Source of the DNA: Siphonodentalium dalli
Taxonomy: Eukaryota; Mollusca; Scaphopoda; Gadilida; Siphonodentaliidae
Length of the DNA stretch: 64,000 nt
Assembly (NCBI GenBank): GCA_032622095.1
Contig: CP136064.1
Location: 170,510,310-170,574,309 of the forward strand
Direction: 5' to 3'
Part shown: piece after piece, positions 1 to 64,000 of the stretch
How positions within the stretch are numbered: position 1 is the first letter of the stretch
Layout: each line of letters starts with the position of its first letter
Translations under genes and position numbers: made by a program
Notes under the pieces: model-generated
Seen by the model: the letters and a program-made list of their open reading frames with translations, nothing else
The model's database searches: none
Told to the model about the DNA's origin: nothing

Positions 1-2925
1 CCAACGGAGGGACAACATTGGGAACTCAAACAAATTGGTTGGCATATAAACGTTGGGGAATTTGTTTTTTATTTGGCATCCGATAATCCATTCATAATTC
101 AGTTACCACTACCTGATGCAAGTTTGTGAGAAACTACTATGCATGTCAATGTACACCGTGCAAACATTCAGAACTTTGTGATTCCGAGAAAAATATTGGG
201 AAAATAATTAATTAATTTTACACAAAAGAGTATAGTTTCTCACAAACGTAAACCTACTTCGGATAGCGACCCGATGACTGATGGTGGCACCTCAAGAACG
301 AACAAATCCTTGAATTCCAAATTAAAGAAACTGAATCCTTTATTTGCTAAAATCAATACTTGAAAATGACCATGTCTCGTATTGTGATCGCTAAACGAGA
401 ACTCTACTCATGATCTTTAAACAAAAACGTAATGCTTGTAATCAACAACCCCTGACCTTTGTTGTAAACGCCTACATTAATACATTATGGAAGCCCAATG
501 GATCAAAAATGTTTGGCGATATTTTCTCAATTTCTGCGTTCAGATGTGAACTGTCATTACATTGCAAATATTAATACGGAAACAGAAAATGCGATAGTTT
601 CGCCCACATTTGACTGTAAACTAGTCGGGACTACAGGTGATAAATACTAAATGGGTGAGTGAGTACTTAGCCTATATTATATGTTGTCTTTAACACCTTG
701 AAAATAAGAGTTTAATGGGATGTTCATGGATCATGTTGGTTGGAAATGGGTTGTAGGCCTATATTAATGCACACGATCAATCTGTATGCCCTTGTTTCCG
801 TGGCAGTGGCTGATTGCGCTGAGTTCTTGTCGCGTATAATTGCATATATATTTAAGCTAAGGCACTAAAAATTAAAATGGCGTTTCTCGTCGATTGTTTT
901 TTTTAACTTGGTTGATATGTGTTCGTGATATGCTAGCAAATTGGTAGGTCGAAAGACCAATAGGAAGATGCAGTCGATCTGTAGAGGATGATACCATTAT
1001 GAAATAGGGTAGTTGTTTTTTTTGGTCCAACGTATAGCTCACCATGGGTAAATAAGTTACACATTTAGCACCAACAGTATACAGCTGATATACGCAAATT
1101 AAATTGGATATAATTTTAGAATTTTGATTCAATGATAGTTCCCATGGATGGATGCGTGTGCATGGCCCTTGATTGGCCCAACGTATTTCTCCCAACCATT
1201 GGAAATATAACGTTGGCCCAACTATGTGCCAACGTGAACATGCCAATGGAATTATCTACAGTAAATTGGCTGGGTTGGCCCCAGGCTTGTCATTTGTCAA
1301 AGTACCGCCGGTACCAAGGTAGTCGGTACCGATACTGCGTTGGAACCGCGGTACCGGTACTGGTGTTGTATTGTTTATTCCACTACATATCACACATTTA
1401 AAAGAGTATATTCTAATGTGGTCATTACTGGTAATGTATGGCACTTTGTGCCAGTTTTTGGTGATTGTTGAGGATGATAAATACAACCCATGTCAGACTA
1501 TCATAATGCACGTATGCCAAAGCAGCCACACATAAATGTGTGACATACATGCATTAGTATAGTCTGAAATAGTTGGATTTATCACCCACAACAATCACCT
1601 AAAATGTGCCATAATTTAGGCAGCCTGCATGATAGGTGTTAGAACTTTTATGTTTAGGGCTTCAGGCGCTCAAATACATACATCGGAAAGATGGGTATAT
1701 ATATATATATGGTGAATGACAATTTAAACTGAAAGAAATTGTATGTACCCGCAAGGCTGCAATCCTCAGATGTAAGTTATAATGTAACACACATTGAGTA
1801 TATATGTACATTGTTGAATAAAATGATAACAGCTTCAAGACTCGGCATCCGCCGCCGCGCGCTTGATCCGTTGACACATAGTAGCATACCATAATGCAAG
1901 CGACAGTTGCGGCACACTTAAAAGAGCAAAGTTCCTTCAATTTTAATCGATCTATACTAATCTATTGACTGTTTTGGCGAGTACCGAGAACCGTCGGTAC
2001 TGAGTATCAGAGCCGGTACCGTTGAAACGGCCAAGTACCGCCGGTACTGGTACCAATTGACTCGTGACAAGCCTGGTTGGCCCAACGTATTCCTCCCAAC
2101 CGTTGAAATTATAACGTTGGGCCAGCATGAAAATGGAATTTAATGTGCACACCACATTGGTTGGGTTTACATTATTGGCATTTGGTTGACCCAAATTAAG
2201 GTATTCCTCCCATGCAACAGTTAGAATTATAACGTTGGTCCAATGTTGGAATTATAACGTTGGTCCAATGTTGGGTCAACGCTAACAGCTTCATTGCAGT
2301 CCAATTACATATAGCGCACATACATGATTGTGATATATATCTCAACGAACTTTCTGTTCCGTAAACACACGTATAATCATTGCTGATACAATATATCCTA
2401 CGATATGTCATAAAATACGTTGGATGGTGTCAGTTGGAATAATGTTGGCCCAACGTAATGCCAACGTAGAAAGCTCTGACGTGAAACTCTACGCGCGTGC
2501 ACAACGGATCAGGTGTGCTTTTCTTATTGCGCGTTTTGTTCTGGGTTTCGTCCAGTGCTGCTGCTGGTATTGATTTTAGCAAATAAAGGATTCAGTTTCT
2601 TTAATTTGGAATTCAAGGATTTGTTCGTTCTTGAGGTGCCACCATCAGTCATCGGGTCGCTATCCGAAGTAGGTTTACGTTTGTGAGAAACTATACTCTT
2701 TTGTGTAAAATTAATTAATTATTTTCCCAATATTTTTCTCGGAATCACAAAGTTCTGAATGTTTGCACGGTGTACATTGACATGCATAGTAGTTTCTCAC
2801 AAACTTGCATCAGGTAGTGGTAACTGAATTATGAATGGATTATCGGATGCCAAATAAAAAACAAATTCCCCAACGTTTATATGCCAACCAATTTGTTTGA
2901 GTTCCCAATGTTGTCCCTCCGTTGG
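1..2925. mobile_element. Foldback element with long inverted arms, cut by left edge
   Basis: Bases 1-360 reappear in reverse complement at about 2567-2925 with few differences, and base 1 pairs with 2925, so the left arm continues outside the window. The interior (361-2566) holds no credible protein. It carries many copies of the self-complementary word TTGGCCCAACGT, plus stretches rich in GGTACCG words near 1300-1370 and 1975-2060. This is a large foldback or long-TIR element. No transposase is visible, so it is probably non-autonomous. Confidence 0.75.
1436..1621. repeat. Nested short inverted repeat (MITE-like)
   Basis: The left half, including GGTGATTGTTG and GATAAATAC, is matched in reverse complement by the right half, including CACAACAATCACC and GTATAGTCTGA. 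The axis lies near 1527. It sits inside the larger foldback element and is probably a nested hairpin MITE. Confidence 0.6.
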
Positions 2926-3075
2926 TTCAACGTTATGCCAACCAAAGGGTTTAGTTTCGAACGTTGGGCCAACGTTATGCCAACCATGTGGTCTGGGTAT
3001 CAACGTTGGCCCGACGTTGGGCCAACGCTCTGTATATGTCGTCCAACGTAGGCCCAATACATTGGTCCAACGTTG
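2926..3075. repeat. Cluster of TTGGGCCAACGT palindromic words
   Basis: At least six close variants of CGTTGGGCCAACGTT lie directly outside the right inverted arm. The same word is scattered through 1170-2460, so this is the continuation of the foldback element's subterminal repeats beyond the part where both arms are visible. Confidence 0.6.
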
Positions 3076-3308
3076 AACAAATGAGCAAAATTACGTTGTT
3101 AAACTGATCAACTCGAGACATCTATTGGTCCGGATACTTCGACTAGCGGAGGCCAATTTCACACGGATCTCTGTTGTCTGTTTGAATCACAGTGGCCTAA
3201 CTTAACTGCTAAACAATATATTGTTTATGACACGATTTTGTTTCCATACTTTTTAGTTATTTCTGTGCTATTTTAGGGTACACGCTTCCGATAACATTTA
3301 GCCATACC

Positions 3309-3848
3309 CAGGGAAGGATCCAGGGCTCTTTTGATACCTGTTACAGGTTTGGGCGCCCAAACTTTGGTGGCCTAAATGTCCCCAAAATGCAAGTGGATAG
3401 TTTTATTAAAGCTGAATTTTCTATATTTTGAAGGAAATCTTCTATTATAATTCAACAACATGCAATGCAGATCATCAATATACAGTTGATATAGAACCTT
3501 TATTTGCTTAATCAAGTGTCCAGTGAGAAATATTTAACCCTTTCATGACTGGGGTTTCTTGAAATTTAGCAAAAATCCTGTGCCAATGCATTCTCTTATA
3601 TAAATGAGAGTCTCCCATCTAAGGAGCCTCGCATATATAAGATAATACATTGGCCTTTATCTTGACCTTGTAAGCCAGTGCATTTTCTTATGCGGGATCT
3701 TTAATGCTGCACCTATTAAAGGGAGGGGGTGGGGGGGCGTCCCATCCCGTACCTACTCCCATCTCGGGCCTATGGCCTTCGGGATATGCCTTCGGCATAT
3801 CATGGTCCCAAAACAGGTGTCCCCAAAAAATCCCTGGATCCATCCCTG
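3309..3848. mobile_element. hAT-like non-autonomous element with perfect 8-bp TSD
   Basis: The ends are CAGGGAAGGATCCAGGG and its imperfect inverse GGATCCATCCCTG. Both flanks carry the same 8 bases, GCCATACC (3301-3308 and 3849-3856). An 8-bp duplication with CAGGG ends is typical of hAT elements. A 26.8-kb copy has the same structure. The middle (about 3536-3720) contains a copy of the TTAACCCTTTCATGAC hairpin found alone elsewhere in the window. No transposase is encoded. Confidence 0.88.
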
Positions 3849-3856
3849 GCCATACC

Positions 3857-4787
3857 AGACAGTGTATTCGACCTTCCTGTTTAATTGTAGAAAACCAATC
3901 AAACGTCATTTGTTATAGCAATTCAAGATTAACACATTTGCTTTTAAATGCGGGAAAGATTTTTAGCGATCGCGACTGAAATAACTGAATATTCAGGTTT
4001 GAACCTCGATGTTTACCAATATATGCGTGACACACATGTAGATTAATTAGCTGTAATTAAAATCGAGAAGAGATAATGAGCGGTTGATCCGTCGTATACG
4101 ATGTCCAGCACTACCTCGAAATCACATTACCTAATGTCGAGGGTCCCGTTGGGTGTCAACAAAACAATAGGCAATTAGTATGGAATTGCATAATATCCGA
4201 GGAACCTCGATCGAGGTTTTTAAGACAAATCGAGGTTTAGTACATCGATTTTGGGTTCTCCCTGACCTGTAAAATGTCAACAAGAAATTGAAGATGGCCG
4301 ACTTTTAAAATTTAACAAGTATTAAATGTCCAATTAGAGCATTTACTGATTTAGATGCACCGATACAGGGAACTTTTGGCATACAGCCTATTACAGGAAA
4401 CTTTTGGCGTCAACTTGTGGCGGGGAGTACCGACTGAAAATATATGGTGAGATAATAAGGCCAGCATTCATTGTTTAGTTGAAAAATGTTGTGAAATAGC
4501 CCCACGTAGGGTATGAGGACTCACCAGCCGCCCTAACGGGCAGTTTGAGCTGATCATTAGGGCGGCGTAGTGTCTAATAAAAACTCATTCGGCCATCTTT
4601 GTCACGTTTAGGATATCCTTAATAAAAATTGTTTGTGAACTGTCTGTATTGCATTTCTACAATTTTGAGTCAATTGGTATTGTTAAATATAACAAGACTA
4701 AAATAAATGAATAATCATAATCACAAGTTCAAGTTGATTCATGTTAATCCACGGATCATCGGATGGTCAATTGTATTGATTTCTTAC
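3857..4787. other. Non-coding stretch downstream of TM9SF2-like exon 1
   Basis: I see no exon here on either strand. On the minus strand this is the start of the intron following the TM9SF2-like exon. It contains a few TCGAGGTT-type words (4005-4250) that may be the remnant of an older repeat. Confidence 0.4.
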
Positions 4788-4916
4788 CTCGCAATTAGAA
4801 TTTGCGTCGGCCGGCGGGCAGTAATTTACAGGCGCCAAACCAGGCAGATAAAGACCATAACACACAGCAAGAACGTGTGCAAATAGTAAAAAATCTGCAA
4901 GCAAGTAGCTCTTCAT
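4788..4916 (-). CDS. TM9SF2: TM9SF2-like nonaspanin, first coding exon (partial)
   Basis: This exon encodes 43 residues: a signal peptide (hydrophobic core LLADFLLFAHVLAVCYG) followed by LYLPGLAPVNYC. That mature start is close to the FYLPGLAPVNFC segment of TM9SF2. Family knowledge: nonaspanins are nine-pass proteins of Golgi and endosomal membranes with a long lumenal N-terminus after the signal peptide. The exon ends in frame at GAG followed by GTAAGA, a consensus donor (intron starts at 4787). The ATG at 4916 has A at -3 and is chosen because it starts exactly at the signal peptide; the reading frame stays open upstream, but that part shows no similarity. No second exon is seen between here and base 1, so the remainder probably lies outside the window. 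TM9SF4-like is less likely because the PGLAPVN spelling fits TM9SF2 better. Confidence 0.85.
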
Positions 4917-5045
4917 CGTTCTGTAATAAATTTGCGAAAGAGATCTTGACGAACGTTCGAATAAAATGCGTCGCCCAGTTAGCAACCGAGCTAAAATTCC
5001 AACATGGCAGGTGAACACGTCATCGACCCCGGAAGTAGACCTGTG
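4917..5045 (-). promoter_or_regulatory. Probable promoter / 5' UTR of TM9SF2-like gene
   Basis: The stretch upstream of the start codon is richer in CpG than its surroundings. It contains an ETS-type motif (CCGGAAGT on the plus strand, 5029-5036) and a CRE/ATF-like TGACGTGT on the minus strand (5015-5022), about 100-120 bases before the ATG. TTTATTACAG just before AACGATG could instead be a splice acceptor, so the transcription start may be further away. Confidence 0.35.
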
Positions 5046-6152
5046 TTTCGTACTTGAAACATTCGTCCCACAATTTCGGACCATCTGTCTTGTCTGTATC
5101 AATTCCATATATACAACGTCCTCGTAACTTGGTAAACCAGTTTGCCTTTTATGGGATATTGTTTCAAATTTGATTACTGATTTGATATTCGTGATTGATA
5201 TGTTCAATTGAATACGAATATTATCAATATAATATTTGACAAAAAAACCGGAACACACAGTGGAACACAGATTTTATACCAAATTTTCAATCATATTATT
5301 TCTTAGCCTTATGACAATTTAACTATGATGAAATTCAGTATCATATCTTGAAATTTTGAAAATTAATTGAGAAACTTAACAGGTAATCAGGTGTCAGGGC
5401 AACACCCTCATATTGTCATAACCATGACACATCAGTACATATATATGTATCGATAGGTGCTGGCTAAGTCATAATTTAAGTTTCTGGCATGATAATAATC
5501 ATGGTTGCTGTAATAGTGGAGTATTAATAAGATAAGATAAGATATGTTTTAATGCTCTTTAAAGCACACATTGGTGTAGGACAACCTACATGTATAGATA
5601 AAAATAGACAGAGGAATACATGATATATATGTGATATAACACCTACCAGATTAACAGAAATTAGTAAGATGTAGAATGTCAAATTATTTTATTTATTACT
5701 GGACATAGGTCACCTGCGGAAGGATGTGATGTATTATGGCACATTGCCACTTCCGCAGTTGACCAATGCCCAGCATGAGTATGGCGTTTATTCAGGGTAT
5801 AAGTCTGAAAAGGAGTGTCTGGCACCACCAGGTGACCAAACACCATTGGGGATAGCATAAGTCCTAAGACCATTTATTTCCATTGTGGTCCCAAATTGTC
5901 TTATAAAAGCACCATCACAGTTCTGAGTCACATTTATTCATTTACTTTATTTTGACGTTGGGATAACAACAGGTAGGTAAAATTTGCATTTAAATCATCA
6001 ACTTCTGGGTCTCACTGTGTTCAAAGATGATTCCATCCTGTGGGAATATTCACAAATTATGTTTTGTTGGTAGTCATCTGTTGTTGGCAACAATGCACAC
6101 ATCACAAAATCCAGTTAGCACCAAACTATTTTTATTATGCAGACAGTTCCTT
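5046..6152. other. AT-rich intergenic stretch, no gene seen
   Basis: Only short open frames without recognisable domains occur here. A GATAA-type tandem (about 5525-5545) is followed by a segment with the look of a SINE tail, but I cannot assign it. Confidence 0.3.
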
Positions 6153-6420
6153 ATTAACACTTTCAATACTAATTAGTTACTCATTGACGAGTAGTTCCCA
6201 TATATATGTTCAATCGGTCATTTGTTGAACATATTATCTGAACAATTCCCCTTCAATAAATAGGACTCCTTCTGAACTTTTATTATATGTTGTCTTGTAG
6301 TGATTTTGGGAATTGTATTTATAATTCGCTAGTCTGCTCATTTTTCCAGAAAACCGCTCCAAATGTCTCCATTTTGGATAAGAATAAAAAACAGTGTATG
6401 ATACCCATTTTGACCTGAAC
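6153..6420. repeat. piggyBac-like MITE, diverged copy (TACTCATTGA family)
   Basis: It begins TTAACACTTTC and shares the order TACTCATTGACGAGTAGTTCC, GAACATATTATCTGAACA, AATAGGACTCC with copies at 8.80 and 16.55 kb. The TTAA start suggests piggyBac-type insertion. The right end is poorly preserved. Confidence 0.5.
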
Positions 6421-8800
6421 CTGATCCTTGAAAAAAAGAAGATTAAAGCAAAGGATGAAATTCATAAGTTTAATAAACATAATTTGTTTTCACATGAATA
6501 TTAGCCGCAGCATGGGTGTATACAAATTCTAAAATCAATTTAATTCTGTATAATGAGATAACTAATCAACAGAGCATGCAAGAAATAAAGTTGGCAATAG
6601 AAGTCTAATGCTTGAACAGGACAGTGTCATTAGAATATTTCCCTCGACAATCTGTATCTTATTTGTTTGAGGTGTTTGGTATGGCTCTGACTTGAGATTT
6701 ATATTCATTCAAACTGTCTTGTGTATATGCTTTTCTGATTTCCTTGAGGTTAAGCCAATCGCCTGATGAGAGAAACTTGAGAAAACAGAGAATAAAATAC
6801 ATCCTTGGTTTCACCAGAGGTCAAATATAGGTCCAAGTTCTAAAAGTAGCCCATTTTCCCAATTTCTGTTCTGAAATTTACCAATTTTCCAGTATGGGAA
6901 TCCCAAATATTTACTTAATTTTTTCTCAATTGGAAGTGATTACTTGATAGGTTTATTACACTAATCAGCAGTCAACAAATTAGTTTTCATTTCTTACAGA
7001 CAGTTTGAGTTACAGCATTGTTAAATTTTTAGATCTCTTTCAGTCAATCTGAAAATCCCTAATTGGACACCTATTGCATTAAGTTTTCCCAATGGCAGGG
7101 GCAGGGCGTAGAATATTCCTTCTTGTCCCCACATCCGGTTGTAACAAGCAATCTGATTGGCTACAATGCGACATTTAAATCACCATATCCCCAATCACCC
7201 TTGACAGCTTGGTTGAAGAGAATGTAAGCGAAATATTGGGGGTATATGAGCACAAGAAAAATCAGGGATACATGAATGACCTTTGCAATGACAGTTTTGA
7301 CCAAACGTGATGATGTTCTAGAACATCTTGTTTGGAGACACTTGACGTCCAAATCCACAGGTTGGCTGCTGAAGTTATTGAACTTACTTCTTTTGAAGGA
7401 GTTTATTGCCTGCATTGTTTTTCGGGGTTTTAAATTTTATAAACCCTGTCAGAACATCAGGGGTTTCCCAGAGTTTGAACTGGTGGAGTAAATGTATAAT
7501 ATCTGTGGCAGTGGCCAAAGTGGAGATTCACGACATGATCTAGTTCAGCGTATGTCTATAACTTAGTTATAAATATAGATAATCATTTGTTTATTGGTGT
7601 GAATTAATGTGGGGGATCAAGGAAAATTACACCACACTTGATTATTTAGGCCCCTTGTTGCAGGGGAAAAAACTGTAATCACCAGCAAAATCACGGGATA
7701 CATGAAGATTTAACACCCAGATGCAGAGTCAAGGGGTTAAAAAAGATCATCCAGGTATCAAATCTCCATGTATCCCCCGATGTTGCCAAAGATAACTTAT
7801 AATAATTCAAGTGTATATGAAACTAAAACCAAGCCATTTCAGAACACCTCCAACAACATTGTACAATTCATTGTGAGAAGACTTCAAACTGATGCTATCC
7901 TGATTCAGTCAGGATTCCCCTTGCTGACCTTATCTCTTGTAAGTGAACATGGAAGTTTGTGATTTCATTAAAAAGGAAGTTCGTGATTTTATAAAAAATT
8001 ATGAACATAATCAGTGTGGAGAGGACTTCAAATAAGCACAAGTGGCACAAAGTGCAGTTCTAAATGTATTTGTATCTTGATGAGATCACCAAGACTGCAA
8101 TCGATATGTAACAAATTATGCATTTATAAGAGAGGGACTTTATGTCCTGGGTTAGAGAAGAAACATCTTCTTTTTACCTTTTTTATTTATTTGGTGAGGT
8201 GATGCAGTTGTGTGTCCAATAACTACATTTATTATATGCTCTACAGTGAAATAGCTCTAAATGGTCGGGAAATAAACGGTGTATCAAAGGCTTGTATATG
8301 TACTCTGGCATAAGAGATTTCAAAGCATATTAAATGCAACTTTCAAAGATAGTTTCTCTTGCTGGATAGCAGTTAAAACATCATTATTATTGATCAAATC
8401 TGTTATGACACAGCTAATAGCTCATTTTGTCTGTACAAAATATGCGACAGCACAGATATTGCATGTAAATTTGTCCAATATATGAAATTGAGTAATTTTT
8501 TAATTTAACAAAGTCATGACTCATGGTCATATAATTCTTTGAAAAACTTGGTAAAATAAATAGATAAATAGCAATATAAGAAATGTCATAGAGTTATATT
8601 CTCTTTATAAATTTATCCAGGAGACTATCATCTGTAACCCTTTTCATTACTAAATGGATTTTCCCTTTCAGCTATAAAAGTACATATTGGAATGGCCTAC
8701 TATTCATTTGGAGAGGTGTTTCGGTAATATAGGCACAGAAGACATGGGATTCCTATTTCGTAATTTAGAAGTACTCATCAATGAGTGTTTAATCATAGTG
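6421..8800. other. Non-coding stretch, no gene supported
   Basis: Open frames near 7161-7491 on both strands overlap each other and have no recognisable domain, splice pattern or codon signature. Nothing else is identified. Confidence 0.3.
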
Positions 8801-9147
8801 TTAACCTTTTCTTGACTAAATACTCATTGACAGGTAGTTCCATTAGGATATGTTCATATCATAAGTTCAACAAACAGGTCTTTTGTTATCCCTCCAATAA
8901 ATAGGACTCCCTTCTGCATTTGTATTAGCTAATACTCTAACTCAGCTTCCCGGTTGGCCTGTTATGATTTCTGATCAGGACGCCAGGTCAGAAATCATAA
9001 CAGGCCAATGTGAGGCTGAGTATTAGCTACACTTGCATTATCTGTCATCTGATTACTTTTTCTGAAAACCCCTCTAGATGAATAATAGACCATACCAATG
9101 GATGCTTTTATAACTCAGTGGGAGAATCCGTTTAGTATAGAACAGGT
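8801..9147. repeat. piggyBac-like MITE carrying a nested palindrome
   Basis: It starts TTAACCTTTTCTTGACTAAATACTCATTGAC and ends near the shared GGGAGAATCCGTTTAGTA segment, matching the 16.55-kb family member. At 8926-9029 it is interrupted by a near-perfect inverted repeat with TAGCTAATACTC ends and a GCCTGTTATGATTTCTGA stem, so a second MITE has landed inside it. Confidence 0.6.
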
Positions 9148-9656
9148 AAAAGATGGTGTCAGGTTTCCAACCTACACAGTTCAATAAGCCTTTTGTAAAT
9201 TCAAGTTAGTAGCCTGTGTGGCTCATTTCTCAAGATAATTATGCTAGAAGTTACACCACCTCAAAGTAATAAAAAAGAGAAGATAATTTCAATATTAACT
9301 CTTTTATGAATGAATGCTCGCTGACGAGTACTTCACATGGAGACATCTATTAAAGGAACCAAATGCACTCACAGTGGGTAAATGTGCAAAAATGATAAAA
9401 GTCTGTAAAAACATCACAACTAAGAAGAACATTGAGAAATAGATAAACTTTATATGTATTAGGCCTACTGATCACTCTCTAACAGTGAAATTTCATGTGT
9501 TGAAACCATTGTCATGTAAACAAAACTGCTACAGTTATTTGTCAACAAACATCGCATAATAAGTTCAAATGTTATGGTCTGAATATGATTTTCAGAATAT
9601 TTTTCAATTCTTTGACATTTTCCAATGTTTATTCAAGTTATGATTAAACTTTGGTA

Positions 9657-9869
9657 CAGTAATGCCCTAAGTAATCGACCCCTTAACCACAGCAGAATTA
9701 TGGGTAACCTTTCAGGATTTAGTTGGAAATATGGCTTGTTGACATTCATCGGAAAGCTCTCGGGGAGAGCTTTCCGATGAATGGCAACAAGCCATATTTC
9801 CGACTAAATCCTGAAAAGTTACCCATAATTCTGCTGTGGTTAAGGGGTCGATTACTTAGGGCATTACTG
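9657..9869. mobile_element. CAGTAATGCCC foldback element, full palindrome
   Basis: This 213-bp near-perfect hairpin starts CAGTAATGCCCTAAGTAATC, ends with its reverse complement, and is flanked by TA on both sides. The axis lies in GAAAGCTCTC...GAGAGCTTTC. It encodes nothing. TA duplication plus a palindromic body fits a Tc1/mariner-mobilised MITE, although the superfamily is inference. Confidence 0.8.
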
Positions 9870-10597
9870 TATCTTATTGGACTTTGATCAGTGATGCCAC
9901 TGTAAGTTGACTGTATCAGTAATGTTTACATAACAAAAGTTTTCATATGTGAAATATCGTTATTGCAGAGATCAATAATGAAAATAACAACAAAGTCATT
10001 CTATTTTTATATGTACTTGTTGATGATAGTTGTTTCACAGACTTTTTAAAATTGATGTTACTTCACATGAAACAACTTCGAAGGCCTTGAGTCCCCTATA
10101 GTTCAACAAACTGACTTTGACTGGGGACCAGGCTTCTCCAAAACTGTTATAGGGACATGTGCTGACTGTTTGTATGGAAAGATTATAAAGGCTCAATTTT
10201 CACCCAAATTTTAGTCTTGACCAAATTAGAATTATGTTAGGCCATTAAAAAAATAATACCTGTGTTCTCAGGCAATTACATGCGAGAATTGTGAGGGAGG
10301 GATGCTTTTTAGTTTAATTTTTTCCAATAATTCTAGAAATTAATGATTTATGGGTAATTTTATGGTAAAAAAAAATCCTACAATTTCCCCAATTAATGTA
10401 TAGAATCTATCATCCAATGCGTTTTAGCCATTATGTCTTCAACAAAAACCTATCTAAATTTCTAATTGTGGGTAAATTGGAGGAATAGTTTTGAACTCTA
10501 TTAAAAATCTGCATAAAATTGCATATAATTTTTTTGGATGAGGCCCTCTTTTTGGTGATCCAGGAAGTGCGGGAGAAAACACTATTTTTGTTATATA

Positions 10598-10671
10598 CAG
10601 TAATGCCCTAAACAAGTCATATTTCTGACTAAATCCTGAAAAATTATCCATAATTCTGCTGTGGTTAAGGT
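10598..10671. mobile_element. CAGTAATGCCC foldback element, internally deleted copy
   Basis: The left terminus (CAGTAATGCCCTAA) is fused directly to the inner right arm (CATATTTCTGACTAAATCCTG through CTGTGGTTAAGG). The palindrome has been lost by deletion. Confidence 0.7.
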
Positions 10672-10827
10672 GTATTTGGCCTTATAGAACCCAATTATTA
10701 TCTCAAGAGAATTTGTAAGATCACCATTATAATTAATAAATACACTTCAATCATACTATTTCGACACATTCATGCTGATTTCTGGAATAGCAGTGAGAAA
10801 TCACTGTAACCACTCATAAGGACAACA

Positions 10828-11090
10828 GAGGGATTGATTGAATGATTGATTGATTGGGGTTTAATGTCGCTTTCAGCAATGCAACTAAGGCCATATAACG
10901 ACATTGCCAGTTTTAGTGCTGGAGGAAATCTGCATGCTTACAGCTAATCTGACAGTGCCATGTGTGGCAAACCACCGACAAACAGCGAGTAACTGGCAAC
11001 TCCACCAGATAACGAATTTGAGTTACAAAGTCCACGATGGAAACATGCGGACAACAGAGGGAGGAGTGACACATTTTAGACTGGTTTATT
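10828..11090 (+). repeat. SINE-like dispersed repeat (GGGTTTAATGTCGC)
   Basis: A TGATTGATTGATTGG run is followed by GGGGTTTAATGTCGCTTTC, GGCCATATAACGAC and GTGCTGGAGGAAAT. This word order is familiar from molluscan genomes (from memory). A shorter relative, GGGTTTTAATGTCCC, occurs at about 25000. No pol III A/B boxes are clear. Confidence 0.5.
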
Positions 11091-11940
11091 GAACTTATTA
11101 TCTGTATGAACAGTCCCAATATATGAATGAATGGGAATACATTTTTTTTGCACTACTATTATGAAAATACCCCTCCAAATGAATAATAAGACCTTTACAA
11201 TGTACATGTATACTCATCTATTAATGGGGAAGAATCCATTGAGTAAAGGGGTTACACGAACAGCATGAGTAGTTCACCTCAATGTCATGTGACAACATAA
11301 TGCTTTGTTGTAATAGTCTCAACTGTAGAATTTGTAGAATACTAACTAACCGATGGCTTTAGAAGCTTTCTTAAAACAGTGCAAGACCAGAATTTATTTG
11401 TAACATATCGATATAATGTCTGGCGATCTCTGGTGGGATGGTATCAAATCATAATGATCACAGTACAGGATTATGAATTAGCTTATGAACTCATTGATTC
11501 AAGGGGGTCTTACCTAATTCTACGGGTCTTAACTAAAGCTATTTGAAAAGAGGACGGACTATTAATAGAACGTAAACATTAAAAAAAAAGTTACCATCAT
11601 GAGTCTTGAATGAGTATTCTATACTATAGCAGAAGTTGAACCACTCAATCTCATATGCATTGTAGCTCTTGATCATGATACACTAATGCATTTGACACAC
11701 AAGCATTTGCTTACTATAGATATACTGTTACACCTGTAAGCATTTTCATAAAATAAGAGTGACATGGGCGTGGTACTTTGTGCAAATGATAAGTTTCAGT
11801 TGTGATCCCCCATTAAATTATGCTCAATATAAAACTTCAGCATATGAAAAACATTTGTGCACTAAATGGAGTGAAGGCCAATTTCGTTAGACAAGTATCA
11901 TGTGATAACTCCTGTCAGGCCTACAGGAAGAGTTGTCTTT

Positions 11941-12401
11941 CAAGTCTGAGTTTAGCGTGCCCGTCATTTGCAGAATGAGGTCCCCAGAGGGTGAATTTAG
12001 TGATGATATCCCACATAGCGGGCTAGGATCACTAAATTCATCTTCTGGGGACCTTATTCTGCTTAGGCCTCATCTTCTCTGGAAAGTTTCTTTATTATCA
12101 AATTTCTATTGGAACTTCTTCACAAAGATCCTATTTCTTTTTTAGTTTAGTTTCTCTATACATCCAAAAATTGGCAGACGACACATTGCATAATCGAGGT
12201 TCCCAATGGGTGTACAATAGAATAATCACCATTTGGGAACTTCAATCTGAGTCTATGTCTCCCAAAGCATATGAGGCCATGCAGAATGAGGTCCCCAGAG
12301 GGTGATTTGGTGATTCTAGCCCGCTATTAGAGATAGCATCACTAAATTCACCCTCTGGGGACCTCATTCTGCAAATGACAGGCAGACTAAACTCAGACTT
12401 G
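11941..12401. mobile_element. GCAGAATGAGG palindrome element, full-length copy
   Basis: Terminal inverted repeats CAAGTCTGAGTTTAG flank two internal hairpins. Each hairpin has arms reading GCAGAATGAGGTCCCCAGAG and GGTGAATTTAGTGAT. This is the most complete member here; copies at 14.4, 15.4, 21.1 and 34.0 kb are partial. It is non-coding and no clear target duplication is visible. Confidence 0.7.
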
Positions 12402-13475
12402 ATCTGCATTGATTTTACTCAGTAAATACATTGATTTTTCAGGAAACAATTACTTAAAGTTAAAATCTGTATATAATCTTTATGTAAACCCAGGGATTTC
12501 AAATGACATACTGAGAAACTTCAACTTGAATTGATTAATGCTGTTGCAGTTTCTTTCAACTCGTGAGATATACACACTTTTACTTTTTCAGGATCTTTGA
12601 ATACATTCAGTTTATTAATTAAGATGATCATTAAATTTCTATAAAAAATAAAAATGCCAACTTCCTCTACTCTCTATTCCAGTCTGGTGACACGGGTGAC
12701 AGAAATTCTGGGATTAACACATCATAGCTGGAAAAGTTAAAATATGATTATAGATCAACTGATGACGGTTTTTCCTCAGCACAAAAATGTTTTCAGTATC
12801 AAAAGCCCTGCTTTCATTTTCAATTAAATAATCAACAATAAAAGCATGGATTATCATAGTGGGTAGAAATCAGACAACAAATATTCATGAAAGAAAAAAA
12901 AGAAAAAAAGAAAGAAACTCAACTCAAACACCAAAAAATCAACTAGCTAAAGTTACAACTTTATATATGCTATCTTCTATGACTAGATTCCTCACGATAT
13001 ATACCGCATAATTATATATGTATTTATAAATAGTAGCATACAAATATATAACAATCATCTGTGGCTACCCAATGTCTCATAAACATGAGGATACAAAGGC
13101 AACAGGAAATGGGGTATATTATATGGTTTCTAACACAAACTAAAACACTCTCTGCTAGGACTGTAACAATGAAATTATGATGCACCATGGTTGATAGGAA
13201 TGCGGCAGCTGACAACAAATTCTATAATGCCCGTTTTTAAATAGTAAATTTTATCTTTTTGGCTATAACTCGTAAACTTGATCTAAACAAGAGTTATTTA
13301 ATCTCAGCATTGGTCAAAAACATCTATAGTTTCCTGAAATAGTTCCATAAATTTTGATAAGTTCTTTGCAGGCAACAATTATTTCTTGGGAACTAACAAC
13401 TGTCAATCATGCATCCAGCTGGATTTTCTTTATTTTCATTGGTCAGTCAATTGAAATAAAGACGCCTGGCATCTT

Positions 13476-13667
13476 TTAACCCTTTCATGATGGGAGCTGG
13501 TTGGTGCAGCATTAAAGATCCTGTGCATTCTCTTATATATGTGAGTCTCTCATAGGGAACCTTGCATATATAAGCAAGGCTGCCCATGGGAGACTCGCAT
13601 ATATAAGAGAATGCATTGGGACAAAGTTTTCGCTAAATTTTAGGAAGCTCTCATCATGGTAGGGCTG
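13476..13667. mobile_element. piggyBac-like hairpin MITE (TTAACCCTTTCATGA family)
   Basis: The left end is TTAACCCTTTCATGATGGG, followed by a hairpin of ATTCTCTTATATATG and CATATATAAGAGAATGC. The right end is a decayed inverse (CATCATGGTAGGGCTGAA). TTAA plus CCCTTT ends resemble piggyBac termini. Confidence 0.65.
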
Positions 13668-13959
13668 AACACTTGTGGGGTTGCTGTCCAGAAACTAGTT
13701 CAAACACCAGTGCTTTCTGGAACCGACACTGATTAAGTTTATCGACGTTTATCCTTAATGACTAATTAATTAAGTTACATAAAAAATCTGGTATGTGTGC
13801 CTATGTCCTAAATGAGATTGTATCATGATACACTGGCTATGAAACAATATGGGTAATAACTCACAGTGTATCAAGTTGAAACAAAAATCAATAGAAAAAA
13901 ACAAATAATGACAAGAATGGGAAAATATTTTGACTGGGACTTCTCTCTCTCTTGGATGA

Positions 13960-14220
13960 TTAACCCTTTCATGACGGGAGCTGCGCTGGTGAAACATTAA
14001 AGACCCTGTGCCAGTGCATACTCTTATATATGCGAGTCTCCCATTGGAAGCCTCACACATATGAGAATGCACTGGCTTACATGGTCATGGCAATTATTGT
14101 TAAGCCAATACATTCTCTCATTTATGCGAGGCTCCCTATGGGAGACTCGCGTATATAAGAGAATGCATTGGCACAGGGTTTTCACAAAATTTCAGGAAGC
14201 TCCAGTCATGGAAGGGTTAA
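13960..14220. mobile_element. piggyBac-like hairpin MITE with intact TTAA both sides
   Basis: TTAACCCTTTCATGACGGG at 13960 is matched by the inverse CAGTCATGGAAGGGTTAA ending at 14220, so both ends retain the TTAA duplication. The inner hairpin is built on GCATTCTCTTATATATGCGA and its inverse. Confidence 0.8.
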
Positions 14221-14404
14221 GTGGTGAAGGTAATGATGACCTGCATCATGTAAGACAAAGCAATTATACATGTTCCTAATGCATCATAAATTAATGCATC
14301 GATGCAGTCCTAAAATCCATATCCAATAATCTAGAAATAAATTCTGAACAAGTTGTTCGTATTGAAGTTATAACCAGGGATGTACCAACAGGATGGAAAA
14401 TAGT

Positions 14405-14730
14405 GTCTGTGGGCTAGTGTCACCAAATTCACCCTCTGGGGACCTCATTCTGCTTATGCCTCAACTGCTATGGGAGACCTAGGATCAGATTGGAGTTCCC
14501 CAGTTGAAGTTGGTGATTTTCACCCATTAGTCAACTCAATTATGCATTTTATCTTCTGTAAATTAGGGGATATAGAAACTTCCCAGAATGGAAAAAGTAA
14601 CTAAAAACAATGTTAATTTGAGAAGATGAGGCCTAAGCAGAATGAGGTCCCCAGAGGGTGAATTTGGTGATGCTAGCTCACTGTGCATGATAGCATCACT
14701 AAATTCACCCTCTGGGGGGGGGGGGCACAC
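14405..14730. mobile_element. GCAGAATGAGG palindrome element, rearranged copy
   Basis: Half-hairpins at 14410-14455 and 14637-14723 flank the family spacer (AACTTCCCAGAATGG... AAGATGAGGCC). The right hairpin runs into a G12 tract at 14716-14727, probably polymerase slippage. Confidence 0.65.
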
Positions 14731-15369
14731 TATTTTCAGGCTTGCATGTGTGGGCAGGGGTGGGCTGTCTCCCTCTTCCCCAATGGTGGCCCTAAATTTC
14801 AAAAGTTCAGAGATTTGAAGGCCTAATAATTCCAGATCTCAATGAATTTCCAAGGAGCGGAATGAAAAGTTGTGTATTTGTGAACATTGGAAAACTGGTG
14901 TTTTTGTTGTAAACATGGGAATACTGGTGTTTATGTCATAACAAATTAAAGGGAGTAGATCTGATATTTTCTTATTGGATATTTGGTAGGCTGTGGGTAG
15001 TTGGAAATTTTCAGGTAGAAAGCCTGCCCCTATTTGAGACCACCCCCACCTAGATACATCCCTAGTTACAATGAGATGTAAGTCAGCTTGGGTGATTAAG
15101 CAGTTTTCAGAACAAATGATGTTTCACTGCCAAGTTCAACAAAACAATATAACAGAAACAGTGAAGGCAATGCCGTGAGTTCATACATTATCCGAGGATT
15201 TCCAAGGAAAACAACATGTTCATAGAAATGGCAACTGTTCAGATACAAGATTAATTGAATGAAATATCAAAGTTTATGAAGAAAATGTTTTCTGGAATGG
15301 CCAACTTGAAAAGACTGAATGGAAACTGAAGTAACTTGCCTCAGTGCAATGGCAACAAGCTGCAAATAG

Positions 15370-15590
15370 TGTGTCTGTCATTTGCAGAATGAGATCCAAG
15401 AGGGTGAATTTAGTGATGCTATCCCGCACAGTGGGCTAACATCACCAAATTCACCATCTGGTAACCTCATTCTGCTTAGGCCTCATCTTCTGGGAAGAAC
15501 TTATAGTCTCAAATTAACATTGTTTTTAGTTACTTTTTCCTTTCTGGGAAGTTTCTATATCCCCTAATTTGCAGAAGATAAAATACATAA
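15370..15590. mobile_element. GCAGAATGAGG palindrome element, partial copy
   Basis: It runs from GTCATTTGCAGAATGAGA through the hairpin (GTGAATTTAGTGATGC and inverse) into the family spacer with GGGAAGTTTCTATATCCCC. The second hairpin is absent. Confidence 0.65.
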
Positions 15591-15951
15591 TCGAAGTGAC
15601 TAATAATGGGTGAACACCATTATAGTCAGTAAATACACTTCAAACATGTTTTTTTTTAAATATGCCAACTGATATATGAGAGAGGTCACTTCTCCCAAGG
15701 ACAAAAATAGGGAAAAGTGGCACATTTTAAATGTCTCCCAAGTCGCACTCTAGGCTGGTACCTGAGCAGGTGCATGAAATTATTAATGATACAATTAAGA
15801 AATGCCTCAGGATTAATAGGACCCAGAGGCACATATCTTGGTGCAGTATTTCTTTATCTTAATTAGTGATCAGATGTCATAATGAGCCATGTCACTGATG
15901 CATATCATTTGGTGAAGCACACTGTACTGCACGTTCATTTGTGCACGACAG

Positions 15952-16163
15952 TTAACACTTTTCAGTGCCAAGTCCGATTTTTGTATCAACCCATATTTCC
16001 TTGATCATTTTTCAAATTTATTGATTATAATAATGTGATACATTGATGGAAAGAGCTCTTTGAGCTCTTTCCATCAATGTATCACATTATTATAATCAAT
16101 AAATTTGAAAAATGATCAAGGAAATATGGGTTGATACAAAAATCGGGCTTGGCAAAGGGTTAG
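15952..16163. mobile_element. Near-perfect 210-bp palindrome with TTAA/CCCTTT-type ends
   Basis: Arms of about 95 bases meet at GAGCTCTTTGAGCTC (axis near 16057). The ends are TTAACACTTTTC... and ...GGCAAAGGGTTAG. Arm identity is very high, which suggests recent insertion or maintenance by gene conversion. It is probably another piggyBac-like MITE. Confidence 0.75.
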
Positions 16164-16546
16164 AGATGAATTCAGGGATCCAGACAGTCAGCGTTATAAC
16201 AACAATACAAAAACAATTTAATTTAACATTGTTTTCTGCTCTGTTCTGCTGTAAAATCGATGAGAACCAAATATGACATATAGATATGACCACAAAATAC
16301 AATTATCATTTTTGGTGACATTGAAAAGCTATATTAAATAGATAGAAAATTTAATATCAAACAAGAGAGTGTCTTCCATGTAGCATTTCCATATTATTTT
16401 GTACACTAGAAGCTAAAAAGTAAAATAGGTTTTGTAAAACAAAATTATCCTGGAACACCAAATACATCTTTAAAATTGCATCATGTTACTCACAGGTATC
16501 ATGGGTCATGTACCGGCTACTAGAGCTAGTTGTCATATTAGCCCAG

Positions 16547-16803
16547 TTAACCCTTTCTATACTAAATACTCATTGATGAGTTGTTATCCCTTAAGAAATG
16601 TTCAGATAATAAGTTCAACGAACGATCAATGAACTTATTCTCTGAACATTTCCCACCATTGGATATGAATCCTTCTTCTCGTGTGATCTATTTTTCTACC
16701 TGTCTGCTTTAATTACCTGAAAACCCTCCAAATGAATAATATACCGTTCCAAAGTATACTTTTATAACTGAGTGGGGAAATCCATTTAGTAAAGCAAGGG
16801 TTA
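16547..16803. mobile_element. piggyBac-like MITE (TACTCATTGATGAG family)
   Basis: It starts TTAACCCTTTCTATACTAAA and ends CATTTAGTAAAGCAAGGGTTA, imperfect inverses of each other. The interior holds the inverted words AATAAGTTCA and TGAACTTATT. It is the best-preserved copy of this family here. Confidence 0.7.
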
Positions 16804-18163
16804 GTTAGGGAATTAGTGCACCAGCTAGTACCCTAACTAATATTCTGGTAATCACAATGAATGTAAAAAGTAATTATTTTCACTTTTGTTTGAATTTGAA
16901 GGCGCACATGTAACTTCAGTAACTAGTGCTATAATATCAGATTATCAATGTCCTGGCTTCATGTTGAGTAAAAGTTTACGAAGTGAACTTTTTTTCCCAA
17001 ATGTTCTTTAATGCCAAGAATTTATTTTCTTATTTTATAATAATACATTTAATTCCTCAGATTTTTGGGCTTATATAACAGAAGGTTTTCTGGACCAAGC
17101 TGCTGTGTAAGGTCCCGTATAAGTATTATAGTAGCACATATTTATATACCCTGCCTCCACTGTGTGTTACCCTGCTCAACAATTCAATGACAACGTATGA
17201 ACAAATATTAAACGGGTCCAATAACTCATTTTCATTATAATTACAATGTTGTTTGTATCATTCATAGAGCATATGAGAGTATTTTGCACTAATCCATGGC
17301 TCAAATTAATTCATTTGTTGCATATATTCTGTTGAGTATAACAGGCGATAGTGCCATAAATGGCCGGATTTAGTGTACAGTCCTCCTTTAAGGAAGGATG
17401 GAATTTTCTAAGTTTGAAAATTCAAAGCATTTTTATACTTAATGCTTTTCATAGGGGTGGCAAACCCAAGAAAATATATAAATTTAAAAAATCTATTTTC
17501 CAACATGCAATATAGGCAGCAATAATAGCAGCTTAAAATTTTTATTTCAGTAGAAAACCATTTATATAAAACACTGAGACCAGATAACCTCTGGTGAGAT
17601 TTACATTTATGTCAGAATTAACTGGAAGACATCAGAAGAAAACAGTAACAATCTAAACAAAACAGTTGTTCTCTACAACAAACTTGATCCATCTGTATTG
17701 CTTGTGATGCCATATCTGCTAATTGTTTTTGATACATCAGAAACAAAAGCAATGCAATGAATAATATAATATGCTGTTGGGATTTTTCAAACTGAAAACA
17801 TGTCCAAGAAATCAAATTTGAAAGTTCACAATAAATTTTGTACAGGGAATGAACAATTTGCCTATCACGAGCACTTGTCTATTAGTTTCATAGGGAGACC
17901 TATATCATCAGAAATAGTGTTAACGCATGGTATAGCATAACATTATCTTAATTTTATAGCAACCAGAAATCAGCTGTATTCTGTATTATGACCCGGAGAA
18001 ATGGATGATGTTTTTGTTGTGTTCCATTGAGTATGTAAGTAAGTTGGTAAATAAATTAGAAATAAGCATTTTTCATCTATAACATTGCTTTATAGATGGT
18101 TTATCTCTTCCATACCACAACAACAACAACAACATAATCTTTATAATACATGATTCAAGACTA
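16804..18163. other. AT-rich stretch, no gene seen
   Basis: No supported exon is present. There is a short CAA microsatellite at about 18117-18135. Confidence 0.3.
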
Positions 18164-18376
18164 CAGTAATGCTCTAATTAATCGACTCCTTAACCACAGC
18201 AGAATTATGGGTAACTTTTCAGGATTTAGTCGGAAATACGGCTATTTGCCATTCATCGGAAAACTCTCGGCGAAAGCTTTCCAATGAATGGCAACAAGCC
18301 ATATTTCCGACTAAATCCTGAAAAATTACCCATAATTCTGCTGTGGTTAAGGAGTCGATTAATTAGAGCATCACTG
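18164..18376. mobile_element. CAGTAATGCTC foldback element, full palindrome
   Basis: This 213-bp hairpin has the same length and arm sequence as the 9.66-kb copy. TA is kept on the left flank and lost on the right. Confidence 0.75.
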
Positions 18377-18385
18377 GACAAGTAC

Positions 18386-18480
18386 CTTTTTATGTGAAGA
18401 AAACACAGATAAAAATGAAGATTTGGTATATTATTTGTCTATAATGAAATAATAAAGTCTGTTCTAAAACAGCCTGTAAG
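18386..18480. repeat. Dispersed repeat (GGTATATTATTTGTCTATAA family)
   Basis: It shares ACAGATAAAAATGAAGAT-like sequence plus GGTATATTATTTGTCTATAA with 20770-21010 and, more diverged, 31490-31720. Nature unknown. Confidence 0.45.
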
Positions 18481-19184
18481 CCTGTCCCGAAGTTGTATGT
18501 ATTATACCAGAAGAAATCAAAATAAAATCAATATTAATTGATGGAAGCATTTCCAAAAACACATATCTTCGATTCATATTTATTATTTTATACAATGGAA
18601 ACTATATAGAACTTGTTAGGAAGAGATAGACCATCTTTAAAATTGTATGAAATTCTATATTGGCTTCAACGGCTTTTTCTCCGGCATTGCCTTTTGCTGT
18701 AGCTAATTTTGCTTTCTCAAACCAAACTAAATTTTAACTTGCATCCATACATCAGGCCACTATTAAAATTATTTTTGTTTGCAGTCACCCTACCCAACTT
18801 TTGAATGTAGGTAGCCTTTAATGCTGTGCCAACGCAGCTCCCGTCTGAAAGGGTTAAGCGTTTCAGACAATTGTAATCTTCATCATTTGTTAGATCATGC
18901 CATGATTCTCTACTCTGGATATGTCCGTAGAGATCATATTCCACCAGTTCAAAACATGGGAACTTTTTGATGTTCTGACCTTATCTGACATGGAACATCG
19001 AACAAACAATGAAGGGTACATATGTCTTTGTTAATGCTTGTTGCTTAGTGGTATATTTCATGGTGGGGGGGGTCCAAGCTCGAGACTGTGTGATTCGATA
19101 GCGAAATAAACATTAAATTGATCACCCAGGAGAAATGACATGATTGTGGGCGATGAAAATGGGGATCGGCTCAACAGTCACCTA

Positions 19185-19397
19185 CAGTAATGCCCTAAAT
19201 AATCGACTCCTTAACCACATCAGAATTATGGGTAATTTTTCAGGATTTAGTCGGAAATATGGCTTGTTGCCATTCATCGGAAAGCTCTCACTGAGAGCTT
19301 TCCGATGAATGGCAACAAGCCATATTTCTGACTAAATCCTGAAAAATTACCCATAATTCTGATGTGGTTAAGGAGTCGATTATTTAGGGCATTACTG
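19185..19397. mobile_element. CAGTAATGCCC foldback element, full palindrome
   Basis: This 213-bp hairpin is flanked by TA on both sides. Arms are nearly identical, with GATGTGGTTAAGG on one arm matching CCTTAACCACATC on the other. A change shared by both arms suggests arm-to-arm correction. Confidence 0.8.
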
Positions 19398-19750
19398 TAT
19401 GGTAAGTCCTGCAGTCTCGGGCTTGGATCTTCACCTGAGCAATGTGAAATTGCTGGGGAGCAGGTACAAGCTAAGAAAGTATATTAGCTGCATGTATGAC
19501 ATGACTTGTATGTATGACATGGTATCTATAGTGATACAAAAGAAATAAAGAAAGAAAAAGTTTGGAAAAAACAAAAAAATTAGAGACCGCAAAATTATAA
19601 TTTGGGTTGGCTGGTAATGAGGCCACAGGAAACAAACCTCTTTTTTATTACGGCCTCATTTAATCATTGTAATTCAACAAATCAACATCTGTTTTCCAGC
19701 GGATGTTATAGTAGACATAAAATCTGACAAGTTGTGACAATCAAAGACAT

Positions 19751-19951
19751 AGAGTAATGCCCAAAGTATATGACCCTTTAACCACAGCAGAATTATGGGA
19801 AATTTTTCAGGATTTAGTCTGAAATATGGCTTGTTGCCATTCACCGAGAGCTTTCCGATGAATAGCAGCAAGCCATATTTCCGATAAAATCCTGAAAAAA
19901 TTGCCCCAAATTCTGCTGTGGTTTATGGGTCAATTATTTAGGACTATACTG
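19751..19951. mobile_element. CAGTAATGCCC foldback element, diverged copy
   Basis: Same order of words as the full-length copies, with a shortened stem (ATTCACCGAGAGCTTTCCG) and damaged ends (GAGTAATGCCC, GGACTATACTG). Confidence 0.65.
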
Positions 19952-20769
19952 TGAAGATGATGGCATCAATAGCAGTTCAGACTTATACATGATTTGCATA
20001 GTTCATAACCGAATATGAATCTGCCACACAAAACATAATACCATTTTGTTGTGTATGGAACAGACACATGTATCAACATAAGAAGCAAAAATGCTAAGTC
20101 AGTGACTAATTAAAGATTATATCATAGAATGGTTGCAACAATACACATGTTTATGACACATGGCTCAATAAGATAAAATATGTATCATGAAGCATTTTAT
20201 GCAAATGTGAAGACAATTTGAACTTCAGCCATTGTAAGTTCTACCAGGTCCGGAAGCGATTGTATGATATCGATAGCAGAATATCAGAAAGTAAGTGCAT
20301 ACGATATATCGTAGCAACTGTATCTGATTAATTCTCCTATCTATTTTAACTAGGCCTGAAATTCTAAGTCTTCTTACAATAAATTTGATAAATTAATTAA
20401 TCTGTGATTGATGACCAAGAACATTATATTTATTCTCAAACAATATCCCAAATTTAAATCAAAATGTACAAATCATGTATAATAACATCCTAAATAGTGT
20501 CATAATATTATTCACAGCTTTACTTGTATTTAAATTTTTATAGCAGTAATATTTTGTCAGTTTTAAATTTCTGAAGTTTAATTATCCATCAACTATGACA
20601 CAAGTTGAAAGGCAGCTTTATATTGCCATTGCGAGATATCAATACTATCTCTGAGGATAAGTCTTTCATAATAGTTCTTGATGTGATGATATTAAAAATA
20701 AAAAAAATATGGTTATTGGTGAAATAAAATAATTACATCAACAATATAATTTTTATAAAACCCTGATTT

Positions 20770-21010
20770 CAAACCTACAAATACCTTTCTCTGTGAATAA
20801 AACAAAGACTAAACTGAAGATAGGGTATATTATTTGTCTATAAAAGACATAAAAAAGTGGTTTAATCCTGCAAAATAGGTTAATTGAAATGTCATTGTGC
20901 CTTGGTGAGGAGAGCTAACAAAATAGAGTTCTCCCTCTTGTTATGCTCCAAATGCCAGAACAAAATTGAAATAATATCAATATTAAAATTGATAGAAGTG
21001 TTTCAGATCA
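20770..21010. repeat. Dispersed repeat (GGTATATTATTTGTCTATAA family)
   Basis: The longest copy with 31490-31720: both share a GTGAATAAAA start, GTCTATAAAAG, then AATGACAT/GTCATTGTGCCTTG and a later TTCTCC block. No coding content; possibly an old SINE or MITE. Confidence 0.45.
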
Positions 21011-21114
21011 GGTATCTTCAATTCATCTTTATTATTTTATACTCCAGAAAATTGAAAATTTAATCAAATCTCAGCTGCACAGGGCCCTATGTCCCCCATG
21101 GCAGATGAGGCCAT

Positions 21115-21215
21115 GCAGAATGAGGTTATCAGAGGGTAAATTTAGTGATGCTAGCCCGCTATGCGGGATAGGGTCACTAAATTCACCCTCTGGGGACCTT
21201 ATTCTCAATTTCTCA
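21115..21215. mobile_element. GCAGAATGAGG hairpin, solo copy
   Basis: A single 100-bp hairpin (GCAGAATGAGGTTATCAGAG ... CTCTGGGGACCTTATTCT) preceded by the family's CCCATGGCAGATGAGGCC spacer. Confidence 0.65.
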
Positions 21216-22689
21216 GGCTTGATGGCTCCGTGTCTCAGTTCCATCACTTCACTTCTCACTGATCCCGCTTGATATGGCAGTCATTTCTCTCTGATATTAT
21301 TTGGGAGGGGGAGTCACTTCTCCTTGATATTCTTTGGAAGGGAAGTCTCTTTTCCCTTAATGATGCTTGGAGGGCGATCTCTTGTTAAAATGGTGTGCAA
21401 AATGATACTACACAAATTAAATACAAGTAAGGCATGATCAATAACTTTTACAAACTCAGGACCGGTAATCTACATGATATATTGCTCAAAAATGGCGGCA
21501 AGATGCATCACATCGAAGTGAATTTTATTCATCTATAGAAATAACTCAACCAAAAAGATAGCGAACGAGCTATGTATCAATTTATTCTCGCTCACTATGA
21601 ATCCCATCGCCATATAAATATGACTGTTGAGAAGATAGTGATGACGTGACTTTGTTCACCATTTTTCGAGATTCTGAAATTTGAAGGCCAAAATATCCTT
21701 AAAAACATACCTGTTTGATACCCTGTTTTTTTCAGCATCCGAGATGAGTTTATAGGATAACTCATTAGTCTAATGGCTTGCTGATATCTTTGGTAAATAC
21801 CATTAGAAGAAACAAATGTTGAAATTGCCAGGCGTTTTTTTTGTTGCAGTTGAGTTGTTGTGATAGCTCATTATTAGTCTTATCGCTTGCTGACTTCATA
21901 GGAAAATGTTGAAAAAATTAGTAGAAATTGCCAGGCAAAATATCTTGCCGCCGTTTTTGAGCAAATTATTATGATGTAGGTTCCCGACCCTGAAAATGTC
22001 CTGCAGCACATTATAAGTATAAGTGAGCCTATGTGGCTGTATAAATTAATTCTCTTTAGTTTAAAATGACTAGTTCTTCATTTTCATGAAATATCCATAG
22101 AGGTCTCTGATGTATCACCAAACGAATGAAACAAAATATCAAACAACTTATTAATAAGAAACAATTACCAGTCCATGATATTAAAATCGTCTCTATAAAG
22201 CAACAAAATATTGTCAAACTATTAAACTAAGTGTGTAGTAAAAAAGAACTCATGCAAAATTATCAACAACTATGTTGAATTTTCCCAAGATGCGCAAATA
22301 AATGAATAAATATAAAAAGATTAAAATTGAATAATGTCAACAATAAAGAAAAGTTCATTTATTCTTTATTATGAGATATTTTTTGTCAGAAAATTCTTAA
22401 ATGCCTGTGGAGATTTGGAGCCTCGGTTCATCATAATTTATCTTTTTGTCAAATTTTCATGGTCAGTTCTGGGGATCATAATAGGACATTAAAATCCATT
22501 TTTTTTATAAAAACTCCATATGCATCATAAAACTAATTAAATGAAATTACCAATCCAGAGTAAATGGAAATGTCAATCACACTGTAGCTCGACTTGTGGA
22601 GGCTGAGCAATCAATAGAATGATAAAGAAGGAAAGTAAAAAAGTTTCAGTAAATGGATTGTATTGTTATTGAAATTATTTTCTTTTCAA
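21216..22689. other. Non-coding stretch, no gene seen
   Basis: AT-rich. Partly duplicated text around 21480 and 21950 (TTGCTCAAAAATGGCGGCAAG and its inverse) indicates an old inverted repeat of roughly 0.5 kb that I could not delimit. Confidence 0.35.
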
Positions 22690-23060
22690 ACATTTCTCCA
22701 ATCAATGTAGGCTGCAGGATGTGCCGATGGATTCAAATGTGAAAGACAAGGCAGCCATGTTTTTCATAGAAAATCGTTCAAATTGGATAGCTTCCATCTA
22801 GAGGTGATTATTTCTTTTATATATATGCAGGCTGCAGTGTGTGCCGATGGATTCAAATTTGAAATCCAAAATGACCGCTGGTGGCCATGTTTTTTATCGG
22901 ATTTCGAATATAATCGATGGCTCCCATCTAGAGGTCACCCTGAAGTTCCATATGAAGTTTGGTGGCGATCAAATGTAGGATGTCCACAGGATTTAGTCAT
23001 GCAAACTGATGCAAAGAGTAAAATTCAAGATGGCTGCCAGCAGCCATATTTTTCAAAATA
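22690..23060. repeat. Dispersed repeat (CAAGATGGCTGC family), two units
   Basis: Repeating text: GGCTGCAGGATGTGCC, AAATTCAAGATGGCTGC, GGCCATGTTTTT, CTCCCATCTAGAGGTCACC, CCATATGAAGTTTGGTG. Further copies lie at 27455-27935 and 48600-49600. An open frame through this stretch is a by-product and no protein family is recognised. Confidence 0.65.
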
Positions 23061-23464
23061 AATTTACCTGGCTAAGTGGTGGAGGTGTTAACAGAAGACT
23101 GTTTGACAAAATAGTATCCATGCTCTGTGGAACTTTTCTTTATTCAAATGTCAGATAACATAAAAACTGACAGGTAATTAATTGTGGGTATTGCTCTCAA
23201 AGCGAGGAGATAAGGTATAACTTTGACAAGGATTTGTGATGTGGGTAGGAGGGAGAAGGGTAGGGAGGAGGGGAGGGTACAAGAGCAGAGGTGGGTAGAA
23301 GGTGGGACTCCACCCATGGGAGGAACACTTGGAAAGTAACCCATCTGCTCTGATTCTTTTTGACAGGTCGGTCACATTTTAACAATCTGAATACCTACCA
23401 TCCAAGGCTATTCACACGATGTCAGATTAATCAGCTTGGTGGTTCCAGAGAAGATGTTTAATTT

Positions 23465-23870
23465 TTTTTCTTCAAAAAAGGGCCATAACTCCTTTAAAAT
23501 TAATCAGATCAAACCCATATTCGAACTCGATCTGTATTTTGGGCTGAGAAACTCACATACCAAATTTGATTCTGATCAGATATATTTTTTTTAGTTATCG
23601 CAGCATGCATTAATTCTAAGTCAAAAAAGGTCCAAAACTCTGTAACAAACTCGGATCAAACCCATATTCGTAATCTATCTGTATTTTGGGCTGAGAAACA
23701 CATATAGAAAATTGGTTTCGATCGGATAGAATTGTTTGAGTTATCGCACCATGCATAAAGTGTCTATGGACGGACAGACTGCTAGACAGACGGACAGACA
23801 GATAGACAGACGACGAGTGGTCAATCCAGACGTCGACACTATGTGTACAATACTATGGAATTTGTACACA
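23465..23870 (+). repeat. GGGCCATAACTC tandem-like repeat ending in GACGGACAGAC tract
   Basis: Two units of AAAAAAGGGCCATAACTCC / AAAAAAGGTCCAAAACTC, each followed by CCCATATTCGAAC, TCTGTATTTTGGGCTGAGAA and GAGTTATCGCA. They end in a GACGGACAGAC-rich simple repeat at about 23767-23812. It is related in style to the 53.0-53.9 kb array. Confidence 0.65.
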
Positions 23871-24037
23871 TAAAAACTAATTTGTAATAGTTGAATTCTT
23901 ATGAAAACCACAACAAACAGAAAGCTTATATTGCAATCTAGTGCACTCACAGATTTATTAGTTCACAGTGGTAGAGAATATGGATTTTTTTAAGTGTCGT
24001 TTCAACAGAAATGTCTGGAAGTGTCAAAAATTTCTTT

Positions 24038-24214
24038 TTAACCCTTCCATGACTGGAGCTTCCTAAAATTTAGCGAAAACCCTGTGCCCTTGTAAGCCAG
24101 TGCATTCTATTATATATGCAAGGCTCCCTATGGAAGACTCGCACATATAAGAAAAAGCACTGGCACAGGATCTTTACTGCTGCAAAAGTGCAGCTCCAGT
24201 CATGAAAGGGTTAA
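24038..24214. mobile_element. piggyBac-like hairpin MITE with TTAA both sides
   Basis: TTAACCCTTCCATGACTGG at the left and CAGTCATGAAAGGGTTAA at the right, same family as 13.96 kb. It lies about 260 bases past the BTB-ZF stop codon and could be part of that gene's 3' UTR. Confidence 0.75.
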
Positions 24215-24475
24215 TATTTTCTTTTTCCACAAATTAACTAATGCTTGCACTGGATAATTGTTCTAGCTTCACGATGATTCCATAAGCTTGAAGATATAAC
24301 TTCACTTCTGTGAGATTAAATTGCTGAAAAATGTTGAAATTAGCTAACTCAGTGCCACCTTAAAAACACTCTTTGCAGTTGAGTGGTGAGAAACATTCAA
24401 AAATGCATCCTGGGAAAATTCAGGATATTTAACATTTTATGTAAAATATATCAATAACTACAATCATTAGTATAA

Positions 24476-24715
24476 TCATGTGTTTGAATATTTCCAATGG
24501 TTGACTTCGTTGCTGCCACTGCTATCGTCAGGCACAGCTGATGCTAACTTTTTATGTACCCGTACGTGGCTGCTCCAGTGATCCTTACGCGTAAATTTCT
24601 TGCCGCAAACGGAACACTCAAACTGCCAGTTAGAACTGTGCTGTTTCTGATGGCGCCGTAAACTGCTACGTAAAAGATACGTTTTACCACATATTTCACA
24701 AGGGTACGTTGGAGC
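24476..24715 (-). CDS. BTB-ZF last coding exon (two C2H2 fingers)
   Basis: Acceptor TTTGTTTTCTAG ends at 24716. Finger 1 is YPCEICGKTYLLRSSLRRH... with C523, C526, H539, H543. Finger 2 is FECSVCGKKF... with C551, C554, H567, H571. Both are C-x2-C-x12-H-x3-H. The linker HSSNWQFE departs from the usual TGEKP. A 25-residue tail follows to TGA at 24476-24478. No AATAAA is obvious downstream. Confidence 0.88.
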   Translation of the reverse strand, partial: APTYPCEICGKTYLLRSSLRRHQKQHSSNWQFECSVCGKKFTRKDHWSSHVRVHKKLASAVPDDSSGSNEVNHWKYSNT

Positions 24716-27700
24716 CTAGAAAACAAATACAGTATAGTCATTATTATAGGCTGTGAAGCTTTGTTGTATATTTTATATAATCAGGGTTTCCGTGGGCAGA
24801 GGCTTTAGAGGGTGAATTTAGTTATTCTATCCCGCAGAGCTTGAACGATTGGTAAAACATTTAAAACCATTCAGGGTGTCATCACAACCACATAATATAT
24901 GGCACATTTGCAAGAAATTGATACATGTAGTTGTGGGACACATTGCTATGTGAAGTTGCAATTCATGATATCCCAGATACAGGTGATACAACTAGTGTTT
25001 ATTGGGTTTTAATGTCCCTTCTCAGTTCTCACCTATACACACCTGAGATATAGTTTTGAGGTGACATCACAAACTGGTATACAACACACATTGAAGGACA
25101 CTGACTAGCGATCATACAAAAATGCAGTTTGCCATATCCAACATCACTCTAAAGGTAGTATTGAAGCAAAACATCAGGGACACATAGGTTGACATAGGCA
25201 AGCTATAAATCCAGGGTTCTGGGATATCTATATCAGTATATTCAGCGATGAAAGAGATAAATTTGGGAGTATGTTGGCTTTAAATTTTTTTTTTTTTTAT
25301 CGCAATAATTATTTGATCAACTTTGCTTCCATCTAGAACTGTTGATATTGTTAACACACCTACCGGTAGTATTATTTCATATGACACCATAATAATCAGA
25401 AAGTCTAAAATGGGGCATATCGCTATAAATGATTGGACCAAAATGTATTTCAATGCGATTAATCCACTCACTGCCAATCTGATAACTAAAGTTATGATAT
25501 TCAAACGTGACCTGTATTTACATATGATTTTGATGAGCATACCAAATTTGAAAGCAATCCCATAAAAGTAACTAAGGTTATCATTAGCTACTTCTATAAC
25601 GGATGGGAGAATCTGTATAGTAAAGAAAGTGTTAAACTGAATGGAAGAATCCATTCACCAATCAAAGGGTTAGACAAACCTCAGTGGAGTAGATTGACTT
25701 AGACTGAGGCGTAAGCACGGGAGATGGAGATTCGTAACTGCTATCATGTTGCATGGACTGCGGAGGACTAGTGTCACCGAGAACTGATCTCTGCCAGACA
25801 GGAAGACTTTTCTTTGGGGGATGTTTACGTCGATGAAAGTTGGCCATTGGTGGGGAGTCTTGTTGTTGCTGTAGGTGTTCATCGCTGCCATCGTTGACTA
25901 CTTTATTGAGCAGCGAGTGGACCATTTGACCAGGCGAGTACCACAATGCATGATCATTTGACTGGTTTATGTCAGAATCAATTTCCAATTTCAGCGATCC
26001 TTGATCGTCATCTTCGTCACCAACTCCTTCATCATCTCCATCAGGGGGCTCGGATTTTATGGTTGAGATAATTGCGGTGTAAATTTTTCTGAAAGGCCTG
26101 TGGTCTCTGAAAATGTAGTGAAATAAGAAAATTGACATATAACTCTTATGCACATGAATTATGATATGTTACATAAAATGTAAGCGATTGCAAGCGGACT
26201 ATAACTCTCTTATTCGACTTTACCACAAAACCAACTGAAGGTGATAATAGATATATATATAACTCTATATATATATATATAATATCCTCTGATTTAAACG
26301 TCTGCACAGAAAATACATAAGTTCAAGTAATGAGAAACATGATGTAATAAATTATCTATTTAATCTTGTTGTCTAGAGGCCTTTCGTGCATGATGCGATC
26401 TTGTGTTCATCATGTTTCGTCGTGTGATCTTGTGTTTGTCATGTTTCGTCGGGTGATCTTGTGTTCATCATGTTTCATCATGCAAGAAAGGTCTCTAGAC
26501 AACAAGATTAAATAGGTTATTTTTTACATCATGTTTCTCATTACTTGAACTTATATATATATATATATATGTAAAAAAAAATAAACATTTATTTAATAAT
26601 GGAATCTAAGACAGGCGGCATGTAATAAACACAGAATGACACAAGTGTGAATGGGTTTGCCGATACCGCAATTGTGCCATCGCGGAAGTATACAACTTGA
26701 GGCTGTGCCTCTCATTCTATCCTTCATTGAGTGCCATACCGACAAACCCATTCACACAGTTGTGTATCGATAATATTACATTCACTGATTTATTATGTAT
26801 TGGGGGCCCAGGGAAGGATCCAGGGCTGTTTTGATACCTGTTACAGGTTTGGGCGCCCAAACTCTGGAGGCCTAAATGTCCCCAAATTGCAAGTGAATAG
26901 TCTTTATTAAAGCTGAATTTTCTATATTTTGAAGGAAATCTTCTATTATAATTCAACAACATGCAATGCAAATCATCAATATTCAGTTGATATAAAGCCT
27001 TTATTTCCATAAATCAAGTGTGCAGTGAGGAATGTTTTAACCCTTTCATGACTGGGGCTTCTTGAAATTTAGCAAAAATCCTGTGCCAATGCATTCTCTT
27101 ATTCTCTTATATAGTCTTCCATCTAAGGAGCCTCGCATATATAAGAGAATACATTGGCTTTTATCTTGACGTTGTAAGCCAGTGCATTTTCTTATGCGGA
27201 AGACTTGCATATATAAGAGAATGAAATGGCATAGGATCTTTAATGCCGCACTAGTGCAGCTCTTGTCATAAAATGGCTAATGTCCCAATTTATATAGGAA
27301 CATTCTCAAATGCAGAACAGGTGTCCCCAAAAAATCTCTGGATTCTTCCCTGATTGGGGCATAACGTAACCACAGTCCCCGATAGAACTAGTCAATAAAT
27401 CAAACAGTAAAGTTTGTATTCTTCTGTATCCAAGTTTTGTAACAAATTATGAGAAAAAATTTGACTCACATTTAGAGGTCACCCCAAAGATCCATATGAA
27501 GTTTGGTGATGATCGGATAAGGGATGTGGTCAGTAGGTGTTGCGAAGGATTTAGTAATGCAAAGAGTAAAATCCAAGATGGCTGGCATGGCCATGTTTTT
27601 TTATCAAAATTTTTTCAAATTCACTAACTCCCATACAGAGGTGATCCCAAACATGCCTGCAAATTTTCAAAACAATTCTCCAATTAATAAGGGCTGCAGG

Positions 27701-30700
27701 GTGTGCCAATGGATTCAAATTTGAAATTCAAGATGGCTGCTGGTGGCCATGTTTTTAATAAATTTGAAATTCAAGATGGCTGCTGGCGGCCATGTTTTTT
27801 AACAAATTTCGGGAAAAATTGATGACTCCCATCTGGAGGTCACCCCGAAGATCCATATGAAGTTCAGTGATGATCAGATGAGAGATATGACATGTAGGGT
27901 GTAGAAATTGTTGACTGACGCACGCACAGATGAGTGCCCAGACAGATGGACAGATGCCAACCCATGACAATAGCTCTTGAAAACTTGACAATAGTGCTAG
28001 ACAAGTGTTACAGGATACCTGAGTGATAGTTTTACTCAATTTTAGACTTAGGCCAAATAAATACAAATACTCCCTCATCAATGAAAAGAATATAATATAT
28101 GCAGTATTCTCCACACTTTTCTAAAGATTTCGAAACTCATTCTCCAATTTATCTACAATTAGAAATTTAGATACAGTAATGCTCTAAGTAATCGACTTCT
28201 TAACCACAGCAGAATTATGGGTAACTTTTCAGGATTTAGTCGGAAATATGGCTTGTTGCCGATGAATGGCAACAAGCCGTATTTCCGACTAATTCCTGAA
28301 AAGTTACCCATAATTCTGCTGTGGTTAAGAGGTCGATTACTTAGAGCATTACTGTAGGTCAGTTTTCCCATAATGTAATCACCAGTCTCTTTGAAAAGCC
28401 AATGAATATCCTAACGGACGTATGTCTCTAGAAGTGTCCATTATAAATATTTCATTTCTACAAAGACGCGGCATTCCAAACATGACGTAATAAACCATTT
28501 TCAAATATGGAGTGCATTCCCAGAGTAGTAAATGTTTGTGAGAATCGTAATAATTAAAAATAGTTATAAATATAACAAGATGCGAAAGAATAATCAGTCA
28601 TGAATATCGTTGACTGATAAAAACTCGAAGATGATGTCTCCTATATCAGGGTTTCCGCCAAGGGGAAATTAAGGAGTCCGTATTGGGGGAAAAACATAAC
28701 GCGACGGGATGACCATGGTTCGTCCCGTCTGGCGAAAAAATAAATTATTTGACACTGAAAAGTAGCCATTTCCTTGCACCTGAGTGTCCCACAAAGCAAT
28801 CCAAAGCTACGTATATTACGCAAGTCGATCATTTTCCGTGGGTGCATTAATTCTGTTGATGGTATTCAGATAATTAATCATGTAATTACGCACGTAAGAC
28901 TGCCGTCTGATTGAAGACTATATCAAGCTACAAGTTACAGTGTTTAAAAATTTATAACTTACAATAAGATTCCGACAGGTATAATGAAACTAAACACTAA
29001 AAAGCATTTATGCATTGTCCAATAATACCTAGCTGGGAGAATTGAATTAAGTATTTCCTAGAATTTCAAGTAGCTTCCGTGAAAATGAAACTGATATATT
29101 CCATGTATTCTGTCAATCGTAAAACTATTTGTGCGCTGTGACGTCATATATACTGCAGGGTTTGTCTGCAGGAGATATTTATAGCGGCGAAATACGAATG
29201 GTAGCGAAATCTTTCAAACTCGAAACGCGTAGCTTGTCAATAGTCTGTATTAGTCCAACAACTGACGACCGCTGCTATAGAGTTTTAGCCAACGTGTTAT
29301 AAAATATAATTGAGTTTTGGCGGGAAATGGGAACATGTGCGCTGTTGTTTGTGTTTGGGGACCCAGGCGGGCAACGAAACTATTATTGACCGTACTTTGA
29401 CTTTATCTCCATATTGGGGGGGGGGATGTTTTTTGTGCATATCCTCCATGCATGTAATATGGGTCAAATGAATGGTGTTGTCACTATGAATTCCCGCTAT
29501 AAAGACTGATTTGGGACACGTTCCGTATTATAATAGTACGGGATCTCGGAGGTAGATACCTCCTTTGGTAGGAGAACCGCCTGTTGGCGAATGTTGATCC
29601 CTACTCTGCCTAACTCAGCAATTCGGCATTCTTTGATCAAATTATGTAATCGTACGATAGCACGGGATCTCCGAGCGTGAGTAGTTTCAACCACAGAAAT
29701 TCCGTGCAAAATAATATCCGTACTCAGCAGTTCGACATTCTTTGATGTTACCACGACATTTATTATGCTGTATATAACGTCGCTATTTCAATGCACACCA
29801 AATATTACGTTGTAGTTTTGGCGCTTTGATTTCAAAGGGTTACGCTGTACCAGTAACACACTGATCAATTGACCCGCTTTTTCACCAGTATTCTGTTTAA
29901 CCTCCCGAACTCCCGTTGCAGCCGGATTTTTTATGACATATTGCTACTGACTTTTGGTACATGTATGAATCAAACAGATCATCTGCGAGGGGAATGGGTC
30001 CGTGGGACGGACCCGCAGCCGGCCTGGCGGCAACCCTGCCTATATTGCAATGAGTAAAATGAATCATGGATATATCGCCTGTATTCAGCTTTCCAACAAT
30101 AGTTTGGTTTGACAAAGCGTGTGAAAATTGTCAATGCGTCATTGACCTCAGATCTGTAAAGTGATCTGTTATGCCATAAACCAATGAAATCGCTCATAGT
30201 CTGCACCACTCTCCAATGAAATGGAGGGAATCCCTTCAATACAGAACCTAATTTTAATAGAGAGCTCTAGAGATTTACATCCGATATAGGATTTTCTTTT
30301 GCTTTTCAAAGAGATGTGTAATTACCTGAGAACACAGGTATTTATATTTAACTTGACATTAACTATTTGGATACTAACTGTGGAGTTGAGGATGTTGAGA
30401 TTGGAGGCTCTGATTGGTCAGCAGAAAAAGGATGCTCATTGCTCTTCTCTTCATTAGACTCTTCTGGACTCTGTTCCTCAGGGCTCACATCAGCCATATT
30501 CTTCGGAGAAATTTCATCATCCAATGAGATATCGTCATTATCTTCTTCAATATCAGCACCCTTATCGTCATCAGCAATGCTCTCCTCATGTGGTTTTGGA
30601 GATTCTGCATCATTAGGATCACTCCATTCGAGATCCCTATCACTAAATGTACCTTGCTTTAAGAAATATCGAATTTTTTTCGAAGGATCGTCATTGTCGT

Positions 30701-33700
30701 CATAAGGCTCATTAGGCTCTGGTTTCTCATCATTTTCTGGCTCCAATGCATTCATTTCAACCATTCTTCCATGAATGGGCAGATGTGGTGTGTGCCATTC
30801 ACCACTGTGTTTGGTATTCATTCCTGAATCATTTATGGTATTGCTGTTTGAATTTTTTATTGACTGCAAAGGAATAAGTCGACGTTGCGAAGAATTATCA
30901 CTTCGATCAACAGGGGAAGACAACTCCTCGTTCATCATAACTGGAGACGTCGAAAAATCTGTCTCCTTCAAATTCTGCTGCTTCAGTTTTTGCGGTAGTA
31001 TTTCATCAATGTCATATCGTTGGAAGCGACTTGGTTTGGCATTTGTATTGAACTGAGTATTTCGAATATGAGAGCATTCATCAACTATTCCCAAATCTTC
31101 AGACTCGTCCTGGATTTTCACACCATACGTCCTCCAGAAATCTTTACAACATTTCTGCAGAGAACGGATTTTGAGGAATTTTGCTATCCGCATCATGTCC
31201 TCGACGAGTGTGTCCAAAAGCACGAGGAAACCTTCATAGATATACTGAAGGAAGGCCTGGACAGCTGTGCTGCTGATTCCAGGTGGAAGACTAACATTGA
31301 GAATTGCACCTTGTGATTCATTTCTGGTGTCCGACTTCAGCTTAGGACTGACAGCAAACAACACCAATTTGTGAGCCTGTAATAGGAAACATGGAACCTT
31401 TATCGGTTTAATCAATGAATTTTAATTTGCAATTTTTGGGACTCACTGGTTAAAGATAGCGAATCTCTTCTGGGCCACAATTTTTATTTTTACAAATAGG
31501 TTTTTTGTGAATAAAATACAGAAAAAACTATGATTGGGTATATTTTCCGTCTATAAAAGGAATAATGAAGTGGTCTATTTCTGATGCAGCCGGGTGTAAT
31601 TTGGAGTTAAATCTTAGTTGAAATGACATCTGCCTTGATTGAGGGTGTTAATAAGATATATTCTTCTACTTTGTTTACTCGGAACATTTCCATAAGATTT
31701 TTGTTCTAATGATTTCATACAGTAGGATCTAGATTAAATTTGAAAGGGTGAGATATACTATCTTTAACAATCACAATCACAATCAGAAATGACCTCCATC
31801 CGTCCATTCGTGTGTCACATATTACAGATACCTTTATTGTGTAATCAACTCATCCCAGTTTCTAATGTAGAGAATTGACACTTTAGGATATTGATAGAAA
31901 TATATTGCTGATGTGTAAAGTTTATATGGAAGTCGGAAATGATTGCTAAAAATTCACTGAGCTATTCACCTTTCATACTTAGAAGACCGTGACCAAATTC
32001 GTACTTAACCAGCGAATTCTCAAATATCAACTACATACCAAATCCCATGGAATTCTGATTAATATTCTCAAGTTATGATCCAGATGGACACATAGAAACA
32101 TGGCAATACCAATGATAGGGTGTTTAGTGGCTTTATGGTTTGCATGTTTATTAATGTCCAAATTAATGAGGCATCAAAAGTGCACCAATGAAACAGGTTT
32201 AAAGGCTAGTTTGAATATGTATTAGCATTCCACATATACCGGTACTAGGCTTGCCACGATTATTCGATTAATCGACTAACCTTCGGCAGGTGCGGTAGTC
32301 GACGGTTATTTACTTTCGTCGACTAATCGCCCGAGCGGGGGGTGGGTATGATTGTGTAACTTGTGTTTGTAAGCAGTACTTTTCATCGATGTCATGCCTG
32401 GAAGTAACTGATAACTGCGTATGCAGCACAATTCCGTTGCGGCGTCCTCTGCCTTTGATGTTGCTGCCGACATTTGGCGCTCATCTTCAAAGAATTATGT
32501 GTGCGACATCGAAAAGTTAATTATGTTTATTGTTTAACTGTGAATATTAATTTACTATTAGTGCTACTGTCTACCTATGTCCTCGTTAACTTCATTGTAA
32601 GTGCATGCCTTTCGCCACAATTTTACCGATTACATGTAATGTGATGCACGTGACCTGCCAAAATACGTAGTGGCGGCTTGGGAGTCGCGATCGAGATTAG
32701 CTTTACTTCGTGCAAATTTGCATAGTTACTGTCACGTCGTGTATGCAGTTTGCTCTAACTTTGCCAGAAACATCGGCAAAATGGGCACTTGGCAGTACTT
32801 AATAGTAAGGGCCTGTTAAAAACTACATCGGGACGAATGAGACTATGAGGGCATGAGTATTCCTTGTTGTATACGAAATAAAACAGTGTAAAACACGGAG
32901 CATCGACAGTTTATAACTGTCTTCAAAATGGATGTAAAGAAGTCATCGTAATTTCGCATTTATCAATTGTTTACCCGAATGTAATACAGGGCGCATATAT
33001 TACCGATTAATCGACTAACCGTCGATTATAGCTGCCGATTAGTCGATTATGAAAACTCATAGTCGTGGTAACCCTAACCGGTACAACATATATTATCTAT
33101 GTAAACTCTATTTATTAGTAATTTAATGTGTATATAGCAATGTGTTATGTAACTCTTCATTATTGGAGGAAAAAAAGATTACTGGTATATGTATATGTAT
33201 GATTAGGAATGTATAGGGTTAATGAGTTTAAGCCCCAATCAGGTTTTTGTCCAGTATGCAAGGACAAGTATGGATATAATCTTTCTCCAGCTTTTCGTGG
33301 TTTTTACAAAGTTGTGTTTGGATGCTTTAAATACCCCAAACAACAGTTAATATGGAATTGGGCAAAAATGCTTAACCTTAAGCTCATAAACGCAAAGAGC
33401 CTCAAAACCTTATACATATCAACATGCAAAGCCCATAAACTCCTTTTGTTGGTCGGTCAGACATACTGATTGTAACAGTCGCTGGAGAAAAAAATTTGGG
33501 GCGACAATTAAATAAATCTTCATTCACATATCTCGAAGGCTAGTTGAAAATATTTTGATATTAATATTTATGAGGAAAGCCATGAGATAATATAGAAATA
33601 ATAAAATGGTTTCAACATCATGGATATAAATTATGAAAGTTCTGTATATAAAACAAGAGCATCACTAGGGCATGCCAAATACATATAAACCAAGAGCATC

Positions 33701-34311
33701 ACTAGGGCGTGGCAAAATACATATAAACCAAGAGCATCACTAGGGCGTGGCAAAATATGTAATTTCAACAAAGGACCATAATGATTAATCCATATGCCAA
33801 ATTTGAAAACTATTTTATATAACTTTATATAACTATTTCTTTTTTAGTTTAGTTTCTCTATATTCCCAAATTGGCAGACGACACATTGCATAATTGAGCT
33901 TGCCAATGGGTGTGCATCACAATATTCACCATTTGGGAACTTCAATCTGAGTCGATGTCTCCCATAGCAGACCATGCAGAATGAGGTCCCCGAGGGTCAA
34001 TTTGGTGATGCTAGCCCACTGTGCGGGATAGCATCACTAAATTAACCCTCTGGGAACCTCATTCTGAAAATAACAGGCACACTAAACTCAGACTTGGCTA
34101 CATCCATATCAGGCCCACCTTGGGGAAAATTTAATAAAGTATAATGTAAGTAGATACTGTAGAGTTGTGCAGTGAATGCAAATACCTTAGCCACAATTTC
34201 CTTGTCAACAGTGATGAGAGCATCACAAAGTTGCTCTGTTTTCCAAAGATCTGCAAGCTGTCGAAGTAAGGAACTTGGATGAATGTAGTTCATGTAAACC
34301 TTATGTGGCAT
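24476..34311 (-). CDS. BTB/POZ - C2H2 zinc finger transcription regulator (4 exons)
   Basis: Coding exons on the minus strand: 34311-34186, 31376-30379, 26106-25680 and 24715-24476, predicting 596 aa. Exon lengths give consistent phases (0, 2, 0) across all three junctions, which supports the model. The BTB domain covers about residues 8-122 (HPSSLLRQLADLW, CDALITV, then AHKLVLFAVSP). A low-complexity acidic linker follows, then two C2H2 fingers at 523-543 and 551-571. Family knowledge: BTB-ZF proteins dimerise through BTB, recruit corepressors or cullin-3 and bind DNA through the fingers. Exon 3 contains IKSE (K392) and LKLE (K414), which fit the psi-K-x-E SUMO consensus. Two fingers is at the low end for this family. 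I cannot assign an orthologue. The introns (2.8, 4.3 and 1.0 kb) are full of transposons. Confidence 0.85.
25680..26106 (-). CDS. BTB-ZF third coding exon (linker with SUMO-type motifs)
   Basis: Acceptor CTACATTTTCAG ends at 26107; an alternative CCTTTCAG 18 bases further in has the same phase. Encodes IKSEPPD, an acidic run (GDEDDDQ), HLQQQQD, and a basic patch RRKHPPKK that could act as a nuclear localisation signal. It ends GAG followed by GTTTGT (intron starts at 25679). Confidence 0.75.
26318..26555. repeat. Snapback repeat with three 29-bp units in the loop
   Basis: Arms of about 75 bases (AAGTTCAAGTAATGAGAAAC ... TTGTTGTCTAGAG and inverse) flank three direct copies of a 29-bp unit starting GATCTTGTGTTCATC at 26397, 26426 and 26455. 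AT microsatellites border both sides (26254-26281, 26554-26571). It lies in BTB-ZF intron 2. Confidence 0.75.
26630..26790. repeat. Short inverted repeat (GTGTGAATGGGTTTG)
   Basis: GTGTGAATGGGTTTGCCGATA is matched in inverse by TACCGACAAACCCATTCACAC about 100 bases on, with AATAATG-rich flanks. It is a small hairpin element in intron 2. Confidence 0.5.
26809..27352. mobile_element. hAT-like non-autonomous element, second copy
   Basis: Closely similar along its length to the element at 3309-3848, including the embedded TTAACCCTTTCATGACTGG hairpin at about 27038-27275. Ends CAGGGAAGGATCCAGGG and TTCTTCCCTG. The flanks (ATTGGGGGCC left, ATTGGGGC right) look like a slightly damaged 8-bp duplication. 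Confidence 0.75.
27455..27935. repeat. Dispersed repeat (CAAGATGGCTGC family), several units
   Basis: At least three imperfect units of AAATTCAAGATGGCTGCTGG, GGCCATGTTTTT, CTCCCATCTGGAGGTCACCC and AAGATCCATATGAAG. It lies in BTB-ZF intron 2. Confidence 0.65.
28174..28354. mobile_element. CAGTAATGCTC foldback element, loop-deleted palindrome
   Basis: A 181-bp hairpin with TA on both flanks. It lacks about 32 bases around the axis compared with the 213-bp copies (GGAAAGCTCTC region missing). Confidence 0.75.
29520..29760 (-). repeat. Diverged ~108-bp tandem pair with a histone-H2A-like tail
   Basis: Two units share AATGNCGAANTGCTGAGT and CGGAGATCCCGTNCTAT. The minus-strand frame in one unit reads INIRQQAVLLPKE, which contains the H2A C-terminal signature QAVLLPK. 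The rest does not resemble a histone fold. It may be a tiny retained H2A pseudogene fragment or a coincidence. Confidence 0.3.
29990..30046. repeat. hAT-type terminal fragment (GCCAGGCCGGC)
   Basis: CCGGCCTGGCGGCAACCCTG here is the inverse of CAGGGTTTCCGCCAGGCCGG at 52761, including the GGGTCCGT...ACGGACCC stem. It is a solo end of the same family, placed in BTB-ZF intron 2. Confidence 0.55.
30379..31376 (-). CDS. BTB-ZF second coding exon (BTB C-terminal half and acidic linker)
   Basis: Starts after TTTCCTATTACAG with AHKLVLFAVSPKLKS, continuing the BTB fold directly from exon 1, and completes it near FLKIRSLQKCCKDF. The following ~245 residues are Ser-, Asp- and Glu-rich with no domain. 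The donor is inferred: CCACA followed by GTTAGT is a weak site but the only one before the in-frame stop that gives the phase required by the next exon. Confidence 0.78.
31490..31720. repeat. Dispersed repeat (GTCTATAAAAG family)
   Basis: Diverged relative of 20770-21010, sharing TTTTTTGTGAATAAAA, GGGTATATT and GTCTATAAAAGGAATAA. It lies in BTB-ZF intron 1. Confidence 0.4.
32246..33076. mobile_element. hAT non-autonomous element with perfect 8-bp TSD
   Basis: Ends TAGGCTTGCCACGATT and the inverse of TAGGGTTACCACGACTAT. The 8 bases ACCGGTAC occur at 32238-32245 and 33077-33084. Subterminal ATTAATCGACTAACC words are inverted between the ends. 831 bp, no transposase. It is inserted in intron 1 of the BTB-ZF gene. 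Confidence 0.9.
33654..33765 (+). repeat. Three-copy tandem repeat, 37-38 bp unit
   Basis: CAAGAGCATCACTAGGGC followed by GTGGCAAAATACATATAAAC starts at 33654, 33691 and 33729. Leads into an AAAGGACCATAATGATTAAT segment resembling the CATAACTC repeats. Confidence 0.75.
33840..34100. mobile_element. GCAGAATGAGG palindrome element, right half
   Basis: Carries the family spacer (TTTCTCTATATTCCCAAATTGGCAGACG), a hairpin at 33975-34067 and the terminal repeat CTAAACTCAGACTTGG. It ends only about 90 bases from the BTB-ZF exon 1 donor. Confidence 0.7.
34186..34311 (-). CDS. BTB-ZF exon with start codon (BTB N-terminal half)
   Basis: Encodes 42 residues up to CDALITVDKEIVAK. It ends AAG followed by GTATTT (intron starts at 34185). 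The ATG at 34311 has A at -3. A strong acceptor, TTATTTTCCAG, ends at 34328, so this exon probably starts at 34327 with a short 5' UTR and an upstream non-coding exon exists. The reading frame continues open to 34422, but that part lies before the acceptor and shows no domain. Confidence 0.8.
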
Positions 34312-34488
34312 GATGACATCATTTAATCTGGAAAATAAATCAAAGTCTAATAGTCCGAGAGCCCATAAGGTTTTATTGTCGTCACTCTGACCAAAAGACC
34401 CACTCTGCTCATTTTGTGGCAAATTATATTTAGTTTACGGAAACCAATTTCTTGCGAGTGGGAAACGCGGCGTTTGTGAGATATTTAA

Positions 34489-35829
34489 CATAGAATGATG
34501 CCTGGTGAGAGCGAAAAATGTTACTTAAGTGTTGGGGGAGGGTTAGTAATTTCGAATGTATGCAACATATGTAATGTCAGCTAACACGTTATATATACCA
34601 TTTTGTCGGCAATAAGTCATTCTATCTAGTGAATAAACACAGAATTAGAATTTCAGCCACTGACCTCGAGTATGAGAGGTCAAAGGTCAAATATATTTTG
34701 AAACGCCATTTTTTTTAAATGTCAAATTGGAAAGTTAGCTTAAGAAATTTTATAATCATCTGTTGGAATCCGTTCTAGTATAATTTTGAACTTTACTGTA
34801 TACCAGATTCGGATATGTGGAAAGAAAATTAACACAGCCGTAATTGCAACCATTCAAGATGTCAGCCAAAATGTGTGCCGAAATAGCCAAAAACAGTAAA
34901 AATTCATATGGTCTCTCTGATCGCGGTTATAGTAAGATGATGTCACATGCGGTCATGTTGTCCGTTCGATACGTTATGGTAATATACAACCCTTACAAAT
35001 TAGCCAAAAATCCGACACAAAAATCCAATATGGCGGCCAAGATGGCCACCGAAATGTGAAAATTTGCTATTTTTCGGACATTTCACCACCTTTCGTTTGT
35101 CTCAGTTGGAAAATATTGGCTCCTTGACGCGATTTTATACATTTATCGTATAGAAGAATTATTGGCGAACACATGGGGATAATAATATACATTCCTTGCT
35201 GGAAATTTTTGTCCGATATCATGTTTTCCTAAATGCCGGTATAATTCGGTCAAAGCCAAAACGACGCTAATAACGCAATGGCTGTTTTGAATCATCAATA
35301 AATGTTATTGCTATCACAACAAAACCCACGCGTATATATGTGCAGGAGATACTCGAGCTAGGATTCCTCTTATACCTGAGTTGAGAAATATTCACCCAAA
35401 TCCAAGATGGCGGCCAAAATGTCCACCAGAAATAGAAAAATTGCCGAAAATCGCTGATTTGAACATCAGTGACAGCTATTGTCACGACAACTCCACACAT
35501 ATTGTGAGTTGGGAAGACTGAGTCAAAGAACTGCGCTTATATTGCATCCAAATAAAAGTCGCCCAAATCCAAAATGGCGCCCACAATGGTGGACAGATTT
35601 AGAAAATCACAGAAAATCTATCATACTCACATCATTGGGCATTATTGTCAAGACAACTCTACCCATGCTTACAGCCGAGTTGGAAATACTGTGATAAAGT
35701 AATTATCTTGGATTTGATGAAGGATTTTTTTTCCAAATCGAAGATGGCGGCCAAAATGGCGTCCGAGATTTGAAAACAAGCTTACATTCCTTTACTTTCA
35801 TACTATGTGCGTCATTGTTGTGAGAATTT
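34489..35829 (+). repeat. Left 1.34-kb inverted arm
   Basis: Contains ATGGCGGCCAAGATGGCC, AAGATGGCGGCCAAAATG and related blocks at about 34855, 35032, 35405, 35571 and 35742. Short open frames here are shadows of the repeat. Confidence 0.8.
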
Positions 35830-36321
35830 GGGCGTCATCTTGAACTAGAAAGGCATATGGTCTATAAGTATACAAGCTTACAGGTAATCTCCATGTATGT
35901 ATTTCTCATATCCCATGTGGATAACCACATGTACACCTGGCGAACTTCCCAGCTAACTAGTCATTTCTCAATAGATGGTTCAACACACAAACTTAGCGAA
36001 CGTATTGGCATACATGGACAACTTCGGCAGTGTTTCAAAGGTAGCTAGCTGTCTCATTCCCTTGGACACATGCATATCTGCTACAGAGACGACCATAATG
36101 TACCGACTACCCACACTTCTTGATCATGATCCTAAGCAACTTTGTAACGTCCCGCATTCGTCTCGTTGGCAGAGAAGAACAATACTCGCGGTGCTAGTTT
36201 GTAGACAAGCGCCATGACAGTGGGAATGGGCCACAGCATACACCCCCACATCAGGTGCATGTTTCAGATATAGAATGTCATGTGTGTTGGTGCTTTTGGT
36301 GTGGTAAGATTTGTGTTTCCA

Positions 36322-36936
36322 CATCCGTTTCAAGGCCGTTCTTAATCAACTTGACCAGACATGTAATTTTGTCTGGATAATACTATTCTATCCTCCCCAG
36401 AAGAGTCGGATGGGATAAATGATGTCTTTATGGAATGAGGGTATGCGTTGTTGTTATCCTCTCTCAAGACTAGTGTCAGTATATGGGCGGTATTTTCCAA
36501 GGAACTGTGATGCATTTGTGAGAACAATTTATAGATCGATGGGAATGGAGGATGACATTGGTGAACTTGACCTTTATGGTCATATAGCTTTATAGTATAT
36601 AACTTTAGAATATAGTAGTTAATATGTCTCATGCAGGACAATGGCTTTGAATGGTGATGTTACCAAGAAATAAATTGGTGTATCCAACGTACATGTAGGT
36701 TAAACTTAATGCAATGTCTCAACGATCCCCTAGATGTTTTCGAGATAAAATTTTCACCATTGTGGTGATGCCATTGCACTTTCTTGAACCACACCGACCA
36801 TCACACATCGTGAGTATGACATCAACTACCAAATGCATCGTCATCAAGACTACATCCCATTCTGGGTGGGGCTTATATAGTAGTAGCCAATGGTACAGGC
36901 CTGGTCTAATTGATTAAGAACGGCTTCCAAACGGAT
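36322..36936. repeat. Inner inverted repeat (CCGTTCTTAATCAA)
   Basis: ATCCGTTTCAAGGCCGTTC (36322 onward) is inverted at 36908-36936 (GAACGGCTTCCAAACGGAT). It bounds a 600-bp segment in the centre of the 4.7-kb element. Confidence 0.5.
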
Positions 36937-37080
36937 TGGAAGATACAATCTTAGCATATAAGGGAAGCAAAGTTACATGAGATCATGTCTAAATCTAAAA
37001 CATACCCAAAGAAGGGGCAGTGCAGTCATGGTCCAATTTCATTTCCACTATCATGACACTTGCCCACAAACTAGCACTGT

Positions 37081-37205
37081 GTGTATTGTTATTATCTGCT
37101 TGGATATGTACGGTGAGACGATTGCTGGACGCCACCATGACCGTGTATTGTTATTATCTGCTTGGATCTGTACGGTGAGACGATTGTTGGAAGCCATAAG
37201 GACTG
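37081..37205 (+). repeat. 62-bp tandem duplication
   Basis: GTGTATTGTTATTATCTGCT followed by TGGATATGTACGGTGAGACG is repeated at a 62-base offset with a few changes. Confidence 0.75.
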
Positions 37206-37883
37206 TTCTTATGATCACGATCAAGAAGTGAAAGTATATTATGCATTATGGTCTTCTACGCCTTAGCAGAAAGGCACCCGTCAAATGTTAGGCTTTCAGA
37301 AATTCGAAGCCATATACAGAAGATATCCGGCTACGTCAGTATGTGAATATGTGAATTGATGAACCATATGTTGAGAAGTGGCTGGATGGGTAGATCACCA
37401 TTTTGTTATCCACATTAAGTTACCAAATCTGAATCTGAATACGCAGATAGAGACGTACTTCTGAAAGCTATTATACGCATTGACCGCATAACTTTCTAGT
37501 TTATCACACAATATGACGATCAGACCCCATATGTAGTGTCTGAATTATACCATAAGCTACCACGAATGAAGCTCGTCAAGAATAAGGATAAGAATACCCA
37601 TCTTTCGAGACAAACGCGTGAGCTTGACACCGGCATATGTATTGTGGGTTTTCATCCTTCCAGAAGGCGACGACCTATGTTGGAACTAATAGTTGGCTTA
37701 TGTACCGTTTCGTTCAATCCATACATATTGATATTATGACGAAAAGTTGAAATTTGTGTGTGATAATTTCTACTTTCTTCAATTTCTGGCCACCAGTTTG
37801 GCAGCAATCTTTATTGCGAGAGTTGGCCAAACTCAAATAGATACTTCATATCAATTTTCCATATGAATATTTAAGTGTGTGTA

Positions 37884-39218
37884 GAATTCTCACAACAATG
37901 ACGCACATAGTATGAAAGTAAAGGAATGTAAGCTTGTTTTCAAATCTCGGATGCCATTTTGGCCGCCATCTTCGATTTGGAAAAAAAATCCTTCATCAAA
38001 TCCAAGATAATAACTTTATCACAGTATTTCCAACTCGGCTGTAAGCATGGGTAGAGTTGTCTCGACAATAATGCCCAATGATGTGAATATGAGAGATTTC
38101 TAAATATGTCCATCATTGTGGGCGCCATTTTGAATTTGGGCAACTTTTATTTGGATGAAATATAAGCACAGTTCTTCGACTCAGTGTACCCAACTCACAA
38201 TAGTAAGCAGGTGTGGAGTTGTCGGGACAATAACTGTCACTGATGTTAAAATCAGCGATATTCGGCAATATTTCTATTTCTGGCGGCCATTTTAGCCGCC
38301 ATATTGGATTTGGGTGAATATTTCTCTACTCGGGTATAAGAGGAATCCTAGCTCGAGTATCTCCTGCACATATTACGCGTGGGTTTTGTTGTGATAGCAA
38401 TAACATTCATTGATTCGAAACAGTCATTGCGTTATTAGCGTGGTTTTGGCTTTGACCGGATTATACCGGCATTTAGGAAAACGTGATATCGGACAACACT
38501 TTCCAGCAAGGAATGTATATTATTATCCCCATGTGTTCGCCAATGATTCTTCTATACGATAAATGTATAAAATCGCGTAAAAAAGCCAATATTTTCCAAC
38601 AGAGACAAACGAAAGGTGGTGAAATGTCCGAAAAATAGCAATATTTCACATTTTGGCGGCCATCTTGGCCGCCATATTGGAGTTTTGTGTCGGATTTTTG
38701 GCTAATTTGTAAGGGTTGTATATTACCATAACGTATCGAACAGACAACATGACCGCATGTGACATCATCTTTACTATAACGGCGATCAAAGAGACCTTAT
38801 TAATTTTTACTGTTTTTGGCTATTTCGGCACACATTTTGGCTGACATCTTGAATGGTTGCAATTGCGGCTGTGTTAATTTTCTTTCCACATATCCGAATC
38901 TGGTATACAGTAAAGTTCAAAATTATACTAGAACGGATTCCAACAGATGATTATAAAATTTCTTAAGCTAACTTTCCAATTTGACATTTTTTTAAAAATG
39001 GCGTTTCAAAATATATTTGACCTTTGACCTCTCGTACTCGATGTCAGTGGCTGAAATTCTAATTCTGTGTTTATTCACTAGATAGAATGACTTATTGCCG
39101 ACAAAATGGTATATATAACGTGTTAGCTGACATTACATATGTTGCATACATTTGTAATTACTAACCCTCCCCCAACACTTAAGTAACATTTTTTGCTCTC
39201 ACCAGGCATTATTCTATG
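37884..39218 (-). repeat. Right 1.34-kb inverted arm
   Basis: Inverse of the left arm with scattered single-base changes and a few 1-2 base indels. The low divergence implies recent origin or arm correction. Confidence 0.8.
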
Positions 39219-39498
39219 GCACAAGACCAAGGCACAAATGGGGGAGGGTGCAGGAGGGCAATAGCCCCTCTCATGGCCCAGGAATGCTCTCCCGCAAAAA
39301 CATTGAGAACAAATCTGGAGTGTCTGTGTAATATCTGCGTGTATAAAGAGAGGTGATAAAGTAATAGTTATCTAGACCTCCATTTACCGATTATGTGACG
39401 TCATGCAGATATGGTAAAGGTTTGTCTTGATTCATACCCGACTATTTATTATGTCAAAATATGGGCCCAATGTATGGGCCCACATACATGCACATGTC

Positions 39499-39711
39499 CA
39501 GTAATACCCAAAGTATATGACCCTTTAATCACAGCATAATTATTGGAAATTTTTCAGGATTTAGTCGGAAATATGGCTTGTTGCCATTCATCGGAAAGCT
39601 CTCACCGGGAGCTTTCCGATGAATGGCAACAAGCCATATTTCCGACTAAATCCTGAAAAATTTCTCATAATTCTGCTGTGGTTTAGGGGTAGATTATTTA
39701 GGACATTACTG
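39499..39711. mobile_element. CAGTAATACCC foldback element, full palindrome
   Basis: 213-bp hairpin of the same family as 9.66 kb. The right flank keeps TA, the left does not. Confidence 0.75.
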
Positions 39712-41739
39712 TAGGCCAAGTAAATGTAACTGTAATGATTATAACACACAGTAAGTATTATCAGAATCCAAATAAGCATAGGCCTATAACAATATCTACA
39801 CTGTACAAAGTCAGCTGTGTATGTTGTCTCTTGGCTTCATTCTTGGCAAGTTCATGCTATTTATTAAATGAAAGTGTCAATGACACTGAAGCTCATTGGC
39901 TCAACTTGGAGAGGTAGTCTGGTCGATAAAAGGTTTGAGCATTTTTTGTAATACAAGATGGCAGTTGGTATAGAAAACTTCTGAATTTCTTTGGTAGTTG
40001 CAACAACTAATACCAAATTAGTAATAAAATGAAAAACACACAAACAATGCTTTGTCGCAAACCATATCGGTAGAATGTCTGTCCCAAAATGGCCACCAAA
40101 ATGGACAAAATCGAATGAAATTTACAATTTGTGGAAAATTGAATAGTTAGTCCTATAAGAATGAAAAGCTCTCAAATTATGGGATGAGGAATGATTTCAG
40201 AGTATAAGCAAAACTTTTGATAAGATATGTATGAATTCTCTCTAATGTATCTCGCACGAGAGCAAGCGAAATCAGGGTCTCATACAACAGTTAAATCTTA
40301 ACTTTTGGGTGCCCAGAAACAGAAAAATACCGCAGTTTTATCTGTACTGTTTATCCTTAATTGTGTGATATACGGTATGTGTAATTAAACAGTTAAATGG
40401 GATTTATTAGGAATGTAGTGATTCTGTGGCCTTTTCTAGACGCAGAAATATGTATACTCTATAGCAGTCTCTTGAATATGACTGATCATCATTTATTTTT
40501 ATATCTACAACATCCAATCTGTCAAAACTTACTATTATAGAACAGTGTGAGTGCTATTCACTGAGTACTGGGTAAAATGTGTAGATCCTATTGTCTGTGT
40601 CTTATAATAGTAGTCGCAGTTGCCTCCGATCAAGTGACGAAACAAGAATATTTCGCTTTCGTCACAAAAATGCATGTTGGTATACTATGAACACAATTTA
40701 TCAAAATACAATGGAGTACCAAAGACTATCTTCAATAAATTGTCAACTTAACCAAAATTGCCTACATACTCTGTGACAGAGACTCTATTTATACCTGGAA
40801 ATTATATTTGCTTATAATTTACTAAGGCCAATTATACGCGAAACATACAACGTTTTTTGCAACCGCATGTCACCGCTTTTACCCCTTTTCACTAATGTTA
40901 CACATACATGTATCTGTGGCACATGAAACCATAAATAGCAACATTGAGTGAATGGTCAATGCAGAAATAATAGCTTTAAACGCTGATAACCTGATCTTTA
41001 GCCCAAGTACACGGGTGGCAATGGTAAAAAAAATTTCAAACAACAATAAACTGAAAACTAATATTGTGCATTGCATAGTAGCATATTCTCGTTGTAAAGT
41101 GGCGACTGAAGTAATTTGAACAACATTGTATCAAAGAAACGGTTTTGGGAGCAGCATGAAAATTAGTCTTAAATAAAATGTACGATGTACCGTCTCTTCT
41201 TTACAGTATAATCAGCATTACGACTACAAGTACGTGTATGGTTTATTACCAAGGAGAGTGTTGGAAATTCCAGAAATGTAAATAGTATTTACACTGCAAG
41301 GGTGTGCACTTCAGTTTCTGTGTTACATTAAATAGTTAATCATCATTGCAGATGAAACTACATATGTACCATGCACTGTGTGGCGAAACATTACATTGTG
41401 GGTTGCATGCCCGATTATTTATTTTTTTTTGGCCCGATTGTTGCATGCATTCTAAGCAGAAAACCTGAACATTAAACATGTATATCATTGGGTTTAACTT
41501 GCATTGCAGTGGCCAATAAATGCTTCATGTATGCATCTGTTTTAATGAATTCCACAACGGAGAATGAAATTTGTGAAAAAAATTAATCTCTCAAATTGAC
41601 TAAACAGTTTGACAATCTGATAGTTTAATATGGTATTCAGGTTATTGAAAACAGTTTTTTTCTCTCTCGTATTCATCGTTTTAGTGATGAAAGCTTATGT
41701 CATTGTTAACCCACTTGCGCTACTAAAATATCGACCATA
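39712..41739. other. Non-coding stretch, no gene seen
   Basis: No supported exon, hairpin or repeat recognised on either strand. The short open frames at 39735, 40591 and 40879 have no domain or splice context. Confidence 0.3.
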
Positions 41740-41878
41740 TAGGCGAGGTGTCAGATGAGGTGAGGTGTCACCCGAGCCGGGAATTGATGGCACTATTATT
41801 TTCGTATAGGTAAACTATTGTAGTTGTGTGATCCGGATGTTGCACGGACCTAATAGGATGCTTTTTAGTTTTATGGTC
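41740..41878 (+). repeat. Left 139-bp terminal inverted repeat
   Basis: Contains GTGTCACCCGAGCCGGGAAT, GATCCGGATGTTGCA and GGACCTAATAGGA, all found in inverse at the right end in the same order and spacing. Confidence 0.85.
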
Positions 41879-42461
41879 GATATCCCGATGCTACCCTGCT
41901 GTAAATTAGGCATATATTTAGGATACCCCTATTTTATAAAACACACCTATACCCCTCATTCAAATGAGAAATTGTGCAATATTCATCAGTTTTCGCGATG
42001 GTGGGATGACAAGTAACCAAACATATGATGAAATTAGCAGAAGCCTGCCAATCGAGTGACGTTGTCATGTCGTTCTAAATGTCACTTGCCGTAAATGCTC
42101 CTCGATTCAATCAAAGTGCTCCGATTCAATTCTTCTGAAAAAAATCTAGCAAAGATACCTATATGATGTTTATATCATTGCAAACTACTGCCAATATACT
42201 ACAAGCTGACGCTTCATATTGGTCCATGGGACCTATTGGGGTGGAATAATGAGGAAAATGCTACCCCTCCCCCAAAAACGAAAAATCAGACTTATGCCAC
42301 AGAGATCCATAATGCGACTTTATTTTCATGCAAATGAAGTCCAGGATGTCTTGTGAGATTATGGTCAATGACAAAACGATGCCTCATTGTTGAAAGTAGC
42401 AGAATAACCCATACGGCCTCAAGTTAAATTTGACCCTCCTCGTCCAAACACCCCAATTCAG

Positions 42462-42685
42462 ATGATATGTACAAAAGGTGGTGAGAAATCCAGACATACC
42501 TGCATCGTAATATTCAACTCAGAGGACTGTGAAGATTTTGTCAATTCCATGTTATTACGGGCTGCCATGGAACTGAAGAGTGACGTGATCAAATTCCCAG
42601 ACGTGATAAAATTTCCAGGATTGTCATCGGTAATTTTTGTTTCAACAAAACAACGTGATTGTGGTAGTCTTCAACATTTAGCAAG
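42462..42685 (+). CDS. Possible 5' exon of the nuclease-like gene
   Basis: Open frame of about 75 codons (MICTKGGEKSRHTC ...) ending at AG followed by GTGAGT, a consensus donor. The CxxGGEKxxxxC start could be a zinc-binding pair. No acceptor that keeps frame with the next block is visible, because the obvious one (ATATTAAAG, 42974) gives the wrong phase. Either the exon is unrelated or the junction has decayed. Confidence 0.35.
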
Positions 42686-42965
42686 GTGAGTACATCTATA
42701 TTCAAATTACAAGAGCATGTAATACCACAACTCCCCCATCATTTTTCTACAAAACTACGGAAAGCCAGAATAACAATAAAATATCTTCAGTCAATCCCGG
42801 TCTAAGTCACGTTTCTTTGGACAATGGACATGTTTTGTTAAACCCCACCTGGCCACCCCAAATGGGTTCGAATGGGAAATACAGTGGACTCCATGTGTAT
42901 CCATGATGTACGTCCATACACGCATCTGTCCGGAGCTTAATTCAATAAACCTTTACTGAAATATT

Positions 42966-45900
42966 AAAGACATTTTGAAGAAGGCTTCCGCGGTGCTGCG
43001 ACGCAATGCGCTGGACTTTGTCGACAAATGCCCCGACCTACCCTGGCCACCCACAGAAAAATCTCTCACTGATGCAGACAGGGAGCCCCCCGCCGAACTT
43101 GTGTCATTCTTCTGTCGTATATTCAAGCTACCTGGACATCCTGTCCGTGACCGAATGGCTCTGGTCGCGAAGTCCATGGCACAAGACATACTTCATGGTG
43201 TATCTCGTGGAAGCTATCTCACCTGGAAGCACGTGCTACTCGGTGTGGTAGTACACAATATGACTGGTCAGAAACATCCAATCCATATACTCTCATCACT
43301 GGGACATTGTGCGAGTTATGATACGGTCTATGAGATTGAAAGTGCTTTGGCCGAACAGTCAATCATGCTTCTGAACAATCTGACTTTTCTGCCTCTCCGA
43401 CCAAAGGCCGCGCTGTCGACTGTCAAAACATTCTTTTTGGTCGATAATTTCGACATGAACATTGAGACACCCACAGGCCATAACACCATTCACAACACAC
43501 ATTGCGTTGCTTACCAAGAAAAGTCTCCTTCGTGTGTATACAAAGACACCTCTGTTGTAGTACCGAAATCAAAGCGGAGGTCGATACAATCCACCTCTCA
43601 AGTTCTAGAACACCGGGGCGTTAATGCGAAGCGAGAACCGCCCCAAATGTCTGAGAGCTTCGAGATACCGAGTGCATCAATAACTGCCGCAAGATCGAAG
43701 TTGATGGTATGAAAAATGAGCCGAAGTCACAACACGGTTGACCAGTGCATTCCAATATATGGAGGGTGGTTATCTCTCGTTTCCAACAAGACTAAATGTG
43801 AAGAAAAAACCATCATAACATACTTACCTCCAATCCACCATCCGATCACAGAGTACAGCACCATTCTCGAGTTTTTACATCAGATCCAATCATACGCTAA
43901 ACAGGTTAATATGGCGAATGTTCATGTCACATTGGATGTTGGTGCCGCGTCTAAAGTTTATCAGACTGTTTGGAACTACCCGGAGGAGTTCAAAAATGTT
44001 ATCGTTCATTTAGGTGACTTTCATTTAATGCAAGAAAACTTTGGTGTTCTCGGCAAACTAATCGAGGACAGTGGGTTTGAAGATGTAATATTCCAGTCTG
44101 GTTCATTAGCGATGGGCAGTCTCAATGGAGTATTGAAAGGTAAACATTACAACCAAGCATGGCTGGTCCATGAACACTTCGCGGATGCTTTGGAGAGACT
44201 TCTGTTCGAAAGATTCACCCAATACTCCCCAGACGTCCATATTCCTAATGCAATGTTCACTATAATGGCATCAACCCCATCACAAATAGATGAAACTAAA
44301 CTGATGAATGATCCAGATGTCAAGCAATTTACTGTGGTATATGATAAATTTCGGGAATGTATCAGGACTGGAGGTTTGGGTCTTACGGCAAAGTTCTGGA
44401 TGTTGTATTTGGATGTGGTTGATATACAGCACATACTACATGCAGCCATCAAGGAACGCGATTTCAATGCACGCATGTACGCATGGAAGCTTTCATTACC
44501 ATTGTTCTTTGCACTTATTAAGGTGAACTACGCGCGGTATGGGACATTCTATGTTCGGCAATTAGAGAAGCTAGCTACCAGCGCTGCCGAGAGCTCACGG
44601 ATGTCTGTGTGTCAGTCTGTTGTAGTACTCATAACGGGGGTCGCGTTCCTACTGACCAGACAGGAGAGCAGACCTTCAACAGGAGTGCCAATGTACCGGG
44701 GGATATCAAGCAGTTCGCCTGGAACCATGGATCTTATGAAAAATGGGTACTCAACAGACCACAAATGGCCAGATTGAAGGATATGTTATATGATGTAGTT
44801 GGTTTGCAGAGTTCCATTGATAATACTGCAGAATAAGTCGTATCAGCCTTTCAGAGAGAAGAGTCCAGGATGTCTTACGCGTAATACGCGAGGAATTCGT
44901 TAACCCTTTCAGTAGTGACTTGGATGAATGTAAACTAAACAATTTGTCCTCAGGGGCGCCAGTATCCATCGATATAGCAGACTCTGTGACCAAGTGTGCG
45001 GTTTCCGGGAAACAGAGGGCAGACAACTTTTTGAACACCCTGTGCTCATCGAATTGATGCCTTCTTCAGTCAAATCAAACGTGTCAAATTTCTCACTTCC
45101 AAGGATGCTAGCAGTAAAGTGAAGGTTATCTCTAACGATAAGTTGAAAGTCCGAGAAGTTGCGATGGAGAGGGATGTTCTTGTCAAGCTTCTTGCATACT
45201 CTTGACACTGCGAAACGTCCCGTAGATATAGACAATGCGTTGTGCTATTGTTTAGGTGCTCTTCCTACATGCTTGGCGCATCCAGATGGAACACGACGGA
45301 TGACGACCAAAAGTAAACTTATCGATTGTATCGCACACACCTTTGAAAATGTCGAAACTCAGAAACTTCCTTGTGCGACCAGTGTCTCAGCTTATATACT
45401 TGACTTGATGGCTGTAATCCGTATTATTTCGCCTCTCCCGAGACCTTCGAAGACCTTGCCATGAGTATAATATCAACCATACCAACCGCATATAAACGTG
45501 TTGATATCGTAGTTGACACATATAGGAATAGCTCGATCAAGGGTGCCGAGAGAAGCGACCGAGGGTCAAGTGAACAGTATATGTTGAAAGGACCAAAATG
45601 CAAGATTCCGCGAAATTTTATTGGCTTCCTGGCGAATGGTTCTAATAAAGAGAGGCTTGCTGATTTGCTCTTGGAAGTATGGCAAGATCGCCGTAATGAG
45701 TATGTGACTGGGCGTATATTTTTCATCTCCATAAGAAACTCATGTCATAAGATAACACAAGAGGCAGTCCAACTGGTGCCGGAATTGGCTTCTGATCAAG
45801 AAGAAGCTGACACTAAGGTAGCTCTGCACGCAAAAGATGCAATGCATACAAACCTGGGTCCTGTTGTAGTGCGGTCTCCATCTGGAGATACTGACATCAT

Positions 45901-46625
45901 AATAATACTCTTGTCTTCATTTGCCGACAACGATAACGATTTGTTCATTGACAACGGTCATGGGAACTCACGCAAAGTTTTCAAATTGAACAGTTGCTCC
46001 ATGTCCGGTGCAACTAAATTGTCACTCATCGGGCTACATGCATTTACAGGCAATGATTATGTGTCATCTTTCTTCAGAAAGGGGAAAAAGGCCTGCTTCA
46101 CCCTCATGGAGAGAGATGAGAGATACATGTATGTCGAGGCTTTCAACACTTTAGGTTCTTCCTGGTCTGTGCCGTTGGACACCACGCACGTCCTCGAAGA
46201 GTATGTATGTAAACTGTATGGCAAACATCGCATGTCAAGTTGCAACGAAACACGGAAGGTGTTATTCTGGGAAAAATACAATAAGAATAAACAAATGATG
46301 GACCTCTCCCTCATGCCTCCATGTCGAGACACTTTGATGCTCCATATCAAGCGGGCCAATTATGTCAGTCGAGTTTGGCGCCTGTCTATAATCGCCAAGA
46401 TTGATCCACCAGACCCCCAGTTCCACGGTTGGAATCCTGATTTTCAGATTAATTGGACCGCAGAACCATTTCCGATGTGAGATTTCATCCATTATGTGTG
46501 ATATCACCGATAGCGGATTGAGTGAAGCAGTTGATGAGGATGAGGCAGATGATTGTGTAGAAAGCGATGACGAGGTTGACGGAATTGACGAGCGTAATTT
46601 AAGCGACAGCGCAGAATTCGATTGA
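42966..46625 (+). pseudogene. Large uncharacterised invertebrate family protein, XPG/FEN-like C-terminus, frameshifted
   Basis: Coding similarity runs without a gap through changing frames: one block to the TGA at 43710-43712, on in the same frame to about 44585, then five frame changes (near 44585, 44840, 45050, 45200, 45440) to 46480, with an acidic tail in yet another frame to 46625. Order of features: HGVSRG and GLGLHSITGQKKPI-like text (GVVVHNMTGQKHPI), SYDTVYEIESALAE, VDNFDMNIET, LGDFHLMQENFG, GKHYNQAWLVHEHF, GEQTFNRSA, then a nuclease region. Nuclease hallmarks are DTYRNSSIKGAER (XPG N-like), EEADTKVALHAK (XPG I-like), SGDTDIIII and LHAFTGNDYVSSF, ending in HIKRANYVSRVW. I recognise the family from invertebrate predicted proteins (memory). 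The acidic residues expected for two-metal catalysis are present, although the copy as a whole cannot make protein. Confidence 0.75.
45440..46480 (+). CDS. Open nuclease block of the same gene (remnant)
   Basis: The longest intact block, about 340 codons. Residues expected at XPG/FEN active sites are seen in order: D of VVDTYR, E and D of QEEADTK, both D of SGDTDI, D of TGNDY. The ending LMPPCRDTLMLHIKRANY... DPQFHGW is a family hallmark. It has no separate promoter or credible own start, and the ATG at 45461 is internal to the ancestral frame. Confidence 0.6.
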   Translation, partial: ETFEDLAMSIISTIPTAYKRVDIVVDTYRNSSIKGAERSDRGSSEQYMLKGPKCKIPRNFIGFLANGSNKERLADLLLEVWQDRRNEYVTGRIFFISIRNSCHKITQEAVQLVPELASDQEEADTKVALHAKDAMHTNLGPVVVRSPSGDTDIIIILLSSFADNDNDLFIDNGHGNSRKVFKLNSCSMSGATKLSLIGLHAFTGNDYVSSFFRKGKKACFTLMERDERYMYVEAFNTLGSSWSVPLDTTHVLEEYVCKLYGKHRMSSCNETRKVLFWEKYNKNKQMMDLSLMPPCRDTLMLHIKRANYVSRVWRLSIIAKIDPPDPQFHGWNPDFQINWTAEPFPM

Positions 46626-47215
46626 TGTGGTATAGTGTTTGTTGAACTTTGTTCTTTCACGTAAATGCATCTATGAAAGCATGTATCGGTCACTTCGATA
46701 TAACTGTGCAATGTCAGACTCTACGTTATTCCTATTTCCAATCGTAGTAATACACAAAAGACCCTTCTGATATCAATATTGCCAGGAATATTCGTCAACA
46801 TTTTGGGGTGGTGGGGTTGTAACTAAGGGGCGTGGCATATTGCGCAATATATAACACATGTCTAAGGTAAGTCTTTCCAATTATTTATGGAGACCCAATA
46901 TCAACCAATCACATTAATTAACTTTGTCTATACTTAAAGCTGTCCAAATTTCCGACATCCAGTTAACATGATACCCGTTTTAAGAAATTTTACGATTTTT
47001 TTGCAATGGGGGAGGGTTAAGTTTTTTCCGTCAAACTCGGACATTACTGAAGAAATTATAAAACTGTGTTATCTGACGTATGTGTATATCATCAGCCTTC
47101 ATTTTGGTATATTACTTTGATATATATGTTGATCATTCTTAGTTGTAGAGTGAATGAATCAAGAGCATTTTTCTGAATCGTCATGAAAATATAAGATGTG
47201 ACGTCATCCCCAGCG

Positions 47216-48148
47216 TAGTCCAAGTCTTCTCGTACCCGGTACTAAAACTAGCTAAGATTTTGGGATGGAGATGCTAGTGTTTAGTCCGAGTTCCAGGCCC
47301 ATGCATTTCTATGACACGAGTTACGCCCAGGATCTGTGGCGGGAATCTGTGGTGTATTTTACTCGATTTACCCAACAAAGCAATACATGATGCTATATAC
47401 ATCGGAAAGAGTGACATCTTAGGGTCATAATGGTGTATAATAATCTAACTTTAATGTTAAATTACACATAGAATATTCCGGTTGATTGCCACAAACATCG
47501 TTGTTTTTTCTGTTTGTTTACTTAACTGAAAGCCGAACTCAGGTTCCGAAGAACTTCGGCATTGTCCGGTGTTTGGTTTGGCCGAAACGAATTTCGATAC
47601 AAACAAAATGGCGGCCCCCATGATATTCTAATGGTCATTGTGTTTACACTGTTTTAAACTGTGAGATGGTTATAATTCCCGTAATTTATTTAATGTATTA
47701 CATTTATATCTTCAATATGTATTTAATCTATGTATTTATTTATTGTCACGTATAATTACGATTACAATGGAGAATTCATCGTGCGTGGTTGATTGAAAAT
47801 CTACGGAATATTTTCACCGGAAAATGCCGAACACAGTTCGCAAGGTCAACTGAGTTCGCATACTTTAAAAAATATGTAAACACTGCGGCAAAAGTTTCTT
47901 TTCACATTAATTACCGCTTTCAATTCACAACCGATGTGGGTTTCAGATCAAATAGCATGTCTTCTGCGGAAACTATCCGTTTATTGTAGCAATTGTGATA
48001 TTTTATTTCATATAATTGTGGTTTTATTTGAGCGGGTCACTAACGCTTAAGTCGTGTCATAGAAATGCATGGGCCTGGAACTCGGACTAAACACTAGCAT
48101 CTCCATCCCAAAATATTAGCTAGTTTTAGTACGAGAAGACTTGGACTA
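47216..48148. mobile_element. hAT-like element inserted in the 6.7-kb unit, perfect 8-bp TSD
   Basis: Ends TAGTCCAAGTCTTCTCGTAC and inverse, arms about 110 bases. CCCCAGCG occurs at 47208-47215 and 48149-48156. Interior 0.7 kb is non-coding. The perfect duplication shows this insertion is younger than the host unit. Confidence 0.85.
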
Positions 48149-48337
48149 CCCCAGCGTCACTCAAATATCACATACATGGGATGTTAAACCTTATTATATT
48201 TGAGGGACTATAGCTGAAGAGAAATGAACTCAAATTGAGAGGAATAAGCTGCACAAGTGTGAAATGGATAGTAATTTTCAGAATCCACCACATATGTTAA
48301 ATAACCACAATTTGGTGTCGGGTACCCCCATACAAGT

Positions 48338-48476
48338 GACTATAAAATTAAAAAGCGTCCTATTAGGTCCATGCAACATCCGGATCCCGGAACTACAATA
48401 GTTCACCTATAGGAAAATGATAGTGCCATAAATTCCCGGCTCGGGTGACACCCCGCCTCATCTGACGCCTAGCCTA
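48338..48476 (-). repeat. Right 139-bp terminal inverted repeat
   Basis: Inverse of 41740-41878, same length, with roughly a dozen or more differences, so the two ends have been diverging for some time. Confidence 0.85.
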
Positions 48477-48599
48477 ATATTGGTTTGTAAATAAATGATC
48501 AAATAATAACAATCACAAAATATTGGCCTATACTATTTAAGTATTTTAATAGGTAGATTCATGCTATAACACATTTTAGGTTGATATTCCTGTCCCTGA

Positions 48600-49610
48600 T
48601 GACCATTTGAGAAAAAGTTTGGTAATGACAGGATAAGGGATGTAGCCTGAAGGGTGTGGCGAAGGATTTAATCAGCAAAGTAGGGCTGCCACGATTTATC
48701 GCAATTCTGATGCATCGCTTTTTTAAATTCACAATGCAATGCATCGTATTGGGAGTGTGCGATGCGATGCAAAAAAATTCATATATGCAGAGTTACATGT
48801 ATCAATAGTTAGAAATTCAAACTCAAAACTTCCCATCTGGGCAGATCTGGGGACTGTATTAGCTACGGTATTATAGTCTACATCTAATACCTGGTCATGC
48901 ATTTTGGTCATTTTAGTTAGGTCTTGTAATTTACTTCAATGGATATGCTGAGGTGAAAACTGGTGAGAATATACATACTAAACATTCTTAAGTGGTTGAT
49001 CTAGTTTTCACAACAGTCAGTTGCCAAAAATTTGCATTGCATCGCATCATGATAGTAAAATACCGTTAAGGTCTGAATCGTTGCAACCCTAATGCAAAGG
49101 CCATGTTTTTTTTTACCACATTCGGACAAATTTGATGGCTCCCATCTAGTGGTCACCCAAAAGTTCCATATAAAGTTTGGTGACAATCGGACAAGAGATG
49201 TGGTCTGTAATGTGCAGCTATCGAAATTAAGAAACGGCAACTTTAATGCTTTGGCATGCTAGATTCAACATGTTGCTGTGTATGTTTCCCAATGACATTG
49301 CTCATTGTCATGGCCAATTTCAAGGACTTAGGGTGTGCCAAAGGATTTAGTCATGCAAAGAAAAAAATATCAAGATGGCCTGTTTTTCACTGAAAATCTT
49401 TCAAATTCGGTAGCTTCCATCTGGAGGTGATGCTAAACATAAGATGCCATATAGGGTGTACTGATCGTTTCAAATTAACGAATTACAAAAAAATAAGACG
49501 CTCTCATTTAGATGTCACCCCATAGATCCATATGAAGTTTGGTGATGATCTGATAAGATGTGATCTGTAGGGTGTGCTAAAGGAAATTCAACGGACGACA
49601 GTCGACTCAT
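48600..49610. repeat. CAAGATGGCTGC family repeats, interrupted
   Basis: Units with GGTGTGGCGAAGGATTTA, GCAAAGGCCATGTTTTT, CTCCCATCTAGTGGTCACCC and ATGAAGTTTGGTGATGATC. The first unit is split by the hAT-like insertion at 48681-49091. Confidence 0.65.
48681..49091. mobile_element. hAT-like MITE nested in a dispersed repeat
   Basis: Ends TAGGGCTGCCACGATTTATC and inverse of TAGGGTTGCAACGATTCAGA. Subterminal GATGCATCG/GCATTGCATCGCATC words. Flanks CAGCAAAG and ATGCAAAG, an 8-bp duplication with two changes. The host repeat reads TCATGCAAAG elsewhere, confirming the insertion site. Confidence 0.8.
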
Positions 49611-50340
49611 AGCAATATCTCAATGTTGACTTTGTCAAATTGAGCTAAAAAACAGCACTTGGTCAATCTGAAAATAGTGATCACCTGACAGGAAACACCA
49701 TTCAGTTGGTAGACCTAGCCCTAGTCAATAAACTTTTATGTAGAATGTACGGGGTTGGATATGAACTCCCCAGATCAGAATGTTCTTTTCTTCTGACAAC
49801 GAAAATGGAAAAGGCTTTAAGGGGGAGGTCAAGTGACCAATTTTGAATGGGGATTTCCATACAAATATCCGCAGCAAAAGTGAAATATGAAGCAGTTAAT
49901 AGCGGAACACAACCTAACACAAGTTCAAATAATGGGAAATGTAACAAATATGCATTAATGTTCAAACTATTACTATGCTAAGTTTGGGTCACTAATGAGT
50001 CTTTTATTGGTTGTTTTATATAAAACATGTTTTGTGTTCGGCATCGAAAAGCCTGACACAAATGACACGCCTATGTTCGGCATTCAGTCACTGGTAATTA
50101 ATTAACACACAGATCAAGACACCAAGTAGCAAATAATGTTCTTAATTAAAGTGCGTTTGTTATCATCTGATTTCTTTTTTTATCTGATTTTTTTTACTAA
50201 ATTGTCTGATATGCTGTGCCTTTTTGACACTTATTTGATATGACATGAATAAAAAGCATTTCTTATTTATATTTTTATGAACCATGAAAAATATATTTAC
50301 ATTCCATGTTCTTTATTTTAATATCCATGTAGTAAAATGT

Positions 50341-50760
50341 TAAAGTGGGAGTCACGTGACTGCGTTCTTGAAACCGACTTTTTGATGTTTGCTAGGGTTT
50401 ATTGATCTGGTTTCGCATGACTTTAATACCATTTTCGTCTGGCATGGCTTCTTGGCAATAAGCGCGATCACTGAGTCGTGGCCATATTGGATTCATCCAG
50501 CCCCCTTTCCGCGGTTTAAGTGCTACAGGTCAAAGTTCAATATATGGAACTTTCAAATATTCATGATTCATATATTGGAATTCATGAATATTCAAAAGGT
50601 CCATATATTGAATCAAAATTACATGTACCTTCTATCAATGGACGGTTTCGTTACGAGCCTAATTTTGCAACCATTAAATAATGGGAGCTCGTCCATGTCA
50701 AGAAGTTTGGAATGTCATGCAGCTAGCTTAATTCAGTGAACTACTTGCTGTTTGGTCCGA
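50341..50760. repeat. Dispersed repeat with ATATATTGAA / GGTTTCGTTACGAGCC
   Basis: Carries GGCCATATTGGATTCATCCA, AGTGCTACAGGTCAAAGTT, inverted CAATATATGGA...TCCATATATTG words and CTATCAATGGACGGTTTCG. The first part recurs at 63.91-64.0 kb and the last part at 55342-55400. Confidence 0.6.
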
Positions 50761-51354
50761 TGAGCTTCGAAAGCTAGACTTGCTTTCAGCGGAACTAATT
50801 ATCTGAGATGTGGAAGAAGCAAACATCATTAATTTTAAATAGGCTGGGATGGTGGTTCTGTTGGAATTTACTGGGCTGTATACTACAGAGTACCAAGTGC
50901 TCGGTGGGGTTTTTGCAGAATATTCGGGCGCCTACAGAGAGGGATGTCTGATGGTCTGTGATATACATTCCCCGAATTGTATTCACCATCTCAACAGGTG
51001 GAGAGAATTTAGGGAAGGGGAATGTGGCGGAACGCTCTTTATTGACTGACAGCACAGAATAAGATATCTGACGTATTGTAACGTAAGGATTCACACCACT
51101 ATCAGTGCTTTTGTGAGCTATAGTAGTGTCTCTGAGGTTGAACTTGTTTGTTATCGCTCATGTCCGTCTTATGGCAAACGACTTGCACCTGGATAGGGCC
51201 TACGGCCTTGTGTAGTCATTGGTGTATATATATATGGTGCTTTTTGTTTGCTCCGGGCACTAGGGTAGTGATAAAAGTGTATACATGTCTGTTATCTATT
51301 ATACATTTTGGAACTTCTGTCTGTACGTATGTACATGTACCGGTATGTATGTGT

Positions 51355-51645
51355 GTTATAGACTCGAAAACTGCTCGACCGATCCAACTCAAATTTGGTA
51401 TGTCGGCCTACTTTGATCTGGGGAACAATATGGGCAGGTCCAATTTCACGTGTGACCGTGTCCTTGACCTCGCTCATATACGCTCATAAATATAGGCATG
51501 TTTCTGGATCTTGATCGATCCGACTCAAATTTGGTATGTAGGCCTACTTTGATCCCGGGAACAATATGGGCAAGTCCAATTTCACGTCCGACCGTTTCCT
51601 TGACCGTGACCTTGCTCATATAGGATGAAGTCGGGCACATCAGCT
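51355..51645 (+). repeat. Two-unit ~136-bp tandem repeat
   Basis: CGACCGATCCAACTCAAATT... TTTGGTATGTCGGCCTACTT... CAATTTCACG is repeated at an offset of 136. The CTCGACCGATC...CAAATTTGGTA wording resembles the start of the 62.46-kb minisatellite. Confidence 0.65.
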
Positions 51646-53024
51646 AGTATATTATATAAATTAAATTAATATTGGAAAATTGGTTTCAGTTTCTGAAGGG
51701 TTAGGAATAACTATTGGATAATCGGAATAGGCCATTGGCCGATAATAGCCCATCGGATATTAATCGTACCTCGCAGTTGAACATCGGCTTTTACCGATTG
51801 TCAAAACAAACAAAAACATTCTAGTATCTAAGCACTATATGCCCGCTTTAATAAACGTACACAATACAACTGTAGTACTGAATGTAAAACGCAGTTGTAA
51901 CAACCTAAAAGAAGTTATTGGCATCGTCCAAACAGTCTGATATGATTATATATAAGCATGGCATTAATACACCTGCCGTGTAATATGAAGTTATTTATTC
52001 AATCGCGTGGACATGAATTAGATTCAAAGAAAGCTTTAAACAGCTGACCTCATTACAATGTACAGGTAGTTTCCTGTTGAGCATGTGTCATGCTGTGACA
52101 TCACATGCTATGTCAATAATTTGAAGCACGCACTGAATGAATCATTACAGTCGCAATCAGAACTGTCTTCAATAATGACCAACGTAAGGAGGGTGTAATT
52201 AGCTTTTTCGTCTGTAGGGGAAAATACATGTATGGTGAAGTAGTCCCAAATGATGGCCAAATCGCCATTGTTATAGTAATGCTCTCATTACAAGTTACGG
52301 CGTACTCAATGAAATATGCTTAGCTCCACGTTGAACTCGGAGGCGGTCTAGCGAAACAAAAATTGAGAAGGCGGAACTGTAAAAGCTTCCCAGTTATTAA
52401 AAGACAAAAGGTCTGACCAATGGGAATTTGGGAAATCTCAGACAAATATGACAGCAATTATTATCCATCAATCTAAATTTAGTTAATAATCATCGCCATT
52501 CCATAGATTGTCGCAACTTACAAGTATTCAATCAAGACTCTTATACCACAAGCAAGTGTTCCCCATAACTTGCATAAGGTAATAACATTACTCTTGAGTC
52601 GGCACCTTTGATGTATTTGTCAAAACAACTACCGTTATACATCAAAGGCAGCGCACAACTGACGTCGGTGGAAATACTTTCGCAAAAGTGTGTATATAGA
52701 TATTTTTATGTATTTGGCTTTGAAACTATACCGGGATATGGAGTGCAATGGGTGCATATACAGGGTTTCCGCCAGGCCGGCTGTGGGTCCGTACCACGGA
52801 CCCATTCCCCCCGTTGGTCGTTCCATGAAATCCCGCTCATACACAAATAAATGACGTTATTAAAAACTTATTCAGTCTTGTCTGTCTCGGCAGGCTAAAT
52901 ATGATATCTAACCTTATTTTCATTAATAGTGACCAAATGGAATCGACACAGTCCATCTTCAGAAAAAAACAAGAGCTACGCTGGGCGTGCAATATACGCC
53001 CTATCTTGGGTCGGCGGAAACTGG

Positions 53025-53890
53025 TAAAAAAAAGGGGCATAACTCTGGTAAAAATTGGCGGACGGAACTCAAATTTGAACTTGACCTGTGTTTTGGTGGG
53101 AGAAAGTAATATTCCAAATTATCATTGAATCCGATAAGCTCTAGTAAAGTTATCATCCGGACAACAAATTTCAGGGATTTTCTAAGTCAAATTACGTCAT
53201 AAGGGGCATAACTCCGGTGAAAATTGGCGGACGGAACCCAAATTCGAACTTGAACTGTCTTTTCCCCTAATAAACCCACATACCAAATTTGATTGAAATC
53301 GGTTCACTCCGGACAACAAATTTCAGGGATTTTCTAAGTCAAATTACGTAAAAAAAAAAGGGCCATAACTCTCGCAAAAAAATTCGGATTAAAACGAAAT
53401 TCGGACTTGAGCTGTATTTCGATATATGTAATCCACAAAAAAACGGGTTTTGCGTATAAATATTCCAAAATCGAGTTATCATCCGGAAACCAAAAAAACA
53501 TAAGAAAAAATGAATTTTCTGAGTCGAAAAAGGGGCATAACTCTGCCAAAAATGGTCGGACAGAACCCAAGTTCGAACTTGACCTGTGTTTTGGTGGGAG
53601 AAAGTAATATACCAAATTTGGATTCATTCCGATAAACTATACTAAAGTTATCATCCGGACAACAAATTTCAAGGATTTTCTAAGTCAAAAAACGTCAAAT
53701 AAGGGGCATAACTCCGGTGAAAATTGGCGGGCGGAACCCAAATTCGAACTTGAACTTACTTTTCGGCTAATAAACCCACATACCAAATTTTATTAAATTT
53801 GGTTCACTCTAAAGTTATCATCTGGAAACCAGGTTAACGGACGGACGCCCGGACGGACAGACCAATACTATAATACGGCCGTTTTTTCAA
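53025..53890 (+). repeat. AAGGGGCATAACTC array, five units
   Basis: Units start AAAAGGGGCATAACTC (or GGGCCATAACTC) at about 53030, 53200, 53355, 53528 and 53700. Each carries AAATTGGCGGACGGAACCCA, CGAACTTGACCTG, TACCAAATTTG and GTTATCATCCGGA, and the array ends in GGACGGACGCCCGGACGGAC. Unit length about 165-175 bases. Confidence 0.8.
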
Positions 53891-54243
53891 ACGGGCGTAT
53901 AAAAATAACAGCATGTACAAACCATAAATAGTGACACCCCACAAATAGTTCCACGGGATTCCCCCACGTGATTGGTGGGGGATTCCCTATCAGGGGAGAT
54001 ATCATTGGTTCAATTTACTTCAGAGTATGGGAACGTGGATCATAATAACTGCCTCATTTATTATCTTGACGTGAATATTGACGAGGCGTTTGGACTAATT
54101 TATTCATCATTATTCCAACTTGTATAAAACATGTGTATAATTTGAGTCATGAGGAAACCCACAAATATCGTATCATTTATAGTAATATAAAATTGTGACT
54201 TGGCTTACTGTTGTTTTAGGGCAATGGATCGTTAATTTAATGG

Positions 54244-54630
54244 TTGCCTCATTGTCGCGAACTGAAGCATGAAAACGCTTGGGCTAATGGTGATCATCAT
54301 AAAAGAATCTTTGTGCAACATACACAAGTTCGCGTTAATGCCCCATTAAAGAATAACAAGCTGACCATGCATCCCCTCATTCAGAGTAAGAGTTTGTCTA
54401 ATGCTCGTTCCCGGGCTGGCTTAGATAATCATTCCGATGTGACGTCATACAGTAGAAGTTTGCAGACACGTGCAGTTAACTGTGTTACAATAACAGAGAT
54501 AATCAAAGCTATTATACCGCAGTCAATGAATATTATGCACATGTCCACAATTATTAGTCAGGTCAAGGACGCCAAATGTTTTGCTGCTCTTTTGCAGTTG
54601 AATTATCAGATACTAATACATATAATTTGA
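54244..54630 (+). pseudogene. Decayed hAT transposase segment
   Basis: Nucleotide text here (CATTCCGATGTGACGT, ATAATCAAAGCTATTATACC, CAGGTCAAGGACGCC) matches the inverse of 56760-56960, the region just after the BED finger in the neighbouring hAT element. The two are related but decayed copies of one transposase. No catalytic core is visible. Confidence 0.55.
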
Positions 54631-54767
54631 TATAAATGTGTGAGACAGGGAATAAAATAAAGACACGCAGACACAGTGAGAATGGGTTTGTTTATTTCTT
54701 TTTTTTATATATCGGATTTATCATCTTTTTAGATTTAGTTTGCGCAGACATTTTGTCTTGTTGGCAG

Positions 54768-54935
54768 GGATGGGGTAATTGTAATTTGTAATTGTAATTG
54801 ATTGTAATTAATTACATTTTTTCAAGTAATTGCATGTAATTGAGTTTATTCTCAATTACATGTAATTGCAATTGTAATTGGTTAGGATGTAATTGTAATT
54901 AGGGTCTAATTTCAATTACTTCAAAATCACAGATA
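54768..54935. repeat. GTAATTGTAATT-rich repeat (MITE remnant)
   Basis: Starts CAGGGATGGGGTAATTGTAA and consists of alternating GTAATT/AATTAC words that can pair internally (axis near 54845). Resembles the 5' part of hAT-type MITEs; the right terminus is not found. Confidence 0.5.
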
Positions 54936-55916
54936 CTTGTTGTTGCTGCTTACCTGCGATCGCCGTTAGTTTCTCAAAATCCTGATGAAAAATGCACCTC
55001 ATGACATACCGATCCATAAATCGCAGGAAGTTTTTAATAAGGGAATTTGGGTTAGAAAGTTGCGACTTACATGTATACATCGGCCGGTACGGTAAATGGC
55101 GAAATTACAGATAAATCGGTATTTATATATTTAATTATTTACTGGGTTTCCCCCATAGAGGCTACCGGACCCATTCCCCCGACCCCTAGCGGAAACCCTG
55201 GTATATAGGTCCAATGGGAACAAACGCACAATATGTATATAATTTATAAACATCGGAATCGGAAATTGGCAGATTGTGCCTCCAGTTATCGGAAATTGGT
55301 CCGATGGGCTTTTTCATTATCGGAACATCACTAGGAATAACCTTCTATCAATGAACGGTTTCGTTACGAGCCAAAATTTGGAACCGTTAATCCCGCCATC
55401 AAATAAAATCATTTATCACAGAATGTGTCTGTTTGACTCTTGGTTCCGGCGATGCTATATACTATAATACTATATATATACCATATATACATGTATACCA
55501 TATATACATGTTTACATACATTGTATATATGTTTTCTAAACACATGTATAGATACACAATTTATGTGAGTTTAGTCTATAGATCGTGATCATACCCATTT
55601 CCACTGAACATACAATCATTGCTTTACTGGTAGAGTTGGGCGGTTTTGATTTTTTACGTTCGGTTTCGGTTTCGGTTTTTTTGGGAGAAAAAACCTCGGT
55701 TTCGGTTCGGTTTTCGGTTTTTTTTACTAGATAGTGAAATTATACTGAAATACATACAATTTGAGTATATACTTTCAAAGTAACCGTAATTAGAGTCAAT
55801 AATGTCCCAATAACGTTGAATATTTGAGGAAGGAACTGCGATCACCGGTAAACAACGGGACAAAATGCCGACGCAAAATGAATCCAATGCGATAAGATCA
55901 TAAAGATGATACATAT

Positions 55917-56084
55917 GTGTTATATACACAATGTGTTTGTAACGATTCATGTATCGCGACGAGGCAAGTTTTCGTGGCCATATAGCGACGAGGCGACCTT
56001 GGTCGCCGAGTCGCTATATGGACACGAAAACTAGCCCGAGTCGCGATACATGAATCGTTACAAACACATTGTGTATATAACACA
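55917..56084. repeat. 168-bp near-perfect palindrome
   Basis: Arms of about 80 bases (TGTGTTATATACACAATGTG ... GCCATATAGCGACGAGGCGA and inverse) with the axis near 56001. It is a self-contained foldback inside the hAT element. Confidence 0.75.
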
Positions 56085-56763
56085 TTTATCTACCATTGGT
56101 GTGACAGAATCCACCGCACAAATTACATTTCAGGAGTTTCTTAAATGCCAAAACTGTTGAATTTGTGTCCGATGATTCGCTTTCTTGAGTAATTTCTCCC
56201 AACCTGCAAAGGTATCTGTGTCACGCGATTAGCTCGCTTTGCTAAATTCTCACAACCTGCCTGTGCGCGCGAATATGCCTAACGGAAATGTATTCAATGG
56301 ACACAATTTCTTACACTTATAATACATACTGAACACATACATATTAGTTCCCTTGTGATGTGTTATACCATAATACCCGTGATGGTTACCCGGTAGGCAA
56401 TCAAATCATGTTAAAACATTGGAACTATTTGTTAATAGTACGCAAGAATATACGTTGGAATGTCGTTTTGATTTTTCACGCGATTGATGTGACGTCAGTT
56501 CATTCATGATTTTGATCAGTCAACGACGTCACGAGCGCCTTGTATCGCAACTGCAGTAACGATACGGATGCTTTTATCGCCCATTCGTTATCGCCCATTG
56601 TATCAGGGAATTTCATAGGAAATGGTAGATAAAATTCGGTATTTAAAAAAATAAACACCCCCATCTTCACTGTTCAATGTTCATCCCTTTCTGACATGTT
56701 TAAAACATATTTGTCATATTATATGCATTATAGTATCTGAGAATTCAACCGCAAACAGCAAAT

Positions 56764-57157
56764 TCACAAACAGTGGGCGTCCTTGACCTGACTGTGTAAC
56801 AATTCTTGACACGTGCATGATTGACCCACATTCAATGACTGCGTTGTGATCGCTTTGATGTCTGTGATTGATGTTGCGACATAGTTTACAAGCTGCACAT
56901 GGTTTGCCCAGATTACGTCACATCGGAATGTCCAGACGATCAAAGTGTTCATACCATTTACTTGGTTTAGTTTTCGACTGTCGGGCCAGGTTGCTGGTAT
57001 TTGCATGCTCTGATACGTTTTTATGACATATTAAGCAGCGACATTTTTTGGAGTCGTCTCCAGTTAGACGCGTAAAATAACTCCAAACAGCAGCAAACAG
57101 GGCTTTTTGTTGAACACTGTTCGTTATTTTGTTCGGCCATGTTTTGAAAAAGTACAA
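56764..57157 (-). pseudogene. BED zinc-finger hAT transposase, N-terminal remnant
   Basis: The minus-strand frame reads ALFAAVWSYFTRLTGDDSK, then CRCLICHKN, ANTSNLAR and KPSKWYEHFD. VWxYF...CxxC...TSNL is the BED-finger pattern (family: DNA-binding N-terminus of hAT transposases). The expected H-x3-5-H pair after TSNLxR is missing, replaced by QSKTK, so the finger is broken. A second frame continues to 56764. The RNase-H core and dimerisation domain are absent. Confidence 0.7.
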
Positions 57158-57576
57158 AAACAGTCGCCTACGATATTATAACAACACATATCTGAGACGA
57201 AATGGACACATGTATTCCGATATAATATTGACCAGAGAGGACGATAATTTGATAACAATATCAACTAATAAGTACCTGGGGAGGTATAATAAGTCGATTT
57301 AAGTGAAAAATAAACATATAAAAAAAAAACGTAATGTCGGTTTGAGCAGAATCGCGTCGGTCGGTTTTCGGTTTATTGTCAAAAACCGAAACCGAGTTGT
57401 TTTCTCGGTTAACCGCCCATCACTATTTACTGGAGAGCCACAAAACTTTTGCTAAAGTACTACTACTAGAGTAAGTTAATATTGCCAGATTCGCTCATTT
57501 AAAAATTGAATCATAGCACCCCGTAACACATTTTTGATGCAGATATGCATTTTTTTGTTGCATTTGCAGCCTTGGA

Positions 57577-58783
57577 CAGGTCTGGCAAATGTGAGAATAC
57601 AGCTACAATAGCTGTATTCAGCTAACCTAGCTGTATTCAGCTATATATTATACTCTCAAACCGGCTGTTTTTCGATAATAAACTAGAAGCGCTAATTTGC
57701 GCATCAAAATTAGGCTACCCTATTCTCCGGCCACCCTCAACCAAATCAAAATCGTCGCTTGTGTTCTGACAAAGTGTTGCCTTTTGTCGGCACGGCGATG
57801 GTGATTATGTGTGAAAACTTACTACGGCGGTCGATGTCGGTCATAACGGTTAATAACTCTCTTATGCAATGCGGAATACCTTGAAAAATACATTAAATAC
57901 AATATTTATCACCGAAGATGGAACATCTTAATCATTCCCGGAAGTATCAATATGATGCTGCTAAAACGCAGTTTGGTTGGTGCGTTAAAACAGGTAAAAA
58001 GGGGAACATCTCTAGCCAGAGTTTAACCGAGCGAGTTCCACTCACTGCTTGAGCTGATTCTCTCCAAAAATACGGAAACGCATACTTGTATGTCGAATCG
58101 CGAAAATACAAATACCAATGTTATGTTTAGTAAGTTTTCACACATTATATATTTTCCCGCCAAAACAGATTGAATAGTTCTGACTCGCTAACGACCAGGA
58201 CTTCATGTTTGAAATACTTCAGAAATTATATAAGTCGCATTTTCATTTCAGTTGTCCCTACTAGTATGTTGTGCCATACATTTGCAATATGCTGCACAAT
58301 ATCTGTATATACAGTTATGAATAGTTACCAGTATCGCTCACAAACCGCTAGTGGTATGTAATTCTAAATGCTTGATATAGGTACACCATTCTAACGCCCC
58401 CTACCGGTTTAGCATCGGGAAGAAGTAAACGAGTGTTTGGGATGAATTTGATCTTTATTTTATAAGTTAGTTAATGAATGCATTTGCAGAAAATAGTCCC
58501 CAGAATATTTACTGACATCGACCACCGTAGTAAGTTTTCACACAAAATCAGAATTGCCGTGTCGACAAAAGGCAACACTTTGTCAGAACACAAGCGACGA
58601 TTTTGATTTGGTTGAGGGTGACCGGAGAATATGGTAGCCTAATTTTGATGCGCAAATTAGCGCTTCTAGTTTATTATCGAAAAACAGCCGGTTTGAGAGT
58701 ATAATATATAGCTGAATAGCAGAATACAGCTAGGTTAGTTGAATACAGCTATTGTAGCTGTATTCTCACATTTGCCAGACCTG
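57577..58783. mobile_element. 1.2-kb element with 265-bp TIRs and TTGGA duplication
   Basis: Ends CAGGTCTGGCAAATGTGAG and inverse. The arms (57577-57841, 58512-58783) carry AATACAGCTACAATAGCTGT, CGGCTGTTTTTCGATAATAA and GAAAACTTACTACGG. TTGGA flanks both sides (57572-57576, 58784-58788). The interior has no protein. Confidence 0.8.
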
Positions 58784-58884
58784 TTGGAAGTTGGAATCTT
58801 TGGATGAAACTTACTGACTGAAGTCTGTTGAGAGTATAATCTTCATACTAGGCTTGGTAGTTTTTACTAAAATTTTAGTACCGG

Positions 58885-58925
58885 TAGGCTATAGGCTAGC
58901 CTATAGGCTATAGCCTAGTATAGGA
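58885..58925. repeat. Short palindrome GGCTATAGGCTAGCCTATAG
   Basis: A 40-base self-complementary run of CTATAGGCTA words directly after the 1.2-kb element. Possibly a simple-repeat hairpin. Confidence 0.5.
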
Positions 58926-59582
58926 TAGCATTTAATAGCTGAATTCAGCTGGGGCAGCTAATTGGGGGAGCTAATTTCAGCTAAAGTTCACATTATTTGC
59001 ATTACCTGGCACGGTAGCTTTTTCAGAAAACCATGCGACAATGACCAATTGAAATATTAAAACTGCGCATGGAATTGGAAATAGTAAATGATACTAGGAA
59101 TCATGAGTAAATCTAGGTTATGTCGAAGTTACGCTACCTCACTCTTTACAGTGCATTTTCAAGAAATTGCGCACAAGTAAATCAACCAATGAACAGTTTT
59201 ATAAACAGATAAACTACTTATTTCTGTAAATGCGTTACTATATATACAGTTAGATTCGGCTTTGTAATCAAAACTAACCCTTTCTTAGTCGCAAAAACTT
59301 TGTGGGCAGATAAATTTCGGTAACAGCAAAAACGCGGAACGGAAACGGATTTGTAGCCTCTCCGAGAAGTACAAGTTGACCGGAACATGGAACGAATTAC
59401 GAAATTTTATTATCAGTATGAGTGGTCATTGCTTCAGTGTGCGTGAACGTTGCTCATTTGTTATATAAATGGCCATGTATCGATCGGAATGGCACATTGA
59501 GATATCCATCAACATCAACTCAGATAAATCTTGAAAATCGGACATATTTTCGCCCATGTTGCCCAGGGCATGCAAGTAGTAA

Positions 59583-60587
59583 GTAGGGTAATGTGGGGCA
59601 TAATGCGACGCGGGGCATAATGAGACAGACGGTCGTTATCAGGCCATATGATTTTTCCATGACTGAAGTTGAATCGCACATTTATTATTTTAGTAAGACC
59701 AATCTTAGAAGTGGACATCCCAATTGGACCGACATCATTATGACTGTTTAATCTGCACATGTATGCGACACGCCGGAGTAGGGGTACCCACATTTGGTGA
59801 CCACTTTTTGAATGGTTTATAACTTTAGGTAGGTCTTGTACATGTTAAAACGAGAACATCTTACCACTACCACCAAAGTTACATGCGTATTTTGGTAAAG
59901 TAAGACAAGTTATATAGTAAGTTGATCAGTTCTATGTACATCGGTTATTCACATTCACTCGTATTGGAGGAGAGACAGGTTGTCTGGTTGTGGGTACAAC
60001 CAGTACGAGAACAAATTATGATTAGGCATATCGCAAATCAAACCTGGAAAAATAAATCTTATCGTAACCTTAGTTCAAAAGAAAAGAAATAAAAAAACAT
60101 ATTCGATCATTCCCAAACATTAAAACATGATATAGATAAATAATTATTGTTAACCCTACCCCGGCCATTTTCCTGAAATCAAAACTTTATGGTGCTATTT
60201 TTACCCGCCATATACATCAATAAAATGTCTCATTGGTCTGCTGCTATGACTTTTAATAATGCTTATACATTCTTTCAATCCACAAAAGAAAAGAAACTGC
60301 AGACCGTCTTGCATTTATTAAGTTCGGTATAGCCTATGCTGATGTTGTAATGTCAAATGTGTCTCATTGTGCCCCGTGTATGGGGCATAATGCGACGGAT
60401 TGGGTACGTCGACGGGGAGTAATGGTGTTCAGAAATTGGTGCTTCCCAGGCAAGTGTGAGTATTAATATGTATAGTGGAAATATTTATCTAACTTTTAGT
60501 TTAATAATGTGCGCCCTTCCATCGTTTTTAGTGGCATGGTGGGGTCTAATGTGCTTATGTGTCGCATTATGCCCCACATTACCCTAC
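59583..60587. mobile_element. 1.0-kb element with GTAGGGTAATG...GGGGCATAATG ends
   Basis: The left end GTAGGGTAATGTGGGGCATA and the right end are inverses. GGGGCATAATG(C/A)GAC recurs at 59595, 59613 and 60383 and inverted at 60563. No protein; no convincing target duplication. Confidence 0.75.
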
Positions 60588-60773
60588 GTTAATCCAGTAA
60601 AATGAAGGTACATACATGCACAGGGTTCAAACCCGCGCCAACTTTGTCCAGCATCTTTTATATATATGCTTAAATAGATAAGGACTCAGACATGTGGATT
60701 AGATCCCCCTCATGCATGTAACCTCCGTAATTTGTCGCCGTCGTCATGAAAGTCAGAAAAAAATCGATTAAAG

Positions 60774-61658
60774 GTAGGGGAGACCCGGGCAAAGCGGATC
60801 GCCCGGGCAAAGCCGATCACCTTATTATTTCAATACTATCAAATTATTCCTTATCTATCCGTATTTTAGAATAAGGTCGTTTCGTGTTGGGTTAGTTTTT
60901 ATACTTTTCCACAGAGAACAAGGTATACTAAAATTGTGTAGCCCAGTAGAACATTTTCGTCGACATTTTACGATTTTACCAAATTTATAATTATTGTGCG
61001 TTTGCGCATATCTATTGCGCAGGTCGATGATCACATACCCATCTACCCGAATAAATGTTGTCGGTGTCTTAGGCAATACATGTGTGGAATAAGACATTAT
61101 GTCAGTTTGCTAAATTCGATACCTAGGACACCCGCGTAATGCCCCAGGACTGTGAAAAAGATGTGCTGTGGGCAAAGCGGATCGGGCAAAGCGGATCATT
61201 CATACATAACACGACTAACTTCCGGTACACATGCGTAGATTTGGACAATTTTAATAAGATGGGTCGACAAAACTCGTACCTTGTCGGAGCTTGTCCATAA
61301 TTGAAAATTTTGAACGTTTGCAAAAACGCGATTTTAATTATTTGCAATAAATATGTATAATTGTCATAAATAAAACTGAAAAGTATATGATTAGTTGAGT
61401 AGTATTTCATTTTCAGAAGGATTCGTTTGCTGATCCGCTTTGCCCGATGTGGTGATCGGATTTGCCCGACGGCTGGGCAAATTAGCGGATCAAAATTAAA
61501 AAATCACCATAGCAACCAAACCAATATATGTATCCGAATGCATCCTACGACAAATGTTATAATGACATCATGAACTGACTGTGCTAATATTTATGATTGC
61601 TGGTTGCATTTTGTACAAGAAAACCTTACGTGATCCGCTTTGCCCGGGTCTCCCCTAC
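60774..61658. mobile_element. 0.9-kb element with GTAGGGGAGACCCGGGCAAA ends
   Basis: The ends are perfect inverses for over 25 bases. GGGCAAAGC(G/C)GATC recurs at least five times, direct near the left end and 61172-61198, inverted at 61435-61490 and the right end. Non-coding. Confidence 0.8.
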
Positions 61659-61718
61659 TCAATCCGATTAAGCACCCCTAAATTACTATTTCTTTGGCTT
61701 GGGGGGTAAAAAATATCT

Positions 61719-63715
61719 GATTCCAGAGTCGTTATTTCGTGTGAATCTGGATTCAGAATCCGAATCCGATTATGGGGGCGGGGCTAATTCCCGATTCTAG
61801 ATAAGATTTTGAAATCCACGTGTTCTCCGATTATACTATGTTTAATGTTCTCCCAGCGTCAAACATGGCTCGTGTATTTGACACAAGTCTCATTTGTATC
61901 TTATATTTATAATGTTCATGTTTGTTGTGAAAGTCATGCTTTTCTTCTATGTGTATATACATGGCACCTAATTAGCTGACAATCCGGCTTAATCGCATCT
62001 TTTTTTCAAGTTAAAGTGTGTTTATTGATGAGGGCAAGAATTTCTAACAGCTCTAGATCTCCTGAATCAAATCCCGAAGACGTTGATAGGCTAGCACCAG
62101 GCAGCTCCGCATGTCGAGGCGTTTAGGAGATACAGCCGCCTGAATATAAGTGGTGAAAATTGATGTTCTCTGTGGGCGTGACTAAATCTTGCAGAGTTCA
62201 AAACTCTCTGAGAGGTCAACATATACAGGGTACATAATTATATGTTTTCTGTAGTGCCGAAACACAGGCACCTTTTGGGGCAAAGAGTTGTGCATTAGTT
62301 GGGAAACAAAGCTTTGAGGTACCCGTTGTGGTCTTGTGATTGCATGTGAGATGCATCTCCCAATCGCACAAACATAAAAGTAAAGCTTATCTCATATATA
62401 TTTTGAAGACCTCTGTTTGTCTGTATGTTTGTTTGTCTGTATGTTTGTCTGTCATTTATACAAATCTACGATTCTCGACCGATCGGGACGAAACTTGGTA
62501 CGTGTGTGTAGTTTGGCCAGGCGGTCGACGTTGTCGTATTGGCGAGCCCGTGCGGCGCCCGTGCAGCGCATGCGCAGACGAGATCTCGAAAACGGGTGGA
62601 GCTATCGACTTGAAATTTGCTATGTGAATGTATCTTGCCCCGGATACGAATTTTATCGGGTCGCCGAGCCCGTGCGACGCCAGCTTCGCGCATGCGCAGA
62701 CGAGATATCGGAAACGGGTGGAGCTATCGACTTGAAATTTGCTATGTGAATGTATCTTGCCCCGGATACGAATTTTATCGGGTCGCCGAGCCCGTGCGAC
62801 GCCAGCTTCGCGCATACGCAGACCAGATCTCGGAAACGGGTGGAGCTATCGACTTGAAATTTGGTTTTTGAATAGCCCGGACAACGTCGGGCTCATCGGC
62901 TAGTTATATATATAGGGTCGCAGGACTATATATAGTCGATATATCAGTCAATTTAGTTTATTAAATACCCACACGTACAAGTTCTAGGGACTTGGCTAGA
63001 GGGTTTTCATGGGGTGTGTCCACCTTCAAATTGCCAACTGCACCCCCCTTGAACCAGGCACTAAATCGCCAGGTTAGCAGAATTCCATTTGCACCCCGTC
63101 CCCTTTGAAATATCCAACCTGACATATCCTAAGGTTAGAAAACACCCACCTGATGCCCATGCATTTCATTCCAAAATTTCCCGCTAAATACTGGTTGGAA
63201 AATCATACAATGAGAACAATTCCAACATATATATCTGCTGTCAAAATACCATCTAATCTTGTGTCTGGCATGAACTTTCCAAATATAGGGGTATAGATAC
63301 CCCAACCAACCGCTGTCTCTGCGTCCATATACAACTGACAAGTTTCATGTGTTCTCCAAAACGTCTTCGGAATTTGATTCCGGAGAGCTGTTAGAAATTC
63401 TTGCCCTTATCAATAAACAAACTTAAACTTGAAAATAGATTCGATTGAATGCGGATGTTCAGCTAATTAGGTGCTACTATGCATATACAAATCGAACAAA
63501 TGCATGACTTTACCATGCACATAAATATAATAATGAATACTTGTGCCAAATACACGAGCGATGTTTGACTCTGAGAGAACATTAAACCTAGTATACCGGC
63601 GACAATGTGGATTTCAAAACCTGACCTATAGAATCAGCGTAATGGCGGTTTAGCCCTGCCCCCGTAATAAGTTTCCGATTCTGAATCTGGATTCTCAGTC
63701 CCATGAAATAACGAT
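61719..63715. mobile_element. 2-kb long-TIR element enclosing a minisatellite
   Basis: The left arm (about 61719-62102) and right arm (about 63360-63715) are diverged inverses: GAATCTGGATTCAGAATC, GGTTTAATGTTCTC, CACCTAATTAGCTGA, TTGATNAGGGCAAGAATTTC, CTAACAGCTCT. The interior holds a TTTGTCTGTATG simple repeat (62410-62455) and the 122-bp tandem array. No transposase. Confidence 0.7.
62543..62866 (+). repeat. 122-bp minisatellite, about 2.7 copies
   Basis: The unit starts AGACGAGATCTCGAAAACGG and repeats at 62576, 62698 and 62820. GC-rich (GAGCCCGTGCGACGCCAGC) against an AT-rich background. Open frames on both strands are by-products; 122 is not a multiple of three, so no repeated protein is encoded. 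Confidence 0.85.
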
Positions 63716-63904
63716 ACTGATCTTACACAATTACTATACTTACTGAGATTGTGTGCCCTTCAATATTGGCAGTTTTTTGGGGATCTGTTCTTCAGGAATG
63801 CTTTTATCCAATCCAGAGTTGTTCCCCGTGTTCCGTTTTCACTGAGCAATATATATATATAGAAGTTTAGTATATATGACTGACCTTAATTGTCAAAACT
63901 TTAC

Positions 63905-64000
63905 TGAAATCTCGCGGCCATATATTGGATCCACCAGGTCTGGTTCCGTGGTTTTAGTGCTACAGGTCAAAGTTTTGGAGTAGCATTCCATATATGGAAG
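63905..64000. repeat. Partial copy of the 50.3-kb dispersed repeat
   Basis: GGCCATATATTGGATCCACCA, TTTTAGTGCTACAGGTCAAAG and CCATATATGGAAG match 50480-50560. Cut by the right edge. Confidence 0.6.

Follow-up and report, generated by a model that had tools for sequence, protein, structure and literature searches.

A decayed transposon of the scaphopod Siphonodentalium dalli, probably of the AcademX type, with a protein predicted to join a DDE transposase to an XPG/FEN-like nuclease

The X in AcademX, a type of DNA transposon placed in the Academ superfamily, stands for an XPG nuclease. AcademX elements are described as having a DDD/E transposase and a nuclease and as producing target duplications of 3 or 4 bp (PMC10045372, citing Kojima 2020). 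The same account gives AcademH elements a helicase and duplications of 9–10 bp (PMC10045372), and the AcademH helicases are treated in PMC10799480. Academ is listed among the superfamilies with a DDD/E transposase in PMC9587614, which also describes KolobokP, a system with a DDD/E transposase, a separate His-Me finger nuclease protein and long terminal direct repeats. According to PMC10294476, curated Academ elements average 5,565 bp and occur, within the sampled molluscs, almost exclusively in bivalves; a few ORFs are known from annelids.

The stretch of DNA analysed here (the window, 64,000 nt) is part of a 2.23-Gb assembly of nine contigs. The original prediction described a pair of inverted repeats of equal length enclosing one long decayed gene and a later insertion, and this description held; the flanking ATA duplication listed below is an addition to it. 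The two arms of the terminal inverted repeat (TIR), 139 nt each, lie in the right orientation and are 89% complementary (124 of 139 positions identical, blastn E 4.7e-49). The remaining matches within the window reach 25 bp at most. The features of the unit are as follows.

41737–41739, no strand: target-site duplication ATA, 3 bp, left copy (same length in 8/8 complete copies)
41740–41878, plus strand: left TIR, 139 bp, begins 5'-TAGGC
about 42960–46477, plus strand: remains of the transposase-nuclease gene, N-terminal part absent
43440–44674, plus strand: remains of the predicted DDE transposase domain (from motif positions, fold of relatives and conservation)
43443–43445 (D), 43935–43937 (D) and 44666–44668 (E), plus strand: putative catalytic acid codons (hand-derived from motif positions)
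45399–46060, plus strand: remains of the predicted XPG/FEN-like nuclease core (from motif positions, fold of relatives and conservation)
45402, 45515, 45803, 45809, 45887, 45893 and 46055, plus strand: first bases of the putative nuclease acidic codons (hand-derived from motif positions)
47208–47215, no strand: 8-bp duplication CCCCAGCG, left copy, if the ends of the nested element are TAGTCC/GGACTA (by eye)
about 47216–48148, no strand: nested non-autonomous DNA element, 0.93 kb, TIRs of about 110 bp (from inverted repeats), not part of the unit
48149–48156, no strand: 8-bp duplication CCCCAGCG, right copy (by eye)
48338–48476, minus strand: right TIR, 139 bp
48477–48479, no strand: target-site duplication ATA, 3 bp, right copy

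The gene is the only long one between the TIRs and is open in pieces only: one in-frame stop and five frame changes divide it into seven segments between 42960 and 46477. A comparison with another copy of the unit, L017, indicated that about 1.2 kb of the 5' coding sequence is missing from the window copy, with the junction near 42968. The L017 copy codes for residues 4–1466 of a relative, P0121, again in pieces; its gene is also broken, and no right end was located for it within the fetched sequence. With one stop, five frame changes, the 1.2-kb 5' loss and the nested insertion, the window copy is dead. Two suspected features of the gene were rejected. The upstream exon considered at 42408–42686 was discarded because the N-terminal coding sequence of L017 sits in the stretch lost by the window copy. 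A conserved intron was suspected at residue 891 of the relative; 12 other aligned rows (11 loci) read through this position with no insert, and the rows aligned across it differ only by small lengths in a G run.

As judged from the sequence, the nested element at 47216–48148 is a later insertion than its host unit, and it is absent from the 13 other copies of the unit in which both flanks adjoin. Its 8-bp duplication would be of a hAT-like length. This duplication is likely but not clean, since the left flank in the window lacks seven bases found in the unfilled copies. Outside the unit, the window holds a direct repeat of 43–59 bp in three degenerate copies at 48614–49576 (spacing 558 and 362 bp) and, on the minus strand at 30363–31421, an open stretch of 352 aa whose start looks BTB/POZ-like by eye and which is probably a host-gene exon.

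The Pfam scan of six pieces of the window gave no match above the cut-off and a PDB search by sequence gave no useful match. The domains were read from the relatives of the protein, which form the large, mostly unnamed invertebrate family that had been proposed; most are annotated as hypothetical or uncharacterised. Full-length relatives have about 1,500 aa; an N-terminal region bearing Cys and His residues is followed in them by a predicted DDE transposase domain and, at the C-terminal end, by a predicted XPG/FEN/EXO1-like nuclease domain. The latter was anticipated in the original prediction, and in the relatives it has an EXO1/FEN1/XPG predicted fold with seven conserved acidic positions, at 8–15% identity to EXO1/FEN1/XPG among the matches listed. 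In the PDB profile search, the best matches were EXO1 at E 0.58 (A2) and an unrelated short chain at E 0.42 (A1). In fold, the DDE model came closest to the P-element, RAG1 and Hermes transposases, with an RNase H fold carrying a helical insertion; with Foldseek alone, the DDE half gave no significant match. According to these models, the middle region is an RNase-H-fold DDE domain that lies upstream of the nuclease in the same protein.

Conservation was examined in an alignment (A3) of 32 full-length proteins out of 72 relatives and in a wider set of 188 proteins, 106 of which have at least 1300 aa. In the 32 full-length proteins, the DDE positions (D467, D634 and E880 in P0121) are invariant, as are the nuclease acids D1127, D1165, E1261, D1263, D1289, D1291 and D1345, which we take to be the equivalents of FEN1 D34, D86, E158, E160, D179, D181 and D233. 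The D-D-E triad is kept in 105 of the 106 long relatives, and D or E stands at all ten positions in 99 of them. The only named Pfam domain in the 32 members is DUF6589, found on the DDE half in six of them at E 0.01 or better and above the curated cut-off in two of these six; Pfam named no transposase domain. The overlap of DUF6589 with the DDE transposase half was also seen in the relatives P0185, P0186 and others. A literature search on DUF6589 (PF20231) found nothing relevant. Neither the Pfam scans nor the precomputed Pfam annotation of the listed relatives showed a helicase domain. Viral contigs yielded relatives in 0 of 22 pattern matches (A2) and 0 of 46 (A1). Two family members, P0258 and P0289, carry the name of a Sedimenticola bacterial MAG, which probably reflects contamination by animal DNA.

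It had been supposed that the nuclease serves in place of a DDE transposase, so that the XPG/FEN protein would itself be the transposase and no DDE domain would be present. This idea draws on a nuclease half that is real and conserved in its active site, on the lack of any transposase named by Pfam and on the failure of Foldseek alone to match the DDE half significantly. However, the DDE domain of predicted RNase H fold precedes the nuclease in the same protein and its triad is almost invariant among the long relatives, which makes a transposase of the nuclease alone very improbable.

The copies of the unit in the genome were located by the left TIR, which has 31 matching places (31 of 31 candidates scored), 26 of them covering 128–139 of the 139 bases. 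These 26 near-full matches and one partial match made up 18 loci (20 stretches); four partial matches were left out. Both complete ends are present in eight of the 18 loci, at distances of 4.8 to 20 kb. Each of these complete pairs is flanked by a perfect 3-bp duplication (ATA, CAT, CAA, TTG, TTT, CAC, TTG and CAT) and none by a 4-bp one; a constant duplication length had been proposed as a check. The flanks of the eight pairs do not match one another, i.e., the sites are unrelated, and the joined flanks gave no empty site within the loci examined. The ends fall into a left and a right subtype, one of each in every complete pair, with 96–99% identity to the window end of the same kind and 88–91% to the other. 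TAGG starts all 16 ends of the complete pairs and TAGGC starts 15 of them. A pair on contig C4 at 42.2 Mb was excluded from the duplication count, its left-type end being truncated, and nine loci showed only one end within the roughly 10 kb that were fetched. The blocks shared between the window element and the other copies are mostly 91–98% identical (range 85–100%).

Family coding sequence was found in 17 of the 18 end loci, the remaining one (L021) having none within its fetched stretch. The TIR thus flanks gene remains elsewhere, and the proposal that the family gene is the mobility gene of its own DNA transposon stood up to this check. A search of the genome with the DDE region gave at least 126 matches (115 of 1511 candidates scored). 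Six further loci were examined, which represent two more families. In family two (L029–L031), the protein is about 32% identical to P0121 and the copies are 98–99% identical; the TIRs are about 43–56 bp long and start with TAGAC, and both ends are present in two of the three copies, with the duplications TCT and TAT (ends set by eye). In family three (L032–L034), the protein is about 27–30% identical to P0121, and 736-bp TIRs, 97.7% identical, are both present in one of the three copies; its duplication is GAT only if one terminal base has mutated. On these end readings, the elements of all three families begin with 5'-TAG. The window taken alone, with relatives that mostly carry no functional name, is compatible with a host or captured gene that lies by chance inside the TIRs of an unrelated element. 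Such a coincidence has a negligible probability, as the gene is found together with these ends at nearly all loci, is also enclosed by different TIRs in the two further families and has so many matches in the genome.

A pair of deletion junctions, at element positions of about 1480/2201 and 3671/4690, is found in eight of the 18 loci, five of which are complete pairs with different duplications. A further pair (contig C7, 158.8 Mb) carries the second junction. The two deletions take out the first two DDE Asp codons and all but one of the seven nuclease acids. In five loci (L009, L012, L013, L014 and L026), the junction sequence itself shows that the second Asp codon is gone, and the same holds for L011, the upstream sequence of which differs; L022 and L025 gave no exact match to the probe. 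Since movement by their own means is hardly possible without the active sites, the double-deletion copies were probably mobilised in trans.

Several known systems share a part of these features. The P element, hAT (Hermes) and Transib/RAG1 have in common with the DDE model of the unit an RNase H fold with a helical insertion. Their target duplications are 8 bp long for P and hAT and 5 bp long for Transib, and to our knowledge none of them has an XPG nuclease; the 3-bp duplications of the unit differ from the 8 bp of hAT and the P element. PIF/Harbinger elements make 3-bp TWA duplications, unlike the eight listed above for the unit. The CACTA/CMC (EnSpm) elements have CACTR termini and duplications of 2–3 bp; the length agrees with that of the unit, but its ends begin with TAGG. 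KolobokP resembles the unit in coupling a DDD/E transposase with an accessory nuclease, but neither its separate His-Me finger nuclease nor its long terminal direct repeats were seen here. EXO1/FEN1/XPG and XRN share the fold and the seven-acid layout of the active site with the C-terminal domain of the family, but these are cellular repair or decay enzymes without a transposase domain. AcademH belongs to the same superfamily by the published account; its helicase and 9–10 bp duplications are at variance with the 3 bp of the unit and with relatives in which no helicase domain was found.

The closest likeness is to AcademX. The unit has all three features of its published description, namely a DDD/E transposase, a nuclease without a helicase and 3-bp duplications, and none of the features tested differed in this comparison with the description. 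The literature search found no text that joins the whole words 'Academ' and 'XPG'. A sister lineage with the AcademX architecture, which a transposase phylogeny would place in a separate superfamily, would be compatible with a likeness drawn from a description rather than from reference sequences and with DUF6589 as the sole named domain, in six of 32 members. We consider it unlikely, as both the architecture and the duplication length agree with AcademX as published (PMC10045372) and Academ is already recorded in bivalves and, as a few ORFs, in annelids (PMC10294476). The claim of an undescribed lineage was not upheld, as the three features are those published for AcademX. We conclude, with a probability of about 0.87, that the unit is the decayed remnant of an AcademX-type DNA transposon that moved by cut and paste, with one protein that combines DDE and nuclease domains. 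Most likely it belongs, as an ordinary dead copy, to a transposon lineage that is already known. Recent activity of the lineage in this genome is possible, as the L032 locus of family three (G000:C4:65654400-65663600) retains an uninterrupted frame of 1415 aa in which all ten catalytic acids are present.

For the protein of this AcademX-type unit, we tentatively suggest a two-nuclease transposase, in which the DDE domain would carry out 3'-end cleavage and joining and the fused FEN/EXO1-like domain would handle the non-transferred 5' strand. We infer the following biochemical steps and sharing of tasks. The DDE domain would act at the 5'-TAG ends of the TIRs, exposing 3'-OH ends, and would join them to the target with a 3-bp stagger, hence the 3-bp duplications. 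The attached structure-specific nuclease would work on the other, 5' strand, and would either cut the non-transferred strand or trim 5' flaps while the element is excised or the gap repaired. The conservation of both active sites side by side in the protein suggests that neither is dispensable. If the two-nuclease reading is true, it would explain why both sites have been kept together in 99 of the 106 long relatives, and DUF6589 would represent a portion of the DDE domain in these proteins. In Tn7, the labour is divided between TnsB and TnsA; the protein discussed here would then be a eukaryotic counterpart of this division that arose by convergence.

These results correct the tempting claim that a nuclease stands in for a DDE transposase. 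As DUF6589 overlaps the DDE half, the sequence comparison suggests a transposase-related function for this domain, and the findings suggest a function for many animal proteins that databases leave mostly without one. Judging by the predicted fold and the ten conserved acidic positions, a DDE transposase and an XPG/FEN-type nuclease have been kept together in this family, and their joint retention makes the role of the nuclease in transposition a direct question for the bench.
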